The notes under the pieces: generated by a model
Databases searched by the model: none
What the model saw: only the letters and a program-made list of their open reading frames with translations
Told to the model about the DNA's origin: nothing
In this document: piece by piece, positions 1 through 64,000 of the stretch
Layout: every line of letters starts with the position of its first letter
Position numbering within the stretch: the stretch's first letter is position 1
Program-made: the position numbers and the translations under genes
Assembly (NCBI RefSeq): GCF_900110435.1
Contig: NZ_FODT01000003.1
Location: forward strand, 186,001-250,000
Direction of reading: 5' to 3'
Length of the DNA stretch: 64,000 nt
Origin: Rhodopseudomonas pseudopalustris
Lineage (GTDB): Bacteria > Pseudomonadota > Alphaproteobacteria > Rhizobiales > Xanthobacteraceae

Positions 1-100
1 CGATCTTGCTGGTGCCGATGTCGAGCGACGCCACCATCGCAGTCCGATGCGGCGGCATCGGGCGGGTTTTCGGCGTCTGAGTGCGATCGAAGCCGGTCAC
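1..100 (-). CDS. ftsA: Cell division protein FtsA (N-terminal fragment)
   Basis: This is the first 33 codons of FtsA, the actin-like protein that tethers FtsZ filaments to the membrane at the division site; the rest lies beyond the left edge. The visible peptide contains VASLDIGTSKI, the phosphate-1 loop of the actin fold. The likely start is GTG at 100, which overlaps the ftsQ TGA stop (GTGA), indicating translational coupling. An in-frame ATG at 58 is an alternative start. The position directly after ftsQ is the standard dcw order. Confidence 0.85.
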   Translation of the reverse strand, partial: MTGFDRTQTPKTRPMPPHRTAMVASLDIGTSKI

Positions 101-1089
101 GCGTCACCAGCCTTCTTTTTGGACTTCTTGTCTTTGAACAGTTCTTCGCGCGCTTTCGCAGCGTTGTCCGACAGCCGCACGGTCAATCGATCGGGCAGCC
201 GCATGTCGATCGCGGTGATGTCGCGCGAGAACAGCTTGTCGTCCTGGTCGAGCTTGGTCAGCATCGCCAGCGAATTGCCGACGTCGTGCTCCGGCAATCG
301 GATCACCAGCCCGTTGGTCAGCCAGATATTCCAGCGCCGCTCGCCGATCAGGGCGGCGGCGCGGGTCTGTGCTTGCACCTGCGGATAACGTGCGAGCAGC
401 GCAAGGAAATCTTTCGCGCGGTTGCCTGCTCCGCTGCCCACCACCAGCGGCAGCGACATGAAGCGTCGCGCCACATAGGGCTCCAGCACGGCGCCGTCAT
501 CGGCGATCACCGCGGCGCGGCCGTCGAGCTGCCAGCGCGCGAACGCCGTGCGCTCGACGATATCGATCTGCAGTTCGCCGGGATAGAATTTCAGCACCGT
601 GGCTTCGGCAATCCACGGATTGCCCTTGAGCTTGTCGCGCACCGCCGCAGCGTCGAGGAACAACAGCGACGAGCGGCCGTTGACCCCGCCGATCGCCAGG
701 ATTTCGTCCTGCGTGAGCTGCTTGCGACCGCTGATCGCGACCTGCTCGATACGGAATCCCGCGATGTTGGCGACCGCGTTGCGGGCGTCGTCCATGGCCT
801 GGACGAATTCATCGATATGGCCGCCCTTGACGATGCCGAGCCCGGCGCTGCCGAGCAGGATCACGGCGGTGGCGACGACGCCGATCCGGCGCGGGGTGTA
901 TTTCTCGAGCAGCGCGATGACGCCGCTTGGCTGTTCCGGGCGGGCGAGGTGAGACGGGCGCGGCGGCGGCGGCCTGCGTCGGGACAGCTTGTGACGCAGC
1001 AATGCGACGGCCGCAATGGCGACCGCTTTCAGGTCAGACTGAAACCCCGACAGTCGCGACGACCAGGCGAGGCGCCCTCCACCATGCAT
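97..1089 (-). CDS. ftsQ: Cell division protein FtsQ
   Basis: FtsQ is the bitopic divisome protein that links early and late division proteins through its periplasmic part. The 330-residue product has a basic, proline-rich cytoplasmic N-terminus, one membrane segment at about residues 69-87, a POTRA domain beginning near residue 110 (FRIEQVAISG onward) and the FtsQ beta domain. The C-terminus is lysine-rich. The length is on the long side because of the cytoplasmic tail, so a start further inside is possible. About 280 bases without a gene separate it from ddl, so ftsQA may have its own promoter. Its stop overlaps the ftsA start. Confidence 0.93.
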   Translation of the reverse strand: MHGGGRLAWSSRLSGFQSDLKAVAIAAVALLRHKLSRRRPPPPRPSHLARPEQPSGVIALLEKYTPRRIGVVATAVILLGSAGLGIVKGGHIDEFVQAMDDARNAVANIAGFRIEQVAISGRKQLTQDEILAIGGVNGRSSLLFLDAAAVRDKLKGNPWIAEATVLKFYPGELQIDIVERTAFARWQLDGRAAVIADDGAVLEPYVARRFMSLPLVVGSGAGNRAKDFLALLARYPQVQAQTRAAALIGERRWNIWLTNGLVIRLPEHDVGNSLAMLTKLDQDDKLFSRDITAIDMRLPDRLTVRLSDNAAKAREELFKDKKSKKKAGDA

Positions 1090-1368
1090 TGCTAACGCTC
1101 GTACATGTTATGCCCGCAACCAACCGGGCTCAGGCGCAAGTGGCGTCTCGGCTCTGCACGGAAGTCTGATCGCGAAACGGAAAGTCCGCCCGGTCACGCC
1201 TCGGCAGCCGAGCGCCATGATGCGCGGCCAGCGTTAACCTTCGACCCTCCTGGTAAACAAAAAGTAAAGGCGCCCGGCCCAGGCCAGGATTTGTTATGTT
1301 TCATGAGGGATTTGGGCCATCGCGGTGATATTTTGCAGCGGGTTCCAGCGGAACCCGCACCGCAGGAG

Positions 1369-2358
1369 TTAACGTCGGACGCTTCGTTCGGCGATCGCGA
1401 TCTGGCCGCGCAGGAAGTCGTCGAATGAGATCCCCTGAGCCTTCAGCGCTTTGGGGTAGAGCGACGCTTTGGTCAGGCCCGGCAAAGTGTTGGTCTCGAG
1501 AAAGATCGGGCCGTCGGCGGCGACGATGAAGTCCGATCGCGAATAGCCGCGGCAGCCCATCACCCGGTGCGCCTTCACGGCATAATCCATGATCACCGCG
1601 GAAACCTCGGGCGTGAACCGGCCCGGACAGATCTCCTGGGTCGATTTGGCGAGATATTTCGCTTTGTAATCGAAGCCGCCGTCGGCCGGCACGATCTCGA
1701 CCGGCGGCAGCGCCAGCAGCGCGCCGTCAGCCTGTTCGAGCACACCGCAAGTCGCCTCGACGCCGCAGACGAACGGCTCGATCAGATAGTCCTCGGTCTT
1801 GGCCGCGTTGCGCACCGCGACCAGGTCCTGTTTCGCGTCGATGAAGAACAGGCCGTAGCTGGACCCGTCGCGGGTCGGCTTGGCGATCAGGCGGCCATAC
1901 GTCGCGAGCGCTCTCTCCGCATGGTCGAGCGTGATGCCGGCCGGCGCGCGGATGCCGGCGATCGCGGCGAAGCGCTTGGCGGCGATCTTGTCGAAAGCGA
2001 CGTGAGAGGCCGCGGCCCCGGAACCGGTAAACGGCACGCCGCGCATTTCGCACATCGCCTGCAGTTCGCCGTTCTCGGCGACGCCACCGTGGAGACCGAG
2101 CACCAGCAGGCGCTGTTCCGTCGCCGCGCGATCCAGCGCGCGTTCGAGCGGGCCGATGCCCTCACCCGCCGGATGAAACGACTCCTCGAAGGGCCGCGTA
2201 TGCGCGAGCAGCGCATCGGCTGACACGACGTGCACAAGGTCGTCGTCGTTCCAGAACCACAGCTCGGCGTCGGGCAACGCCGCGTGCAGCGCCTGCGCCG
2301 AAGCCACCGACACCAGCCGCTCTTTGCTGGTGCCGCCGAATAGAATTGTCTGTCGCAT
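1369..2358 (-). CDS. D-alanine--D-alanine ligase family protein, divergent
   Basis: This is an ATP-grasp enzyme of the D-Ala-D-Ala ligase family, which makes the dipeptide used by MurF. The recognisable elements in order are the N-terminal FGGTSKERLVSVASA, LGLHGGVAENGELQ (family LHG..GEDG..Q), FTGSGAAASHVAFDK, the nucleotide-binding IAKPTRDGSSYG, and the C-terminal GYSRSDF and LETNTLPGLTKASL. The metal and catalytic Arg, Glu and Asn positions appear to be present. The canonical GED is changed to AEN, so the protein is not a textbook DdlB. It sits where ddlB normally lies, upstream of ftsQ. It could be the main ligase or a paralogue, and specificity cannot be read from sequence. Confidence 0.8.
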   Translation of the reverse strand: MRQTILFGGTSKERLVSVASAQALHAALPDAELWFWNDDDLVHVVSADALLAHTRPFEESFHPAGEGIGPLERALDRAATEQRLLVLGLHGGVAENGELQAMCEMRGVPFTGSGAAASHVAFDKIAAKRFAAIAGIRAPAGITLDHAERALATYGRLIAKPTRDGSSYGLFFIDAKQDLVAVRNAAKTEDYLIEPFVCGVEATCGVLEQADGALLALPPVEIVPADGGFDYKAKYLAKSTQEICPGRFTPEVSAVIMDYAVKAHRVMGCRGYSRSDFIVAADGPIFLETNTLPGLTKASLYPKALKAQGISFDDFLRGQIAIAERSVRR

Positions 2359-2528
2359 CGATCGGTCCGCCGCGCGGTCCCTGTTGGATCAGAATGGTCC
2401 GTGAATTTCCGCGGGCCGGCGCCGGCGCAATGTCCTCGATTTGTCTGATTCGGAGAAGCCGCGACCCGAGGTTTTCGAGCGACGTGGGCGCCGGTTTACG
2501 TCAGCTCAGCCATGCGTCGCACGAGAAT

Positions 2529-3848
2529 CTATCGCGCACGTCGCAGGCAGACCATGCCCCAGCCGAGCAGCGCCACGATCGCGAGCGTCGCCAGCCCGAT
2601 CACGCGCAACGGCTGCCACACCCCGCCTTCGGTGCCGACCATGCCGAGCCACATCAGGCCAGCCCACGTGATCAGCAGCGGCACGACCTTCACTGCTCCG
2701 CTACGCCGCCACGCGTCGAACTGCACCACCGCCACCAGCGGCGCGACGAACGCGACGTAGTTCGGTTGCGACACCGAGAGCATCACCGGCAACGCCGCGC
2801 ACAGGATCGCGCCGCCGATCAGCAGCGCCTCGGACGCCGGCGGCTGCGGACCGGTCAGCCGCCAGAACCGGCCATGTCCGATCCACAGCAGCGCCCCGGC
2901 GAAGGCGACGTTGAAAACCAACTGCCCGGCTGTTGCGAAGGCCGGCAGCGTGTCCGCCCCGGGCAGACCGCCCGCGCCGATCCGCGCCAGCATCGCGCCG
3001 ATGCTCAGCATGTCATAGGACGTGAACGTGATCTCGGCGGCGATCTTGTCGTTGGGCACGCCGGTGAAGATGCCGCTGAGATGCTGCGTCCACATCGCTG
3101 TGTAGAGCTTCACCACTTCGGCGGGACCAAGGCACAGCATCGGCACCACGAACAGGAACACCAGACTGAAGCCGGCGGTGGCGAGCACCGTCTTCACATC
3201 CCGCCGCAGCAACGGAAACAGCAGCAGCGCCAACGGGAACAGCTTGATGGTGAAACCGATCGCCAATGCGCAGGCGGCCGCATAGATCCGGCCCTGAACA
3301 TAGAGCACGAGGAAACCCACCATCGTCAGCAACACCAACGCGCTCGGCTGACCACGGCCGAGCCCGTCGCCGAAGAACGGCAACAGCATCGCCAGCGGTC
3401 CGATCCGCAGCATCCACCACGCATTCCAGTTACGCTGTTCGAATGGCGGCGTTGCGCCCCGTTCGAGCGCCCTCGCCCACCAGTCGATCGCGAGCAACAG
3501 CGCGAGCGCACTGATCGCGTACCAGACCGCCACCGCCATCTTCAGCGGCAGCGCCCAGGCCGGTTGCGGAAAGCCGTCGAGCGGATACGCGAACGGCCCC
3601 ATCAACAGCGCGAAGGTCGGCGGGTAGTGATAGGTCCAGCCGTGATGATCGGCAACTTCATATAACGGATAGCCGGTCCACACCGCCCATCCGGCGCGGA
3701 AGAACACCTGAACGTCGCCGAGCCCCTGAACCGCCGAGCGCTGCACCACGATCGGCAGATAGATGCACAGCGCCAGAGCGACGCCGGCGATCAGCGCGAT
3801 CTCATACCAGTGCAATTGCCGCAAGCGCGGCGCGAACTGTCTTTGCAA
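2529..3848 (-). CDS. GT87/DUF2029-type membrane glycosyltransferase
   Basis: This 439-residue polytopic protein resembles the GT87 (DUF2029, PimE-like) family, which uses polyprenyl-phosphate sugars on the periplasmic face. An N-terminal membrane segment at about residues 17-35 is followed by a loop with DVQVFFRAGWAVWTG, PLYE and HYPP, the usual arrangement of an acidic residue and a Y-PP motif in this family. Many hydrophobic helices follow (roughly ten). The gene lies inside the dcw cluster between ddl and murB, in the same orientation, 170 bases upstream of ddl. It is not a standard dcw member. The sugar and acceptor are unknown, and a role in envelope glycosylation is inference only. Confidence 0.75.
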   Translation of the reverse strand: MQRQFAPRLRQLHWYEIALIAGVALALCIYLPIVVQRSAVQGLGDVQVFFRAGWAVWTGYPLYEVADHHGWTYHYPPTFALLMGPFAYPLDGFPQPAWALPLKMAVAVWYAISALALLLAIDWWARALERGATPPFEQRNWNAWWMLRIGPLAMLLPFFGDGLGRGQPSALVLLTMVGFLVLYVQGRIYAAACALAIGFTIKLFPLALLLFPLLRRDVKTVLATAGFSLVFLFVVPMLCLGPAEVVKLYTAMWTQHLSGIFTGVPNDKIAAEITFTSYDMLSIGAMLARIGAGGLPGADTLPAFATAGQLVFNVAFAGALLWIGHGRFWRLTGPQPPASEALLIGGAILCAALPVMLSVSQPNYVAFVAPLVAVVQFDAWRRSGAVKVVPLLITWAGLMWLGMVGTEGGVWQPLRVIGLATLAIVALLGWGMVCLRRAR

Positions 3849-4141
3849 CGAGATCGCTCCAGTGAAAGCCCCGGTGCGGATGCCACACCGGCTTGGCGGA
3901 ACCGTGGCGGTCCGGTGTGGCAGCCTGTGCGGAACTCACCAGAGGGGACGGTAAAGACTGACACGGCGTTCTTGCACCTGTCTATCGCCTCGAAGCTGCG
4001 CAGCCAGCCGGGCGGAGTTCCACTCGATGGACGGAACGCGCGGAAACCGCCAATGTCCGACGCGCAAAGCTGGACCCGCCGCCGATTCGGCAGCGATGCC
4101 GTGAAGCCGGCAATGCGACGATCTATGCTACGGGAACCAAG

Positions 4142-4978
4142 ATGATCAGGGCCTGGCTCGACCTACCCACCATCGGCACCTTCGTGACGCTGGCGCTGCT
4201 GTATTACGGCATCGCCGGTTTGCTCGTCATCGTGACTTTCGTTTCGCCGCTGCGCGGACCGATCTCCAGGCTGAACGGCGTGGTCGGGCCGTTCTTCTCG
4301 TCGGTGGCGGTGCTGTTCGGATTGCTCACCGGCTTTCTCGGCTACGACGTCACCGAGCGCAATCGCCAGGCCGCTCGCGCGGTGCAGAGCGAGGCCGGCG
4401 AACTACAAAACGTCTATACGCTCAGCATCGCATCTGTCACCGACATGCGCGCGATCCGGATTGCGCTCAAGGGTTACGCTGCATCCGTGCTCGACGACGA
4501 ATGGCCGGCGACCCGCGGCGAGAGCGCGCCGCGCACCAATGCGGCCTACGATAGCTTTTTGAGCTCACTCAGCGAGCCCGCGATCAGCCGCGACGCCAGC
4601 GCCGTGGTGCATGCAGCCATGCTCAACGCCGCGGTGCGGGTCGGCACCGCGCGCAACGCACGGCTCAGCCTGTCGACCGATCGCACCAGCGATCTGAAAT
4701 GGATCTCGGTGCTGATCCTCGGCGTGATCACGCAGGTGGCGCTGACGCTGGTACACCTCGATAAGCCGCGCGCGATGCTCGCGGCGCTGACGGTGTTCGC
4801 CACCGGCGCAATCGTCGCACTCGGATTGATCGCGCTTCAGGAAGATCCGTTCAGCGGCGTTTTCCGGGTGTCGTCGGTGCCGATCGAGCGCCTGTTGTTA
4901 CTGCCCGACACCCCGCAGACGCCAGGAGGCCCGCTACCTCTGACGCCGCCGACGTCACCTCCGGCACCGGCGAAATAG
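4142..4978 (+). CDS. DUF4239 (bestrophin-like) membrane protein
   Basis: This 278-residue membrane protein matches the pattern of DUF4239, a bestrophin-like family of unknown function. Two N-terminal hydrophobic segments (about residues 14-38 and 48-66) are followed by the conserved patch TGFLGYDVTERNRQAARAV, a soluble helical middle and two more hydrophobic helices near residues 185-235. The tail is rich in proline and threonine. It is the only plus-strand gene inside the minus-strand dcw block. The roughly 290 bases before it (3849-4141) show no recognisable gene. The start is ATG at 4142, preceded by a weak GGGAACC site. Confidence 0.75.
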   Translation: MIRAWLDLPTIGTFVTLALLYYGIAGLLVIVTFVSPLRGPISRLNGVVGPFFSSVAVLFGLLTGFLGYDVTERNRQAARAVQSEAGELQNVYTLSIASVTDMRAIRIALKGYAASVLDDEWPATRGESAPRTNAAYDSFLSSLSEPAISRDASAVVHAAMLNAAVRVGTARNARLSLSTDRTSDLKWISVLILGVITQVALTLVHLDKPRAMLAALTVFATGAIVALGLIALQEDPFSGVFRVSSVPIERLLLLPDTPQTPGGPLPLTPPTSPPAPAK

Positions 4979-5023
4979 AGCCTGATCCCGAACTGGACGC
5001 CGGTTATCGGAAGAGATCAGGCC
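4978..5023. repeat. Degenerate copy of a dispersed GATCCCGAAAAGTGG-type repeat
   Basis: The segment reads as a diverged version of the element at 58072-58136 and at 37234-37290. All three share a GATC-cGAA core, a central CCGGTTaTCGG-like block and an AGATCA end. It lies in the short convergent space between the DUF4239 gene and murB. Confidence 0.5.
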
Positions 5024-5035
5024 CGATCAACAAGC

Positions 5036-5968
5036 TCAGCGCGCCGCGTCGACGGCCACGCCGATCCGCTTGATTTCCCACTGCAACTCGATGCCCGACT
5101 GCGCCTTGACGCGTTCACGAACGGTTTCGCCCAGCGTCTCGATGTCTGCTGCGGTCGCGTCGCTGGTGTTGATCAGGAAGTTGCAATGCATCTCGGAGAC
5201 CTGCGCGCCGCCGACCCGCAGTCCACGGCAGCCAGCGGCGTCGATCAGTTTCCACGCGCTGTTGTCGGGCGGATTCTTGAAGGTCGAGCCGCCGGTCTTC
5301 TCGCGCACCGGCTGCGCCAATTCGCGATGCGCCTGCACCTCGTTCATCTTGGCGCGGATCGCATCGGGGGACGCAGGCGTACCGCGAAACCGCGCCGAGG
5401 TGAAGATCAGCGCCGGATCCGCACCGCTGTGGCGATAGCTGAACTGCATGTCGGCGTTGCCCAGCACGCGCCGGTTGCCGCTGCGGTCGAACGCGGTGGC
5501 GTCGATCAGCGCGTCTTTGGTTTCGCGGCCATTGGCGCCGGCGTTCATCCGCAACGCGCCGCCGACCGTGCCGGGAATTCCAAAATAGAATTCGAGTCCG
5601 CCGAGTTTGGCGGCCGCCGCCGTCTCGGCGACGCGCTTGTCGAGCGCGGCCGCGCCGGCATATACGATCTCGCCATCGGCACGCGTGTCTCCGAAGCCGC
5701 GCGGCGCGAGCCGGATCACCACACCCGGCAGTCCGCCGTCGCGCACGATCAGATTGGAGCCGACGCCGATACACAGCATCGGCACCTCCGTCGGCAATCG
5801 CGACAGGAAGTAACCGAGATCGTCCTCGTCCGCCGGCGTGAACAGCGCCTGCGCCGGGCCGCCGACGCGAAACCAGGTCAGCGGCGCCAGCGGCTCGTTG
5901 CCGAGCAGCCGGCCGCGCAACGACGGCATCGCCGCTTTGAGGTCGGGCGTGATGTCGGGAAAGCTCAT
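5036..5968 (-). CDS. murB: UDP-N-acetylenolpyruvoylglucosamine reductase MurB
   Basis: MurB reduces UDP-GlcNAc-enolpyruvate to UDP-MurNAc with NADPH and FAD in the cytoplasm. The 310-residue product has TWFRVGGPA at the FAD domain start, [13 protein letters not shown] (FAD pyrophosphate loop), [18 protein letters not shown], and the YRHS segment with tyrosine and serine near the active site. The catalytic loop GGSTFKNP carries the serine that protonates the substrate. The C-terminal [14 protein letters not shown] is also typical. This is the shorter type lacking an extra loop insertion. The gene starts 37 bases after the murC stop, in the same transcript. Confidence 0.96.
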
Positions 5969-6005
5969 TGGCGCCGTCGCCGTCGACGCATGAGAACGCT
6001 CGCCA

Positions 6006-7409
6006 TCACCCCAGCGCCTTCAATTCGCCGGGCAGCGCATAGGCCCATTGGGTGATGTTGCCGGCGCCGAGGCAGACCACATAGTCGCCGCTCCTGGCGA
6101 CGCCGGCGACCACGCCCGCCAGCGACGCGGAATCCTGCAACGGGATCACTTCGCGATGGCCGTGGGCGCGCAGGCCGAGCACGAAATGATCGCGGTCGAT
6201 GCCGGCGATCGGCGCCTCGCCGGCCGGATAGACGTCGGCGACGATCACGGTGTCGGCGTCGTTGAAACAGGTGCAGAATTCCTCGAACAACGACTGCAGG
6301 CGCGTGAAGCGATGCGGCTGCACCACGGCGATCACCTTCGCCGAGGTCGATTGTCGCGCCGCCTTCAGCACCGCCGCGATCTCGACCGGGTGGTGGCCGT
6401 AATCGTCGATGATGGTGACGCCGTTCCATTCGCCGGTCTTGGTGAAGCGTCGCCGCACGCCGCCGAACGCCGCCAGCGCCTTGCGGATGGTGTCGTCGGA
6501 CAGGCCGAGTTCATGCGCCACGGCAATCGCAGCCACGGCATTCAGCGCGTTGTGCGGCCCCGGCATCGGCAGCATCAGATCGGTGATCTCATGCGCGGTG
6601 CCGGCCTTGCGGTCGCGGAACGCGACCTTGAAGGTCGAGCCCGCGCCCGAGGGTTTGAGATCGAGCAGCCGTGCGTCGGCCTGCGGATTCTCGCCATAGG
6701 TGATGATGCGGCGATCCTCGATCTTGCCGACCAGCGCCTGCACCACCGGATGGTCGATGCACATCACCGCGAAGCCATAGAACGGCACGTTCTCGACAAA
6801 GATCCGAAACGCGTCCTGCACCGCATCGAACGTCTTGAAGTGATCGAGATGTTCGGGATCGACATTGGTGACGACGGCGACGTCGGCCGGCAGCTTCAGG
6901 AAGGTGCCGTCGCTCTCGTCGGCCTCGACCACCATCCAGTCGCCGGCGCCAAGCCGCGCATTGGTGCCATAGGCGTTGATGATGCCGCCGTTGATCACGG
7001 TCGGATCGACGTCGCCGGCGTCGAGCAACGCGGCGACCATCGAGGTCGTCGTGGTCTTGCCGTGGGTGCCGGCGATCGCGATGCAGCTCTTCAGCCGCAT
7101 TAGTTCGGCCAGCATCTCGGCGCGGCGCACCACCGGAATGCGCTGCGCACGCGCCGCCAACAGCTCCGGATTGTCACGCTTGATCGCGGTCGACACGACG
7201 AGCACGTCGGCGCCGGCGATGTTGTCGGCCTTGTGGCCGACGCTGATGGCAATGCCTTTCTCGCGCAGCCGATTGACGTTGGCGCTCTCGGATGCGTCGG
7301 ACCCCTGCACGGTGTAGCCGAGATTGCACAGCACCTCGGCGATGCCGCTCATGCCGATACCGCCGATCCCGACGAAATGAATGGGTCCGATCTCGCGCGG
7401 CAGTCTCAT
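6006..7409 (-). CDS. murC: UDP-N-acetylmuramate--L-alanine ligase MurC
   Basis: MurC adds L-alanine to UDP-MurNAc in an ATP-dependent cytoplasmic step. The 467-residue protein begins with the Rossmann-like [15 protein letters not shown]. It has the Mur ligase P-loop [10 protein letters not shown] near residue 110, [10 protein letters not shown], a DPEHLDHF segment, [11 protein letters not shown] in the central domain and [10 protein letters not shown] with PHRFTR in the C-terminal domain. Length and motif order are normal. It lies between murG and murB on the minus strand, separated from murG by about 130 bases. Confidence 0.97.
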
Positions 7410-7541
7410 GGGCGGTTCCCTGGAATCATCGTCCGATCCGGACGGCAGAACAGCGCGGGCGGCCCGAGTCGGGCCGGTGCGCCCCCCTTGGATGCCCCGC
7501 TTCCGCCGGGCGTGACAAGCGTAAATTGGGCTTGAAAAACG

Positions 7542-8642
7542 CTAAATTCGTGCCACTCGCATCACCAGATCGGCGAGCCGGTCGGCCGCGTCGAGCCGGC
7601 CGACCGTGCGGGCCACCGTCGCCATGGCCGTGAGCTTCTGCGGATCGGCGGCGAGCGCGGTGATCTCGGCCGCCAGCCGCTCGGAAGTGAAATCGCCCTG
7701 CACGATCCGGATCGCGCCGCCGGCATCGGCCAACACCCCGGCATTGGCGAACTGGTCCTGATCGAGCGCGCCGGGCAGCGGCACCAGGATCGACGGCCGG
7801 CCGATCGCGCCGAGTTCGGCCACGGTGCCGGCGCCGGAGCGCGACACCACGAGCTGGCTCGCGGCCAGCCGCGCCGGCAGGTCGGAGAAAAACGGCGCGA
7901 GTTCGCACGCGATCTTCAACCGGTCGTAGACCGCGCGGACCCGGGACATGTCTTCGTCGCGGACCTGCTGGGTCAGCGCCAGCCGCCGGAGCAGCGCCGG
8001 ATCGAGTTTGTCCAGCGCTCCCGGCACGATATCGGCCATCACCCGCGCGCCCTGACTGCCGCCGACCACGAGCAGCCGCAGTGGCCCCTCTGCATCGAGC
8101 GGCGCAAACGGCACCGCGGCGGCGGCGAGGATGGCCGGACGCATCGGCGTGCCGGTGGTGGTGGTCTTGGCGGCGAGTTCGGGATCGCGATCGAGCACGC
8201 CGGGCAGCGAGGTCGCGATCGCGCTGACCCGGCGCGACAGCAGCCGGTTGGCGCGGCCCATTACCGCATTGGCGTCGTGGATCAGGGTCGGGATGCGCAA
8301 CGCGCGCGCCGCGAACAACGGCGGCAGCGTCGGATAGCCGCCGAAGCCGATCACGGCGGCCGGCCTCAGGCGCATCATCAGGCCGATCGCCAGCGCCGTG
8401 CCGGCGCCGAGCATCACGCCGGTGCGCGCCAGCGCCCATGGCGTCCTGCCGCGCACGGTCTCGCTCGGCACCACGTCGATCATGTCGGCGGAAAACAGGC
8501 CGCTGTAGCGCATCGCGCGGCTGTCTGTGACCAGGCGCACGCGCAGGCCACGCTTCATCAGCACGACACCGAGCGCTTCGGCGGGGAACAGATGCCCGCC
8601 GGTGCCGCCCGCCGCCAGAAGGATGAGAGGCGCTTCGCTCAT
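7542..8642 (-). CDS. murG: Lipid II synthase (UDP-GlcNAc transferase) MurG
   Basis: MurG transfers GlcNAc from UDP-GlcNAc to lipid I at the inner membrane face, giving lipid II. The N-terminal LLAAGGTGGHLFPAEAL is the GT28 glycine-rich loop. GGSQGARVM, the C-terminal VVSRSGAGTVAELGAIGRPSI and PLPGALDQDQFANA are the donor-binding motifs. The start is placed at ATG 8642 (MSEAPLILL), four bases after the ftsW stop. A longer reading from 8681 would add thirteen residues unlike the family and overlap ftsW by 35 bases. The product is 366 residues. Confidence 0.96.
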   Translation of the reverse strand: MSEAPLILLAAGGTGGHLFPAEALGVVLMKRGLRVRLVTDSRAMRYSGLFSADMIDVVPSETVRGRTPWALARTGVMLGAGTALAIGLMMRLRPAAVIGFGGYPTLPPLFAARALRIPTLIHDANAVMGRANRLLSRRVSAIATSLPGVLDRDPELAAKTTTTGTPMRPAILAAAAVPFAPLDAEGPLRLLVVGGSQGARVMADIVPGALDKLDPALLRRLALTQQVRDEDMSRVRAVYDRLKIACELAPFFSDLPARLAASQLVVSRSGAGTVAELGAIGRPSILVPLPGALDQDQFANAGVLADAGGAIRIVQGDFTSERLAAEITALAADPQKLTAMATVARTVGRLDAADRLADLVMRVARI

Positions 8643-8646
8643 GGCG

Positions 8647-9792
8647 TCACGCGTAGCCCGCCGCCGCGGCGCCCATGGCATTGACCTCGGTCTTGGGCCG
8701 CTGCCGCGTCAGCGCCAGCATCATGCCGACACTATAGGCCAGCGACACCATCGACGAGCCGCCATAGGAAATGAATGGAAGCGTCATCCCCTTGGCCGGG
8801 ATCAGCTGCAGATTGACCGACATGTTGATCGCGGCCTGGATGCCGAACAGGATCGCCAGCCCGGACGCGGCGAAGCGCGCGAACAGATCGTCGGACCGAT
8901 AGGCCCGCGACAACGTCCGCATCACGATGAAAGTGAACAGCGCCAGCAGCGCCAGGCACAGGATGATGCCGAACTCCTCGGCCGCGACCGCGAACACGAA
9001 GTCGGTGTGACTGTCCGGCAGGCTGCGCTTGGCAATGCCCTCGCCCGGCCCAAGCCCGAGCCAACCGCCATTGCTGAACGCTTCACTGGCCATGTCGACC
9101 TGGAAAGTATCGCCCGACGCCGGGTTCATGAACCGCTTGATGCGACCAGCGACGTGCGGAACGAACAGATAGGCGGCAAACAGCCCGCCTGCTGCGACGC
9201 CGGCCAAGCCGAACACCCAGACGATCCGCATCCCGGCGATGAAGAACAGCGCGCCCCACACCATCAGCACCAGCATGGTCTGGCCGAAATCCGGCTCCAG
9301 AATCAGAAGCGTCACCAGCGTCAGCAGCAGCACCAGCGACATCGACGTCGCCGGCATTTCCGGCCGCCGCGCTGCTTCCGAGAACAGCCACGCCGCCAGC
9401 ACCACGAAGGCCGGCTTGGCGATTTCCGAGGCCTGGATGTTGACGCCGAGCAGGGTGATCCAGCGCCGCGAGCCCTTCACTTCCGGGCCGAACATCAACG
9501 TCGCGATGATCAGCACGATGCTGACGGCGAACACGATCAGCGCGGCGCGCCGGATCTGTCGCGGCGACAGGAACGACACGCCGATCAGCACGATCAGGGA
9601 CGGCAGCAGGAACAGCACGTGGCGATTGAAGAAGTGGAACGGATCGAGCCCGATCCGCGTCGCGACCGGCGGGGACGCCGCCAGCGACAGGATCACGCCG
9701 GCCAGCATCAGCGCGATCAGCGCCGCCAGCAGCACGCGGTCGACGGTCCACCACCATTCGCTGAACGGGGTGCGTTGTTCACGGGAAATCAT
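8647..9792 (-). CDS. ftsW: Lipid II polymerase FtsW (SEDS family)
   Basis: FtsW is the SEDS-family peptidoglycan glycosyltransferase that works with FtsI at the septum. The 381-residue protein has about ten membrane segments. Typical motifs are the FHFFNRHVLFLLPS region, GSRRWI near residue 130, EPDFGQTM (SEDS conserved acidic loop), GLGPGEGIAKRSLPDSHTDF and the late ISYGGSSMVSL. It lies between murD and murG, with only four bases to murG. The N-terminal cytoplasmic segment is short. Confidence 0.96.
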   Translation of the reverse strand: MISREQRTPFSEWWWTVDRVLLAALIALMLAGVILSLAASPPVATRIGLDPFHFFNRHVLFLLPSLIVLIGVSFLSPRQIRRAALIVFAVSIVLIIATLMFGPEVKGSRRWITLLGVNIQASEIAKPAFVVLAAWLFSEAARRPEMPATSMSLVLLLTLVTLLILEPDFGQTMLVLMVWGALFFIAGMRIVWVFGLAGVAAGGLFAAYLFVPHVAGRIKRFMNPASGDTFQVDMASEAFSNGGWLGLGPGEGIAKRSLPDSHTDFVFAVAAEEFGIILCLALLALFTFIVMRTLSRAYRSDDLFARFAASGLAILFGIQAAINMSVNLQLIPAKGMTLPFISYGGSSMVSLAYSVGMMLALTRQRPKTEVNAMGAAAAGYA

Positions 9793-9899
9793 CGGCCGTC
9801 CTGGGCAAAGGGTTCGCCCATTGGTGCGCTTGCGTGGTTGCCAAGAGGTTAACAGGATTGGACGGAAGCGAGGTTGTGAACCGGCAACCAGAAAAAGCT

Positions 9900-9932
9900 G
9901 TCATCCCCCGCGAACGCGGGCGATGACCTCGG
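9900..9932. repeat. Short copy of a TCATCCCCGCG...GCGGGGATGA palindromic repeat
   Basis: A palindrome with TGTCATCCCCCGCG on one side and CGCGGGCGATGACC on the other sits in the 150-base space between murD and ftsW. It looks like one end of the longer elements at 38643-38742 and 49845-49945. Confidence 0.55.
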
Positions 9933-9942
9933 TGGTTGTGGA

Positions 9943-11355
9943 TCACACCACCAGCTTCACGCCGGGGAGCGCCGTCACCAGATCACGAAACTTGGCGCCG
10001 CGGATCTCGAAATTGCGGAACTGGTCGAACGAGGCGCAGGCCGGCGACAGCAGCACCACGGGCTCGGCCAATCCCGATGCCGCTGCATCGCGCGCCGCAG
10101 CCGGCACGGCGTTGTCCAGCGTCTCGCTGATCTCGTAAGCGACCTTTCCCTCCAGCGTCGCGGCAAATTCCTCGGCCGCTTCGCCGATCAGATAGGCCTT
10201 GCGGATGCGCGGGAAGTACTCGGCGAGGCTTTCGATGCCACCGGTCTTCGGCTTGCCGCCGGCGATCCAGAAGATCTCGCCGAACGACGACAGCGCCTTG
10301 GCGGTGGCGTCGGCGTTGGTGCCCTTGGAATCGTTGACGAACAGCGTGGCGCCCTCACCGCTCGATTGCCGGCCGACCTGCTCCATCCGGTGCGCGAGGC
10401 CCGGGAAGCTACGCAGCCCCTTCTGCAACGCGTCGGCGCTGACGCCGAGCGCCAATGCGGCCGCCGCCGCCGCCGCGGCGTTCTGTGCGTTGTGCAGGCC
10501 GCGCAGCGAACCGATGCCGCCGAGCCGCGCGATCTCGCGTGAAGCGCCGCCGGCCGAGCTGCGAATGGTCTCATGATCGGCGGTGATGCCGGAGGCCAGC
10601 GGTTGCTTCACCGAAATCCGCACCACCTGCTTGCCGGCACGCTCCAGCCGGTCGGCGGCGTCGCGGCCGAAGCCGTCATCGACGCCGATGATCGCCGTGC
10701 CGCCGTCCTGCACGCCGGCGACCAGCCGCTCCTTCACCGCGGCGTAGCGCTCGATCGTGCCGTGGCGATCGATGTGGTCTTCGGTGACGTTGAGCAGGAT
10801 GCCGACGGTCGGAGCGAGCGAGGGCGTCAGATCGATCTGGTAGGACGACATCTCGATCACATGGACGCGGCCGCTACGCGGCGGCTCCAGCGACAGGATG
10901 GCGGTGCCGATATTGCCGCCCATCTGGGTGTCGTAACCGGCCTCGCGCATCAGATGCGCGATCAGCGCGGTGGTGGTCGACTTGCCGTTGGTGCCGGTGA
11001 TGGCGACGAACGGCGCGTCCGGCGCATGCCGCCGCCGTTCGCGGCAGAACAGCTCGACATCGCCGATCACTTCGACGCCGGCCTCGCGTGCCTTCAGGAC
11101 GCTCCAATGCGGCGTCGGATGCGTCAGCGGCACGCCGGGCGTCAGGATCAGCGCGGCGAAATTGGCCCACGGCAAACTGCGCAGGTCAGCGGTGATGAAA
11201 TTTGCCTGCGTCGCTTCCACCACGCGGTCGAGATTGTCGTCGCATGCGATCACTTCGGCGCCGCCGGCGCGCAGCGCGTGGCAGCTCGCCAGCCCCGACC
11301 CGCCGAGCCCGAACACCGCCACGGACTGCCCGGCGAAGGAGGTTACGGGAATCAT
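9943..11355 (-). CDS. murD: UDP-N-acetylmuramoylalanine--D-glutamate ligase MurD
   Basis: MurD adds D-glutamate to UDP-MurNAc-L-Ala. The 470-residue protein begins with [17 protein letters not shown] and SPGVPL-like [10 protein letters not shown]. The Mur ligase P-loop [14 protein letters not shown] is near residue 125, followed by [26 protein letters not shown] and the C-terminal [11 protein letters not shown] and [11 protein letters not shown]. All catalytic landmarks of the family are visible. It lies between mraY and ftsW. A dispersed repeat occupies most of the space upstream. Confidence 0.97.
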
Positions 11356-11383
11356 TGTATCGCCTCGCGCGCCACCGGCACGG

Positions 11384-11487
11384 CGTCATCCTGAGGTGCT
11401 CGCCGTCTTCGGCAAGCTTCGAAGGTTCGCCGCGCGTGCCCGTTGCCATCTCTCGAGGCTCGCAACAGCTCGCACCTCAGGATGACG
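11384..11487. repeat. Dispersed palindromic repeat (CGTCATCCTGAGGTG family)
   Basis: The element starts with CGTCATCCTGAGGTGCTCG and ends with its inverse, CGCACCTCAGGATGACG. Internal parts also pair (CTTCGAAGG and CTCGAGG regions). It fills the gap between mraY and murD inside the operon. The same sequence type is, from memory, common between genes in Bradyrhizobium and Rhodopseudomonas. Confidence 0.75.
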
Positions 11488-11512
11488 CTGCGACGGTCCA
11501 GCATGAAATCCC

Positions 11513-12598
11513 TCACCGCAGCTTCAGCGTCGCAAGGCCGGCCAGCGCCAGCATCACGGCGATGATCCAGAAGCGGATCACGATCTGCGGCTCGGTCCAG
11601 CCCTTCTGCTCGAAATGATGATGGATCGGCGCCATCCGGAAGACGCGCTTGCCGGTCAGCTTGAACGACGCCACCTGCACGATGACCGACACCGCTTCGA
11701 GCACGAACAGTCCGCCGATCACCGCCAGCACGATCTCGTGCTTCACCGCCACCGCGATCGAGCCCAACATCCCGCCGAGCGCCAGCGAGCCGGTGTCGCC
11801 CATGAAGATCGAGGCCGGCGGCGCGTTGAACCACAGAAATCCGAGGCCGGCGCCGAGCAGCGCGCCGCACAGCACCGCCAGTTCGCCGGTGCCGGCGACG
11901 TAGTTGATCTGCAGATAATCGGCGAACACCGCGTTGCCGGCGAGATAGGCGATCAGTCCGAAGCTCGCGGCCGCGATCATCACCGGCACGATCGCGAGGC
12001 CGTCGAGGCCGTCGGTCAAGTTCACCGCATTGCCGGCGCCGACAATGACGAACGCGCCGAAGATCACGAAGTACCAGCCGAGATTGAGCACGACTTCCTT
12101 GAAGAACGGAATCACCAGCGAGCTCGACAGCGAGCTGCGGCCGAGCCACACCAGCGCGAAGCACGCGGCGCCGGCGATCGCGAATTCGATCAGCAGCCTG
12201 GTTCGGCCGGAGATGCCGGCATGAGTTTGCTTGGTCACTTTCATGTAGTCGTCGTAGAAGCCGACGAAGCCGAAGCCGAGCGTCACCGCCAGCACGATCC
12301 AGACATAGGGATTGACCGGATTGGCCCACAGCACCGTGCCGACCGTCAGCCCCGACAGGATCATCAGGCCGCCCATCGTCGGCGTGCCCTTCTTGGTGAC
12401 GAGATGCGATTGCGGCCCGTCGCTGCGGATCGGCTGGCCCTTGCCCTGGCGCAGCCGCAGATTGTTGATGATCCACGGTCCGCACAGGAACACGAACAGT
12501 GCACCGGTCACCACCGCGCCGCCGGTTCGGAAGGTGATGTAGCGGAAGACGTTGAACGCCGGAATTGAGCTGGAAAGATCGATCAGCCAGTAGAGCAT
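11513..12598 (-). CDS. mraY: Phospho-MurNAc-pentapeptide translocase MraY
   Basis: MraY transfers phospho-MurNAc-pentapeptide from UDP to undecaprenyl phosphate, making lipid I in the inner membrane. The 361-residue protein has about ten membrane helices. Motifs are [24 protein letters not shown] (the two aspartates), [15 protein letters not shown] (DGLDG), [22 protein letters not shown] and the late [11 protein letters not shown], all diagnostic of the family. The murF stop lies 10 bases upstream, so the genes are closely linked. Confidence 0.97.
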
Positions 12599-12608
12599 TC
12601 AAGCCGCC

Positions 12609-14048
12609 TTACACCGCAGCGTCATCGCGCGCGGTCTTGCCGGGAAAGCGCTTCTCGAGCGCGGTGACAATCGTTTTCATGCGCGAGCCGAGCGAGCCTT
12701 TGATCATCAGCACGTCGCCGGCACGGATCGCCGCAACCACCTGAGATTCGAGCGCGGCCGCGGTCTCTGCATAGCCCCCTCGCTTCCCTGAGGAAAGGGC
12801 GTCCCACAAATTGCGCATCAGCGGACCGCAGCAGAACACCAGATCGATTGCGTTATTCCGCACCGACTCGGCGAGGTCGCGATGCAACTCCGGCCCGGCC
12901 GGGCCGAGTTCCAGCATGTCGCCGAGCACAACGATCCGCCGTCCCTGCGGACCGACCGGGACCTGGCCGAGCACGCCCAGCGCCGCCACCATCGACGCCG
13001 GATTGGCATTATAGCTCTCGTCGATCAGCGTGGCCTCGCTTTGCCCGAATTCGAGCGCGCGGCGGACGCCACGGCCGGCGGCGGGCTGGACGTGCGACAG
13101 CGCCAGCGCCGCCAGCGCGAGATCAGCGCCGACAGTTTCCGCCGCGGCCAATACGGCCAGAGAATTCATCGCGATATGCCGCCCGGGAATCCCGAGCTTG
13201 TAAGTGACGTCGCGGCCGAAAATCGTCGCATGCACCGCGGAGCAATCGGCGTGCAACGCGACGTCGAGCAGCCGCGCATCGGCCTCGACATCGGCACCGA
13301 ACGATACGACGCGACCGACGCCGGCCTTGCGGGCGCTGTCGGTGAGCCGCTTGAACATCGCATTGTCGCGATTGAGAACCGCCGTGCCGCCGGGCACCAG
13401 CCCAGCGAAGATTTCCGCCTTGGCGTCGGCGATCGCTTCGATGCCGGAGAAGAACTCGAGGTGCACCGGCTCCACCGTGGTGATGATCACCACATGTGGT
13501 CGCACCATCTTCACCAGCGGTTCGATTTCACCCGCGTGGTTCATGCCGATTTCGAACACCGCGTAGCGCACGTCCGCCGGACAGCGCGCCAACGACAGCG
13601 GCACGCCCCAGTGATTGTTGAACGACGCCACCGAAGCGTGGGTCTCGCCTTGCGCCCCGAGCACGCCGCGCAGCGCCTCCTTGGTCGAGGTCTTGCCGAC
13701 CGAGCCGGTCACCGCGATGATCTTGGCGTCGAGCCGCGCCCGCGCCGCGCGGCCGAGCTCGCGCAATCCGTCGAGTACGTCGTCGACCACCAGCAGCGGC
13801 GCGTCGGCGGCGAACTTGGCGCGCTGCGCCCTCTCCACCACCGCCAGCGCCGCGCCGGCATTCAGCGCGGCGGCGACGAAATCGTGACCATCGTGGACGT
13901 CGCCCTTGATCGCGAAATACGCATCGCCCGGCGCCAGCGTGCGGCTGTCGATCGAAATGCCGAACACATCGCGCGGCAGCGAGCCGCTCGCGGCGGCGCG
14001 CATCGCCTCCGCCATCGCATCCGAAGTCCAAAGCGGTGGTTTGCTCAT
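12609..14048 (-). CDS. murF: UDP-MurNAc-tripeptide--D-Ala-D-Ala ligase MurF
   Basis: MurF adds the D-Ala-D-Ala dipeptide to complete the UDP-MurNAc-pentapeptide. The 479-residue product carries FGISIDSRTL at the N-terminal UDP-binding domain and the P-loop VTGSVGKTSTKEAL near residue 117. It also has NNHWGVPLSL, EIGMNHAGEI, NRDNAMF and the C-terminal IDESYNANPASM with VVLGDMLELG. Its start codon overlaps the stop of murE by four bases (ATGA). Confidence 0.97.
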   Translation of the reverse strand: MSKPPLWTSDAMAEAMRAAASGSLPRDVFGISIDSRTLAPGDAYFAIKGDVHDGHDFVAAALNAGAALAVVERAQRAKFAADAPLLVVDDVLDGLRELGRAARARLDAKIIAVTGSVGKTSTKEALRGVLGAQGETHASVASFNNHWGVPLSLARCPADVRYAVFEIGMNHAGEIEPLVKMVRPHVVIITTVEPVHLEFFSGIEAIADAKAEIFAGLVPGGTAVLNRDNAMFKRLTDSARKAGVGRVVSFGADVEADARLLDVALHADCSAVHATIFGRDVTYKLGIPGRHIAMNSLAVLAAAETVGADLALAALALSHVQPAAGRGVRRALEFGQSEATLIDESYNANPASMVAALGVLGQVPVGPQGRRIVVLGDMLELGPAGPELHRDLAESVRNNAIDLVFCCGPLMRNLWDALSSGKRGGYAETAAALESQVVAAIRAGDVLMIKGSLGSRMKTIVTALEKRFPGKTARDDAAV

Positions 14049-15517
14049 CCGGCACTCGTCGACAACGCCGCCGCGGCGGCTTCGTGATCACTGAACGGCA
14101 GCACCGTGTCGCGCACGATCTGCCCGGTCTCATGGCCCTTGCCGGCAATCAGCAGCGCATCGCCCGGCGCCAGCGCGGCGATCGCGGTGCGGATCGCCTC
14201 GGCGCGATCCCCGATCTCGCGCGCTCCCGGCGCGGCGGCGAGGATGGCGGCCCGGATTGCGGCAGGGTCTTCGCTGCGCGGATTATCGTCGGTGACGATG
14301 ATGCTGTCGGCGTTCTCGGCTGCGATCGCGCCCATCAGCGGCCGCTTGCCGGCGTCGCGATCGCCGCCGGCGCCGAACACCACGACGAGCTTGCGCTTCG
14401 CGTAGGGCCGCAGCGCCTGCAGCGCCTTCGCCAGCGCATCAGGCTTGTGCGCGTAGTCGACGAACACCGGCGCGCCGCGGCGCTCGCCGACGAAATCGAG
14501 CCGGCCCGGGGCGCCTTCGAGATGATCCAGCGCCGCGAACGCCGCCGCCGGATCGCCGCCGGCGCCGATCACCAGCCCGGCCGCGACCAGCGCGTTCTCG
14601 ATCTGGAATTCGCCGACCAGCGGCAGATGCACCGCGGTGCGGCGGCCGGCATGTTCGATCGTGAGCTTCTGCGCGAAGCCGTCGATCGACGCCTCGATCA
14701 GCCGGATGCCCTCGCCTGCGTCGCCGTTGCGGCCGACGGTGATCAGCCGCAGCCCTCGCGCACGTGCGGCGTCGATCACTTGCGCCGAACAGTCGTGGTC
14801 AGCGGAAATCACCGCGGCCCCGCCGTCGATCACCAGATCGCGAAACAGCCGGAGCTTGGCGTTGAGGTAGTGCGCGACGTCCGGATGATAGTCCATATGG
14901 TCTCGCGACAGATTGGTGAAGCCGCCGGCCGCGACGCGAACGCCGTCGAGCCGGAACTGATCGAGCCCGTGCGATGAGGCTTCGAGCGCCAGATGCGTGA
15001 CGCCTTCGCCGGCGATCTCGTCGAGCGAGCGATGCAGCGCGATCGGGTCCGGCGTTGTCAGTGAACCGTAGACGCTACGCGTCGGGGTGACCAGACCAAT
15101 GGTGCCGATGCTTGCCGCAGCGTGTCCGAGCCGTTGCCAGATATGCCGGGTGAACGCCGCGACCGAGGTCTTGCCGCTGGTCCCGGTCACCGCGGCGATG
15201 GTCCGTGGCTGTCGCGAATAGAAACGCGCGGCGGCCAGCGCCAGCGCGCGGCGCGGATTGCCGAGGGGCACGAACGGCACGGCGAGTTCGCCATCCGGCG
15301 CATGATCGCCGGCGACCGCGACCGCGCCGGCGTCGATCGCAGCGGCGATGAAGCGTGCGCCGTCGGTCTTCGCCCCGGCCAGCGCAAAGAACAGATCGCC
15401 CGGCTTCACCGCGCGGCTGTCGACCGCAAGGCCGCCGACGTCGAGATCGGCGGCGCCGCGCGGCGAGCCCTGTGCGTCGATCGGGGCGTCGTCGCTGAAG
15501 AGATCGCGGAGCTTCAT
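14045..15517 (-). CDS. murE: UDP-MurNAc-tripeptide synthetase MurE (meso-DAP type)
   Basis: MurE adds the third residue of the stem peptide. The DDNPRSEDP motif near residue 410 is the DNPR signature associated with meso-diaminopimelate specificity rather than lysine. Other landmarks are GLAVDSRAVKPG at the N-terminus, AVTGTSGKTSVAAF (P-loop) near residue 112, LEASSHGLDQFRL, TNLSRDHMDYH with the carbamylated-lysine region after it, and DYAHKPDALAKAL. The length of 490 residues is normal. It overlaps murF by four bases and follows ftsI after a 115-base gap. Confidence 0.97.
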   Translation of the reverse strand: MKLRDLFSDDAPIDAQGSPRGAADLDVGGLAVDSRAVKPGDLFFALAGAKTDGARFIAAAIDAGAVAVAGDHAPDGELAVPFVPLGNPRRALALAAARFYSRQPRTIAAVTGTSGKTSVAAFTRHIWQRLGHAAASIGTIGLVTPTRSVYGSLTTPDPIALHRSLDEIAGEGVTHLALEASSHGLDQFRLDGVRVAAGGFTNLSRDHMDYHPDVAHYLNAKLRLFRDLVIDGGAAVISADHDCSAQVIDAARARGLRLITVGRNGDAGEGIRLIEASIDGFAQKLTIEHAGRRTAVHLPLVGEFQIENALVAAGLVIGAGGDPAAAFAALDHLEGAPGRLDFVGERRGAPVFVDYAHKPDALAKALQALRPYAKRKLVVVFGAGGDRDAGKRPLMGAIAAENADSIIVTDDNPRSEDPAAIRAAILAAAPGAREIGDRAEAIRTAIAALAPGDALLIAGKGHETGQIVRDTVLPFSDHEAAAAALSTSAG

Positions 15518-15632
15518 GGTCCTTGTCCGGTCAGCCGGTTCGAATGGGATTCAGCACGCAAACCGGGCTTGTAGCGCAAGCGCGCCCCGGTGCAACACGA
15601 CTGACGCAGTACCGTCCCGCGCGTTGCGGGTG

Positions 15633-17387
15633 CTATTGGGCCGTCTTCGATGCCGCAAGAATAAGGCGGTCGGGCGGCGGCAGATCGAACCGCGGCTCGA
15701 TTCCCAACAGCGGCGCGATTCGTTCGATCACCTTGCCACCGGTGGGCACCGCGTTCCAGCCCGAGGTGATGAAACCATGGGTTTCCGGCAGCGCCTTGGG
15801 CTCGTCGAGCATCACCAGCACCTGGAACTGTGGATTGTCGGCCGGCAGCACCGCGGTGAACGAGTTCAGCACCTGCTTCTTGGCGTAACGGCCGTTGATG
15901 ACCTTTTCCGAGGTGCCGGTCTTGCCGCCGATATAGTAGCCCTTGGCGATCTGATCGGCGGTCCTGGCGGTGCCGATTTCGGCGTTGAGCCGCATCAGAT
16001 AGCGGATCTTGTCGCTGGTTTCCTTCTTGACCACGCGCTTGGCCATCTTCAGCGCGTCTTCCTCGCTGCGCTTGAGGAAGGTCGGCGGAATGAGGTAGCC
16101 GCCATTGACCATGGCGTTGATGCCCATCACCGCCTGCAGCGGGGCGACGGCAACGCCGTGACCGAACGAAATGGTGATGGTGTTGAGTTCGCCCCAGCGC
16201 TTCGGCACGATCGGCGACGCGCTTTCCGGCAGCTCCGTGCGCAGCCGGTCGAGCTGGCCGACCTTCTTCAGGAACGCCTTGTGCGCCTCGACGCCCTGGG
16301 CGATCGCGATCCGCGCCGCGCCGACATTGGAGGAGAAGGTGAACACTTCCGCGAGCGTGATCGGGCGGCCGAGCGGATGGGTGTCGTGGATCGCGAACTT
16401 GCCGTAGCGCAGCGCGCCGCGCGCGTCGTACAGCGTGTTCAGCGTCGCCTTGCCCGAGTCCAGCGCCATCGCCAGCGTCAGCGTCTTGAAGGTCGAACCC
16501 ATTTCGTACACGCCGGTGGTGAGCCGGTTGATGCGGTCGGGGTCGTTGGCCTCGCGCGGATTGTTCGGATCGAAATCCGGCAGAGACACCATCGCCACGA
16601 TCTCGCCGGTATTGACGTTTGAGACGAGGCCCGACGCCGCCTTGGCGCTGTACTTGTTCTTCGCCTTCAGCAGTTCGTCGCGCAGCGCATGTTCGACGCG
16701 GATGTCGACCGCGAGTTCGACCGGACGCTGCAGCCTGTCGGAAGCGAAACCGGCGCGATGCAGATCGGCGAGGCCGTTGTTGTCGAGCCACTTCTCGATG
16801 CCGGCGATGCCCTGGTTGTCGATGTTGACGAGGCCGATCAGATGCGAGACCTCGGTGCCGGTCGGATAGACCCGCTTGTTCTCGCGCAGGAAGCCGATGC
16901 CGGGGATGCCGAGCTTCTTGATATCGGCCTGCTGTCGCGGCGTGATCTCGCGCTTCAACCAGACGAAGCCCTTTTTCGACGCCAGCCGCTCGCGGACTTC
17001 CTGGGTCTCGAGGTCGGGCAGCGTCGCGGTGAGCAGCTCGACCGCTTCGTCCTGATCGATGATGCGGCGCGGCTCGCCGAACAAGGAAGGCGACTTGACG
17101 TCGGTGGCGAGGATGGTGCCGTTGCGATCGACGATATCCGGCCGGGCGGTGGCGATCGCATCCTGCGACGCCGTGCGCCGCGTGCCGTGGCTGTCGCCGA
17201 ACAGCGCGATCATCGACAGCTTGAAGGCGATCACGCCGTAGACCGCGGCGAACGCCAGCATCGCGAGGCCGACGCGGGCGCGCGCCTTGGCGTCGCGGTC
17301 GACGTCGCGCCCATAGATCAGGCTGCGGATCAACCGCTGGCGCCAACCGACGCGATGGCCGACAAGTGGAAGCGACGGATCAATCAC
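15633..17387 (-). CDS. ftsI: Septal peptidoglycan transpeptidase FtsI (PBP3)
   Basis: FtsI is the class B penicillin-binding protein that crosslinks septal peptidoglycan with FtsW. The 584-residue product has one N-terminal membrane helix (about residues 40-60) and a PBP dimerisation domain with RNGTILATD and GLVNIDNQGIAGIE. The transpeptidase domain has the active-site STFK within MGSTFKTLTL (near residue 300), SSN within SSNVGAARIA and KTGTSEK near residue 490. It is preceded by ftsL with a four-base ATGA overlap. Confidence 0.96.
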   Translation of the reverse strand: MIDPSLPLVGHRVGWRQRLIRSLIYGRDVDRDAKARARVGLAMLAFAAVYGVIAFKLSMIALFGDSHGTRRTASQDAIATARPDIVDRNGTILATDVKSPSLFGEPRRIIDQDEAVELLTATLPDLETQEVRERLASKKGFVWLKREITPRQQADIKKLGIPGIGFLRENKRVYPTGTEVSHLIGLVNIDNQGIAGIEKWLDNNGLADLHRAGFASDRLQRPVELAVDIRVEHALRDELLKAKNKYSAKAASGLVSNVNTGEIVAMVSLPDFDPNNPREANDPDRINRLTTGVYEMGSTFKTLTLAMALDSGKATLNTLYDARGALRYGKFAIHDTHPLGRPITLAEVFTFSSNVGAARIAIAQGVEAHKAFLKKVGQLDRLRTELPESASPIVPKRWGELNTITISFGHGVAVAPLQAVMGINAMVNGGYLIPPTFLKRSEEDALKMAKRVVKKETSDKIRYLMRLNAEIGTARTADQIAKGYYIGGKTGTSEKVINGRYAKKQVLNSFTAVLPADNPQFQVLVMLDEPKALPETHGFITSGWNAVPTGGKVIERIAPLLGIEPRFDLPPPDRLILAASKTAQ

Positions 17388-17767
17388 TGCGCGGCCTCCG
17401 GCGCCGGCAGCGAGCCGGTGATGATGTCGGGATCGATTTTATCGATCATCGACGCGATCGGATCGGGATCGTTCGGATTGACGATGGTCGGCGGCCGCTC
17501 CGGCAGGTTCTTCAACTGGTCGAACTGGCGGGCGCTGATCGGCTTCAATTTGAGGTGGCGGTCGGCGAGACCCTGCAGACGCCCCGGCGCGTCGAGCTGG
17601 GCCCATTCGGCGCGCAGCCGCGCGATCGCCTCGCGCTCCTTGCGCGCTTCGGCGTGGAGCTGCAGCACCTTCTCGGTGCGCGCAGTCGAATCCATCTTGA
17701 TCCGGTAGACATAGGCCGCGGCGAACACCAGCATTCCGATCACCGCCAGATGAATGATGCGCATCAT
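17384..17767 (-). CDS. ftsL: Cell division protein FtsL
   Basis: This small bitopic protein sits between rsmH and ftsI, the position of FtsL, which with FtsB and FtsQ activates septal synthesis. The start is taken as ATG 17767, overlapping the rsmH TGA (ATGA); a longer reading adds 12 unlikely residues. The 127-residue product has a membrane helix at about residues 5-22, then a heptad-like helix rich in Arg, Glu and Ala ([15 protein letters not shown]) and [10 protein letters not shown], a common FtsL ending motif. A proline-rich, acidic tail follows. The assignment rests on position and architecture as much as on sequence. Confidence 0.88.
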
Positions 17768-18762
17768 CGGCCGGCCCTCATCACCGAGGCCAGCGTCGGC
17801 CATCCCGGCAGATCGTCGGGCCTGTGCGCCGGCGCCGCGGTGCGTTCGGCGCCGCGCAGCTTGGCCGAGCGCGCGCGCGGATTGGCGGCGATTTCGGCGT
17901 CGCCCGCGACGATCGGGCGCTTGGTCAGCACGGTGAAGCTCGGCGCCGCCTGCGTCAGCTCCGGCAGATGCCGCGAGCCGCCGCCGGTGCGGCTGCGGTC
18001 GCCGAGGAAGGTCTTGACGATGCGGTCTTCCAGCGAGTGGAACGACACCACGGCGAGCCGCCCGCCAGGCTTCAGCACCCGTTCGGCAGCGGCGAGCGCC
18101 TGATACAATTCGTCGAGCTCTTCGTTCACGAAGATCCGCAGCGCCTGGAACGTCCGCGTCGCCGGGTGGATCTGCCCAGGCTTGCTGCGCACCACCGTGG
18201 CGACGATGTCGGCCAGCGCCTTCGTCGTTGCGATCGGCGCGTCCTTGCGCGCGGCAATGATGGCGCGGGCGACGTGGCGGGAATATTTCTCCTCGCCGAA
18301 GATATAGATGATGTTGGCGAGGTCGGCTTCAGACGCATGCGCGACCACGTCGGCCGCGGTCGGGCCGTCATTGCCCATCCGCATGTCGAGCGGCCCGTCG
18401 AGCCGGAACGAGAAGCCGCGATCGGCTTGATCGACCTGCATCGACGACACGCCGATATCCATCACCACGCCGTCGACGGCCTCTGCGCCCTGCGCTTCGC
18501 AGACATCGGCGAGATTGGAGAAGCGATCCTCGACCAGCGTGAGCCGCCCGCTTGTGCTCTGCACCAGGTCGAAGCCGTCGGCGATGGCGTTGCGGTCGCG
18601 ATCGATCGCGATCACCCGCGTGTCGGCCGCCTCCAGGATCAGCCGCGTATAGCCGCCAGCGCCGAAGGTGCCGTCGACATAGACGCCGCCGTCGCGCGGC
18701 GCGAGCAAGCCCACCGCCTCGACCCCCAGCACCGGAATATGGCGCGGCCGCGTTTCGGTCAT
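17764..18762 (-). CDS. rsmH: 16S rRNA m4C1402 methyltransferase RsmH
   Basis: RsmH (MraW) methylates N4 of C1402 in 16S rRNA using S-adenosylmethionine. The motifs are [13 protein letters not shown] at the start, [13 protein letters not shown] (SAM-binding loop), [33 protein letters not shown] and the C-terminal [13 protein letters not shown] with [11 protein letters not shown]. The start is placed at ATG 18762 ([11 protein letters not shown]). The frame stays open 66 codons further upstream, but that part looks unlike the family. It is the first gene of the dcw block; mraZ, usually in front of it, is not present. Confidence 0.96.
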
Positions 18763-19343
18763 GCGTCCGGCCCGGCCGGCAAGGCCGTCAGCCCGGTCCG
18801 TGCCGTACGGAGGCCGGGTCCGGCGCAATTCGGCTGCAATGTCGGCGGCAACGGGCGCATCGTCTTTCGAAACTCCCAGTTCCACGACGGGATCAGCCAG
18901 AGCGCCGGCGACCGATCCTGGAGAACCCGGCGGTCCGGCTGGAATCTGTAGGATTGCCATCGGCTTATGGGTTTTCAGAGGGAGGCCCGGCGATCACCGG
19001 CGGTTCGGCTCTTCACCCCTCAGTAACGTCCCTTAGCCTTAAGAAAACGTTGACACCGAGGGTCAGGATCGCCGGACAAATTGCTCTACAGGCGATTGGC
19101 CACGGGTATCGAAGTGATGCGGCCCGTCCACAGTCCACAGAAAATGGCAAAATCATGAAACAGGCGCGTTGCGGTCAATTGTAATGACCGGGATAGTGAA
19201 CGGGCGCTGCGGCTCGTCGCACCCGCACTGTCGCCGTTCTCCTGCCGGGTTTGGATCGTCTGATGCTGTCAGGTTCGCTCGCGTCTGCGGGTCACGAGTC
19301 GAAACGTCGACGTGTCGTCCCACTGCCCAAGGGCATCGTGGCC
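18763..19343. other. Divergent intergenic region between rsmH and the amidase gene
   Basis: No convincing gene is seen in these 580 bases, which must hold the promoters of the dcw cluster (minus) and of the amidase gene (plus). No MraZ-box array and no mraZ gene were recognised. A CtrA-like box occurs at 19039-19054. Composition falls toward AT near 19030-19190. Confidence 0.6.
19039..19054. promoter_or_regulatory. CtrA-like box
   Basis: The sequence TTAA-GAAAACG-TTGAC differs by one base from the CtrA consensus TTAA-N7-TTAAC used by the alphaproteobacterial cell-cycle regulator. It lies about 280 bases upstream of the rsmH start in the divergent region. The TTGACA half could alternatively be a plus-strand -35 element. 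Binding is not shown. Confidence 0.35.
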
Positions 19344-20129
19344 ATGCAGACCTTCATGCCTGACTCCTCGGTCGTGTCCGACGTGATTCCGTCGCCGAAT
19401 TTCGGCGAGCGCAACAAGGCCCGCCGGCCCGACATGATCGTCCTGCACTATACCGGGATGCCCGATGTCGAGGGCGCGCTGACACGGTTGTGCAAGGCGG
19501 GCACCGAGGTGTCGGCGCATTACGTCGTGCTCGAGGACGGCCGGATTCTGCAATGCGTGCCGGAATCCAAGCGCGCCTGGCATGCCGGCGTCGCGAAATG
19601 GGCCGGCGAGGACGACATCAACTCCTGCTCGATCGGCATCGAGATCATCAATCGTGGGCACGATTGGGGCTACCCTGACTACCCGCTCCGGCAGATCGCC
19701 GCGGTAATCACGCTGTGCCGCGGCATCATCATCCGCCGCAACGTGCCGCCGCATCGGGTGCTCGGCCATTCCGATGTCGCGCCGTCGCGCAAGAAGGACC
19801 CCGGCGAGAAATTTCCGTGGCGCTCGCTCGCCGCCTCCGGCGTCGGCCATTGGGTCGAGCCGGCGCCGATCGAGGCCGGCGCCGGATTCAGGCTCGGCGC
19901 CGAGGGCGAACAGATCCGGGTGATGCAGCAGGCGCTGGCCGATTATGGCTATGGCATCGCCGCCACCGGCAAGTACGACCCGGCGACCGTCGAGGTCGTC
20001 TCAGCGTTCCAGCGTCACTTCCGACCGGAGAAGGTCGACGGTGTCGCCGACGGCTCGACGCTCGCGACGTTGCACGCTTTGCTCGGCGAGCTGCCGATCG
20101 ACGTCCGCGCCACCGCTGCGCTGACCTGA
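19344..20129 (+). CDS. AmpD-like N-acetylmuramoyl-L-alanine amidase with peptidoglycan-binding domain
   Basis: This zinc amidase of the Amidase_2 (AmpD) family cleaves the MurNAc-L-Ala bond during muropeptide recycling or wall turnover. Zinc ligands are visible: the His of IVLHYTGM, and the later GHSDVAPSRKKDPGEKFPW segment carrying the second His and the Asp. EIINRGHDWGYPDYP is also typical. A PG_binding_1 domain at about residues 190-250 (VMQQALADYGY ... AFQRHFRP) follows. The start is ATG 19344, with AAGGG ten bases upstream; a longer frame begins at 19251. No clear signal peptide was seen, which favours a cytoplasmic recycling role. It is transcribed away from the dcw cluster. Confidence 0.88.
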   Translation: MQTFMPDSSVVSDVIPSPNFGERNKARRPDMIVLHYTGMPDVEGALTRLCKAGTEVSAHYVVLEDGRILQCVPESKRAWHAGVAKWAGEDDINSCSIGIEIINRGHDWGYPDYPLRQIAAVITLCRGIIIRRNVPPHRVLGHSDVAPSRKKDPGEKFPWRSLAASGVGHWVEPAPIEAGAGFRLGAEGEQIRVMQQALADYGYGIAATGKYDPATVEVVSAFQRHFRPEKVDGVADGSTLATLHALLGELPIDVRATAALT

Positions 20130-20203
20130 ACCGGTCCCGTCCCAACGCATCACCCGACGTTACGCCTTGACGCCGCAGCATCCAGCCCGCATGGCTGTCG
20201 CGT

Positions 20204-20630
20204 CAGTCGGCCGGACGGCCGCTCCGGCAAGCGCCGAAAGGCCGCCGGGGAGGAAAGTCCGGGCTCCATCGACATACGGTGCCGGATAACGTCCGGCGGG
20301 GGCGACCCCAGGGAAAGTGCCACAGAGAACGAACCGCTTCCCCCTCCCCTCGGGGTGGGGGCGAGTAAGGGTGAAAAGGTGCGGTAAGAGCGCACCGCGT
20401 CGCCGGCAACGGAGACGGCATGGTAAACCCCACCGGGAGCAAAACCGAATAGGGACGGCATCGCGGACAGTTCGCTTTCGGGCGATAACTCCGCAGGGCG
20501 ATGTCAGGCTCGCCGTCCGGGTAGGTTGCTCGAGGCCATGTGCAAACATGGTCCCAGAGGAATGGCCGTCACGTATCGGCTGCGCAAGCAGCCGGTGCCC
20601 TCCAGAACCCGGCTTACAGGCCGACTGATA
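20204..20630 (+). ncRNA. rnpB: RNase P RNA, class A
   Basis: This is the catalytic RNA of RNase P, which matures tRNA 5' ends. Helix P1 is formed by CAGTCGGCC at 20204-20212 and GGCCGACTG at 20619-20627, a perfect nine-base match. Conserved elements in order are GAGGAAAGTCCGGGCTCC, the CACAGAGAACGAACCGC region, GTAAGGGTGAAA, GTGCGGTAAGAGCGCACCG, GGTAAACCCCACCGGGAGCAA and the ending CCCGGCTTACAGGCCGACTGAT. The variable P12 arm is GC-rich (CCCCTCCCCTCGGGG). The exact ends are set by P1 and may be off by a few bases. Confidence 0.96.
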
Positions 20631-20691
20631 CTAATTCCGTCAAGCGTTTTCGGCTCTCTGCTTCACGTGGAGAAAACGCGGCAAGATGAAT

Positions 20692-20728
20692 GAGGGGCCG
20701 GCGCCTACACCGGCCCCTCGCCATTTTC
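20692..20728 (+). terminator. Hairpin terminator after rnpB
   Basis: Ten-base arms GAGGGGCCGG and CCGGCCCCTC enclose an eight-base loop and are followed by CCATTTTCTC. A weaker hairpin (GCGTTTTC with GAAAACGC, 20644-20679) precedes it. It lies between rnpB and the convergent ABC transporter gene and could act on both. Confidence 0.7.
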
Positions 20729-20749
20729 TCTGCCAGGCATCAGACCGCC

Positions 20750-22552
20750 TCACTCCGCGGCAGACAACCGGCCGCTCTCCATCGCTTGGCGCTCGAACAG
20801 CCCGCGATAGAGCCCGTTCGGGCGTGCCGCCAGCGTCGCGTGCGTGCCCTGCTCGACGATGTCACCGCGGTCGAACACCAGAATGCGATCGAGGCTACGC
20901 ACCGTCGACAGACGATGCGCGATCACGATCGCGGTCCGGCCCTTCATCAGGCGCTCCATCGCCTGCTGGATCAGCATCTCGGATTCGGAGTCGAGGCTGG
21001 ACGTCGCCTCGTCGAGAATCAGGATCGGTGCGTCGGCCAGAAATGCGCGCGCCAACGCCACCCGCTGCCGCTCGCCGCCGGACAGCTTGACCCCGCGCTC
21101 GCCGACCAGCGTGCCGTAGCCGCCGGGCATCCGCATGATGAAATCATGGGCGTTGGCCAGCCGCGCCGCCTGCTCGACCTCCGCGAGGCTGGCGTCGGGC
21201 CTGGCATAGGCGATGTTCTCGGCCAGCGATCGGTGAAACAGGATCGGCTCCTGCTGCACGATCGCGATCTGGCTGCGCAGCGATTGCTGGGTGGCCAGTG
21301 AGATGTCCTGTCCGTCGATCAGGATACGGCCGGCGGTGACGTCATGGAGCCGCTGCAGCAGCTTGACGAAGGTGGTTTTGCCCGAGCCGGAGCGGCCGAC
21401 CAGGCCGACGCGCTCACCGGCGTCAATCTGCACGGCGAGCCGATCGTACAGCGGCGTGGCGTGACCGCCATAAAGGAACGTCACGTCCTCGAACACGATG
21501 CGCCCGCCATGCACGCGGATCGGCTGCGCACCGGCGGCGTCGACGATGCCGATCGGCGCGTCGTGAATCGCGACCAATTCCTCCATGTCGTTGATCGAGC
21601 GCTGCATATTGTTGATGTGCATGCCGATATCACGCAAGTAACCGTGGATGATAAAGTAGCTGGTCAGCACGTAGGTGACGTCACCTGCCGAGGCTTGGCC
21701 GTCCAGCCACAGCCACAGCGCGCTGCCGACGACGGCGGCGCGAATGATCAGCAGGATCGTGAGCTGCGCCGTGCTCGTGTAGTTGTACCGGAACCAGGTG
21801 CGGCTCGTCCGCGACCGCCAGCGTGCAACGGCCCTTGCCAGCCGCGTGTCCTCACGCGTTTCGGCGCCGAAGGCCTTGACCACCGCGTTGCAGGTCAGCG
21901 CATCGGCCAGCGTCCCGCCGACCCTGGTGTCCCAGACGTTGGAGATCCGCGCAGCCGGAGCCACGTAGCGCGTGGAGAACAGCACCGTCATCGTCACATA
22001 GGCGACAGTGCCGAGCGCGATCACTGCGCCGAGCAAGGGCCAGTGCAGGCCGAGCAGGATCATCGAGCCGACCAGCACCAGGAGCGACGGCGCCAAAGCC
22101 ATCAGCAGCGTGTCGTTGAGCAGATCGAATGCCCACATCCCGCGGGTGATCTTGCGCACCGTCGAGCCGGCGAAACTGTTGGCGTGCCAGTCGGTGGAGA
22201 AGCGCTGCACCCGCGCGAACGCGTCGCGTGCGACATCGGACATCATGTTCAGCGTGAATGGCACGATCGCCTGCAGCCCCACGAGGCGCAACACCATCGC
22301 CAGCAGGCCGAGCGCCACGATGGCGCCGAACGCGGTGAACGCCGCGCGGCGCGCGTCGGGATCGGACGCGCCGGCAGTGACCGCGTCAACCAGATGTCCG
22401 GAAAACAGCGGCATGAACAGGTCGGCGACGGTGGCGCCCAGCAGGCCGGCGACCACCGTGGCCATGCGACCCGGCTGGTTGCGCCAATGGCGGAAGACGA
22501 AGGACAGCACGACGCGGATCGCGTCGGCGCTCTTGCCGGTTGAACGAGTCAT
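20750..22552 (-). CDS. ABC exporter, fused permease and ATPase
   Basis: This is a type IV (MsbA-like) ABC half-transporter acting as a dimer in the inner membrane. The N-terminal domain of about 320 residues holds six membrane helices. The nucleotide-binding domain has Walker A GRSGSGKTT near residue 390, a Q-loop (VQQEPILF), the signature LSGGERQR, Walker B ILILDEATSSLD and the H-loop IAHRLSTV. The start is placed at ATG 22552 (MTRSTGK); an 18-residue upstream extension is possible. The substrate cannot be inferred. It is convergent with rnpB and not in an obvious operon. Confidence 0.9.
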   Translation of the reverse strand: MTRSTGKSADAIRVVLSFVFRHWRNQPGRMATVVAGLLGATVADLFMPLFSGHLVDAVTAGASDPDARRAAFTAFGAIVALGLLAMVLRLVGLQAIVPFTLNMMSDVARDAFARVQRFSTDWHANSFAGSTVRKITRGMWAFDLLNDTLLMALAPSLLVLVGSMILLGLHWPLLGAVIALGTVAYVTMTVLFSTRYVAPAARISNVWDTRVGGTLADALTCNAVVKAFGAETREDTRLARAVARWRSRTSRTWFRYNYTSTAQLTILLIIRAAVVGSALWLWLDGQASAGDVTYVLTSYFIIHGYLRDIGMHINNMQRSINDMEELVAIHDAPIGIVDAAGAQPIRVHGGRIVFEDVTFLYGGHATPLYDRLAVQIDAGERVGLVGRSGSGKTTFVKLLQRLHDVTAGRILIDGQDISLATQQSLRSQIAIVQQEPILFHRSLAENIAYARPDASLAEVEQAARLANAHDFIMRMPGGYGTLVGERGVKLSGGERQRVALARAFLADAPILILDEATSSLDSESEMLIQQAMERLMKGRTAIVIAHRLSTVRSLDRILVFDRGDIVEQGTHATLAARPNGLYRGLFERQAMESGRLSAAE

Positions 22553-22883
22553 GGCATCATCCGGCTGCGTCGAGGCGCAAGCCGGCTCCAATTCAAGGGC
22601 CCGCAACGGCGACGCCGCGCGCAGGCACGATCAGTAACGGGTGGTAGTGGAAGTGTTGCGCCCGATCGGATGTTCGAATCCGACCCCTCGCCGACCTAAC
22701 GTGCGGTCAAGGCGCCAAGGATCGGCTGCGAATGCGGGAGCGCGATATGCGACGACATATTCTTCATGCACATCCTCCCGATTCCTGTCGGCAACCCACG
22801 TGAATGATCACGATCTAACGGTAGATGGATAAGAATTGCGGCAATTTTAGTACGGGACGCCGCGAGCGCAGAAATTCCGCGGA
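22553..22883. other. Intergenic region upstream of the ABC exporter
   Basis: No gene is recognised in these 330 bases. A short piece near 22669-22700 resembles the 3' half of a tRNA (GTTCGAATCC followed by a possible acceptor strand), but no 5' half and no CCA were found. The right part, before the end of the efflux gene, is locally AT-richer. Confidence 0.5.
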
Positions 22884-24470
22884 TCAATGCCCGCCCTCTG
22901 CCGCCACCATCGGGTTCGCCGGCTTGGCGAGCAGGAACACCAGCGTGCTCAGCCCGACATAGAAGAACGTCAGTATAAAGAAGGTGTCGCCGAAGCTCAT
23001 CGTCACCGCCTGGCGATGGACGATCATGTTGAACTGTTTCAGCGCCATCATCGAAGCGTCACCGAGGCCCTGGAAGCGCTGGGTCAGCATATTGAGAAAA
23101 TCGACCGCCTGCGCGTTGCCCCAGGTGACCTTGTCGTGCAGTCGGGAGATGTGAAAGTCGGTGCGGCCGTCGAGCGCGGTGTTGATCAGCGCGAGGCCGA
23201 GCGCGCCGCCGAGATTGCGCGTCAGATTGAACAGGCCCGACGCGTTCTTCACCCGCGCGGCGGGCAGCGTGCCGAGCGAGATGGTGTTGACCGGCACCAT
23301 CGCCATCATCATGCCGACGCCGCGGAAGATCTGCGGCCACAACAGCTCGTAAAAATCGTAGTCGCGGGTGATCCAGGTCATCTGCCAGGTGCCGCCGGCG
23401 AACAGCAGCAGGCCGATCGCGATCAGGATCCGCATATCGATCAGCGCCATCAGCCGGCCGACCAGCGGCGCCGTGAGGAACATCGCGATGCCGGAGACGA
23501 ACATCGTCTCGCCGATCATCAGCGCGCTGTAGCCGCGCACTTCGGCGAGGTAGCGCGGATAGATGTAGGTCAGCCCGTAGAGCCCGATCCCGACGCAGAA
23601 CGAGAACATGCAGCCGAACGCGAAGTTGCGGTTGGCGAAGGCGCGGATATCGACGATCGGCTCGCGTGCCGTCAGCACCCGCCAGAAGAATGCCACCGCG
23701 GAAACCACGCAGACGATCGCGAAAATCAGGATCGACTCGTCGTTGAACCAGTCGTTGCGCGGGCCTTCTTCGAGCACGTATTCGAGCGAACCGAGGAAGC
23801 CGGCCATGAAGCCGAGCCCCCACCAGTCGAAATGATCGAGCAGTTCGTAATGCGGCTCGTCGAAATCGACCAGCGCCAGCACGCCGATGGTGATGCCGAT
23901 GCCCGGCACGATGTTGATGAAGAACAGCCAGTGCCACGACATCAGGTCGGTGATGTAGCCGCCGACCGTGGGACCGATGGTCGGCGCCAGCGTCGCGACC
24001 AGGCCGATGATCGGCCCGACCAGATTGAACTTGCTGCGCGGAAACACCGTATAGGCCGAGGCGAACACGGTCGGGATCATGCCGGCGCCGAGGAAGCCCT
24101 GGATCGCGCGCCAGACGATCATCTCGGTGATCGTCGACGTGAAGCCGCACATCAGGCTGGCGAAGGTGAAGCCGGCCGCCGAGATCGCGAACAGGTTGCG
24201 GGTGCCGAGTGCGCGCGACAGGAAGCCCGACAACGGGATCGCGATCACTTCGGCGATTAGATACGAGGTCTGCACCCAGGAGACTTCGCTGGAGCTGGCG
24301 GAAAGTCCCGCCTGAATCTCGGACAGCGACGCCGAGACGATCTGGATGTCCAGGATCGACATGAACATCCCGAACACCATGATCAGGAACGCGACCAGCC
24401 GACTGACTGGGACGTGTTCCGACGGCGCCTCGGGCGTCGCCGCGCCTGTCGCTGTGGTCGATGCCGACAT
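22884..24470 (-). CDS. EmrB/QacA-type (DHA2) multidrug efflux MFS transporter
   Basis: This is a drug:proton antiporter of the DHA2 family with about 14 membrane segments in 528 residues. Visible family features are the first-helix motif ILDIQIVSASLSEIQ, the WVQTSYLIAEVIAIPLSGFLSRALGTR stretch (motif A region), FLGAGMIPTVFASAY and the motif C region GPTVGGYITDLMSWHW. It starts 26 bases after the stop of the membrane-fusion gene, with AGGAGCGCCG before ATG. With that partner it would form a tripartite-style pump. It is probably repressed by the divergent TetR protein. The substrate is unknown. Confidence 0.93.
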   Translation of the reverse strand: MSASTTATGAATPEAPSEHVPVSRLVAFLIMVFGMFMSILDIQIVSASLSEIQAGLSASSSEVSWVQTSYLIAEVIAIPLSGFLSRALGTRNLFAISAAGFTFASLMCGFTSTITEMIVWRAIQGFLGAGMIPTVFASAYTVFPRSKFNLVGPIIGLVATLAPTIGPTVGGYITDLMSWHWLFFINIVPGIGITIGVLALVDFDEPHYELLDHFDWWGLGFMAGFLGSLEYVLEEGPRNDWFNDESILIFAIVCVVSAVAFFWRVLTAREPIVDIRAFANRNFAFGCMFSFCVGIGLYGLTYIYPRYLAEVRGYSALMIGETMFVSGIAMFLTAPLVGRLMALIDMRILIAIGLLLFAGGTWQMTWITRDYDFYELLWPQIFRGVGMMMAMVPVNTISLGTLPAARVKNASGLFNLTRNLGGALGLALINTALDGRTDFHISRLHDKVTWGNAQAVDFLNMLTQRFQGLGDASMMALKQFNMIVHRQAVTMSFGDTFFILTFFYVGLSTLVFLLAKPANPMVAAEGGH

Positions 24471-24496
24471 CGGCGCTCCTCGGCTCGCGGCGGCGG

Positions 24497-25759
24497 TCAG
24501 TTCGCCGGCTTGGTATCGACGCGGACGTAGACCGACATGCCGGCGCGCAGCAGATTCTCGCGCGCCACCTCGGCCGGAACGCGGATCCGCACCGGCACGC
24601 GCTGCACGATCTTGGTGAAGTTGCCTGTGGCGTTATCGGGCGGCAGCAGCGTGAACACCTGACCGGCCGCGGGCGCCAGGCTGTCGACCGTACCCTCGAT
24701 CTTGCGGCTGGAATAAGCGTCGACCGAAATGTCGACCTTCTGGCCGGGCTTCAGCCGGCCGAGTTGGGTTTCCTTGAAGTTGGCGTCGACATAGACCCCG
24801 TCGAGCGGCACGATGTTGGCGAGCCGCTGTCCGGCTTGAATGAAGTCGCCCGTATTGACGAGCCGGTTGGAGAACACGCCCTCGACCGGCGCGCGGACAT
24901 TGGTGAAGTCGAGATCACGCTCGGCCTTGGCGAGCGAACTCTGCAGCTCGACGAGCTGGGCGCGTGCTTCGTTCTGCTGCGCCTTGGTGACCTCGACATT
25001 GTCACGCGCGGCATCGAACGCGGCCTTGGCGGCGGCCACCGAGGCGACGCCCTGGTCACGGCCGGCTTGAGACACCTCGAAGGTTGCGCGCGAAGCGAAC
25101 CCCTTTGTGCTGAGCGCCTGCTGGCGATCGAAATCGAGCGCCGCGCGCTTGGCCGCGGCCTCGGCGGAGTCGCGCTGCGCTTGCGCCTGCTCGACGGCGC
25201 TCTGCAGCGCGGAGACTTGCCGGCCGATCCGTTCGATCGTCGCCTGCTGGGTGGCGATCCTGGCGCGGGCGGCGTCGACCGCGATCTTGTAGTCGCCGTC
25301 ATCGATCTTGAACACCACGTCGCCCGCTTTGACGACGGCGTTGTCACGCGGCAGGATCGCGGCGATATGACCGGCAACGCGAGCGCCGAGCGTGGTGTTG
25401 TTGGCGCGCACATAGGCATCGTCGGTCGCTACCATGAAGCGGCCGACCAGCATGTAATCGATGCCGTAATACGCGGCCGCGGCCAGCGCCGCGATGCCGA
25501 CGCCGATCAGGACCAGCCTTTTCTTGCCGGGCTTCCTTGCTGCCGGCGCGGGCTTCGCAACCGGCGCGACCATCTCGTCGTCCAGCTCCGGCTCCGGCGG
25601 ATCGGCGAGCTTCAGCGTCGCGGGATCCTCCAGCAACGAGCGCAGCGTCTCCGCCTGCGACGGGGCTTGCGGCTGCGAGACATCGGCGCCGGATTCGGCG
25701 GACGCGCTGTCCGGCCCGGCGCGACGAACTCGGGCAGCCTGATCGCGTCCGGACATCAT
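24497..25759 (-). CDS. EmrA/HlyD-type membrane fusion protein
   Basis: This periplasmic adaptor partners the DHA2 transporter. The 420-residue product has a cytoplasmic, acidic and proline-rich N-terminus and a membrane helix (about residues 65-85, LVLIGVGIAALAAAAYYG). A biotinyl-lipoyl domain with ATDDAYVRANNTTLGARVAGHI is followed by a long coiled-coil hairpin (about residues 140-260) and a beta-barrel with VDANFKETQLGRLKPGQ. The start at ATG 25759 is chosen because AGGAGAC lies just before it. A GTG at 25786 and an ATG at 25780 are also in frame but have no such site. It is the first gene of the efflux operon. Confidence 0.93.
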   Translation of the reverse strand: MMSGRDQAARVRRAGPDSASAESGADVSQPQAPSQAETLRSLLEDPATLKLADPPEPELDDEMVAPVAKPAPAARKPGKKRLVLIGVGIAALAAAAYYGIDYMLVGRFMVATDDAYVRANNTTLGARVAGHIAAILPRDNAVVKAGDVVFKIDDGDYKIAVDAARARIATQQATIERIGRQVSALQSAVEQAQAQRDSAEAAAKRAALDFDRQQALSTKGFASRATFEVSQAGRDQGVASVAAAKAAFDAARDNVEVTKAQQNEARAQLVELQSSLAKAERDLDFTNVRAPVEGVFSNRLVNTGDFIQAGQRLANIVPLDGVYVDANFKETQLGRLKPGQKVDISVDAYSSRKIEGTVDSLAPAAGQVFTLLPPDNATGNFTKIVQRVPVRIRVPAEVARENLLRAGMSVYVRVDTKPAN

Positions 25760-25824
25760 TGTCTCCTGCACTTCACTCATACGCACGCCGGCCCGGCGCC
25801 GCTAGGACCGGTTCTTAGCTACCA

Positions 25825-25845
25825 TTGACCGAACGGTTCGGTCAA
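25825..25845. promoter_or_regulatory. Perfect palindromic operator between emrA-like and tetR genes
   Basis: The arms TTGACCGAAC and GTTCGGTCAA are exact inverse complements around a single central G. The site lies 65 bases upstream of the efflux operon start and 84 bases upstream of the TetR gene. Palindromes containing ACCGAACGGTTCGGT are typical targets of TetR-family repressors. The left arm TTGACC could also act as a -35 element for tetR, so the repressor would block its own gene. Confidence 0.75.
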
Positions 25846-25928
25846 GATAAGGTTGCGTATGAATTGTTGGCAGATCGCCCCTTTCAGCGGCGTTTCCGTC
25901 GCACCGATTCCGAGGACATCCTGAAGTA

Positions 25929-26585
25929 ATGGTTGAAACCCAGGCCGCCACCTCCGTTCAAGGCCACGATGAGGACTGCGCCAAGCGCCGTCAGATCATC
26001 AAGGGCGCGCGCACGGTGTTCCTCGAACAGGGCTTCGACGGCGCCAGCATGGGTGAGATCGCACGCGCTGCGGGAGTCTCCAAAGGGACGCTCTACGTCT
26101 ACTTCACCGACAAGAATTCGCTGTTCTGCGAGATCATCGAACAGGAGAGCATCGCCCAGGGGATGCTGTCGTTCGACTTCATGCCGGAGCGCGACATCGA
26201 AACCACGCTCAAAGTGTTCGGCACTGCCTACATCAAATTGCTGTGCAACCCGCGCGGGGCATCGGCGATCCGCACGGTGATGGCGATCGCCGAACGGATG
26301 CCGGACATCGGCCGACGCTATTACGAGCGGGTGATCGCAAACTCGCTCGGCCGGTTCGCGCGCTATCTCGACCAGCAGGTGAAATCCGGCACGCTGGTCA
26401 TCGACAATTGCGACCTCGCCGCGGCCCAGTTTACCAAATTGTGCCAGGCGACGCTGTTTCTGCCGTTCATTTTTCAAATGACGGAAACACCCTCCTCCGA
26501 GCGCATCGCCGAGGTGGTGGACAGCGCCACGCGAATGTTCCTCGCCGCCTATCGCGCCAAGCCGGACGACGCCAGGCCGAGCTGA
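25929..26585 (+). CDS. TetR/AcrR-family transcriptional repressor
   Basis: The 218-residue protein has an N-terminal TetR helix-turn-helix domain (about residues 19-65). Its recognition segment SMGEIARAAGVSKGTLYVYFTDKNSLF is a textbook match. The C-terminal ligand domain with FGTAYIKLL and FTKLCQATLFLPFIF resembles the AefR-like TetR C-terminal type. It is divergent from the EmrAB-type pair, with a perfect 21-base palindrome between them. It therefore most likely represses that pump and itself. The inducer is unknown. Confidence 0.93.
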   Translation: MVETQAATSVQGHDEDCAKRRQIIKGARTVFLEQGFDGASMGEIARAAGVSKGTLYVYFTDKNSLFCEIIEQESIAQGMLSFDFMPERDIETTLKVFGTAYIKLLCNPRGASAIRTVMAIAERMPDIGRRYYERVIANSLGRFARYLDQQVKSGTLVIDNCDLAAAQFTKLCQATLFLPFIFQMTETPSSERIAEVVDSATRMFLAAYRAKPDDARPS

Positions 26586-26624
26586 CGCGAGCGGGACGAC
26601 GATTCGAAGATAAGTCAGCCTGAA

Positions 26625-27839
26625 CTAATCGTCTTCGGCTTCCTCGCGGTCGACCACTTTCGACCGGGCCGCGTTGCGGCCGATTGAGCCGGTCACGCCA
26701 GACCAGTTGCTGGCGTAGGGGTTGCGCTGCTGCAGCCGCGCCGCGACCTCCTCGCCCGACACCGCCGCCGGCTTGCAGATACTGCGCGCGCTGCGCCGCC
26801 GCATCAGATCGACGTGAATGTGATCGTAGTGATAGATATTCGAGCCCGGCGCCAGCACCGTGTTGAACACCTGGCACGCCGAATTCTGCACGTCGCGCAG
26901 GAACGCCTGCTCTTCCGGCAAGCCCTTCCAGCCGCCCTTGATCGTGACGCGACGGCCGTCGGCCAGCACGAAGGCCGAGATGTCGAGCGCGTTGCCGAAG
27001 GCGTGCTCGGAAATATGCGCGTTCGGATTGCCGTTCATGCCGCGGCACGAATACGCAGAAATCTGCTTGATCTCGGCGACGCGCACGCCGAACCAGCGCA
27101 TCGCCGATGGCTGCACGGACTCCGCGAGCCAGCGATCCAGCGCCGAAACGATCGGGCACGCCAGTGTCGCGGTCGGCTTGATCGCGACCGGGCCGACCGA
27201 ACCGGTGATATTGCCTTGCGCCGGACCGAGGCGTGGCAGCGGTCGCTGGACATCGTCCGGATAGCGGCCAGCCGGCGCCCGCGTGTCGTTCGGATCGCGC
27301 GAATAGCCGGTGACGTTCTCCGCGGGCGGACGATCGGCCGGCAGATCGATGTCCTGGCCGGCCGGCGCCACACCCGGCGCAGTCAGCGACACCGGGCCGT
27401 TGCCGCCGCGATAGCCATCGTTCGGCGCGCCGTAGCCCGAGCGCGCGGAGGCGCCATAGGCCGGCGGTTGCACCTGCTGATTGGGAGTGCTGCGCGCCGG
27501 CACGGCATAGGATGGCTGCGCGCCCGGCCAGTTGGGCTGGCTGGCGCGGCCGCCGATCGCAGCCGGCGGGCGCAAATCGTCGGCAAAGCCGATCACGCTG
27601 CCTTCGCCGAGCGCGGCCACTTTCAAGGGAAATTCGGCGCCGCAAACGCCCGGGCCGGAAATCGGATCGATCCGGACCAGTTCCGGGGTCTCTTTGAGGA
27701 CACCCGATTTCAGACAAGCGACCTCGGCCTCGGTCCGCCACGGTTCACGCTCGGCGGACTGAAACAATCCGCGTCCGCAACCAGCAAGCGACACAAGGAC
27801 GAAGGAGCCGACGAGATACAAACGAACTCCGCGCGTCAT
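26625..27839 (-). CDS. Extensin-like lipoprotein
   Basis: The 404-residue protein starts with a lipoprotein signal (VSLAGCGRG; lipidated Cys near residue 21). A long low-complexity linker rich in Pro, Gly and Tyr follows (about residues 85-215). The C-terminal domain is the extensin-like family domain, a relative of M15/LAS metallopeptidases. It contains CPIVSALDRWL, GVRVAEIKQISAYSCRGMNG, ISEHAFGNALDISAF and YHYDHIHVDL, whose His and Asp residues are the expected metal ligands. A role in cell wall cleavage is plausible but not shown. The start is ATG 27839; the frame opens six codons earlier. Confidence 0.85.
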   Translation of the reverse strand: MTRGVRLYLVGSFVLVSLAGCGRGLFQSAEREPWRTEAEVACLKSGVLKETPELVRIDPISGPGVCGAEFPLKVAALGEGSVIGFADDLRPPAAIGGRASQPNWPGAQPSYAVPARSTPNQQVQPPAYGASARSGYGAPNDGYRGGNGPVSLTAPGVAPAGQDIDLPADRPPAENVTGYSRDPNDTRAPAGRYPDDVQRPLPRLGPAQGNITGSVGPVAIKPTATLACPIVSALDRWLAESVQPSAMRWFGVRVAEIKQISAYSCRGMNGNPNAHISEHAFGNALDISAFVLADGRRVTIKGGWKGLPEEQAFLRDVQNSACQVFNTVLAPGSNIYHYDHIHVDLMRRRSARSICKPAAVSGEEVAARLQQRNPYASNWSGVTGSIGRNAARSKVVDREEAEDD

Positions 27840-27948
27840 GCACGCACAGTCCATCAATCTGATTAAAGAGAATTGAACGGTATCGGTTTAGCGCCAGTTA
27901 ACCACGCGGTCGCGAGACCAAACGCCTCGCGACGTGGAACAACGGCGA

Positions 27949-29904
27949 TCAGGCAGCGCGGACTTCGCGCAAGAACGTCTCGACCTGAGTCTTCAGTGTT
28001 TCGCCGGTGCGCGACAATTCGCTCGCGGATTCGACGACCTGACCGGCAGCCACGCCGGTCTCGCGCGCCGCATCGTGAACGCCGCCGATGTTGCTCGAGA
28101 CTTCGCTGGTGGACCGGGCGGCCTCGGCGACGTTGTGCGCGATCTCACGCGTCGCAGTGCCCTGTTCGCGCACCGCGCTAGCGATTGCCGTGGCGATTTC
28201 GTTGACGCGGCCGATGATGGTGGTGATGCCCTCGATCGCCGTTGCCGAGCTTTGCGTCGCAGACTGGATCGAGCCGATCTGCGAAGATATTTCCTCGGTC
28301 GCTTTCGATGTCTGTTCGGCCAGCGCCTTGACCTCGGCGGCAACCACCGCGAAGCCGCGGCCGGCTTCACCGGCCCGCGCCGCCTCGATGGTGGCGTTCA
28401 GCGCCAGCAGATTGGTCTGCGCGGCAATGTCGCTGATCAGCGTCACCACCTCGCCGATCTTCTGCGCGGCTTCCGCGAGCCCCTTCACCTCCGCATTGGT
28501 GCGGCCCGCCTGGTTGGCTGCCTCGCTCGCGACGTGGGCCGACTGATCGACATGTTTGCCGATTTCGGCAATCGAAGCGTCGAGTTCCTCCACCGCGGCG
28601 GCGACCGCCTGCGCGTTCGAAGTCGCCTGCGTCGAAGCGGCGGTCGCCGCAATGATCCGCCGCTCGGATTCCTTCGCGGTGCCGGCCATCGAATCCGCCG
28701 TGCCGCGGAGTTCCGTTGCCGCCGAGCTGACCAGTTCGACCACGCCACCGACGTTGGATTCGAACCGCGCGGCGAGCTCCAGCATCGTCTGGCGCCGTTC
28801 GTTTTCATGGGCGATGCGCTGCTGATCCTGCGCCGCCCGCAGACGCTCGGTTTCGATCAGGCTTTCCTTGAACAGTTCGACGGTGCGAGCCATCGAACCG
28901 ACCTCGTCACGGCGGTCGCAACCCGGCACCAGAACGGCGTGGCGGCCCTGGATGATCTCGGACATCGCCCCTTCCAGCGCCCGGATCGGCTTCGCCATGC
29001 CGCGGCCGAGCCAGGTCGCGACCACAGCTGCGGCCATCGCCGCGCCGAGCGTCGCCAGTCCAAGCCATTGCAGCGCGCCCGTCGTGAGCGCGGAATAGGC
29101 GGTGGCGTCGCGCACGATCTGCAGCACCGCGATCGGCTCGCCCGAGAACTTCTTGATCTGACCGAAGGTCATGCCCGTCGTCTTGCCGTCATCCTCGCTC
29201 TTGCGGATCACCAATTCGCCCGCCATCGCGCGGCGGATCGCGTCGACATCCGGCGTCAGGCCGGGCATCGATGACGCAATCACTTTCACGCCAGCAGCGG
29301 TCGGCTGCAGGATCGCGACATCGACCTGGAACCTGGCCTTCATCCGCTCGACGAAGTTCTTTCCGAACGGCGTCCCGACATCCACGGTGCCGACCAGCCC
29401 CTTGTCGTCGACGATCGGACTGGTGCCGAACACGGTCAGGCTGTCTGCACCCGGCTCGATGCCGCCATGGGACTTGGCCAATGACAGCGTATCGACCACC
29501 ATCTTGCGGCGATCGGCGACGTTATCACCGAACGAATCCGGCTTGTGGATACGCATAAGCGTCGTTGCCGGCGGAACCTGGACGGTGACCAAATCGAGGC
29601 CGCGTGCAGCAAGTTTGGAGTGAGCTTCCTTCAATATCTTCAATACGGCATTGCGATCGCCGGCACGGACGACCTCCTTCACCGCCTGCATGGCCGCGAT
29701 GGTTTCGCTGACAGCCAGCGTCGTGCGGGTCTCCGCCTCGAGCGCGCCGATGAGATTGGCATAGTCGGAACGTAGTTCGCGTTCCAGCGCGACGTCGATC
29801 GTCGCCTGTTGCCGCCAAAAGCTGAAGCCAGCCAGCATGGCGCACGACCCAATGGCCACAAGAATGATCGCGACGATCATCCGCGCCGAAATCGATTTCA
29901 GCAT
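27949..29904 (-). CDS. Methyl-accepting chemotaxis protein with double-Cache sensor
   Basis: This is a transmembrane chemoreceptor of 651 residues. A first membrane helix (about residues 8-28) is followed by a periplasmic sensor of about 260 residues. That region ([32 protein letters not shown]) resembles the dCache_3 type. A second helix near residue 300, a HAMP domain ([17 protein letters not shown]) and the signalling domain follow. The hairpin tip [20 protein letters not shown] is near residue 500. There is no obvious C-terminal pentapeptide tether. The start at ATG 29904 has GGGGAG six bases upstream. The ligand is unknown. Confidence 0.93.
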
Positions 29905-30114
29905 TGAAGGCTCCCCGCCTCTGGCATCGCCGATCGCTGCCAAGAATGAAGACTCGGAAGTCGTTTACGTCGATAGTTAAAACATTGTCTTAACTTACTA
30001 ATCAGGCAGACTGCTATTCACACAATCCGACATAAGCGCGCCCGGTAAGGTTGATCGGTTAGGTTAAGCCGGCAATTTCGTTGACCGTTCCGGCCGCGAT
30101 GGTCAATTGGCGGC

Positions 30115-30351
30115 ATGATCAAGGACGACGACTACGAACTCGACTCCGCCGGCAACAGAGTGCTGATCGGCCTTACATCGGACGAGACCGCCGAGTTCTT
30201 CCGGCTGGACGAAATCATCAGCAAGAGCGGCCCGCCGCCGGTCAACGACAACGACTGGTACCGACCAGAAGACCGCCGCTGGCTCGAACTCTACGAAAAG
30301 CACGAATCCGCCCGCCGCCCATTCCTGAAGAGCAGCAAGACCGTTCATTGA
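30115..30351 (+). CDS. Small conserved-looking hypothetical protein
   Basis: The 78-residue product is hydrophilic and acidic, with no signal peptide or membrane helix. It contains DETAEFFRLDEIISKSGPPP and a WYRPEDRRWLELYEKHE segment rich in aromatic and charged residues. No domain is recognised. It stands alone between the chemoreceptor and the autotransporter gene, both on the minus strand, and its ribosome site is weak. Codon use resembles the neighbours, which supports a real gene. Confidence 0.55.
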   Translation: MIKDDDYELDSAGNRVLIGLTSDETAEFFRLDEIISKSGPPPVNDNDWYRPEDRRWLELYEKHESARRPFLKSSKTVH

Positions 30352-30376
30352 GCGGTGCGATCCAGCGGCTCGACCA

Positions 30377-33300
30377 TCACCAAATGTAGCGCAGCGTCCC
30401 CTTGCCGGCATAGCTGCGGGTGACGTCTGAAAATTCGCCCTCGAAGGCGGCCGCGAGCGAGAGCCCGTTCAGCCACGCGATCTCCGCTGACACCGTGGTC
30501 AGCGCCGCGTCGCGCGCCGGCCGGGCGCCGTCGACCACGAAACTTGCGCCCGGCAGCGCCTGGAAGGTCGCTGCGATCGAACGGTCGACGTTGAAGTCGT
30601 GCGCCCAGGCGGCGCGGCCGCGCAGCGTCAGCAGGGCATTGCTGAGGGCGTAGGACTTGTCGCTGCGCAGGCCGAACTCGCTGCGAGTCGCGGTGACGGT
30701 CTTCGACGCGTAGCTCAGCGCGAAGGCATTCGCGCCACTCAGCATTTGCTCGGCATAGGCCGGCAGCTCGAAAGCCGTGACCTGCGTGGCTGCATAGGGC
30801 GTGAGACCGATGCCGCCGAACGCCGACGCGACAGAGCGATGGCCGGCTTCGAGCCGACCGGAAAATGCATGGGCGTTGAAGCGGCCTTGGAGCTGATTGA
30901 TCCCGCCGACCGCGACGCTTCGTTCGGTGGTGATGTCCTGCCAGCCATAGGCCGCGGCGGCGGTGAGATAGGCGGCACCGACGCTGTGGCGCACGAAGCC
31001 GCCAGCCTGGATCAGATCGGACCGGCCGGACCCCAGACCGTTAGCGAGGCCGAAACTGGTGGCGCCGCCCGCCATTGCGAAGCCGGCGACGGTCTGCGGC
31101 GACAGCCAGTAGTCGGCGCCGGCTGCGATCCCGTAGAGCCGGCTGGTCGCGGTGGTGCTGCCGAGCGTCGCGTTGCCGTCGGTAGTCTGCGCGCCGCCGA
31201 AGCCAGCGGCCCATGTCACCCAACGCGGTTCGAAAGAGGGCCTCGCGACCGCTTTGGCCATCATCGCATGGGCGTCGCGCGCAGAGTTGCTGCGAGCGTC
31301 CGCGCCGCCGGCCGCATAGGACATCGCGCCCGGCGTTTGATCCACCGGCGCACGGCCGTTACTGAACGGATCAGTCAGCACGCCCATGAACAGGTTCATC
31401 GCGTTGAACGTCGACTGCTGCGCGCCGGTCGGGGTCTCGCCCGACGCAAGGCTCAGCCCGGCCGGCGTCAGACCACCGAACACGATCGGAATGCTGCCGG
31501 TCCGCGCGAAGTAGCCGCTCAGCGCGTTGGCGACCTGGGTCTGGTTGCCGTTGAGGCCGCTGTTGATCGCCAGCGGCGACACCGGCGGCGTGGGTGTCGG
31601 CGGCGCCGGGGGCGTCGGCGTGAAGTCGAGCACCAGATTGAGATAGGCATTGTTGGCATCGTAGCCGAGGCTGGACTTGAAGCCCGACGGCAGGTTGCTG
31701 TTCACCACCGATCCGAACGTGCCGACGATGCCGCCGGTGGCGTTGAGGATGGTGTACTGCCGCTCCACATAGCTGCCGCTGGCGAAGATCGCGTTCACCG
31801 TGGCGCCCCCGAGCGTCGCGGTGCCGGTGACGTTGGTGCGGTCGGCGGTGGTCGGCGAGAATTCGACCATGTAGCTCGAGGCCGCGGTGAAGACGAGATT
31901 GCCGCTCACGTTCAGCGTCCCGATCGAATTGCCCGGCGCCAGCGCGCCGCCGTTGATCGAGGTGTTGCCGACGGTGCCGGCGCCGCCGAGCGTGCCGCCG
32001 GCATTGACGGTGGTCAGCGCCGAGGTTGCGATCGAGCCGTTGACCGAGAGCGTGCCGGCATTGACCGTGGTGGCGCCCAGATAGGTGTTGATGCCCGACA
32101 GCGTCTGGTGGCCGCCATTGAGGATGACACCGCCGGTCGGCGCGCCGAAGACCGGCTTGATGATGCCGGCGAAATCCGACGCCGCGTTGGTGATCACCAG
32201 ATTGTTGTTGCGCAATGTGAGGATGCTGCCGGCGACGCCGCGCAGCGATTGGATGGTGGCGTCTCCGCCCGCATTGGAGATCCCCAGCGTGGCGCCGCTG
32301 GCCGCGAGATCGACCTCGCTGGAGGCGGCGATGGCGCTGACATGTCTGAGGTCGAGGGTCGCCGACGCCGAGCTGAGCGTGGTCGGGCCGGTATAGGTGT
32401 TGACGCCGAACAAGTTCAAAGTCGAATTTTGCCCGACGGTCAGGCCGCCGCTGCCGTCGATGACGCCGCTGAAGTTGTTTCCGAAGGCAAAGTCGGTGCG
32501 CTGGACCGTCAATGTTCGGCTGCCGAGATGGACCGCCGTGCTGCTCAGCCCCCCTTGCAAGCCCTTGATCGAGATGCCGGCGTTGGCCCCGGAAATGTCC
32601 AGCGTCGTATTGGCCTGCAAGTTGACGCTTGCACCGCTGAAGTCGGCCGCGCCGGCCAAAGCCAGCGTGCCTCCATCGACTTGCATAGCGCCACTGGTCG
32701 GGCCGGTGCCGCTGAAGCTGAAGGTGCCGGTGCCTTCCTTGTAAAACCGCATGAAACCGCCTGTGACGGTCCCGGAGAAGCTGGTTGATGAGTTGTCGGC
32801 TCCGAATGTAAAGCCATTGCTCGACGCACCGACATTTATCGTGCCGGCGCCGGCCAGCGACGCCACAGTCTGTTGCGTGTTGCCGAGCTCGAGCGTGGCC
32901 CCGGCGGAAATCGTCAGCGCCGAAGCGCTGCTGAGGACGTTGTTGGCGGAGGTCTGCAGCGTGCCGTTCAGGATCCGCGTTGCGCCGCTGTAGGTGTTGG
33001 CGCCGGACAGCATCAGCGTGCCGGCGCCGTTCTTGTTGACCACGCCGATGCCGGAAATCACGCCGCCATAGCTCGTCGTATCGGAGCGGGTGAAGGTGAG
33101 GTTGCCGTTGTTCAGCACGTCGCCGGTGATCGAGCCGCTGGTGCCGCTGTCGCCGATCGTCAGGAACGCGTTGGTATTGACGTCGGTGCCGCCGCTGAAG
33201 GTGTTGGCGCCGGTGAGGTAGTTGAAGCCGCTTGAGACGAGCAACTGACCTGCGCCGCTGATCGCGCCGCCGATGGTGCCGCCCCCCATGGTCGCGAGGG

Positions 33301-33751
33301 TCCCAAGCGCGATATCGGTCCCGACCGAGCCGGAGTCCAGATGCAGCAGATTTGTCGCGATGGCGCCCGCCCCGGTCACGCTGGACGCGCCCGTGAGGGT
33401 CAGGGTGTTGAGGACCAGTGTCGCGCCGGCATTGATGCCGAGGGTAGCGCCTGACATCGTAATCTGCCCGGCATTCGCCGTGGTCGCGGCCACCACCGGG
33501 GCGGTCGGCGTGGCGGCGATCGTCGAAACGTCGGCCGCGGTCGGCGCGACGCCGGTGCTCCAGTTGGCGCCGTTGGAAAAGTCGGCGTCGACGGCGCCAT
33601 TCCAGGATTGCGCCAGCAACGCCTGCGGATAGACCACGATGCCGGCCAGCGCGGTCGACAGCAGCAATTGCTTGATCCGTGTAGCGGCGACGGACGCGAT
33701 CCGCACCCTGCCCTTCGCAATCTCGCCACCCATCACCGTCGGCACGTCCAT
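30377..33751 (-). CDS. Autotransporter (type V secretion) with passenger beta-helix
   Basis: The protein of about 1124 residues has an extended signal peptide with a basic front, IKQLLLSTALAGIVVYPQALLAQS. A long glycine-, serine- and threonine-rich passenger holds repeated autotransporter-associated strand motifs of the form NGAGTLMLSGANTYSG, GGLTVGQNSTLNLFGVNTYTG and LSGINTYLGATTVNAGTL. A proline-rich hinge (FTPTPPAPPTPTPP) precedes the C-terminal beta-barrel of about 270 residues, which ends in Trp as outer-membrane barrels do. The start at ATG 33751 has GGGGAG eight bases upstream; an unlikely upstream frame exists. The passenger function is unknown. Confidence 0.92.
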   Translation of the reverse strand: MDVPTVMGGEIAKGRVRIASVAATRIKQLLLSTALAGIVVYPQALLAQSWNGAVDADFSNGANWSTGVAPTAADVSTIAATPTAPVVAATTANAGQITMSGATLGINAGATLVLNTLTLTGASSVTGAGAIATNLLHLDSGSVGTDIALGTLATMGGGTIGGAISGAGQLLVSSGFNYLTGANTFSGGTDVNTNAFLTIGDSGTSGSITGDVLNNGNLTFTRSDTTSYGGVISGIGVVNKNGAGTLMLSGANTYSGATRILNGTLQTSANNVLSSASALTISAGATLELGNTQQTVASLAGAGTINVGASSNGFTFGADNSSTSFSGTVTGGFMRFYKEGTGTFSFSGTGPTSGAMQVDGGTLALAGAADFSGASVNLQANTTLDISGANAGISIKGLQGGLSSTAVHLGSRTLTVQRTDFAFGNNFSGVIDGSGGLTVGQNSTLNLFGVNTYTGPTTLSSASATLDLRHVSAIAASSEVDLAASGATLGISNAGGDATIQSLRGVAGSILTLRNNNLVITNAASDFAGIIKPVFGAPTGGVILNGGHQTLSGINTYLGATTVNAGTLSVNGSIATSALTTVNAGGTLGGAGTVGNTSINGGALAPGNSIGTLNVSGNLVFTAASSYMVEFSPTTADRTNVTGTATLGGATVNAIFASGSYVERQYTILNATGGIVGTFGSVVNSNLPSGFKSSLGYDANNAYLNLVLDFTPTPPAPPTPTPPVSPLAINSGLNGNQTQVANALSGYFARTGSIPIVFGGLTPAGLSLASGETPTGAQQSTFNAMNLFMGVLTDPFSNGRAPVDQTPGAMSYAAGGADARSNSARDAHAMMAKAVARPSFEPRWVTWAAGFGGAQTTDGNATLGSTTATSRLYGIAAGADYWLSPQTVAGFAMAGGATSFGLANGLGSGRSDLIQAGGFVRHSVGAAYLTAAAAYGWQDITTERSVAVGGINQLQGRFNAHAFSGRLEAGHRSVASAFGGIGLTPYAATQVTAFELPAYAEQMLSGANAFALSYASKTVTATRSEFGLRSDKSYALSNALLTLRGRAAWAHDFNVDRSIAATFQALPGASFVVDGARPARDAALTTVSAEIAWLNGLSLAAAFEGEFSDVTRSYAGKGTLRYIW

Positions 33752-34099
33752 CGTCGCGTCTCCCCAAAGCGTCGCCGTTCCGACGCACGCGGGCGCGCCG
33801 GCCGGGTTTTGCATTTATTGATGGCGTAAAGTTCAGCCGCGTGCGGCGCTGCCGCGTGCGAGTCTGCCCCGCCCCACGGGGAAACACTAAGAGAGGTGCA
33901 AGGTGATGAGAAATTGTGTCTTTGAATGCCCACCATAGCGACGGTGAATGATTGCAGCCGCGGCGGCACGCCGATGGTTGCTGGTCGACTGCGACGATTC
34001 GCCGTGGCCAGCGCGGTTTCGGCTCATCTATCTATCAGCCGCGCGAATGTCTGAACGGCGCGCTGCACTGCAATGCTTCTTGGGGACTGAAGGGGGCCG
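33752..34099. other. Divergent intergenic region, autotransporter and LysR genes
   Basis: These 348 bases hold no recognisable gene. They separate two divergent genes and so should contain both promoters. No clear LysR T-N11-A box or sigma70 pair stood out by eye. Confidence 0.5.
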
Positions 34100-35053
34100 A
34101 TGGCGACGATCAACCTGCGCAATGTCGATCTCAATCTGCTGATCGTGTTCGATGCGGTGTACTCCACCGGCAATATCAGTCACGCCGCCAGGCAGTTGGC
34201 GCTCAGCCAGCCGGCCGTTTCGAACGCGCTGACGCGGCTGCGCGAGCATTTCGACGATCCGCTGTTCGTGCGCGCCGGCCGCGGGGTCAAGCCGACGCTG
34301 CGCTCGCAGCAGATGATCGACCCGGTGCGCGAGGCGCTGCGGCTGATCCGCCAGCAATTCGACGGTGACCGCAGCCTCGACCTCGCCTCCTACAAGCGCA
34401 CGTTCCGGATCGTCATCGTCGATCCCCTGGAAGCAATGCTGATGCCGACGCTGATGCGCGAGATCACCGCGCACGCGCCCCAGGTGGCGATCGAATCCCG
34501 ACCGCCCTGGAACGCCAACGTCACCGACGACATCATCGCCGGCACGCTTGATCTCGCCTGCTACACCTTTCCGGTGAGCGCGCCGGGGCTGGTATTCAAG
34601 ACCATCTGCCCCTGCGACCACATCATCGTCGCGCGGCGCGATCATCCCGGGATCAGCGCCAGGCTGGACGTCAAGACTTTCCTGTCGCTCGACCAGGTCG
34701 CGCTGATTCCGGAATTGCGCGGCCACACCAATATCGATCGCGACATCACCACGCGCGGCGGCAACCGGCGGATCGCCTATATGGTGAACAAGGTATGGTC
34801 GATGCCCGGCATCGTCGGCAGCACCGACCTGATCGCAGTGATGCCGCGACGTTTCGCCGAACTGATGGCGCCGAAGTTCAATCTCCAGATCCACGAGTCG
34901 CCGGTCCCGATCTCGCCGCAGGACTATCACATGATCTGGCACGAGCGGAACACCGACGACTCCGGCCACAAATGGCTACGCGACACTCTCCTGAAAGCGA
35001 TCCACGCCGAAGCCGCGCCGACCGGACTGGCCGCGGCCGCGGCCGCATGTTAG
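34100..35053 (+). CDS. LysR-family transcriptional regulator
   Basis: The 317-residue protein begins with a LysR winged helix (about residues 5-65). The helix-turn-helix reads GNISHAARQLALSQPAVSNALTRLREHF, followed by DPLFVRAGRGVKPT. The C-terminal effector domain, with FRIVIVDPLEAMLMPTLM and WHERNTDDSGHKWLRD, resembles the NodD/NahR/LinR-like subgroup. It is divergent from the autotransporter and 37 bases upstream of a HAD-family gene, so either could be a target. A strong AAGGGGG site precedes ATG 34100. The ligand is unknown. Confidence 0.92.
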   Translation: MATINLRNVDLNLLIVFDAVYSTGNISHAARQLALSQPAVSNALTRLREHFDDPLFVRAGRGVKPTLRSQQMIDPVREALRLIRQQFDGDRSLDLASYKRTFRIVIVDPLEAMLMPTLMREITAHAPQVAIESRPPWNANVTDDIIAGTLDLACYTFPVSAPGLVFKTICPCDHIIVARRDHPGISARLDVKTFLSLDQVALIPELRGHTNIDRDITTRGGNRRIAYMVNKVWSMPGIVGSTDLIAVMPRRFAELMAPKFNLQIHESPVPISPQDYHMIWHERNTDDSGHKWLRDTLLKAIHAEAAPTGLAAAAAAC

Positions 35054-35089
35054 CCGTACCTCCAATCAACAGCGGGAGGACGGAACAGG

Positions 35090-35722
35090 ATGGTCGAGGC
35101 GGTGATCTGGGATTTCGGCGGGGTGCTCACCTCCTCGCCGTTCGAGGCGTTCGCACGGTTCGAGAGCGAGCGCGGGCTGCCGGCCGACATCATCCGCCGC
35201 ACCAACGCGACCAATCATTTCGAGAACGCCTGGGCGAAGTTCGAACGCACTGAAGTCGATCTCGACACCTTCGATGCGCTGTTTGCGGCGGAATCGCTGG
35301 CGCTGGGCGCCGAGGTTCGCGGCAAGGACGTGCTGCCCCTGCTGTACGGCGAATTGCGACCGGAGATGGTCGAGGCGCTGCGGATCGTCGGCGAGAATTT
35401 CAAGACCGGCTGCATCACCAATAATCTGCCCGCCAACGCCATCGGCTCGGCATCGGGCCGCACCCTGTACGTCGCCGAGGTGATGGCGCTGTTCGATCAC
35501 GTCATCGAATCTGCGAAGATCGGACTGCGCAAGCCCGACCCCAAGATCTACCAAATGATGACCGACGCGCTCGGCGTCGCCCCGAACAACTGCGTCTATC
35601 TCGACGACCTCGGCGTCAATCTGAAGCCCGCGCGCGAGATGGGCATGACCACCATCAAGGTGGCCAGCGCCGATCAGGCGATCGCCGAGCTCGAAGCGGC
35701 GACCGGACTGACGCTGCGCTAG
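35090..35722 (+). CDS. HAD-family hydrolase (epoxide hydrolase N-domain-like phosphatase)
   Basis: The 210-residue protein has the HAD motifs. Motif I is WDFGGVLTSSPFEAF with the first Asp as presumed nucleophile. The second Asp of the usual DxD is replaced by Gly, as in the soluble epoxide hydrolase N-terminal group. Motif II is ITNN, motif III includes the Lys of GLRKPDPKIYQ, and motif IV is YLDDLGVNLKPAREMGM. Loss of the acid/base Asp suggests low or altered phosphatase activity. It probably shares a transcript with the lysR gene 37 bases upstream. Its substrate is not known. Confidence 0.85.
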   Translation: MVEAVIWDFGGVLTSSPFEAFARFESERGLPADIIRRTNATNHFENAWAKFERTEVDLDTFDALFAAESLALGAEVRGKDVLPLLYGELRPEMVEALRIVGENFKTGCITNNLPANAIGSASGRTLYVAEVMALFDHVIESAKIGLRKPDPKIYQMMTDALGVAPNNCVYLDDLGVNLKPAREMGMTTIKVASADQAIAELEAATGLTLR

Positions 35723-35880
35723 CGCAGACCGCCCGCGTCCGTTCACGACCGACCGATCACACGCCCCGGGCTTGACGTCTGGCGCGCGTGCAAGTTCGCG
35801 CCGTTCTCAGCCCAAAGTCGGATTGAGCGCCCTCCCGCTCACGCGCATTGATGCGCTTATCCGCATATGCAGCAGAACGG

Positions 35881-36183
35881 ATGACTGACATGGATGCGAT
35901 CTCGATCCTGAGTGCCCTGGCCGAGCCGACGAGGCTCGCGGCACTGCGGCTGGTCTGGGACGGCCGCGAGCACTGTGTCTGCGAACTGATGCGGTCGCTC
36001 GGCGTGACGCAGTCGCGGATGTCGCGGCACATGGCAGTGCTGAAAATGGCCGGCCTCGTCGTTGACCGCCGCGACGCGCAATGGGTGCGCTATCGCCGTG
36101 CGCCGGATCTGCCGCGCGAGATCGTCAGTCTGGTCGATGCGGCGCTGGCGCTGCCGCAAAGCCGCGAACGGCGGGCAGCATGA
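35881..36183 (+). CDS. arsR: ArsR-family arsenite-responsive repressor (first of three)
   Basis: The 100-residue winged-helix protein has LSALAEPTRLAALRLV, then HCVCELMRSLGVTQSRMSRHMAVLK. The CxC pair at the start of the recognition region is the classical As(III)/Sb(III) sensor site of ArsR. The start is taken as ATG 35881; a longer frame begins at 35848. Its TGA overlaps the ATG of the permease gene (ATGA), so the two are co-translated. It likely represses its own operon and releases DNA when arsenite binds the cysteines. Confidence 0.88.
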   Translation: MTDMDAISILSALAEPTRLAALRLVWDGREHCVCELMRSLGVTQSRMSRHMAVLKMAGLVVDRRDAQWVRYRRAPDLPREIVSLVDAALALPQSRERRAA

Positions 36184-37235
36184 GCTTCAACACCGTCATC
36201 GCACCACAACCTCGCCGTCCGTCACCAGCCTTGTGGGTCGCACTCACAGGACTGGCGCTAATTGCCTGGGGCTTGGTCTACAGCCAGTTGCCCGCCCTGG
36301 CCGATTGGCTGGTTGGCCTGCTGCCGGTCGAGCCGTCCAGCCCGCTCGGGGCAGCGCTGCGGTTCTTCGCCTACGACACGCCGAAAGTGTTGCTGCTGCT
36401 GACGCTGATCGTGTTCGCGATGGGCGTGGTGCGCAGCTTCTTCTCCGCCGAAAAGACCCGCGCCTTGCTCGCCGGCAGGCGCGAAGGCATCGGCAACGTG
36501 CTGGCGGCTGGCCTCGGCATTGTCACGCCGTTCTGCTCCTGCTCGGCGGTGCCGCTGTTCATCGGCATGATCAGCGCCGGCGTGCCACTCGGCGTCACCT
36601 TCTCGTTTCTGATCTCGGCGCCGATGGTCAACGAGGTTGCGCTCGGCCTGCTGTTCGGGCTGCTCGGCTGGGAGGTGGCGCTGACCTATCTGCTGTTCGG
36701 CCTCGCGGTCGCGATCGTCGCCGGCTGGTCGATCGGCCGTTTGCATCTCGAGCCGTGGCTCGAAGGCTGGGTCCGCGACATCCGCTCCGGCGCCGTCGTG
36801 CTGCCGACCGAGCATTCGTCGATCGTCGATCGACTGCAGGCCGGCCTCGACGCCGTGCGCGACATCGTCGGCAAGGTCTGGCCGTGGATGATCGCCGGCA
36901 TCGCGGCCGGCGCCTTTATCCACGGCTATGCGCCCGCCGAACTGCTGGCCTCGCTCATGGGCCGCGACGCATGGTGGTCGGTGCCGGCGGCGGTGCTGAT
37001 CGGCATCCCCATGTATTCCAACGCCGCCGGCATCATTCCGGTGGTCGAGGCCCTGCTCGGCAAGGGTGCTGCGCTCGGCACCGTGCTGGCCTTCATGATG
37101 TCGGTGACGGCGTTGTCCCTGCCGGAACTGATCATCCTGCGCAAGGTGCTGACGCTGCGGTTGATCGCAGTGTTCGTCGCGGTCGTCGCGTCGGGCATCG
37201 TCGCCGTCGGCTTCCTGTTCAATGTCCTGTTCTAG
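36180..37235 (+). CDS. arsP: ArsP/DUF318-type membrane permease
   Basis: This 351-residue polytopic protein of the DUF318 permease family has about eight to ten membrane segments. The signature GIVTPFCSCSAVPLFIGMISAGVP carries the paired cysteines that, in characterised ArsP proteins, bind trivalent organoarsenicals. GIPMYSNAAGIIPVVEAL is the second repeat of the family. It overlaps arsR by four bases and is followed by a thioredoxin-fold gene, a common partner of this family. Export of methylarsenite fits with arsM nearby. Other DUF318 members move other substrates, so the symbol is provisional. Confidence 0.78.
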   Translation: MSFNTVIAPQPRRPSPALWVALTGLALIAWGLVYSQLPALADWLVGLLPVEPSSPLGAALRFFAYDTPKVLLLLTLIVFAMGVVRSFFSAEKTRALLAGRREGIGNVLAAGLGIVTPFCSCSAVPLFIGMISAGVPLGVTFSFLISAPMVNEVALGLLFGLLGWEVALTYLLFGLAVAIVAGWSIGRLHLEPWLEGWVRDIRSGAVVLPTEHSSIVDRLQAGLDAVRDIVGKVWPWMIAGIAAGAFIHGYAPAELLASLMGRDAWWSVPAAVLIGIPMYSNAAGIIPVVEALLGKGAALGTVLAFMMSVTALSLPELIILRKVLTLRLIAVFVAVVASGIVAVGFLFNVLF

Positions 37236-37290
37236 AGCATGAACCCGGAACCTGGAGACCGGCTTTCGGAACAGATCATACTTCAACAAT
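37234..37290. repeat. Degenerate copy of the GATCCCGAAAAGTGG-type repeat
   Basis: Directly after the permease stop the sequence AGAGCATGAACCCGGAACC ... CCGGCTTTCGGAACAGATCATAC resembles the inverse of the element at 58072-58136 (GAGCATGATCCCGAAAAGTGG ... TTTTCGGAAAAGATCA). It separates the permease from the thioredoxin-fold gene. Confidence 0.55.
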
Positions 37291-37310
37291 TACTAAGATC
37301 GGAGATTACC

Positions 37311-37547
37311 ATGAGAGAGGTCAAAGTGCTCGGCCCCGGTTGCGCCCGCTGCGGGACCACCGCGGAGATGATCCAGCAGGCCGCCGACAAGCTCGGCATC
37401 GCGGTCAGCGTCGAGAAGGTGACCGACTACGCGGTGATTGCGGGCTACGGCGTGATGTCGACCCCGGGCATTGTCATCGACGGCAGACTGGTCCATGCCG
37501 GTGGCCTGCCGAAGGCCGACGACATCGCCAGTTGGCTGGAGGCCTAA
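37311..37547 (+). CDS. Thioredoxin-fold redox-disulfide protein
   Basis: The 78-residue protein is a minimal thioredoxin or glutaredoxin fold of the redox-active disulfide protein 2 type. It has a CxxC motif in GPGCARCGTT, the cis-proline loop MSTPGIVIDG and the C-terminal GGLPKADDIASWL. The start at ATG 37311 has GGAGA eight bases upstream; the frame opens earlier inside a repeat. Proteins of this type often travel with DUF318/ArsP permeases and may supply reduced thiols to the permease. Its stop region overlaps the 3' end of the convergent acr3 gene by four bases. Confidence 0.82.
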   Translation: MREVKVLGPGCARCGTTAEMIQQAADKLGIAVSVEKVTDYAVIAGYGVMSTPGIVIDGRLVHAGGLPKADDIASWLEA

Positions 37548-38587
37548 GCCTCGCGCGTCACGTTCGGCTGATCTTCGTACCACCCCTTCGAGCGGTTGAC
37601 GATCCACACCACCGTCAGCATCACCGGCACCTCGATCAGCACGCCGACCACTGTGGCGAGCGCGGCGCCGGATTCGAAGCCGAACAGGCTGATCGCGGCG
37701 GCGACTGCAAGTTCGAAGAAGTTGCTGGCGCCGATCAGCGCCGAGGGTCCGGCGACGCAATGCTGCTCGCCGCTGACCCTGTTGAGCAGATACGCGAGAC
37801 CGGCGTTGAAATAGACCTGGATCAGGATCGGCACCGCGAGCAGCGCGATCACCACCGGCTGCCGGATGATCTGCTCGCCCTGAAAGCCGAACAGCAGCAC
37901 CAGCGTCGCCAGCAAGGCGAGCAGCGACAGCGGCTGCAGCCGGCCGAGCAACCGCTGCAACGCCGCCTCGCCACCGCTCGCCAGCACGCGCCACCGCAAC
38001 GCTTGCGCGATCACCACCGGCACCACGATGTACAGCACCACTGACAGCACCAGCGTGTCCCACGGCACGGTGATCGCCGACAGCCCGAGCAGCAGGCCGA
38101 CGATCGGCGCGAACGCGAACACCATGATGGTGTCGTTGAGCGCCACCTGGCTCAGGGTGAAATGCGGTTCGCCTTTGGTCAGGTTCGACCACACGAACAC
38201 CATCGCCGTGCACGGCGCCGCGGCGAGGATGATCAGCCCGGCGATGTAGGAGTTGATCTGATCGGCCGGCAGATACGGCCTGAACAGATAGCCGACGAAC
38301 AGCCAGGCCAGCGCCGCCATCGAGAACGGCTTCACCGCCCAGTTGATGAACAGCGTCACGCCGATGCCGCGCCAATGCTCGCGCACCTGCCCCAGCGCGG
38401 CGAAATCGATCTTCACCAGCATCGGGATGATCATCAGCCAGATCAGCGCCGCGACCGGCAGATTGACCTTGGCGACCTCGGCTGCGCCAACGGCGTGGAA
38501 CAGGCCGGGCACGACATGGCCGAGCGCAATGCCGGCCGCGATGCACAGCGCGACCCACAGCGTCAGATAGCGTTCGAAGGTGGACAT
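37544..38587 (-). CDS. acr3: Arsenite efflux transporter Acr3
   Basis: Acr3 exports arsenite across the inner membrane using the proton gradient. The 347-residue protein has ten predicted membrane helices. The hallmark APCTAMVFVWSNL contains the conserved Cys required for arsenite transport in characterised members. Also seen are LIWLMIIPMLVKIDF near the start and a helix break in EQHCVAGPSALIGASNFFELAVA. The start is ATG 38587 (MSTFERY). It is the last gene of the minus-strand arsenic block, about 200 bases after arsC, with a dispersed repeat in between. Confidence 0.94.
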   Translation of the reverse strand: MSTFERYLTLWVALCIAAGIALGHVVPGLFHAVGAAEVAKVNLPVAALIWLMIIPMLVKIDFAALGQVREHWRGIGVTLFINWAVKPFSMAALAWLFVGYLFRPYLPADQINSYIAGLIILAAAPCTAMVFVWSNLTKGEPHFTLSQVALNDTIMVFAFAPIVGLLLGLSAITVPWDTLVLSVVLYIVVPVVIAQALRWRVLASGGEAALQRLLGRLQPLSLLALLATLVLLFGFQGEQIIRQPVVIALLAVPILIQVYFNAGLAYLLNRVSGEQHCVAGPSALIGASNFFELAVAAAISLFGFESGAALATVVGVLIEVPVMLTVVWIVNRSKGWYEDQPNVTREA

Positions 38588-38642
38588 GGCGGCCTCGTCT
38601 TGGTTACTTCGTCGCAGCGAAGCGACAATCATGGAAAACCGC

Positions 38643-38742
38643 CGTCATCCCCGCAAAAGCGGGGATCCAGTATTCCAGAGCGCCTGCATTCGATTGGAGC
38701 GCTCTGGAATAATGGGTCGCCCGGTCAAGCCGGACGATGACG
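38643..38742. repeat. Dispersed palindromic repeat of about 100 bases (CGTCATCCCCGC family)
   Basis: The element begins CGTCATCCCCGC-AAAA-GCGGGGATCCAG and contains an inner palindrome CCAGAGCGC/GCGCTCTGG. It ends GGTCGCCCGGTCAAGCCGG then ACGATGACG. A second full copy lies inverted at 49845-49945. Here it separates arsC from acr3. Confidence 0.8.
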
Positions 38743-38783
38743 TTGTGGATCGTTGCTGCGCTCTGCCCTCACCACAAAATTCA

Positions 38784-39209
38784 TCACACCGTCGCGACAC
38801 GGCGGCCGTTGGCGTCGATCACCAGCTCGCCGTCCTCCTTGAAGAATTCCCCCTGCTGCGGCGGCAGCAGATCGAGCACGTGTTCGGACGGACGGCACAG
38901 CCGCACGCCCTTCGGCGTCACCACCAGCGGCCGGTTGATCAGGATCGGATGCGCGATCATCGCGTCGAGCAGGTCGTCATCGCCGAGCGATGGGTCGTCG
39001 AGCTTCAGCTCCGCATAGGGCGTGCCCTTTTCGCGCAGGACTGCGCGCGGCGTCAGCCCTGCGCGCGCGATCAGTTGCGCGAGCAGCGCCCGGCTCGGCG
39101 GGGATTTCAGATACTCGATCACATGCGGCTCGATCCCGGCATTGCGGATCAGGCCGAGCGTGTTGCGCGAGGTGCCGCAAGCGGGGTTGTGATAGATGAC
39201 GACGTCCAT
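38784..39209 (-). CDS. arsC: Arsenate reductase, glutaredoxin-dependent ArsC type
   Basis: This enzyme reduces arsenate to arsenite with glutathione and glutaredoxin. The 141-residue product has YHNPACGTSRNT with the catalytic Cys at residue 11. Further on are EYLKSPPSRALL, LINRPLVVTPKGVRLCRPSE with the arginines that bind arsenate, and a short C-terminal tail. The start is ATG 39209, which shares one base with the upstream stop (TGATG). A GTG at 39212 is also in frame. Two mechanistically different arsenate reductases thus lie side by side. Confidence 0.94.
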   Translation of the reverse strand: MDVVIYHNPACGTSRNTLGLIRNAGIEPHVIEYLKSPPSRALLAQLIARAGLTPRAVLREKGTPYAELKLDDPSLGDDDLLDAMIAHPILINRPLVVTPKGVRLCRPSEHVLDLLPPQQGEFFKEDGELVIDANGRRVATV

Positions 39210-39736
39210 CACGCCACCTCCGGACGGCCGCTGCTGGCGCCTGCCGAGTGACCGATCTCGCGCAGCTTCGCGCCCAGCGCAACGCCGTCGAGCCGCTTGA
39301 TCGGCAACGCCGTAAAGACGGAGATCCGGTTTTTCATGAAGCGGAACGCCTGCACGAAGGCGCGCTCCTTCTCGATGTCGCTGCCTTCAACGGCCGCAGG
39401 ATCGTCGATACCCCAATGCGCCGTCATCGGCTGACCGGGCCATAACGGGCAGGCTTCGCCGGCGGCGTTGTCACAGACGGTGAACACGAAATCCATCACC
39501 GGGGCATCCGGGGCGGCGAATTCGAGCCAACTCTTCGAGCGAAGCTGGTCGGTCGGGTAGTTGCTGTCCGCAAGGACTTTCAGCGCGAGCGGATTGACCG
39601 TGCCCTTAGGCTGGCTGCCGGCCGAGAAGGCGTTGAATCGGCCAGCGCCATCCTTGCGCAGGATGCTTTCGGCGAGGATCGATCGGGCGGTGTTGCCTGT
39701 GCAGAGAAACAGCACATTGAAGATGCGGTCAGACAT
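39209..39736 (-). CDS. arsC2: Arsenate reductase, low-molecular-weight phosphatase type
   Basis: The 175-residue protein belongs to the LMW tyrosine phosphatase-like ArsC group. The P-loop VLFLCTGNTARS is the CX5R catalytic loop (Cys 12, Arg 18). The redox pair is in FTVCDNAAGEACPLWPGQP, and HWGIDDPAA provides the late Asp region. Such enzymes use thioredoxin or glutathione. The start is ATG 39736 (MSDRIF), eight bases inside the arsR gene. The stop overlaps the next arsC. The LMW enzyme may serve different redox partners from its neighbour. Confidence 0.92.
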   Translation of the reverse strand: MSDRIFNVLFLCTGNTARSILAESILRKDGAGRFNAFSAGSQPKGTVNPLALKVLADSNYPTDQLRSKSWLEFAAPDAPVMDFVFTVCDNAAGEACPLWPGQPMTAHWGIDDPAAVEGSDIEKERAFVQAFRFMKNRISVFTALPIKRLDGVALGAKLREIGHSAGASSGRPEVA

Positions 39737-40085
39737 CGGCGCTTTCCTTCGGCGAACAGCACGGCTGAAGATCGGCAATCAGCGGCGCGCACAATTCGGG
39801 GCGGCCGCCGCAGCAATCCTTGATCAGAAACAGCGTGACCTCCTGAAACCGTTTCAGGTCGGCGCGATAGACGATCGAGCGGCTGCGCCGCTGCGCGTTG
39901 ATAAGTCCGGCGCGAGCGAGGATCGCCAGATGCGACGACATCGTGTTCTGCGGCACCGCCAGCGCCTCGGCGATCGCGCCGGCCGCAAGCCCCTCCGGCT
40001 CGTTGGCCGCCAGCAGCCGAAACGCCTCCAGCCGCGTTGATTGCGCCAGCGCCCCGAGGGCCAGGATTGCTTCTTCTGATTCCAT
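39729..40085 (-). CDS. arsR: ArsR-family repressor with C-terminal cysteines (second of three)
   Basis: The 118-residue protein has ALAQSTRLEAFRLL and the helix-turn-helix GAIAEALAVPQNTMSSHLAILARAGLI. There is no CxC in the recognition helix. Cysteines cluster at the C-terminus (KDCCGG, ELC, QPCCSP), as in ArsR types that bind arsenite at the tail. It starts the minus-strand arsR-arsC2-arsC-acr3 block and overlaps arsC2 by eight bases. A GATAT-type inverted repeat sits directly in front. The start is ATG 40085; the leader before it is short and lacks a clear ribosome site. Confidence 0.9.
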   Translation of the reverse strand: MESEEAILALGALAQSTRLEAFRLLAANEPEGLAAGAIAEALAVPQNTMSSHLAILARAGLINAQRRSRSIVYRADLKRFQEVTLFLIKDCCGGRPELCAPLIADLQPCCSPKESADV

Positions 40086-40105
40086 ATATCCAGACTTATC
40101 GATAT
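40086..40105. promoter_or_regulatory. Candidate ArsR operator at the minus-strand ars promoter
   Basis: ATATC and GATAT form five-base arms around ten bases, directly upstream of the arsR start. A TATAAT hexamer on the minus strand (40109-40104) is close by, so a bound repressor would cover the promoter. Confidence 0.4.
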
Positions 40106-40150
40106 TATATCCGGAGTCAAGCATTCGCCGCGGTTTTTATTTCGATGATG

Positions 40151-40162
40151 CTAGAAATATAG
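40151..40162. promoter_or_regulatory. Candidate ArsR operator half-element upstream of third arsR
   Basis: The ten bases CTAGAAATAT at 40151-40160 recur as an exact inverse at 40539-40548 upstream of arsM. The site lies about 40 bases before the arsR start at 40199, the position expected for an autoregulatory operator. Confidence 0.5.
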
Positions 40163-40198
40163 TTTGACGGACGTCGGGTTCGAGAGCAGTTTCGCGCG

Positions 40199-40516
40199 AT
40201 GAAGATCGATGACGTCGCCAAGAAATTCGAAGCGCTGGGCAACCCGACCAGGCTCAAGATCTACCGGACGCTGGTGCGCGCCGGTGAGGCCGGAACGCCG
40301 GTCGGCCGGCTGCAGGAGCGGCTCAAAATAGCGCCCTCGACGTTGTCGCATCATCTGAAGACGCTGGTTTCCGCTGGACTGATCCGCCAGGTGCGCGACG
40401 CAACGACACTGAACTGTCACGCGAATTACGACGTGATGCGCGGCCTGATGGACTTCATGGTGGCGGAATGCTGCGCCGACGCTGTCGAACTGAAGGATAC
40501 CAAGTCGGCCGCCTGA
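40199..40516 (+). CDS. arsR: ArsR-family repressor (third of three)
   Basis: The 105-residue winged-helix protein has KKFEALGNPTRLKIYRTLVRAG, LQERLKIAPSTLSHHLKTLVSAGLI and NCHANYDVMRGLMDFMVAECC. The only cysteines are in the dimerisation and C-terminal part (NC and ECC), so its metal site differs from the other two ArsR proteins here. It starts the plus-strand arsR-arsM pair. The same ten-base element flanks it on both sides, which suggests control of both itself and arsM. The 96-base gap to arsM holds its own operator-like site. Confidence 0.9.
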   Translation: MKIDDVAKKFEALGNPTRLKIYRTLVRAGEAGTPVGRLQERLKIAPSTLSHHLKTLVSAGLIRQVRDATTLNCHANYDVMRGLMDFMVAECCADAVELKDTKSAA

Positions 40517-40537
40517 ATTTCTCGGGCGCATTTATTT

Positions 40538-40555
40538 GATATTTCTAGTTATATC
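40538..40555. promoter_or_regulatory. Candidate ArsR operator upstream of arsM
   Basis: GATAT and ATATC form inverted arms around TTCTAGTT. The block contains ATATTTCTAG, the exact inverse of the element at 40151-40160. It sits about 60 bases upstream of the arsM start, in a locally AT-rich stretch. Confidence 0.5.
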
Positions 40556-40612
40556 GAAATAAAGACCGCCGCAGTTCGTCGTCTTGCAAAGTCAACCGAG
40601 AGGAGACCTCTG

Positions 40613-41428
40613 ATGCCGACCACCGAGATTACCGAAATCGTCCGCGAGAAATATGCCGCGGCCGCCACCCGCGCCGGATCGTGCTGCGGCGCCCCTGCCC
40701 TCGACAATGTCAGTCCGATCACCAGCAATCTCTACGACGCTGCGGAGGCCGAGGGACTGCCCGCCGAAGCGATGCTGGCCTCGCTCGGCTGCGGCAATCC
40801 CACCGCGCTGGCGGAGCTGAAACCGGGCGAGACCGTGCTTGATCTCGGCTCCGGCGGCGGCATCGACGTGCTGCTGTCGGCGCGCCGGGTCGGCCCGACC
40901 GGCAGGGCCTACGGCCTCGACATGACCGACGAGATGCTGGCGCTGGCGCGCGAGAACCAGCGCAAGGCCGGCGCAGAGAACGTCGAGTTTCTCAAAGGCC
41001 AGATCGAACAAATCCCGCTTCCGGACAATTCCGTCGACGTGATCATCTCGAACTGCGTGATCAACCTGTCCGGCGACAAGGACCGCGTGCTGCGCGAGGC
41101 CTTCCGTGTATTGAAGCCCGGCGGACGCTTCGCCGTCTCCGACGTGGTGACGCGCGGCGAGATTCCGGAGGCGCTGCGCAGCGACATCCTGCTCTGGGTC
41201 GGCTGCCTCGCCGGCGCGCTGGACGAGAAGGACTACGCGGCAAAGCTCACAGCGGCCGGCTTCGACGCCGTCTCGATCGAGCCGACCCGGATCTACCAGG
41301 TCGAGGATGCCCGCGAGTTCCTCACCGGCAAGGGCATCGACGTCGACGCGGTCGCGCCGCAGATCGACGGCAAGTTCTTCAGCGCCTTCGTCCGCGCGAC
41401 CAAGCCAGCGTCGCGCTGCTGCGGCTGA
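40613..41428 (+). CDS. arsM: Arsenite S-adenosylmethionine methyltransferase ArsM
   Basis: ArsM methylates As(III) stepwise to methylated, partly volatile forms. The 271-residue product has the class I methyltransferase fold with [14 protein letters not shown] (SAM motif I), [10 protein letters not shown] and [13 protein letters not shown]. The three conserved arsenic-binding cysteines appear to be Cys60 (LGCGNP), Cys148 (SNCVIN) and Cys198 (WVGCLAG). Extra CC pairs occur at residues 24-25 and at the C-terminus (SRCCG). AGGAG stands before ATG 40613. The protein closely resembles R. palustris ArsM, a characterised enzyme. Its product would be a substrate for an ArsP-type exporter. Confidence 0.95.
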
Positions 41429-41450
41429 CAGATCGCCGAAATCATTCGCG

Positions 41451-41479
41451 CGGGCGCCGGACACAAATCCCGGCGCCCG
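41451..41479. terminator. GC-rich hairpin between arsM and the lyase gene
   Basis: The arms CGGGCGCCGG and CCGGCGCCCG enclose nine bases between two convergent genes. There is no strong T run on either side, so termination is plausible but not certain. Confidence 0.5.
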
Positions 41480-41498
41480 ATGTTGAAATCGCCAGCCC

Positions 41499-42947
41499 TT
41501 ACAGGCTGTCGCCGAAGTCCTCGCGGAACTTGGCCACCAGCTTGTTCTGCCAGTCCGACACCGGCTTCAGCAGCCCGTAGAAGAACCGCAGCACTTCCGG
41601 CTCCTCGACGAAGGTCAGGCCGCCGATCAGCTTGCGGTTGTCGTACAGCCAGGCGATGCGGTCGACCGCGTATTTGACCTGCGACAGCGTGAACACGCGG
41701 CGCGGCAGCGCCAGCCGCACCAGCTCCATATTGGCGAAGATCTCGGTGCCGTCCGGCTCGCGCTGTTCCGACAGCGTGCCGCGTTCCATGCCGCGGATGC
41801 CCGAGGCGATATACAGCGCCGCGGCCAGTGCACCGGCCGGATATTGCGACTGCGGGATGTGGTCGACGAAGCGCTTGGCGTCGACGTGGCAGCCGAGGCC
41901 GCCGGCCGGGGTGATCACCGGAACGCCGCGCTCGGTGAGCTGATCGACCATGTAGCCGATGAATTGCGGCCCCTGGTTGATCATCTCCTCGTCCATGGTC
42001 TCGTCCAGACCGACGGTGAGCGCTTCCATCTCGCGCACCGACATGCCGCCATAGGTGAGGAAGCCCTCATACAGCGGCACCAGCGGCCGCATCTTCTGAT
42101 AGGTCGCCTGGTCGCGAATACAGATGCCGCCACCGCGGGCGCAGCCGAGTTTTCGCGCGGAGAAGTAAATGATATCGCAGAGGTCGGCGGTACGGCGGGT
42201 GATCTCGCGGATCGACAGCGCCTTGCAGTGATCCTCACGGGTCTTGTTGAAGTAGAGGTTGTCGGCCAAAAGGCTGGCGTCGAGCACCAGCGGAATGCCG
42301 TGCTCCTTGCAGACGTTGCTGACGTCGGCGAGGTTGGCCAGCGAGAACGGCTGGCCGCCGATCAGATTGGTGCCGCTCTCCATCCGGACGAACGCGATCT
42401 TGTCGGCGCCGTGCTTCTCGATCACCGCGCGCAGCTTGGCGATGTCCATATTGCCTTTGAACGGGTTGACGCTGACCACTTCGAGGCCGGCGTCGGTCAC
42501 CAGTTCTTCGACCGTACCGCCCTGCAGCGTGATGTGCGCCTTGGTGGTGGTGAAGTGATAGTTCATCGGCACCACTTTGCCGGGCGACACCAGCACCTTG
42601 GCGAGGATGTGCTCGCAGGCCCGGCCCTGATGCGTCGGCAGGAAGTAGTGCATCCCGAAGATTTCGCGCAGCTTGTCCTCGAGGCGGGTATAGGTCGCGC
42701 TGCCGGCATAGGAATCGTCGGCGATCAGCATCGCCGCCTGCTGGCGGTCGCTCATCGCGTTGACGCCGGAGTCGGTGAGCATGTCGAGGAAGACGTCGTC
42801 GTTCTTCAGCAGGAAGGTGTTGTTGCCGGCTTCGGTGATCTTCTCGAGGCGGCGCTCGACCGGCGGCAGGCTGAGCTTCTGCACGATCCGCACCTTGTGC
42901 ATCTCGAGCGGCACCGTTTCATTGCCGTAGAACTTCACTGTCGCCAT
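41499..42947 (-). CDS. Tryptophanase/tyrosine phenol-lyase family PLP enzyme
   Basis: This PLP-dependent beta-eliminating lyase of 482 residues belongs to the family that splits tryptophan or tyrosine to indole or phenol plus pyruvate and ammonia. Visible elements are MSDRQQAAMLIADDSYAGS, the cofactor segment LPTHQGRACEHIL, LVLDASLLADN and SARKLGCARGGG with the presumed Schiff-base Lys. PLYEGFLTYGGMSVREMEAL and QYPAGALAAALYIASGIRGME follow. Several usual active-site stretches differ, so substrate is uncertain. The start at ATG 42947 has GGAGG nine bases upstream; an ATG at 42956 would abut that site. It is convergent with arsM. Confidence 0.85.
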   Translation of the reverse strand: MATVKFYGNETVPLEMHKVRIVQKLSLPPVERRLEKITEAGNNTFLLKNDDVFLDMLTDSGVNAMSDRQQAAMLIADDSYAGSATYTRLEDKLREIFGMHYFLPTHQGRACEHILAKVLVSPGKVVPMNYHFTTTKAHITLQGGTVEELVTDAGLEVVSVNPFKGNMDIAKLRAVIEKHGADKIAFVRMESGTNLIGGQPFSLANLADVSNVCKEHGIPLVLDASLLADNLYFNKTREDHCKALSIREITRRTADLCDIIYFSARKLGCARGGGICIRDQATYQKMRPLVPLYEGFLTYGGMSVREMEALTVGLDETMDEEMINQGPQFIGYMVDQLTERGVPVITPAGGLGCHVDAKRFVDHIPQSQYPAGALAAALYIASGIRGMERGTLSEQREPDGTEIFANMELVRLALPRRVFTLSQVKYAVDRIAWLYDNRKLIGGLTFVEEPEVLRFFYGLLKPVSDWQNKLVAKFREDFGDSL

Positions 42948-43218
42948 GTCACACATCCTCCCCCGACCCGCACCACGCGGGGGCTTCGGCTTATCGAGCG
43001 GGCCGGGAAACCGAATTGAGCCCGATCAAACGAGCGGCGGGCAGCGTTAACAAATCGGTGCAGGGAGACCGCAGGCGAAACAAATCCCTACCGCGACGAA
43101 ACCAAATTCGAGGATCGACGAAAACGTCCTGAAACGGATCCCAAGGTACTGATAACGCCAACAAGTCGCCGAACAGGCGCTGGCGAACACAACAGGGCGT
43201 TCAAACAGGGGACCGACC

Positions 43219-43917
43219 ATGACCCATTTCAGGCTCTCTCGCCGTGCCGCAGCGATCGCCGCCTTGGCGATCGGCGCGGTCGCATTCTCCGGCGCGGCCG
43301 AGGCGACCCAGCCGCTTCCCTTCCCGTTTTTGCCGCTGCTGCCGCAGCCGGCCGCGCTGCAGCCGGCGCCGTTCGTGCCGCAGGTCCAGGCCCTGCCGCA
43401 GAGGGACGAAGACGCTGCGCCCGCCGAACTGCCGGCCCGGCTGAAGCGCCAGACCGTCAGTTACGCCACCCATGAGGCGCCGGGCACGATCATCATCGAT
43501 ACGCCGAACACCCATCTCTATTACGTCCTCGGCGGCGGCCGGGCGATCCGCTACGGCATCGGCGTCGGCCGCGACGGCTTCACCTGGTCGGGCACGCAAT
43601 CGATCACCAAGAAGGCGGAATGGCCGGACTGGACCCCGCCGCCGGAGATGATCGCGCGCCAGCCTTATCTGCCGCGCCACATGGCCGGCGGCCCCGGCAA
43701 CCCGCTCGGCGCCCGCGCGATGTATCTCGGCGGCACGATCTACCGCATCCACGGCACCAACGCGCCATCGACGATCGGGACGCATGTCTCATCCGGCTGC
43801 ATCCGGCTGACCAATGAGGATGTGAGCGACCTGTATTCGCGGGTCAGCGTCGGCGCCAAGGTGATCGTGTTGCCGGACAGCCGCCGCGCCGACAACAGCA
43901 GCGGCCGCCGCGGTTAG
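43219..43917 (+). CDS. L,D-transpeptidase (ErfK/YbiS/YnhG family)
   Basis: The exported 232-residue protein has a signal peptide (ALAIGAVAFSGAAEA) and a proline-rich spacer. The YkuD catalytic domain runs from about residue 90 to 220. The signature is YRIHGTN followed by STIGTHVSSGCIRLTNEDV, giving the catalytic Cys and His. ARAMYLGG precedes it. Such enzymes form 3-3 crosslinks in peptidoglycan or attach proteins to it. It stands alone; about 270 bases upstream show no gene. Confidence 0.92.
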   Translation: MTHFRLSRRAAAIAALAIGAVAFSGAAEATQPLPFPFLPLLPQPAALQPAPFVPQVQALPQRDEDAAPAELPARLKRQTVSYATHEAPGTIIIDTPNTHLYYVLGGGRAIRYGIGVGRDGFTWSGTQSITKKAEWPDWTPPPEMIARQPYLPRHMAGGPGNPLGARAMYLGGTIYRIHGTNAPSTIGTHVSSGCIRLTNEDVSDLYSRVSVGAKVIVLPDSRRADNSSGRRG

Positions 43918-44127
43918 CAGCCGGCGAAAGATCCGATTGGAAATGGCGCGGGTGACCGCGCCATTCTGCTTTTCCGGCCGTTGCCGGCGTGGCCCGTGCG
44001 ACACAGCGGCGATGCCGAATGGCAAGGTTACCACAATTTCATGGGCGTCTCTTGGTCCGAACCGCCGCGCTGCTGGCGCCTCATGGCGGGCGCCTGTATG
44101 GTCCGGCTCGTTTGAACCGGGGAATTG

Positions 44128-45663
44128 ATGCGTTTCAAGCCTGTCCTGATCGCGTTGGCGATCGTCGTGATTTCATTCGTCGTGACGCTGAAGGCGTTCG
44201 ACTGGTTGTCGCCCCGTGCGCTCAGCCCGCCGACGCTGCAGGCGCTCGCCCCGCTTCCGGCGATCCGTCCGTCCTCGGTGGTGGTGCCGGTGTCGATTCC
44301 GCTGACCGCGATCCGCGATCTGGTCGATCGGACAGCGCCGCGCAATTTCGCCGGCAAGGCCGACAACCCGATGCCGCAGCTGGTGCAGAACGCCGACATC
44401 AACTGGACCGTGGCGCGCGGCGCCGTTGCCGTGAGGGGCGCATCCGAGCAGGTCTCGGTGACCGCGCCACTGACCGGCACGCTGTCCGCCAAGGGCTCGC
44501 TCTCGACCAGCGCGCAGGGGCAGGTCGGCGATGCGCTCGGCAAGCTGTTCGGCGACAAGGTCGCCAAGCAGGTCGGCGTCAATATCAAGTCGTTCAGCGC
44601 CAATGGCGAGATCAAGGGTACGATCGCGATCACGGCGAAGCCGAAGGTGCTGCCGGACTGGCATGTCGATCCGAATCTCAGCGCGCAGGTGATCCTGTCC
44701 GACTCCAACGTCGCGATCGGCGGCGCGCGCATCAACGTGCCGGCGCAGGTCAAGCCGGTGATCGACAAGGCGGTCAACGACCAAGTCAGCCAGTTGCAGC
44801 AGACCATCCGCAACGACGGTGCGCTCGAGCGCAGCGCGCGACGCGAATGGGCCCGGATCTGCCGCTCGATTCCGTTGCAGGGCGCCGGCGTGCCGAACGG
44901 CTTCTGGCTCGAACTGCGTCCGACCAAGGCGCTCGCGGCTCAGCCGCAGATCGACGCCGCCACCGTGGCGCTGACGCTCGGCATCGTCGCGGAAAGCCGG
45001 ATCACCACCGCGCCCACCAAGCCGGAGTGCCCGTTCCCGGCGGCGCTGGAGATGGTCGCGCCCAACAGCACCGGCGTGAAGGTGGCGGTGCCGATCGATA
45101 TTCCGTTCCAGGAGCTCGATCGCGTCATCGAGCCACAATTCGTCGGGCGCACCTTTCCGGAAAACGGCAGCGGCAATGCCGCCATTACAGTCAAGCGCGT
45201 CAAGGTCGCCGCCAGCGGCGACCGGCTGCTGGTGTCGATGCTGGTCGACGCGAAAGAGAAGAGCTGGTTCGGCTTCGGCGGCGAAGCCACGCTGCACATC
45301 TGGGGCCGCCCGGTGCTCAACCAGGAGGATCAGACGTTGCGGCTGTCCGACATGCAACTCGCGGTCGAATCCGAGGCGGCGTTCGGCCTGCTCGGCGAAG
45401 CGGCCCGCGCCGCTGTCCCCTATCTGCAAAAGGCGATCTCCGATCGCGCCGTGTTCGATCTCAAGGCGGACTCCGCGAACGTGCAGCGCCGGATCGGGGC
45501 GGTGATCGCGACCTATCAACGCAACGAGGATGGCCTGCGGATTTCGTCGGAGATTTCCAGCCTGCGGCTGACCGATCTCGCCTTCGACTCCAACATGCTG
45601 CGGGTCACGGCCGAGGCCAACGGCATCCTCGAAGTGACGGTCACCAAGCTCAAGGCCCCCTGA
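44128..45663 (+). CDS. DUF4403 family protein
   Basis: This 511-residue protein has one N-terminal membrane anchor (about residues 4-24) and a long periplasmic part. The pattern matches DUF4403, a family of two repeated beta-rich lobes: VSIPLTAIRDLVDRTAPR in the first lobe and VPIDIPFQELDRVIEPQFVGRTF in the second. The spacing suggests a tandem BPI/TULIP-like lipid-binding fold, but that is inference. The start is ATG 44128 with GGGG five bases upstream; a TTG at 44125 is also in frame. A strong hairpin follows. Confidence 0.8.
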   Translation: MRFKPVLIALAIVVISFVVTLKAFDWLSPRALSPPTLQALAPLPAIRPSSVVVPVSIPLTAIRDLVDRTAPRNFAGKADNPMPQLVQNADINWTVARGAVAVRGASEQVSVTAPLTGTLSAKGSLSTSAQGQVGDALGKLFGDKVAKQVGVNIKSFSANGEIKGTIAITAKPKVLPDWHVDPNLSAQVILSDSNVAIGGARINVPAQVKPVIDKAVNDQVSQLQQTIRNDGALERSARREWARICRSIPLQGAGVPNGFWLELRPTKALAAQPQIDAATVALTLGIVAESRITTAPTKPECPFPAALEMVAPNSTGVKVAVPIDIPFQELDRVIEPQFVGRTFPENGSGNAAITVKRVKVAASGDRLLVSMLVDAKEKSWFGFGGEATLHIWGRPVLNQEDQTLRLSDMQLAVESEAAFGLLGEAARAAVPYLQKAISDRAVFDLKADSANVQRRIGAVIATYQRNEDGLRISSEISSLRLTDLAFDSNMLRVTAEANGILEVTVTKLKAP

Positions 45664-45752
45664 TCCGACCGCGCGACGCGGCGATCATAGATCAGTCGAA
45701 AAGAAACGCCGAGCGGCGGAGAGCCACTCGGCGAAGTCGTCTCTCAAACGGG

Positions 45753-45787
45753 GCGTCCGGACGCGCAAGGCGTCCGGACGCTTTCTT
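45753..45787 (+). terminator. Hairpin terminator, possibly bidirectional
   Basis: The arms GCGTCCGGAC and GTCCGGACGC enclose nine bases and are followed by TTTCTT. A second hairpin (CGCCGAG with CTCGGCG) lies just before it. It sits between the DUF4403 gene and the convergent PRC-barrel gene. Confidence 0.75.
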
Positions 45788-45798
45788 ATGACTTGTTA

Positions 45799-46332
45799 TT
45801 ACGACTTGCCGTAGGTGAACTCCGGCATCCCCTTCAGCTCGTCCTTGGTGGCGTTGAACACCGCGTGGTCCGGATACCAGCGATCGGCCGTGGTGCTGGT
45901 GTTCGCTGCCGAGCCCGTGGTTGTCGTCGTCGTTGCGGTGCCCGACGGAGTCGTGGTGGTCGACTTGTTCATCGCAGTGTTCGACGAGACCGGGGTGTCG
46001 ACGAACTTGATCTTGTCGAACGCGATCGCGACGTCACGCTGGCCGACGCCGAGGAAACCGCCGACGCCGATCACAACCGCCTGAACGCGGCCGGAATTGT
46101 CGAGCAGCACTTCGCTGATGTCGCCGAGCTTCTCATTGGCCTGGTTGTAGACGTTCAAGCCGACGAGCTTCGACGCGCGCCACTGCCCCGCATGCGAGGA
46201 GGCTGCAGCCGACGTGGTCGTCGACTTCGACATCGTGGCCGAATTGTCGGTCGCGGCCGGCGACTGCGCGAAAGCGGCGGTCGCGAGCAGCGTGGTGCCG
46301 AGCAAGCCGGCCAGAACGGATTTGGTATTCAT
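45799..46332 (-). CDS. Exported PRC-barrel domain protein
   Basis: The 177-residue protein has a signal peptide (SVLAGLLGTTLLATAAFAQS) and two serine/threonine-rich linkers. A central PRC-barrel at about residues 50-115 reads WRASKLVGLNVYNQANEKLGDISEVLLD then VQAVVIGVGGFLGVGQRDVAI. The C-terminal segment WYPDHAVFNATKDELK is common in rhizobial members. A GGAAC-N16-CGTT motif lies 40 bases upstream, so expression is probably part of the EcfG general stress response. The molecular role is unknown. Confidence 0.9.
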   Translation of the reverse strand: MNTKSVLAGLLGTTLLATAAFAQSPAATDNSATMSKSTTTSAAASSHAGQWRASKLVGLNVYNQANEKLGDISEVLLDNSGRVQAVVIGVGGFLGVGQRDVAIAFDKIKFVDTPVSSNTAMNKSTTTTPSGTATTTTTTGSAANTSTTADRWYPDHAVFNATKDELKGMPEFTYGKS

Positions 46333-46371
46333 TTTGTAGTGCCCTCCATGTTTATCGAATGGTCCCTCTCA

Positions 46372-46396
46372 AACGAGCTGGTCTGCGCACAGTTCC
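46372..46396 (-). promoter_or_regulatory. EcfG (general stress) promoter upstream of the PRC-barrel gene
   Basis: Read on the minus strand, GGAAC at 46396-46392 and CGTT at 46375-46372 are separated by exactly 16 bases. This matches the alphaproteobacterial EcfG consensus GGAAC-N16/17-CGTT. The distance to the start codon (about 40 bases) fits. Confidence 0.75.
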
Positions 46397-46691
46397 ATGG
46401 GCGGATCGTTTTATTGGTGTTCGATTCAGCAGGGTGTTTGCGCTCGGCGTCGAAAAGACAAAGCAAATTCCGAACGCAACGCGACCACACGACGCGGCAA
46501 AACATCCCCCGCCACGATGTGACGAGGATGCCGGCGTTCTCAACAGCGTCACGCAATCAGTTTGTTAGTTGAGGACAATCGCGAAAAGCGATGCCGGGAT
46601 ACAGGTTCCGCTGGAAATTGTGACTTCACGACGACAATTGTTCGCGTCGCAGAGCTTCGGGAACTGCAGCGCATCGACGTGACGTGCCGTC
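46397..46691. other. Intergenic region without a recognised gene
   Basis: About 300 bases between the PRC-barrel promoter and the end of the membrane protein gene hold only short open frames with no family resemblance. No tRNA, palindrome or second promoter pair was recognised. Confidence 0.5.
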
Positions 46692-48179
46692 TCAATTGGT
46701 CGAATCGACCTTCGGTTCGGCGGCCTGCGCAGCGCCCGGCTTGCGCACATGGATGGTCGCGATGTCGTCGGCATAGACCTTCCGCCAGCCGTCGAGGTGG
46801 TCGAGCAGCCTGGTGGCTGCGTCCCCGGTCCGCAGCAATGTGGCGTCGATCCTGTAATCGTCCAGCATCCGGAACAGCTTGTCCGGCGGCCTCAGCCGCA
46901 CCGCGGCGTTCTGCTCGACCACGAATTTCTCGCCATAGAGTTCGGTGCGGCCGTCGATGAACGGCGCGACGCCGTTGGCGATCAGATAGCCGCCGAAATC
47001 ATAATCGTTGAACACACGTTGCCCGCCGAGCTTCTTCAGTTCGGTGACCGCCGCCGCGGGCGAGTTCGCGCGTTGCGGGGCAAACCGATGCAGCGATGTG
47101 AACGCCAGCGTACCGCCGATCATCAGCGCCATCGCCGCCGCCACCGCGCCATACGCCGAGCGGGACGCACCGTCGGCGCGGGTCTCGGCGCCGCCGATCT
47201 GCCGCGCCAGCGGGGCTGCGATGATCAGCGGCGCGAGCAGCGCCAGCAATTCGAGATTGCGGGCGTGGCTCAGCGCCATGTGGATGAGGCCGAGCAACAT
47301 CAGAATGCGCAGCGGCGGCAGCGTCACGCCGCGCAACAACGCCAGGCCGAGGCCGCCGAGCAGCGTGATCTCCAGCGCGCCGATGCGGGAGAAATCCGCC
47401 GGCGCCCATTCGGTGATCGTCGCAAGCGCCTGGCCGAGCGACAGGATGCGCTGCGATGCGAGGATCGCGTTCCAGCCATAGGGGTTGGCGCAGCTCGCGA
47501 TCAACGCCAGCACGCCGAACAAAACCCATCGCATCAGCAGCGGGAGGCGGCGTGTCGGCGACGCCGACAGCGCGGCGTCGAGGCCGAGCGGCGCCACCAG
47601 CGCGATGCCGAGCACGAAGCCGCCGTGCAGATTCGCCCACAAGGCGATCAGCGGCAGCAGCCACAGCGACGGCGCCTCGCGCCGGTCGGCGGCCGCAATC
47701 AGCGCGCCCGCCCAAGCGACCATCACCGGCATCGCCAGCACGTGCGGTCGCGCCAGCATGTGCGGCGCCATCAGCGCGATCGCAACGGTGACGAACACCA
47801 GCGTCGTGCCGTCGTTCAGCCGTCGGCCGAGGAACCACGCGCAGAGCCCGAAGGTCAACGCCAGCGCACCGGCCGACAGCACCACCGGCCCGGCCCAACC
47901 GGCAAGCGCAGTGCTGCCGGCGGGCAACATCTGGGCCAGCCATTGCGTCGAGATCCATGGCTGGCCGGCCATCGTGAAGGAATAGACGTCGACCTGCGGC
48001 ACCGCGCCGTTGTCGATGATCCACTGCCCGATCGTCACCTGCCAAAGCGTATCCGGATCGTTCAGCAGACGATCGCCGGCCATCAGCAGGAAGGCGTAGA
48101 CGGCGGTCGCGATCCACAGCGGCAACAGACGACGCCGCGGACTGCTGAGCGCACGCGAATCGGCAGTGAGGATCGTCAT
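46692..48179 (-). CDS. Polytopic membrane protein, possible GT-C fold glycosyltransferase
   Basis: The 495-residue protein has about ten hydrophobic helices from residue 18 to 360 and a soluble C-terminal part. The first loop, DPDTLWQVTIGQWIIDNGAVP, carries an acidic pair at the place used by GT-C glycosyltransferases, and DVYSFTMAGQPW follows. The C-terminal region GGQRVFNDYDFGGYLIANGV then IDGRTELYG is seen in bacterial membrane proteins of unknown role. No specific family can be named with confidence. It is divergent from the thiamine operon, which starts about 200 bases away. Confidence 0.7.
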   Translation of the reverse strand: MTILTADSRALSSPRRRLLPLWIATAVYAFLLMAGDRLLNDPDTLWQVTIGQWIIDNGAVPQVDVYSFTMAGQPWISTQWLAQMLPAGSTALAGWAGPVVLSAGALALTFGLCAWFLGRRLNDGTTLVFVTVAIALMAPHMLARPHVLAMPVMVAWAGALIAAADRREAPSLWLLPLIALWANLHGGFVLGIALVAPLGLDAALSASPTRRLPLLMRWVLFGVLALIASCANPYGWNAILASQRILSLGQALATITEWAPADFSRIGALEITLLGGLGLALLRGVTLPPLRILMLLGLIHMALSHARNLELLALLAPLIIAAPLARQIGGAETRADGASRSAYGAVAAAMALMIGGTLAFTSLHRFAPQRANSPAAAVTELKKLGGQRVFNDYDFGGYLIANGVAPFIDGRTELYGEKFVVEQNAAVRLRPPDKLFRMLDDYRIDATLLRTGDAATRLLDHLDGWRKVYADDIATIHVRKPGAAQAAEPKVDSTN

Positions 48180-48361
48180 CGGTGCTGTCCGGCCGAAGGT
48201 GAGTTCCCGCGATCAGACACGCTGCCGGATAATTTGAAGTAAACCCGATGTCGCACCAAGGCCGCGACAGAAATGCCCACACCACCGCGCAAAGCGCAGT
48301 GGTGCGCGCATTCGCGCGGGTTGTGTCAGCCCAACGGAACAAGCCCTCGCCGAAAGGCACG

Positions 48362-48389
48362 TTGACACCGGGGGCTATCGGCTTACATT
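48362..48389 (+). promoter_or_regulatory. Sigma70-type promoter of the thiamine operon
   Basis: TTGACA at 48362-48367 and TACATT at 48384-48389 are separated by 16 bases. The predicted transcription start near 48396 coincides with the 5' end of the TPP riboswitch. Confidence 0.7.
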
Positions 48390-48395
48390 GAGCCC

Positions 48396-48513
48396 GTTCC
48401 GAGGGGGGCTCCGACGAGGAGCTGAGATACCGCACGCTCGCTGCTTCGCTTGTCGAAGATCATGCGGGACCGCGGTGACCCTTTGAACCTGATCCGGGTC
48501 ATGCCGGCGAAGG
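48396..48513 (+). ncRNA. TPP riboswitch (THI element)
   Basis: The leader contains the conserved thi-box features GGGGGGCTC, GAGCTGAGATACCGC and GACCCTTTGAACCTGATC followed by CGGGTCATGCCGGCGAAGGGA. These are the pyrimidine-sensing and pyrophosphate-sensing arms of the TPP aptamer. The 3' AAGGGA lies 8 to 13 bases before the thiO start and probably doubles as ribosome-binding site. Bound TPP would then block translation of thiO, the usual Gram-negative mode. The variable arm between the two sensing helices is extended by about 30 bases. Confidence 0.96.
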
Positions 48514-48520
48514 GACAGGG

Positions 48521-49630
48521 ATGTATCAGACGATCCAAGGCCAAGGCGGGGCCGATTCCGCCGCTCATCAAGCCGCAATTGCACCTGTTGCGCCGGCCCC
48601 GGCTGACGCGACCTTGACCGGCGCCAAGCCCGATCTGCGCAAGGACGCGCCGGTCTCGGTGATCGGCGCCGGCATCGCCGGCGCCTGGCAGGCGCTGCTC
48701 CTGGCGCGCGCCGGCCGGCAGGTGACGCTGTACGAGCGCGGCGACCGAGAGATGACCCAGGCCACCAGCCATTGGGCCGGCGGCATGCTCGCGCCCTATT
48801 GCGAAGCCGAGGCCGCCGAGCCGATGGTCGGCCAGATGGGCCTGCGCTCGCTGGAAATGTGGCGCAAGGAATTCCCGGAGACCGCGTTCAACGGCTCGCT
48901 GGTCGTGGCCCATCCACGCGACCGCGCCGATTTCGAACGCTTCGCCAAGATGACCGCGGGCCACCGGCGGCTCGACGCCGATGGCGTCGCCGAGCTGGAG
49001 CCTGCGCTCGCCGGCCGCTTCCGCGAGGGCCTGTACTTCCCCGACGAAGGCCATGTCGAGCCGCGGCTGGTTTTGGCGCGACTGCATGAGCGCCTCGTCG
49101 AGGCCGGCGGCGCGATCCATTTTGAATCCGAAATGACGCCGGAAGAACTCGACGGGCTGGTGATCGATTGCCGTGGTCTGGCGGCCCGCGACAAGGCGCC
49201 GGAGCTGCGCGGCGTCAAGGGCGAGATGGTGGTGATCAAGGCCACCGAAGTGACGCTGTCGCGCCCGGTCCGGCTGATGCACCCGCGCTGGCCGCTGTAT
49301 GTCATCCCGCGCGAGAACAATCACTTCATGCTGGGCGCGACCTCGATCGAGAGCGAGGACGAACTCGTCACGGTGCGCTCGGCGCTCGAACTGCTCAGCG
49401 CCGCCTATGCGGTGCATCCGGCGTTCGGCGAAGCGCATATCGTCGAGATCGGCGCCGGGCTGCGCCCCGCTTTTCCCGACAATCTTCCGCGCATTTCCAT
49501 CGGCAACCGCCGCGTCGCGACCAACGGCCTGTACCGCCACGGCTTCCTGATGGCGCCGTCGCTCGCCGAGAAGGTGGTGGCCTATGTCGAGCGCGGCGAG
49601 ATCGACAATCAGGTGATGCGATGCTTGTGA
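48521..49630 (+). CDS. thiO: Glycine oxidase-like FAD enzyme ThiO
   Basis: ThiO oxidises glycine to dehydroglycine for the thiazole ring of thiamine. The 369-residue protein has a longer N-terminus than usual. The FAD-binding PVSVIGAGIAGAWQALLLARAG is at about residues 45-66, and SHWAGGMLAPYCEAE follows. PRWPLYVIPRENNHFMLGATSIES and EIGAGLRPAFPDNLPRI are typical of the DAO superfamily. The first 40 residues, rich in Ala, Gln and Pro, lie outside the fold. The start follows the riboswitch. It overlaps thiS by ten bases. Confidence 0.93.
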   Translation: MYQTIQGQGGADSAAHQAAIAPVAPAPADATLTGAKPDLRKDAPVSVIGAGIAGAWQALLLARAGRQVTLYERGDREMTQATSHWAGGMLAPYCEAEAAEPMVGQMGLRSLEMWRKEFPETAFNGSLVVAHPRDRADFERFAKMTAGHRRLDADGVAELEPALAGRFREGLYFPDEGHVEPRLVLARLHERLVEAGGAIHFESEMTPEELDGLVIDCRGLAARDKAPELRGVKGEMVVIKATEVTLSRPVRLMHPRWPLYVIPRENNHFMLGATSIESEDELVTVRSALELLSAAYAVHPAFGEAHIVEIGAGLRPAFPDNLPRISIGNRRVATNGLYRHGFLMAPSLAEKVVAYVERGEIDNQVMRCL

Positions 49631-49818
49631 CCATCAACGGCGAACAGCGCGACGTCGCCGCCAGCAGCGTTGCCGCGCTGATGAGCGAACTCGACTGCAC
49701 CGGCGGCCACTACGCGGTCGCGATCAACTACGACGTCGTGCCGCGCGGCAAATGGGACGAAACCCCCCTCGCCGCCGGCGACGAAATCGAGATCCTGACA
49801 CCCCGCCAGGGAGGGTGA
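49621..49818 (+). CDS. thiS: Sulfur carrier protein ThiS
   Basis: ThiS is the ubiquitin-like carrier that delivers sulfur as a C-terminal thiocarboxylate to ThiG. The 65-residue product begins MLVTINGEQRDV and ends EIEILTPRQGG. The terminal Gly-Gly is required for adenylation and thiocarboxylation. The start ATG 49621 lies inside the thiO 3' end. A stretch of dispersed palindromes separates it from thiG. Confidence 0.96.
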   Translation: MLVTINGEQRDVAASSVAALMSELDCTGGHYAVAINYDVVPRGKWDETPLAAGDEIEILTPRQGG

Positions 49819-49844
49819 TGTGGCGGCCTCGACACCCCCCACAT

Positions 49845-49945
49845 CGTCATCGCCCGGCTTGACCGGGCGACCCAGTATCCCGGAGCGCCTGCGTACAGCA
49901 TCGATGGCTCTGCAATACGGGATCCCCGCTTTCGCGGGGATGACG
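49845..49945. repeat. Dispersed palindromic repeat of about 100 bases (inverted copy)
   Basis: It starts CGTCATCGCCCGGCTTGACC and ends with GGGATCCCCGC-TTTC-GCGGGGATGACG, the inverse of the element at 38643-38742, with a similar inner part. It lies in the thiS-thiG gap. Confidence 0.8.
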
Positions 49946-49984
49946 AAGGCGCGGACGATGATGGCGGGGATGACGATGAGTGCC

Positions 49985-50090
49985 CCTTCTCCCCTCCCCC
50001 TTGCGGGGAGGGGACGGGGGTGGGGGGCCCCGGGCACCGTGCTCGGCTCGCCCTCACCCCAGCCCTCTCCCGCAAGCGGGAGAGGGAGCG
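49985..50090. repeat. Pair of GC-rich palindromes (CTCACCCCAGCCCTCTCCCG family)
   Basis: One unit, TCCCCTCCCCC-TTGC-GGGGAGGGG then ACGGGGGTGGGG (49985-50024), is followed by an oppositely oriented unit. That second unit is CTCACCCCAGCCCTCTCCCG-CAAG-CGGGAGAGGG (50051-50090). The same family occurs at 51521-51667. The units can fold alone or with each other in mRNA upstream of thiG. Confidence 0.75.
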
Positions 50091-50112
50091 ATCAGTGCTC
50101 GGAGCGATACGC

Positions 50113-50895
50113 ATGGTGAAATTCTACGACCGCGAGATCTCCTCCCGTCTGCTGATCGGCAGCGCGCTGTATCCGTCGCCGGCGATCATGCAGGACGCGA
50201 TCCGCGACAGCGGCGCGGAGATCGTCACCGTGTCGCTGCGCCGCGAGACCGCGGGCGGCAAGGCCGGCGATCAGTTCTGGTCGCTGATCCGCGAACTCGG
50301 CGTCACCGTGCTGCCGAACACCGCCGGCTGCCGCAGCGTGCGCGAGGCGGTGACCACCGCCAAGCTGGCGCGCGAATTGTTCGCGACGTCCTGGATCAAG
50401 CTCGAAGTGATCGCCGACAACGACACGCTGCAGCCGGACGTCGTGGGCCTCGTCGAAGCCGCGCAGATCCTGATCAAGGACGGCTTCGAGGTGTTCCCCT
50501 ATTGCACCGAGGATCTCAGCGTCGCGCTGCGGCTGGTCGACGCCGGCTGCCGCGTGATCATGCCGTGGGCCGCGCCGATCGGCAGCGCGCGCGGCATCAC
50601 CAATCGCGACGCCTTGAAGCTGCTGCGCGACCGCCTGCCCGATATCACGCTGGTGGTCGACGCCGGGCTCGGCGCGCCGAGCCACGCCGCCGAGGCGATG
50701 GAGCTCGGCTACGACGCCGTGCTGCTCAACACCGCAATCGCCAAAGCCGAAGACCCGGTGGCGATGGCGCGCGCCTTCCGGCTCGCGGTCGACGCCGGCC
50801 GTCTGGGCTATCAGGCCGGGCTGATGGGCGCCCGCGATTTCGCCTCCCCCTCAACCCCTGTGATTGGGACACCGTTCTGGCATGCCGTATCCTGA
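50113..50895 (+). CDS. thiG: Thiazole synthase ThiG
   Basis: ThiG builds the thiazole phosphate from deoxyxylulose phosphate, dehydroglycine and ThiS thiocarboxylate. The 260-residue TIM barrel has [13 protein letters not shown] at the start, [23 protein letters not shown] with the Schiff-base Lys, [29 protein letters not shown] and [18 protein letters not shown] then DAVLLNTAI. The start is ATG 50113; the frame runs back through repeats to 50020, which is not credible coding. It overlaps thiE by 14 bases. Confidence 0.96.
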
Positions 50896-51490
50896 TCGCT
50901 TCTATCCCGTCGTCGACAGCATCGCGTGGGTGAAACGCCTCGCCGCGCTCGGCGTCGGCACCGTGCAGCTCCGCGCCAAGGACCTCGACGACGGCGCAGC
51001 CTTGCAGCTCGTCACCGACGCGCTCGAGGCGCTGCAGGGCACCGACACTAAGCTCGTCGTCAACGACTATTGGCGCGCGGCGATCGTCGCCGGCGCGCAG
51101 CATCTGCATCTCGGTCAGGAAGACCTCGCCGAGGCCGACCTTCACGAAATCCGCAGCGCCGGGCTGACGCTCGGCCTCTCCACGCATGACGACGCCGAAC
51201 TCGAAACCGCGCTGGCCGCAAGGCCCGACTACATCGCGCTCGGCCCGATCTTCCCGACCACGCTGAAGTCGATGCGCTTCGCGCCGCAGGGCATTCCGAA
51301 GATCACCGAATGGAAGAAGCGCGCAGGCCGCATCCCGCTGGTGGCGATCGGCGGCATCAAGCTCGAACAGGCCGAGGAGATCTTCGCGGCCGGCGCGGAT
51401 TCGATCGCGGTGGTCAGCGACGTGACGCAGAACCCCGACCCGGATGCGCGGGTGCGCGCCTGGCTCGACGCCGTCGCGGAGAAAGCGTGA
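50882..51490 (+). CDS. thiE: Thiamine phosphate synthase ThiE
   Basis: ThiE joins HMP pyrophosphate and thiazole phosphate to thiamine phosphate. The 202-residue product has [61 protein letters not shown] and [28 protein letters not shown], the usual TIM-barrel motifs. The start ATG 50882 lies within the thiG 3' end, suggesting coupling. The protein is slightly short at the N-terminus compared with many ThiE enzymes. A second pair of palindromes follows before thiC. Confidence 0.95.
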
Positions 51491-51520
51491 TGATTGCCAT
51501 TGCTGCGACGCGCGGCTTCC

Positions 51521-51667
51521 CTCACCCCAGCCCTCTCCCGCAAGCGGGAAAGGGAGCGCGCTGCGCTGCGGGGCGAGCGTTCGCGCTTCAATGCAAATCC
51601 AGCTCGCTGATCGGCACGGCGCCCTCTTCCCCCTCTCCCGCTTGCGGGGGAGGGTCGGGGTGGGGGC
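51521..51667. repeat. Second pair of GC-rich palindromes between thiE and thiC
   Basis: CTCACCCCAGCCCTCTCCCG-CAAG-CGGGAAAGGG (51521-51556) is followed after about 70 bases by the inverted unit CCCTCTCCCG-CTTG-CGGGGGAGGG then TCGGGGTGGGGG (51629-51667). The order is the mirror image of the pair at 49985-50090. Confidence 0.75.
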
Positions 51668-51712
51668 GACGCGCGCCTCAGCGCCCGCGTTGAACACCGT
51701 CCGCATAAGTAA

Positions 51713-53677
<1,965 letters not shown>

Positions 53678-53719
53678 GGCGGCGCGGGCTCCACGCGCAC
53701 AGCGTCATCGGAAACAAAG

Positions 53720-53748
53720 CGGCCGGGCGAAAGCCCGGCCGTTTCGTT
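53720..53748 (+). terminator. Terminator of the thiamine operon
   Basis: The nine-base arms CGGCCGGGC and GCCCGGCCG enclose a GAAA tetraloop and are followed by TTTCGTT. It lies about 40 bases after the thiC stop. Confidence 0.85.
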
Positions 53749-53758
53749 AGTGGCACCT

Positions 53759-53832
53759 GTAGGGCGGGTTAGCCGAAGGCGTAACCCGCCTCTTCCGCGC
53801 AAGCAGCCGGCGGATTACGCTGCGAATCCGCC
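53759..53832. repeat. Dispersed repeat (TAGGGCGGGTTAGCC family)
   Basis: GTAGGGCGGGTTAGCC and GGCGTAACCCGCC form an inverted pair, followed by a related CGGATTACGCTGCGAATCCG block. The same family recurs at 54558-54659, on the other side of the orphan gene. Confidence 0.7.
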
Positions 53833-53885
53833 CCGGGCTGATCTTTGCGCTTCGCTATCGCATTGGGGTCCGATGGAATGTTGTC

Positions 53886-54389
53886 ATGAGATTTAGCCGC
53901 GCCTTGACCATCGGGGCAACCATCATCTTCGTTGGCTCAATTGCTGTCGTGTTATTGGCAGTGGCGTTATTGATATGGGGGCCGGACGATATCACCGACG
54001 AAGACAAAAAGTTTACCAGCCGGATCCTGCAAACACGCGATGCTGTGGTCATGTTTAGAGATGTTCATCCCGACCTTTGGGATTATGTCTGCTATATCGA
54101 ACCATACGCTCTTACGTCAGAAACTCTCAGAAGCAGACTGCCTTTGGCAGGCGTCAAACTCAATTTTTCCCCGTATGACCGCGGGGTCGACGAAGAGCGC
54201 TGGGGTGTAGCATTCGTGACCCTCCACACCTCTCAAGCCCGAGTATATCTCATCGCCAAACGAGAGGTCGACCGAATCGAAGGTCCCGCGTGCCTGGCGC
54301 GAGAAACCGCCAGTTTCATGGTGGAAACCATTGTGGCAGAAAATATAGCCTACACCCAGCTAACCACGGCGGCAGATCACCCGAGATAG
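53886..54389 (+). CDS. Orphan membrane-anchored hypothetical protein, lower GC
   Basis: The 167-residue product has a basic start and one hydrophobic helix at about residues 8-31 (ATIIFVGSIAVVLLAVALLIW). A soluble domain follows, with YVCYIEPYALTSETLRSRL and LVK-free, charged segments. No family is recognised. Its base composition and codon use are clearly less GC-rich than all neighbouring genes, and it lies between palindromic repeats. This suggests recent acquisition. The reading frame is intact and starts with ATG after a short leader without a strong ribosome site. Confidence 0.65.
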   Translation: MRFSRALTIGATIIFVGSIAVVLLAVALLIWGPDDITDEDKKFTSRILQTRDAVVMFRDVHPDLWDYVCYIEPYALTSETLRSRLPLAGVKLNFSPYDRGVDEERWGVAFVTLHTSQARVYLIAKREVDRIEGPACLARETASFMVETIVAENIAYTQLTTAADHPR

Positions 54390-54557
54390 TTCCCGCCGCG
54401 ATGTCTCTGCAAATCCTTTGGAGTTGTAAATATGAACGCGTTTGTAAACCCTTGAACCGGTGTGCTACGATTTATCGGTCGACACGCTGACGCAGTTTCA
54501 AACGGAAATGGCATTACTAATAATCCCGCAAGAAACGCAATTGGTCATACGTTGACC
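54390..54557. other. AT-richer spacer after the orphan gene
   Basis: No gene or structured element is recognised. Composition remains lower in GC than the surroundings, as in the orphan gene, so the acquired segment may extend to about 54550. Confidence 0.5.
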
Positions 54558-54659
54558 AGCCCGTAGGGCGGGTGAGCGCAGCGTAATCGGCGATTGCGCC
54601 GATACAAGCACTGTCGCCGCCCGGCGGGTTACGCCTTTGGCTAACCCGCCCTACGGGCT
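54558..54659. repeat. Long palindromic repeat with 16-base perfect arms
   Basis: The arms AGCCCGTAGGGCGGGT (54558-54573) and ACCCGCCCTACGGGCT (54644-54659) are exact inverses. The inner part contains ATTACGCTG-like and CGGCGGGTTACGCC blocks related to 53759-53832. Confidence 0.85.
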
Positions 54660-54754
54660 AAGGGCTCATCCGCCGCATCCCATGCAATCGCTTCCCGGCC
54701 GGTACGCCTTTAACTAACTCCGCCCTATGCGACTGCGGCAGCCGAAGAGCAAGC

Positions 54755-54826
54755 GTAGCCCGCATGAGCGAAGCGACATGCGGGGCATTGCAAGAACCCG
54801 CATCTCGCTTCGCTCATGCGGGCTAC
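54755..54826. repeat. Palindromic repeat with 22-base perfect arms
   Basis: The arms at 54755-54776 (beginning GTAGCCCGCATGAGCGAAGC) and 54805-54826 are exact inverse complements separated by 28 bases. The element would form a cruciform or a very stable RNA hairpin. Confidence 0.85.
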
Positions 54827-54872
54827 CAGATGCTACCAGCGCGCCTCCGCCCCGTTTCCGCAGTATCCGGCA

Positions 54873-54900
54873 TTGACTTTATTCCTAACCGATGTATCCT
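54873..54900 (+). promoter_or_regulatory. Sigma70-type promoter before the structured non-coding segment
   Basis: TTGACT at 54873-54878 and TATCCT at 54895-54900 are separated by 16 bases. The implied transcription start near 54907 falls just before the first helix of the structured segment. No protein gene follows on the plus strand. Confidence 0.55.
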
Positions 54901-54906
54901 CCGCCC

Positions 54907-55269
54907 GTCCTGTCCGTGAGGGGCGCTTCGCGAGGCGTCGTTGAGCGGGACAGATCATCTGGCTGGGCAACCAGCCGGATCAATGGCTCGGCGAAACCGG
55001 CGCAAGCTGGCGGAGACGGGTTGGATGCGGCGCCCGCGTCTCACGCCTCGCACGCGTGATCCCGGGCGGCTTCGGGCGAGCGGTCCGGGCCCACTACGGG
55101 GCTCCGCCACTCCACGATGGCTGTACGCATCCCAGGCGAACGGCGGGAAACCGTCGGGATGGCGAGCGGAACGCTCGCGCCTGGGAGCGGAAGAACCGTC
55201 CCGAAGCCGAACAAACGCCGCGGTGGGCGCGCCGAACGAGGCGTTGCGCGCTGACTTCATCTGAAGTCA
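54907..55269 (+). ncRNA. Candidate structured non-coding RNA, family not identified
   Basis: No credible protein is encoded here, yet the plus strand folds by eye into many perfect short helices, several with GNRA loops. GGCTGG-GCAA-CCAGCC is at 54961-54976. CCGGC-GCAA-GCTGG is at 54997-55010. CGCGT/ACGCG pairs 55035-55039 with 55052-55056. A three-way junction is closed by CCCAGGCG (55131-55138) and CGCCTGGG (55178-55185). It contains CGGCGG-GAAA-CCGTCG and CGAGCG-GAA-CGCTCG. TGACTTCA-TC-TGAAGTCA closes the segment at 55252-55269. The order of the first hairpins recalls, from memory only, HEARO/omega-type RNAs. A 107-residue open frame on the same strand has no protein-like character. Confidence 0.55.
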
Positions 55270-55607
55270 TCGCGAGCACCACCACCATCCGCGCCTTGGC
55301 GGCGCGCCCCCGCCCCTCGCTGCGACAGCGACGGGCGCACAGCTCGGGCGCGCTCGGCGCCGCGAGATCAATTCGGCGTGGCTGTTTGACAATCTAGTCC
55401 GGCGGGACGCGGCGACGAGCGTCGCTTGCGGCGGAGCTGTTTCCAGGAGTGCGCGATGACGCCGCCCGACACGCGACGAAGGCAAACCGCTCTGTCCACC
55501 GGCTTTGGCCGGCGCCTCGGGTCTTGATGGAATCAGAACCGAGGCGCTCGATTGATGTTCTGGGGCGTCGTCCGCGCGAACCGGCGTCCGCTTTGCTCAA
55601 AAACGCG
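55270..55607. other. Hairpin-rich non-coding stretch, possible extension of the structured RNA
   Basis: No gene is recognised. Short-loop helices continue: CGCTG-CGA-CAGCG near 55319, GGCGC-GCTCG-GCGCC near 55356 and GCGAC-GAGC-GTCGC near 55412. The arms GCGCCTCGG (55512-55520) and CCGAGGCGC (55539-55547) are perfect inverses. It ends before the stop codon of the exported protein on the other strand. Confidence 0.45.
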
Positions 55608-56033
55608 CTATCTCAGCCCGATCGCCAAGCCGCTGAGGTCGAGGTCCGCGATTAGGCCGACCTGCCGGCCGGAGAGTTCGAGCACCGCGCCCTTTTCGTT
55701 GCGCAGCACGATGGCGCGGGCGCCGACGCCGATCGCAGCGCCCGCGCCGACCGCGCCATAGACGCCGGCGACGTCGCGGGGCGAGCGGATGTTGCTGACG
55801 CGCCCATAGAGATCGGCCTTCGAGCCGCCGAACACCAGGCCGTAGGACAGCCCGCCGATCGACAGCGGGTAGCGCCGGCCGTTGAACGTCAGCGTGCCCG
55901 AGCCGCCGGAGCCGCCGATGATCCAGCCGCCCTTGAAGATCGTGAGCGAGATGCGGCCTTCGTCGGCACGCGCGGCGGTCGCGCCCGCCATCGCAAGCAT
56001 CAGCACGAACGCAACTCCGAACAATCGACGCAT
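55608..56033 (-). CDS. Exported small protein of unknown function
   Basis: The 141-residue product has a clear signal peptide (LFGVAFVLMLAMAGATAARA, cleavage near residue 22). A glycine-rich, beta-looking domain follows with GGWIIGGSGGSGTLTFNGR, RYPLSIGGLSYGLVFGGSKADLYG and ELSGRQVGLIADLDLSGLAIGL. The mature part is probably periplasmic. No named family is assigned. The start ATG 56033 has AAGGAGAG five bases upstream; the frame stays open a further 61 codons, which look non-coding. It ends next to the structured non-coding segment. Confidence 0.75.
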   Translation of the reverse strand: MRRLFGVAFVLMLAMAGATAARADEGRISLTIFKGGWIIGGSGGSGTLTFNGRRYPLSIGGLSYGLVFGGSKADLYGRVSNIRSPRDVAGVYGAVGAGAAIGVGARAIVLRNEKGAVLELSGRQVGLIADLDLSGLAIGLR

Positions 56034-56233
56034 CGGTCTCTCCTTGGCAACGGCGGCGCGGGATCGCGGACCGGCTGTTTCGCGCGTCGCCGAAGGGCGG
56101 GGCGATTCGTGACTTCGACCATAGCAGAGCGCGGGCCGGCGCGGCGGCCATTGCAAGCTCACGGCATGCGGATGTCGATCCACTTTCCGCGTGCTATGCT
56201 GCGATCCAAACGACAATCACCAGGAGGAACGCC

Positions 56234-56617
56234 ATGCCGATCCAGCACTTCGCGCCGCCCGCGCATATCCAGGCGCCGCCTTTGTCATTCGCGGCGCGGA
56301 CCGGCGATCTGCTGTTCATCTCCGGCATTCCCGGCTACGATGACAACCGCCAGTTGCCCGACGATTTCGAAGCGCAGTTCGGCTTTGTCGTCGTCAATAT
56401 CACCCGCGTCCTCACCGAGGCCGGCGCGAGCCTGCGCGATCTCGTCAAGCTCAACGTGCTGCTGACCCGCGCGGCCGACGTTGCGCCGATGAACAAGCTC
56501 TACGCCCAGGCGTTCGGCCCGGCGCCCTACCCTGCCCGCACCACCTGCGTGGTCCAGGCGCTGCCCGACCCGAAGATGCTGATCGAAATCGAAGGCATCG
56601 CGTCACTGGCGAAGTAA
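56234..56617 (+). CDS. RidA family protein
   Basis: The 127-residue protein belongs to the RidA/YjgF/UK114 family of trimeric enzymes that hydrolyse reactive enamines and imines. It has GDLLFISGIPGYD, VVNITRVLTEAGASLRDLVKLNVLLT and YPARTTCVVQAL with the conserved Arg used for the carboxylate of the substrate. The C-terminal MLIEIEGIAS is typical. AGGAGG lies before the start. It is divergent from the exported protein and followed by a strong hairpin. Specific substrate is unknown. Confidence 0.9.
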   Translation: MPIQHFAPPAHIQAPPLSFAARTGDLLFISGIPGYDDNRQLPDDFEAQFGFVVVNITRVLTEAGASLRDLVKLNVLLTRAADVAPMNKLYAQAFGPAPYPARTTCVVQALPDPKMLIEIEGIASLAK

Positions 56618-56674
56618 GCGGTCGACGCTTCGTCGCGGGAGCGAAGTGATTGCGCGGTCCCGATAGGGTGCGAG

Positions 56675-56720
56675 ACTCAGGGGCGCGTTCGCCGCGCCCC
56701 TGAGTCCGAGACTGGCTTTT
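56675..56720 (+). terminator. Hairpin terminator after the RidA gene
   Basis: The thirteen-base arms ACTCAGGGGCGCG and CGCGCCCCTGAGT enclose a five-base loop. A CTTTT run follows after about ten bases. Confidence 0.7.
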
Positions 56721-56844
56721 CGCGGCGATCCGGCAAAGCAAGCGTAAGGTTGACGCAGGGGCCAATCGATCGCATGCTGAAGGCCTGTTCCGCCGTCCTG
56801 ACCGGCGCCTACCCGCTGCGACCCTTTTCCCGCGCCCTGCGTCG

Positions 56845-56858
56845 TTGATACAGGTCAA
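56845..56858. promoter_or_regulatory. FNR/FixK-like box
   Basis: TTGAT-ACAG-GTCAA fits the TTGA-N6-TCAA consensus of FNR/FixK (AadR in Rhodopseudomonas) with one deviation from TTGAT-N4-ATCAA. It lies about 140 bases upstream of the zinc-ribbon gene, the only gene it could serve on the plus strand. The region 56721-56997 otherwise shows no gene. Confidence 0.5.
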
Positions 56859-56997
56859 AGCCGCGCCGGTGCTCGCGGGAATTTGTAGGCGCTTTGCACC
56901 CATGATCGATGGGTAAAACCCGCGTCCAGACGCAGGTCCGGCTTTGAGCGGCGCAGAATTGGCGATAGGTTGCTTATCCATAGTTTCGGGGACCCGC

Positions 56998-58008
56998 GTG
57001 CTGCGCAAAGCTTTCATGAAAGTGTTTTCGGCCCATCCGGTCGAAACCATCGCCGCCTGCACCGGTCTGTTCATGATCGTGCTCGGCTTTGCGCTCGGCA
57101 CCCAGACCGGCTGGGTCTGGTTCTGGGGCCAGGTTTCGGCGATCTTCGGCGCCAGCCTCGCCACCCTCGCGGTGGTGTGGACCGTCCGTCAGCGCGCCGC
57201 CGAGGCGCGGATGGCGGCCAATCTCAACGTGCTGGCCCGCCAGCTCGAAACCTCGATCAGCCAGATCCACAAATCGATCAAGGGCGGTCGCGACGAGTCG
57301 CTTCCCGCCGCGGTGTATCTCGCCCAGATCGAGCAGTGCATCGACAATCTGATCGGCGTCACCCATGAGATCGGCGAGATCACCGGGCGGCAATTGCCGT
57401 TCGACGTGATCGAGATGCTGACCGCGCGTGAAACGCTGCACATCGAGGCGCATATCACCGACGCCCGCGCCCCCGAGCGCAAGCTCGCCACCGAGACCGA
57501 GAATTGCCCGGCCTGCAAGAAGGCGGTCGAATTCCAGATCGGCAGCCTGCCCGGCGACAGCGCCAAGCCGACCTGCCCGCATTGCGGCCAGCGCTTCCAC
57601 GCCCACCGCTCCACCACCGGCAACATCTTTCTGCGGATGCCCGGCGCTTCGCAATTCACCCGCGCGGTATCGGTCAATTGCCCGGCCTGCGCCAGCAAGA
57701 TCCCGGCGAATATCGATCAGGGCAAGCAGCAATCGGAGACCCGGTTCTGCTTCTCCTGCGGGGCCAAGGTCAGCATCGATCCGCTCGGGCAGGAATGCAC
57801 GCTGATCAGCAAGCAGGAGCGCCTGCCCGGTCATCTCAATGGCGCCGGCACGCTGGTCTGCGAGAAGTGCAGCGAGACGGCGATCGTGCTGACCTCGAAC
57901 AGCGCCGGCACTTACGGCATCTGCCGCAAGGACGATGGCTTGGTGTTCCTCCCCGCCACCACCGCCCCGCAAGCGCAGGCCGCGCCGCGCAGCGACGCCG
58001 CCGAGTAG
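56998..58008 (+). CDS. Membrane-anchored multi-zinc-ribbon protein of unknown function
   Basis: The product of about 336 residues has two hydrophobic helices near residues 15-60 (ETIAACTGLFMIVLGFALG and GWVWFWGQVSAIFGASLATLAVVW). A helical, charged stretch follows. The C-terminal half holds cysteine knuckles CPACKK and CPHCGQ, then CPAC and CFSCG, then CEKC, suggesting at least two zinc ribbons. No family is recognised. The start is uncertain: GTG 56998 has GGGGA upstream, ATG 57016 lies inside and ATG-like 56944 earlier. The FixK-like box upstream hints at control by low oxygen. Confidence 0.7.
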   Translation: MLRKAFMKVFSAHPVETIAACTGLFMIVLGFALGTQTGWVWFWGQVSAIFGASLATLAVVWTVRQRAAEARMAANLNVLARQLETSISQIHKSIKGGRDESLPAAVYLAQIEQCIDNLIGVTHEIGEITGRQLPFDVIEMLTARETLHIEAHITDARAPERKLATETENCPACKKAVEFQIGSLPGDSAKPTCPHCGQRFHAHRSTTGNIFLRMPGASQFTRAVSVNCPACASKIPANIDQGKQQSETRFCFSCGAKVSIDPLGQECTLISKQERLPGHLNGAGTLVCEKCSETAIVLTSNSAGTYGICRKDDGLVFLPATTAPQAQAAPRSDAAE

Positions 58009-58029
58009 CGCTGCCGCGGAATTTCAGGA

Positions 58030-58133
58030 CTGGAGCAAGATGACTTATCTTCGAGTCGTCATCCTGCTCCAGGTTCTTGTTTGAGCGTGATCTTTTCCGA
58101 AAAGCGGTGTCCACTTTTCGGGATCATGCTCTG
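58030..58133. repeat. Dispersed repeat (GATCCCGAAAAGTGGACACC family)
   Basis: The left part pairs CTGGAGCA and GATGAC with GTCATC and TGCTCCAG. The right part reads, on the minus strand, GAGCATGATCCCGAAAAGTGG ... CGGAAAAGATCACGCTC. It is the best-preserved of three copies (others at 4978-5023 and 37234-37290). Confidence 0.75.
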
Positions 58134-58239
58134 ACAGTGCGGCGCCGAGCCGCGCTGTTTTCAATTTGACAGGCGCGCCGCGCTTGATCACGCTTGCAGT
58201 TGCCTCGCAATTTCCTCCCGCACTGCAGCAGATCACCGC

Positions 58240-59421
58240 ATGAGCAACGCTCCGCATTTCGAGATCGACGTCGCTTCGTTCTGGGCCGATCCTTATCCCG
58301 CGCTTGCGAGGATGCGCGCCGAGGCGCCGATCGCCTTTGTGCCGCAACTCGGCTCGACCATCTTCACCCGGCGCGACGACATCTTCGTCACCGAGAAGCG
58401 CATCGACGTGTTCTCGTCGCACCAGCCGGCCGGCCTGATGAACCGGCTGATGGGCCACAACATGATGCGCAAGGACGGCGACGCGCATATCGCCGAGCGC
58501 AGCGCCTTGTTTCCAGCGGTGTCGCCGCGCACCGTGAAGGACGTCTGGCGCGCGCAGTTTCAGGCCCATGCCGATCGGATCCTCGACGAACTCGCGCCGC
58601 AGGGTCACGCCGATCTGGTCAAGGCTTTCGCGCTGCCGCTGTCGGGTGAGTGCCTGAAGCACATCACCGGCCTCACCAATATCAGCTATCACGAGATGGA
58701 TTCGTGGTCGCAGGCGATGATCGACGGCATCGCCAACTACACCGGCGACAAGGCGGTCGAGGATCGTTGCCATGCGGCGACCGCGGGCATCGACGCCGCG
58801 ATCGACGACATGGCCCCGGTGGTGAGCAAGCATTCCAACCACTCGATGCTGAGCGTGCTGCTCGCCTCGGGCATGGCGATGGACAGTATCCGCGCCAACA
58901 TCAAGCTCGCGATTTCGGGCGGGCAGAACGAGCCGCGCGACGCGATCGCGGGCTGCATCTGGGCGCTGCTGACGCATCCCGCAGAATACGCCAAGGTCGT
59001 TGCGGGGGATGCGAGCTGGCTCGCCGTGTTCGAGGAATACGCCCGCTGGATCGCACCGATCGGAATGTCGCCGCGCCGCGTCGCGCAGCCGTTCCATTAT
59101 CGCGGCGTCGATTTCGAGCCGGAGGATCGGGTGTTCTTCATGTTCGGCTCGGCCAATCGCGACGAGGCCTGTTTCACTGATCCGGACGCGTTCGACGTCA
59201 GCCGCGATCATGCCAAAAGCATCGCCTTCGGCGCAGGTCCGCATTACTGCGCGGGCGCCTTCGCCTCGCGCGCGATGGTCGCCGACGTCGCGCTGCCGAG
59301 TGTGTTCGCACGGCTGAAAGCGCTGCGGCTCGACGAAGGCGAGCCGGTGCGGATCGGCGGCTGGGCGTTTCGCGGGCTGCTCAATCTGCCGGTCGCATGG
59401 AGCAGCGCCGCGCCGAATTGA
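58240..59421 (+). CDS. Cytochrome P450
   Basis: This soluble bacterial P450 of 393 residues has the heme-thiolate loop FGAGPHYCAGAFASR near residue 335 and an ExxR (EEYAR) in the K helix. The I-helix segment reads SGGQNEPRDAI. The usual acid-threonine pair used for oxygen activation is not present; Asn-Glu-Pro takes its place. NPxxF-like and meander regions (FGSANRDEACFTDPDAFDVSRD) are normal. It stands alone, with no ferredoxin or reductase gene nearby. The substrate is unknown. The region upstream holds a dispersed repeat. Confidence 0.92.
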   Translation: MSNAPHFEIDVASFWADPYPALARMRAEAPIAFVPQLGSTIFTRRDDIFVTEKRIDVFSSHQPAGLMNRLMGHNMMRKDGDAHIAERSALFPAVSPRTVKDVWRAQFQAHADRILDELAPQGHADLVKAFALPLSGECLKHITGLTNISYHEMDSWSQAMIDGIANYTGDKAVEDRCHAATAGIDAAIDDMAPVVSKHSNHSMLSVLLASGMAMDSIRANIKLAISGGQNEPRDAIAGCIWALLTHPAEYAKVVAGDASWLAVFEEYARWIAPIGMSPRRVAQPFHYRGVDFEPEDRVFFMFGSANRDEACFTDPDAFDVSRDHAKSIAFGAGPHYCAGAFASRAMVADVALPSVFARLKALRLDEGEPVRIGGWAFRGLLNLPVAWSSAAPN

Positions 59422-59641
59422 GGCGCCGAGGCTCGGATGTCATGCTCGGTCGCCGGCGGTTCGAGATCGAACAGCGTTTCGATATTCCGGCACATGACGC
59501 GCCTCCTGATCGTCGTCGGCATTGCGGCCGATGGACACGCCGATCGCACGGCGCATCGCGGAGCTCCCAAACGCACGGCTCTTGTGATCGCCGGCCCAGT
59601 GACTAGCTGAGGCTGACGTTCGAACGGCTGCGAGGGTGTCG

Positions 59642-60268
59642 ATGTCGACGATCTGGTACTACACCGTGCTGATATTCGAATCGGCGCTCGGCGTGTTCGG
59701 GCTGCGGCTGTACGAACAGCCGGCCTATGCGGTTCTCGACAGCCCCGCCGACAACATCGAGATCCGCCGCTATGCGCCGCGGCTGGCCGCCGAAGTCGCG
59801 CTCGACCGCGAAGGCGGCGCCGACGGCCGCGCCTTCACCTTGTTGTTCAACTACATCGCCGGCGCCAATCGCAACACGTCGGGTCAATCGGAGCGCGTCG
59901 CGATGACCGCGCCGGTCGACGTCGCCCGGCCGGAGAAAATCGCCATGACCGCGCCGGTGCAGACCGATCGCCGCGACGGCGCGATCCGGATGCGGTTTTT
60001 CCTGCCCACGCAACTCACAGCCGACACCGCGCCGGTGCCCGCCGACGATCGGGTCAGGATCGTCAAGGTGCCCGAGGAAACCGTCGCCACGCTGCGCTTC
60101 ACCTGGACCGGCCGCGACCTCGCCGAACGCCAGCAGCAACTCATCGCAGCGCTCGAGAACTCGCGCTGGCAGCCCACCGCCGCGCCCTACGGCCTGTTCT
60201 ACGATGCTCCCTTCACCATTCCCTTCCTGCGCCGCAACGAGGCGGCGGTGACGGTCACGCCGCGCTGA
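59642..60268 (+). CDS. SOUL family heme-binding protein
   Basis: The 208-residue protein has a short hydrophobic N-terminus (IWYYTVLIFESALGVFGLR), which may anchor or export it. The SOUL domain follows, with YAVLDSPADNIEIRRYAPRLAAEV, LFNYIAGANR, VAMTAPV repeated, and APYGLFYDAPFTIPFLRRNEAAV at the end. SOUL/HBP proteins bind heme or tetrapyrroles. The start at ATG 59642 has GAGGGT five bases upstream; a GTG at 59636 is possible. The 220 bases before it hold no convincing gene. Confidence 0.88.
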   Translation: MSTIWYYTVLIFESALGVFGLRLYEQPAYAVLDSPADNIEIRRYAPRLAAEVALDREGGADGRAFTLLFNYIAGANRNTSGQSERVAMTAPVDVARPEKIAMTAPVQTDRRDGAIRMRFFLPTQLTADTAPVPADDRVRIVKVPEETVATLRFTWTGRDLAERQQQLIAALENSRWQPTAAPYGLFYDAPFTIPFLRRNEAAVTVTPR

Positions 60269-60278
60269 GCGCACGCGT

Positions 60279-60303
60279 GGAACCGCGATCGGGCGCGAAC
60301 GTT
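60279..60303 (+). promoter_or_regulatory. EcfG (general stress) promoter upstream of the DUF2188 gene
   Basis: GGAAC at 60279-60283 and CGTT at 60300-60303 are separated by exactly 16 bases, matching GGAAC-N16/17-CGTT. The start codon lies 33 bases downstream. Confidence 0.75.
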
Positions 60304-60335
60304 GGCTGCGAGACATCACAACGCGCGAGGCACAG

Positions 60336-60581
60336 ATGACCGAGATCACGTACACCATCGTCGAGCACGACGGCGGCTGGGCCTACAAGGTCAAGGACAG
60401 CTTCTCCGAGACCTTCCCGACCCACAAGGCCGCGGCGGCGGCCGCAGCGCGCGCCGCCAACGAACAGCGCGTCCCGGGCCGCACCGAGGTGATCCAATAC
60501 GAGGACGAAGCCGGCCAATGGCGCGAGGAAACCGCGCGCGGCAACGACCGACCGAACACCTTGATCGTCGACAAGGGTTGA
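60336..60581 (+). CDS. DUF2188 family small protein
   Basis: The 81-residue hydrophilic protein has the DUF2188 pattern: IVEHDGGWAYKVKDSFSETFPTHKAAAAAAARAA then EVIQYEDEAGQWREE. The family is small and of unknown function, often found among stress-induced genes. A GGAAC-N16-CGTT promoter upstream agrees with that. It follows the SOUL gene by 67 bases, but the dedicated promoter suggests separate expression. Confidence 0.85.
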   Translation: MTEITYTIVEHDGGWAYKVKDSFSETFPTHKAAAAAAARAANEQRVPGRTEVIQYEDEAGQWREETARGNDRPNTLIVDKG

Positions 60582-60737
60582 GCCGCGACGACTCTCACGA
60601 TCACCGGCCGGAGCGACTGGTTGATGTGACACAGATAATAAGACCAGAACGACGAACCGACCGTGGGCGCGTCACGGGCCTTGTCGTCGTCGCAGGTCGT
60701 CACCACGGAATTCACCGGATCACAGCACGCATACCCC

Positions 60738-61196
60738 ATGACTGAAGCGCACAGCACTGAAACTCACGCCACTGTCATTTCCACCGACCCCGCGTCCGCT
60801 TTGCATCGTGTCGTGATCCGCTGGGTGCTCGCGGCATTCTTCGTCGCTGCCGGCGTCGCGCATCTCGCGGTGCCCGATAAGCTGCTGGCGATGACGCCGG
60901 CCTGGGTGCCGTTCGCGCCGCAGGTGATCCTGGTCACCGGCCTGTGCGAATTCGCCGGCGCCATCGCGCTGGTGACGCGGCCGCTGCGCTGGTGGGCCGG
61001 CGTAGCGCTCGCGCTGTATGCGCTGGGCGTCTGGCCGGCGAACATCAAGCACGCGATCGACGGCATCGACATTCCCGGGATGCCGAGTAGCTGGTGGTAT
61101 CATGGCCCGAGGCTGGCGGCGCAGCCGTTGATCATCTGGGCGAGCCTCTACGCTGCCAATGTGATCGACTGGCCGTTCCGTCGCCGCACCAGCTGA
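60738..61196 (+). CDS. DoxX-like membrane protein
   Basis: The 152-residue protein has four predicted membrane helices and the DoxX-type pattern RWVLAAFFVAAGVAHLAVPDKLLAM, TGLCEFAGAIALVTRPLRWWAGVALALYALGVWPANIKHA and a final helix. DoxX-like proteins are linked to quinone or thiol redox in the membrane, but roles vary. The start is taken at ATG 60738 (MTEAHSTE); the frame opens 25 codons earlier. No strong ribosome site is visible. Confidence 0.82.
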   Translation: MTEAHSTETHATVISTDPASALHRVVIRWVLAAFFVAAGVAHLAVPDKLLAMTPAWVPFAPQVILVTGLCEFAGAIALVTRPLRWWAGVALALYALGVWPANIKHAIDGIDIPGMPSSWWYHGPRLAAQPLIIWASLYAANVIDWPFRRRTS

Positions 61197-61284
61197 CGTC
61201 CCGCGCCTGGGCCAACCCTTTCGGGCACGCCCCGAACGCCACTGTCCGTAAGTTCGCTTGCGTAACACGCGCCATGGTTGCAGA

Positions 61285-61860
61285 ATGGAACCATGGCGGG
61301 AGGCTGCGTTGCGGGGCTTGTTGCGTATCCTGGCGTGTGGTGCGACTGCGATGCTGGCCGGTTGCGTGACCGATGCCGGCAGCATCCGGTCCGGAAGCTG
61401 GATGATTGATCAGAAGCCCGACAGGATCACCGGCACGCCGGTCGCGGGCGCGGTCACCAGGACCTGGGGCGCCACCAACAGCAACAACCCGGCGATCCGG
61501 AACGCTCTGTTGCAACTCACCTGTTTCGAGAACCGGCCGATTGCGAAGATCGCCTTGGATTTCAAGATCGGCAGCGACCGCAACACCAGCCTCGGCTACC
61601 GGTTCGACGACAAGCCCGGGCGCGACTCGGTCGAGTCACGCGTGCTGCTCGGCTACCAAGTGATCGTCATTGAGGATGCCGCGGCGCTGCAGCAATTCGT
61701 CGACGACCTGCGCGGATCGAACAGACTGTTCGTCCGGTTTCGCTCGCTCAACGCGGGCAACAGCGCCGTGGAGTTCAAGGTCGACGGGTCGGAGACGGCG
61801 ATCGAGGCGGCCTATGCGGCCTGCCCGTTGTCGCCGGCGACTTCGCGCCGGACGACCTGA
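61285..61860 (+). CDS. Lipoprotein of unknown function
   Basis: The 191-residue product has a lipoprotein signal, LRILACGATAMLAGCVTD, with the lipidated Cys near residue 27. The mature domain contains a cysteine in LQLTCFENRPIAKIALDF and ends with VEFKVDGSETAIEAAYAACPL. That layout, with a strand-rich domain and a terminal Ala-Cys, recalls VasI-like or similar periplasmic proteins. No firm family is assigned. The start is ATG 61285; a GTG/ATG further upstream or a TTG at 61309 cannot be excluded. Confidence 0.7.
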   Translation: MEPWREAALRGLLRILACGATAMLAGCVTDAGSIRSGSWMIDQKPDRITGTPVAGAVTRTWGATNSNNPAIRNALLQLTCFENRPIAKIALDFKIGSDRNTSLGYRFDDKPGRDSVESRVLLGYQVIVIEDAAALQQFVDDLRGSNRLFVRFRSLNAGNSAVEFKVDGSETAIEAAYAACPLSPATSRRTT

Positions 61861-61902
61861 CGGCGCGTATCCGCAATCAGGGATACGAGCCGTCATTTTC
61901 AA

Positions 61903-62385
61903 TCAGTCGTGGTCGAGTTCGCCGATGTGGTGCTGCTGATACAGCTCGACGCCGATCCGGTTGACCAGATCGATCTGGGTCTCGAGGAAATCGATATGAT
62001 GCTCCTCGTCCTTCATCAGCTTTTCGAACAGGTCGCGTGACACGTAGTCCTTCACGCTGTGGCAGTAGGTCGCCGCTTCCTGGTAGAGCGCGCGGGCGTC
62101 GATCTCGGCCTGCAGGTCGGAGTTCAGCACTTCCTTGACGTTCTGGCCGATCCGAAGCGGATCAAGCACCTGCATGTTCGGGAAGCCGTCGAGGAAAATG
62201 ATGCGATCGGTGAGCTTGTCGGCGTGTTCCATCTCTTCGATGGATTCCTTGCGCCAGGTCTTGGCGAGGTCCTTCAGCCCCCAATTGTCGAGCAGGCGAT
62301 AATGCAGCCAATACTGGCTGATAGCCGTCAGCTCGCTGCGCAGACCGCGGTTGAGATATTCGATGACCTTGGCATCGCCCTTCAT
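61903..62385 (-). CDS. bfr: Bacterioferritin
   Basis: Bacterioferritin stores iron in a 24-subunit heme-containing shell. The 160-residue product has the ferroxidase ligands in [15 protein letters not shown] (Glu), [13 protein letters not shown] (Glu and His), [14 protein letters not shown] (Glu) and [13 protein letters not shown] (Glu and His). The heme-binding Met is expected in the second helix region (GFPNMQVLD). The start at ATG 62385 has AGGAGAAGTC upstream. An Irr-type box lies about 65 bases upstream. bfd, encoding its ferredoxin partner, is the next gene upstream on the same strand. Confidence 0.95.
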
Positions 62386-62448
62386 GACTTCTCCTGTCGC
62401 CTTCCGGCGCAAACCGGCAACGCGCCGGCGCCCCGTTTTAGAATTAGA

Positions 62449-62466
62449 ATTGGAATAGTTCTAGAT
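62449..62466. promoter_or_regulatory. Irr-type iron control element upstream of bfr
   Basis: TTGGAA-TAG-TTCTAG resembles the iron control element TTnGAA-N3-TTCnAA bound by Irr in Bradyrhizobium and relatives. A further TTTTAGAATTAGAA lies beside it. Repression by Irr under low iron would fit bacterioferritin. Confidence 0.55.
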
Positions 62467-62525
62467 CATAAGTCGGACCGATCGCAATCCCGCGCAAGCG
62501 CGCAGGCATCGATCCCTCTCGGGGC

Positions 62526-62729
62526 TCAGGAGACGTGCGCGTGAGCGTGTCCGGGGGTGCAAGCCGCGTCGGTCATGATCTTTCGAATGGTGTGCATACA
62601 ACGGCCGCACTGACGGCTGCAGCCGAGGCAACGATGAACCTCGCCGGCGCTGCGCGCATTCCCACCATCGGGATGCAGCGCGCTGCGGACGTCGTGGTCG
62701 GTGAGGACGTTGCAGGAACAGACAATCAT
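62526..62729 (-). CDS. bfd: Bacterioferritin-associated ferredoxin
   Basis: The 67-residue protein is a BFD-type [2Fe-2S] protein that reduces bacterioferritin to release iron. It begins MIVCSCNVLTDHDVR, and the second cysteine group is HRCLGCSRQCGRCM. C4 and C6 plus a CxxC are the expected cluster ligands; two additional cysteines are present. The tail is rich in His and Ala. The start ATG 62729 is set by the conserved MIVCSC. Irr-like elements lie 34-100 bases upstream. Confidence 0.92.
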   Translation of the reverse strand: MIVCSCNVLTDHDVRSALHPDGGNARSAGEVHRCLGCSRQCGRCMHTIRKIMTDAACTPGHAHAHVS

Positions 62730-62762
62730 GGAATTTCGATAGTCCCAATGATGACGATGCGA

Positions 62763-62829
62763 GTTTTGGAATAGTGAAGAGATAGGATCGACGCAAAAGG
62801 AAAAGCGTTGTTTTGAAGCTATTCCAAAC
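62763..62829. promoter_or_regulatory. Irr-type elements upstream of bfd
   Basis: A half site GTTTTGGAATAG lies at 62763-62774. On the minus strand TTTGGAATAGCTTCAAAA at 62811-62828 is a fuller match (TTGGAA-N4-TTCAAA). They share TTTGGAATAG, and the bfr site shares TTGGAATAG. Confidence 0.5.
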
Positions 62830-63179
62830 TCGACTGGCGGGCTTGATCTCGCGCAAGCGCGCGTCCTGCCGCCTTTTTCGACGCGGCGGCCGCTTGCGCT
62901 GCTAGTTTCCGTCAGGTCCGTGAGGCACATCACGGCGGCCGAGCCGCAATCTTCATGCGGCGGCAGACGAGATCGCCCGGATCGGCGAGGCTTCGGAAGC
63001 GGTTTCGGCCCATCGGGCCCGGCGCCTGCCGAAGCCGAAACATGGCCACTAGCCGAAACATGGCCACTCTACGAGCCACCCATTCATTATTCGTTCAAGA
63101 GAAACGTGGAACCTAGTGGCCTGCGACATTGGCGCACGGACCCGTCGGGGATCGGACGGGAGATCGAAAGGGTGAAGCC
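62830..63179. other. Intergenic region with an 18-base tandem repeat
   Basis: No gene is recognised in these 350 bases. GCCGAAACATGGCCACTA is repeated in tandem at 63034-63051 and 63052-63068 (last base cut). GTTTCGGC upstream pairs with GCCGAAAC in the repeat. Confidence 0.55.
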
Positions 63180-63488
63180 ATGATGAAACCATTGATGGCG
63201 CTGGCTGCAGCGGCGACGCTGGGGATCGCGGCGGTCGGCTTGCCGGCCCCCGCGCAGGCTCATGACGGCTTGGGCGTGGGGCTCGCAGCCGGGCTGCTCG
63301 GCGGCGCAATCGTCGGCGGCGCGATGGCCGGCGGCCCGGGTTACTACGGGTACGGACCCGGCTATTATCACAGACCCGCCCCCGCCTATGTGGTCGGCCC
63401 GGGCTATTACGGCGACTGCTACTTGCAGCGCCAGCGCTTTTGGGACGGCTATGGCTGGCGAATCCGCACAGTTCGCGTCTGTGAGTGA
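63180..63488 (+). CDS. Small exported glycine-rich protein, first of a tandem pair
   Basis: The 102-residue product has a signal peptide (LMALAAAATLGIAAVGLPAPAQA) and a glycine-rich hydrophobic stretch, GVGLAAGLLGGAIVGGAMAGG. A tyrosine-, proline- and glycine-rich segment and the ending CYLQRQRFWDGYGWRIRTVRVCE follow. The same ending pattern, C-x-n-RxRFWDxY...WRxRxVxVC, occurs in the next gene. The two cysteines may form a disulfide in the periplasm. Function is unknown. The start is ATG 63180 after AAGGGTGAAGCC. Confidence 0.8.
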   Translation: MMKPLMALAAAATLGIAAVGLPAPAQAHDGLGVGLAAGLLGGAIVGGAMAGGPGYYGYGPGYYHRPAPAYVVGPGYYGDCYLQRQRFWDGYGWRIRTVRVCE

Positions 63489-63539
63489 CAGTGAACCTTC
63501 GAGTGGCTTCGAACGACTAATCGTTCTCCTCGAACCGCA

Positions 63540-63604
63540 GCGGATCCGGGGAGCTGGCGCCGTGTGTGCCCGAAAAACACCGTTTTTCAGGCACAGAGAT
63601 CCGC
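63540..63604. repeat. Large composite hairpin between the two small exported genes
   Basis: TGTGCC-C-GAAAAAC and GTTTTTC-A-GGCACA (63565-63595) form a near-perfect stem with a three-base loop. GCGGATC (63540-63546) and GATCCGC (63598-63604) form an outer stem. It could terminate the first gene on plus, since the T run lies in the 3' arm. Confidence 0.6.
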
Positions 63605-63708
63605 GGCTGATCTGCGACGATTGACGGCATTGCATTTTTTTGATGCTGTGCGGATGGGTCGAATTTTCGTCAACAAGCGCCGGTCGCGGCGCCACTCTGG
63701 AGAGACAA

Positions 63709-63993
63709 ATGAAGAAGACTGTTTCGGTCCTGCTTGCGGTCGCGACCATTGCCGGCTCGCTGGTCACCGCGGTTCCGGGCGCGAAGGCCGATGGCGGCCG
63801 GATCGCGGCTGGCGTCGCCGGCGGCCTGATCGGCGGCGCCCTGCTCGGCGGCGCGATTGCCGCCAGCCGGCCGGCCTATGCCGCCCCCGCCCCGGTCTAT
63901 GTCGAAGAGCCGGAGTGCCGGGTGGTGCGCGAGCGCTTCTGGGACGAGTATCGCGGCGTCTGGCGCTCGCGCCCGGTCCAGGTCTGCGATTGA
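63709..63993 (+). CDS. Small exported glycine-rich protein, second of a tandem pair
   Basis: The 94-residue product has a signal peptide (KKTVSVLLAVATIAGSLVTAVPGAKA) and a glycine-rich hydrophobic stretch, RIAAGVAGGLIGGALLGGAIAAS. The ending ECRVVRERFWDEYRGVWRSRPVQVCD matches the pattern of the previous gene. It lacks the long Tyr/Gly segment of that gene. GGAGAGACAA precedes ATG 63709. The window ends a few bases after its stop. Confidence 0.82.
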   Translation: MKKTVSVLLAVATIAGSLVTAVPGAKADGGRIAAGVAGGLIGGALLGGAIAASRPAYAAPAPVYVEEPECRVVRERFWDEYRGVWRSRPVQVCD

Positions 63994-64000
63994 TCGCGAT

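Follow-up and report, generated by a model that had tools for sequence, protein, structure and literature searches.

A dispersed chromosomal family of structured non-coding RNA elements with promoter-like and boxA-like sequences in Rhodopseudomonas and its relatives

Positions 54871-55402 on the + strand of a 64,000-nt stretch of the Rhodopseudomonas pseudopalustris genome (contig NZ_FODT01000003.1; this whole stretch is referred to as the window) hold one member of a dispersed, non-coding and strongly structured RNA family. The element consists of a promoter, a structured RNA body and a boxA-like word, and it is supported by a profile match, the sharp left edge of the aligned copies and the copy count. 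We hold with moderate confidence that it is a free-standing gene for a structured non-coding RNA and belongs to a chromosomal gene family, scattered in many copies, whose transcription signals resemble those of rRNA. Large structured non-coding RNAs of bacteria are a known kind as such; the novelty is the family itself, for which no homologue was found and whose combination of features is unusual, and the element adds this family, not a demonstrated mechanism.

Extent, fold and non-coding nature of the element

In the own genome, BLAST found 12 matches to 54860-55290; the segment 54890-55290 was matched in 21 of 61 genomes (the own genome and 60 relatives). Pairwise identity among 68 full-length copies ranged from 52 to 96% between the extremes, with a median of 72%, and a profile built from the fetched copies matched window positions 54872-55402 (nhmmer). 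The left edge of the full-length copies is the -35 sequence itself, and the flank 5' of it is generally not conserved. The right edge reads CGTGGCTGTTTGAcA and is formed by the boxA-like word in most full-length copies. The preliminary description of this DNA, made from the window alone, had placed the 3' end at 55269, but the element reaches further: conserved helices are present as far as 55366, the boxA-like word occupies 55380-55389 and profile similarity extends to 55402. Provided that its end lies just after the boxA-like word, the RNA would be roughly 480-500 nt long.

When folded as a single sequence, 54905-55272 reached -196.6 kcal/mol (z -3.15), and none of 100 shuffles was as low. 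The 5' part (A2, 36 copies), the centre (A3, 41 copies) and the 3' part (A1, 40 copies) were each aligned by sequence alone with MAFFT, consensus structures were derived by RNAalifold, and covariation was counted against 500 shuffles and against slid partners. Counted on the same alignments from which the structures come, on copies that are related and against shuffles that do not keep the phylogeny, 21 of 45 pairs in the 5' part were changed on both sides with 96.7% of cells paired, 31 of 47 in the centre with 94.6%, and 9 of 31 in the 3' part with 96.2%. All five measures lay above all 500 shuffles in the 5' part and in the centre, and three of five did so in the 3' part, where a large share of positions is invariant. 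The double-sided-change measure of the 3' part was reached by 37 of 500 shuffles and the measure of further pair types by 116 of 500, and these two measures, not clearly above the shuffles, count against our preferred reading. Sliding the partners by 1-3 columns lowered pairing to 25-53%. A structured RNA had been proposed at the outset, and covariation was found in its homologues in these three parts of the element. In the fold of the whole element, the 125 pairs that are more than 85% standard hold 837 G-U cells versus 68 A-C cells, therefore the + strand is the folded strand.

The 5' hairpin domain (54907-54951, +), with the outer stem GTCCT/GGGAC, is defined by the consensus fold, the A2 counts and helix mapping. 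Downstream of it lie, on the same strand, the hairpin CTGGCTGG-GCAA-CCAGCCGG at 54959-54978, in which the family loop is mostly GNRA and 4 of 8 pairs are doubly changed, and the stem 54986-54992/55015-55022 with its inner hairpin 54996-55011. In the latter structure (54986-55022, +) 9 of 12 pairs are doubly changed in the family and 10 of 12 are standard in the window copy. Two GCAA loops had been described earlier; the one at 54959-54978 belongs to a consensus helix with compensatory changes, but the second, near 55001, is not kept across the family. The stem 55033-55036/55063-55066 with the hairpin 55042-55058 (together 55033-55066, +) follows from the A2 and A3 counts and helix mapping, and the segment 55026-55038 is paired differently in the A2 and A3 folds, the two pairings being alternatives. 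The central domain (55068-55219, +), which holds the doubly changed pairs of A3, is built of nested stems 55068-55086/55193-55219, hairpins at 55087-55104 and 55106-55121, and a three-way-junction stem 55126-55138/55180-55189 with a GAAA hairpin at 55141-55156. This junction and its GAAA hairpin, both noticed previously, recur as consensus helices with compensatory changes, as does the previously noticed palindrome TGACTTCA/TGAAGTCA, which lies inside the helix 55247-55274. That helix is the covarying hairpin of the 3' domain (55223-55311, +), where a GTGGGCGCGCC/GGCGCGCCCCC stem encloses 55240-55295. The last structure is the terminal hairpin CTCGGGCGC/GCGCCGCGAG (55343-55366, +), which rests on the A1 fold and counts.

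The absence of a credible protein, claimed from the window copy, also held for the family: a conserved reading frame was looked for in 71 copies and not found. With a codon model trained on 33 long ORFs of the window, 68 of these 71 copies lacked any coding ORF that shared more than 120 nt with the element, and the other 3 had weak partial overlaps. The best stop-to-stop scores had a median of 0.24 and a maximum of 14.3 bits in 68 copies, and the 20 Bradyrhizobium copies scored from -4.3 to 10.0. Ten coding pieces of the window scored 9.1-72.0, a range that touches that of the element at the ends. With the coding frame absent and codon-bias scores low, we rejected a protein-coding reading. The ORF table lists small ORFs of 64-113 aa over the element, and its copies can be mistaken for small ORFs. 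Together, the covariation, the retention of a promoter at the edge in most copies and the lack of coding support the earlier suggestion of an unknown large structured RNA that would be transcribed from a promoter of its own.

The promoter and the boxA-like word

The sigma70-like promoter TTGACT-N16-TATCCT (54873-54900, +) was present as first described, with the -35 at 54873-54878 and the -10 at 54895-54900. It matches 9 of 12 consensus letters, and 0.1 sites that good are expected in shuffles of 54700-55700. Most copies carry TTGACA-N16-TATAGT or TATAAT at this place: in the 68 full-length copies, TTGACA occurs in 57, the 16-nt spacer in 63, TATAGT in 39 and TATAAT in 14. TTGACT and TATCCT are each found in just 4 of the 68, therefore the promoter of the window copy is weaker than most. 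Judged by the position of the promoter, transcription is predicted to start at 54906-54908 (+), some 7 nt past the -10. A perfect 12-nt palindrome (GGATTATAATCC or GGACTATAGTCC) encloses the -10 in 6 of 68 copies, and the Bradyrhizobium branch mostly has ACCGAAATTCGG just after the promoter; either sequence could be an operator.

The boxA-like word GGCTGTTTGA (55380-55389, +) is also present in the rrn leader of two genomes of the same genus. Within the terminal 80 nt of the 68 copies, all 10 letters were found in 49, 9 letters in 4, 8 letters in 4 and 7 or fewer in 11, whereas of 199 control windows taken further downstream one had 9 or more letters and six had 8. Thus 9-10 of 10 letters are present in 53 of 68 copies versus 1 of 199 control windows, and the 11 copies with at most 7 letters count against our reading. 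The draft R. pseudopalustris genome (G000) gave no 16S match, so the rrn comparison was drawn from two other genomes of the genus, G002 and G012. Their rrn leaders carry GGCTGTTTGACAAGTAAAGATGAAG about 250 nt before the 16S gene, and the word is therefore common to element and rrn leader in both of the two genomes with a 16S match. We call the word boxA because of its place in the rrn leader and its similarity to the gamma-proteobacterial consensus, given as GYTCTTTAANA in a report on boxA (PMC5725501), the host here being an alphaproteobacterium. The element and the rrn operon leader of the genus are alike in sharing the GGCTGTTTGACA-type boxA word; they differ in that no rRNA follows the element and its boxA word stands at the 3' end. 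An rRNA-derived repeat was rejected, the element profile having no match in the rrn regions of G002 and G012. In other genera the word was seen in five displayed copies from g6, g50 and g51 (one letter off in one), and it was absent from two f32 copies, one f16 copy and the Bradyrhizobium copies displayed, absences that likewise count against our reading.

If the element is a free-standing RNA gene, the RNA would be transcribed from its own sigma70 promoter and would fold into the 5' hairpin domain, the covarying multi-branched centre and the 3' domain, followed by the rRNA-type boxA. Most probably the body would form a defined particle, alone or with proteins. Through the boxA, the transcript or its transcription complex might be bound by NusB-S10 (Nus/SuhB), and the RNA would then be produced under the antitermination and folding regime that also governs rRNA. 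Since the boxA word lies 3' of the structured body, it cannot serve antitermination during the synthesis of that body, a point against our reading that leaves any role of the word conjectural. More specific, and in our view rather doubtful, is the proposal of a new bacterial RNA gene class, in many conversion-homogenised copies of a folded 500-nt RNA, that took over an rRNA control signal, the 3' boxA drawing NusB-S10/SuhB for rRNA-like folding or for titration. In the case of titration, ribosome synthesis would be tied to element dose through the antitermination machinery. A functional boxA word would mean that a non-ribosomal structured RNA gene family uses Nus factors.

No terminator-like site was found in 54700-55700. 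REP-type hairpin words stand just downstream of the element in 15 of 67 copies versus 3 of 68 upstream, and could mark the 3' end of the RNA. The word GTCAT[CGT], in one orientation, was seen downstream (up to 160 nt) in 38 of 67 copies and upstream in 16 of 68. Just upstream of the window copy are two palindromic intergenic repeats (54550-54675 and 54748-54834) of a kind also seen in further genomes of the genus; eukaryotic miRNA models that Rfam placed below threshold over 54550-54834 were dismissed as chance matches to inverted repeats. In several copies of G012, G002 and G001, another repeat, about 150 nt long, directly adjoins the left edge of the element.

Distribution and relatedness of the copies

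The family was surveyed with covariance models of the 3' part (R2) and the centre (R3). Of the 13 matches that R2 gave in the own genome, 7 scored above 80 bits; the other 6, at 45-56 bits, form part of a divergent subtype. Other genomes had 18 (G002), 21 (G012), 8 (G003), 5 (G004) and 7 (G010) matches, and G009 and G014, which also belong to the genus, had none. Not every species therefore requires the RNA, which counts against our reading. In larger searches, which used stricter filters and scored few candidates per genome so that the counts are lower bounds, and in which near-threshold matches may include chance hits, R2 matched at least 148 of 248 genomes and at least 29 of 47 genera of the family sample, and at least 22 of 397 genomes of the order sample, 7 of these outside the family. 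In the class sample, searched likewise, R3 matched at least 1 of 385 genomes, the own genome itself. An exact 20-mer of the 5' part was found in 43 stretches from named genomes, 42 of them Rhodopseudomonas and one Nitratireductor. This last record, from a Nitratireductor sp. MAG (L175, 4309-4328), lies outside the genus, and transfer or a misassigned bin is possible.

The sister branch g49, which we read as Bradyrhizobium, was found weakly by R2 and not by R3. At the DNA level, all 13 genomes of this branch had 2-55 matches per genome, in which the pieces of one copy may count twice. The left edge CTGTCA-N17-TATTC, read as promoter-like, is present in 14 of 20 copies, and in the consensus fold 25 of 195 pairs are doubly changed with 477 G-U versus 39 A-C cells. 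A dRNA-seq study of B. japonicum USDA 110 exists (PMC4842269), so transcription in the sister branch is directly testable.

Copies resemble others in their own genome more than expected. The nearest relative was in the same genome for 32 of 68 copies versus 5.6 expected, and none of 2000 label shuffles was as high. We compared copies at shared loci in 13 pairs, which remained from 17 pairs with one or both flanks in common after setting aside two outside the alignment and two with no second copy in one genome. In 10 of the 13 the two copies were less alike than either copy's best paralogue; the three exceptions, L018/L021, L092/L095 and L037/L089, lack this sign of concerted evolution and count against our reading. 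For instance, the copies beside a deaminase gene in G000, G001 and G002 are 76-90% alike, and each has a paralogue at 90-91%. These comparisons point to concerted evolution through gene conversion or to a turnover of copies at the same places; in the free-standing gene reading, gene conversion would keep the copies of a genome alike as it does rRNA genes. A deaminase ORF was identified by Pfam beside the L005 copy, and the gene adjoining these shared-locus copies is read as TadA. In some sets of copies (L017, L084 and L023; L043, L044 and L054) an upstream flank is combined with different downstream flanks in different genomes, a pattern suggestive of chromosome rearrangement by recombination between copies.

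Alternative readings and known RNA classes

The main rival is a selfish, non-autonomous mobile element that spreads with the help of its own RNA, either as a bacterial counterpart of SINEs or as a guide or scaffold. Here the structure would be selected for movement, promoter and boxA would serve the element, and the scaffolded protein would be encoded elsewhere. We regard this as a serious but minority possibility, and it may hold together with the reading as a non-coding RNA gene. It is favoured by the dispersed, multi-copy nature of the family and by the Bradyrhizobium genome G063, in which six full-length copies, at least 95% identical to the query over about 607 nt (itself included), stand at six places. 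Presence, absence and relics at comparable loci point the same way: the L002 locus has full or contig-cut copies in G000, G002 and G001 and short 3' remnants in G003 and G010, and no copy was detected in the fetched stretches of G004, G011, G012 and G015. At none of the loci examined did the intergenic DNA surrounding the element align well enough to reveal a clean empty site. In the own genome, three 3' halves of a divergent subtype that closely resemble each other (L132, L133 and L134) lie at contig ends, as if the assembly had been broken by repeats, a sign of recent copies.

Against a mobile element, copies recur at shared loci across species, and the Rhodopseudomonas-type set showed neither terminal inverted repeats (68 copies) nor target duplications (67 copies) in excess of partner-shuffled controls; among the 20 Bradyrhizobium copies one 8-nt word was shared versus none in three shuffles. 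No partner protein was encountered either. Reverse transcription of a transcript that starts after the promoter would, moreover, lose the promoter. The window copy had no match in a plasmid or a phage collection, and plasmid or phage cargo was rejected on this ground. A Bradyrhizobium copy matched one plasmid, of Bradyrhizobium japonicum, by a 72-nt fragment. The exact element 20-mer occurs in 2 viral-contig records. The first (L204, 690-1567) holds a full copy and, about 240 nt beyond it, a second 5' part; the second record holds only a partial copy. A viral-contig search with a neighbouring 167-aa ORF gave no match. MITEs are likewise dispersed, short and non-coding, and a MITE or IS-derived element was rejected as terminal inverted repeats and target-site duplications were not detected.

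A cis-acting leader, riboswitch-like or an attenuator, for the next gene would account for a promoter followed by a structured leader and a boxA word, and in E. coli a boxA in the 5' UTR is reported to control suhB (PMC5725501). This is nevertheless very improbable: among 65 copies with a called downstream gene, that gene is on the opposite strand in 42, the window copy included, as would be expected of a free-standing gene. On the upstream side, 32 of 56 copies have a neighbouring gene on their own strand.

A DNA-level hairpin repeat of the REP or attC kind with no RNA function appears just as improbable. The element does sit among palindromic intergenic repeats, and G-T tolerance on one strand would also fit a folded single DNA strand; however, the conserved promoter points along the strand that folds, G-U is tolerated 12 times as often as A-C, and the element has about 500 nt with a multi-branched consensus structure. 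Br-REP1 and Br-REP2, the closest repeats among those published, which like our element are intergenic and common to Bradyrhizobium and Rhodopseudomonas, are described as palindromes of 20-40 nt (PMC5082802). The Br-REP1 consensus and the first 18 nt of a published string containing Br-REP2 (PMC5082802) were absent from the window at up to 3 mismatches.

The preliminary description had called for a covariance search of all Rfam families. No Rfam 15 family, HEARO included, matched the element at gathering score, and the best sub-threshold matches overlapping or touching it scored 16.0 against a cut-off of 70 bits and 19.3 against 80. Rfam includes models of OLE, ROOL and GOLLD, and none of these matched. 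Like the element, these RNAs are large, multi-branched, covarying and non-coding; in contrast, the element is dispersed in many chromosomal copies with its own promoter and boxA word, and ROOL and GOLLD are described as encoded by prophages and phages, often near tRNA islands (PMC12286853). The literature searched contained no description of the family that we could find, and the main text of one structured-RNA survey does not name Rhodopseudomonas, Bradyrhizobium or Rhizobiales (PMC8632094). A covarying 500-nt RNA in so large a share of the family's genomes, at up to 21 places per Rhodopseudomonas genome, that has no Rfam 15 match is a gap in the bacterial RNA catalogue.

The order of the first hairpins had earlier been likened to that of HEARO/omega RNA (RF02033), and a guide RNA of this type, orphaned from its IscB/IsrB-family nuclease, would share with the element a large structured RNA in many intergenic copies; we consider it scarcely credible, as the 8 Rfam matches obtained for 54400-55700 at E up to 10 did not include HEARO, which also had no match in ten divergent loci at E up to 1 or in any of 31 whole genomes, the last a weak test in which the positive control gave no match either. 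Pfam assigned no family to two of the four ORFs beside the window copy, Ribonuc_L-PSP to one and ThiC to one; an HNH/RuvC-type nuclease family is thus absent from these neighbours, consistent with the earlier remark that no IscB-like gene is adjacent. Elsewhere in the window, the Rfam search placed an RNase P RNA at 20203-20632 (299 bits) and a TPP riboswitch at 48392-48532 (67 bits), both of them ordinary.
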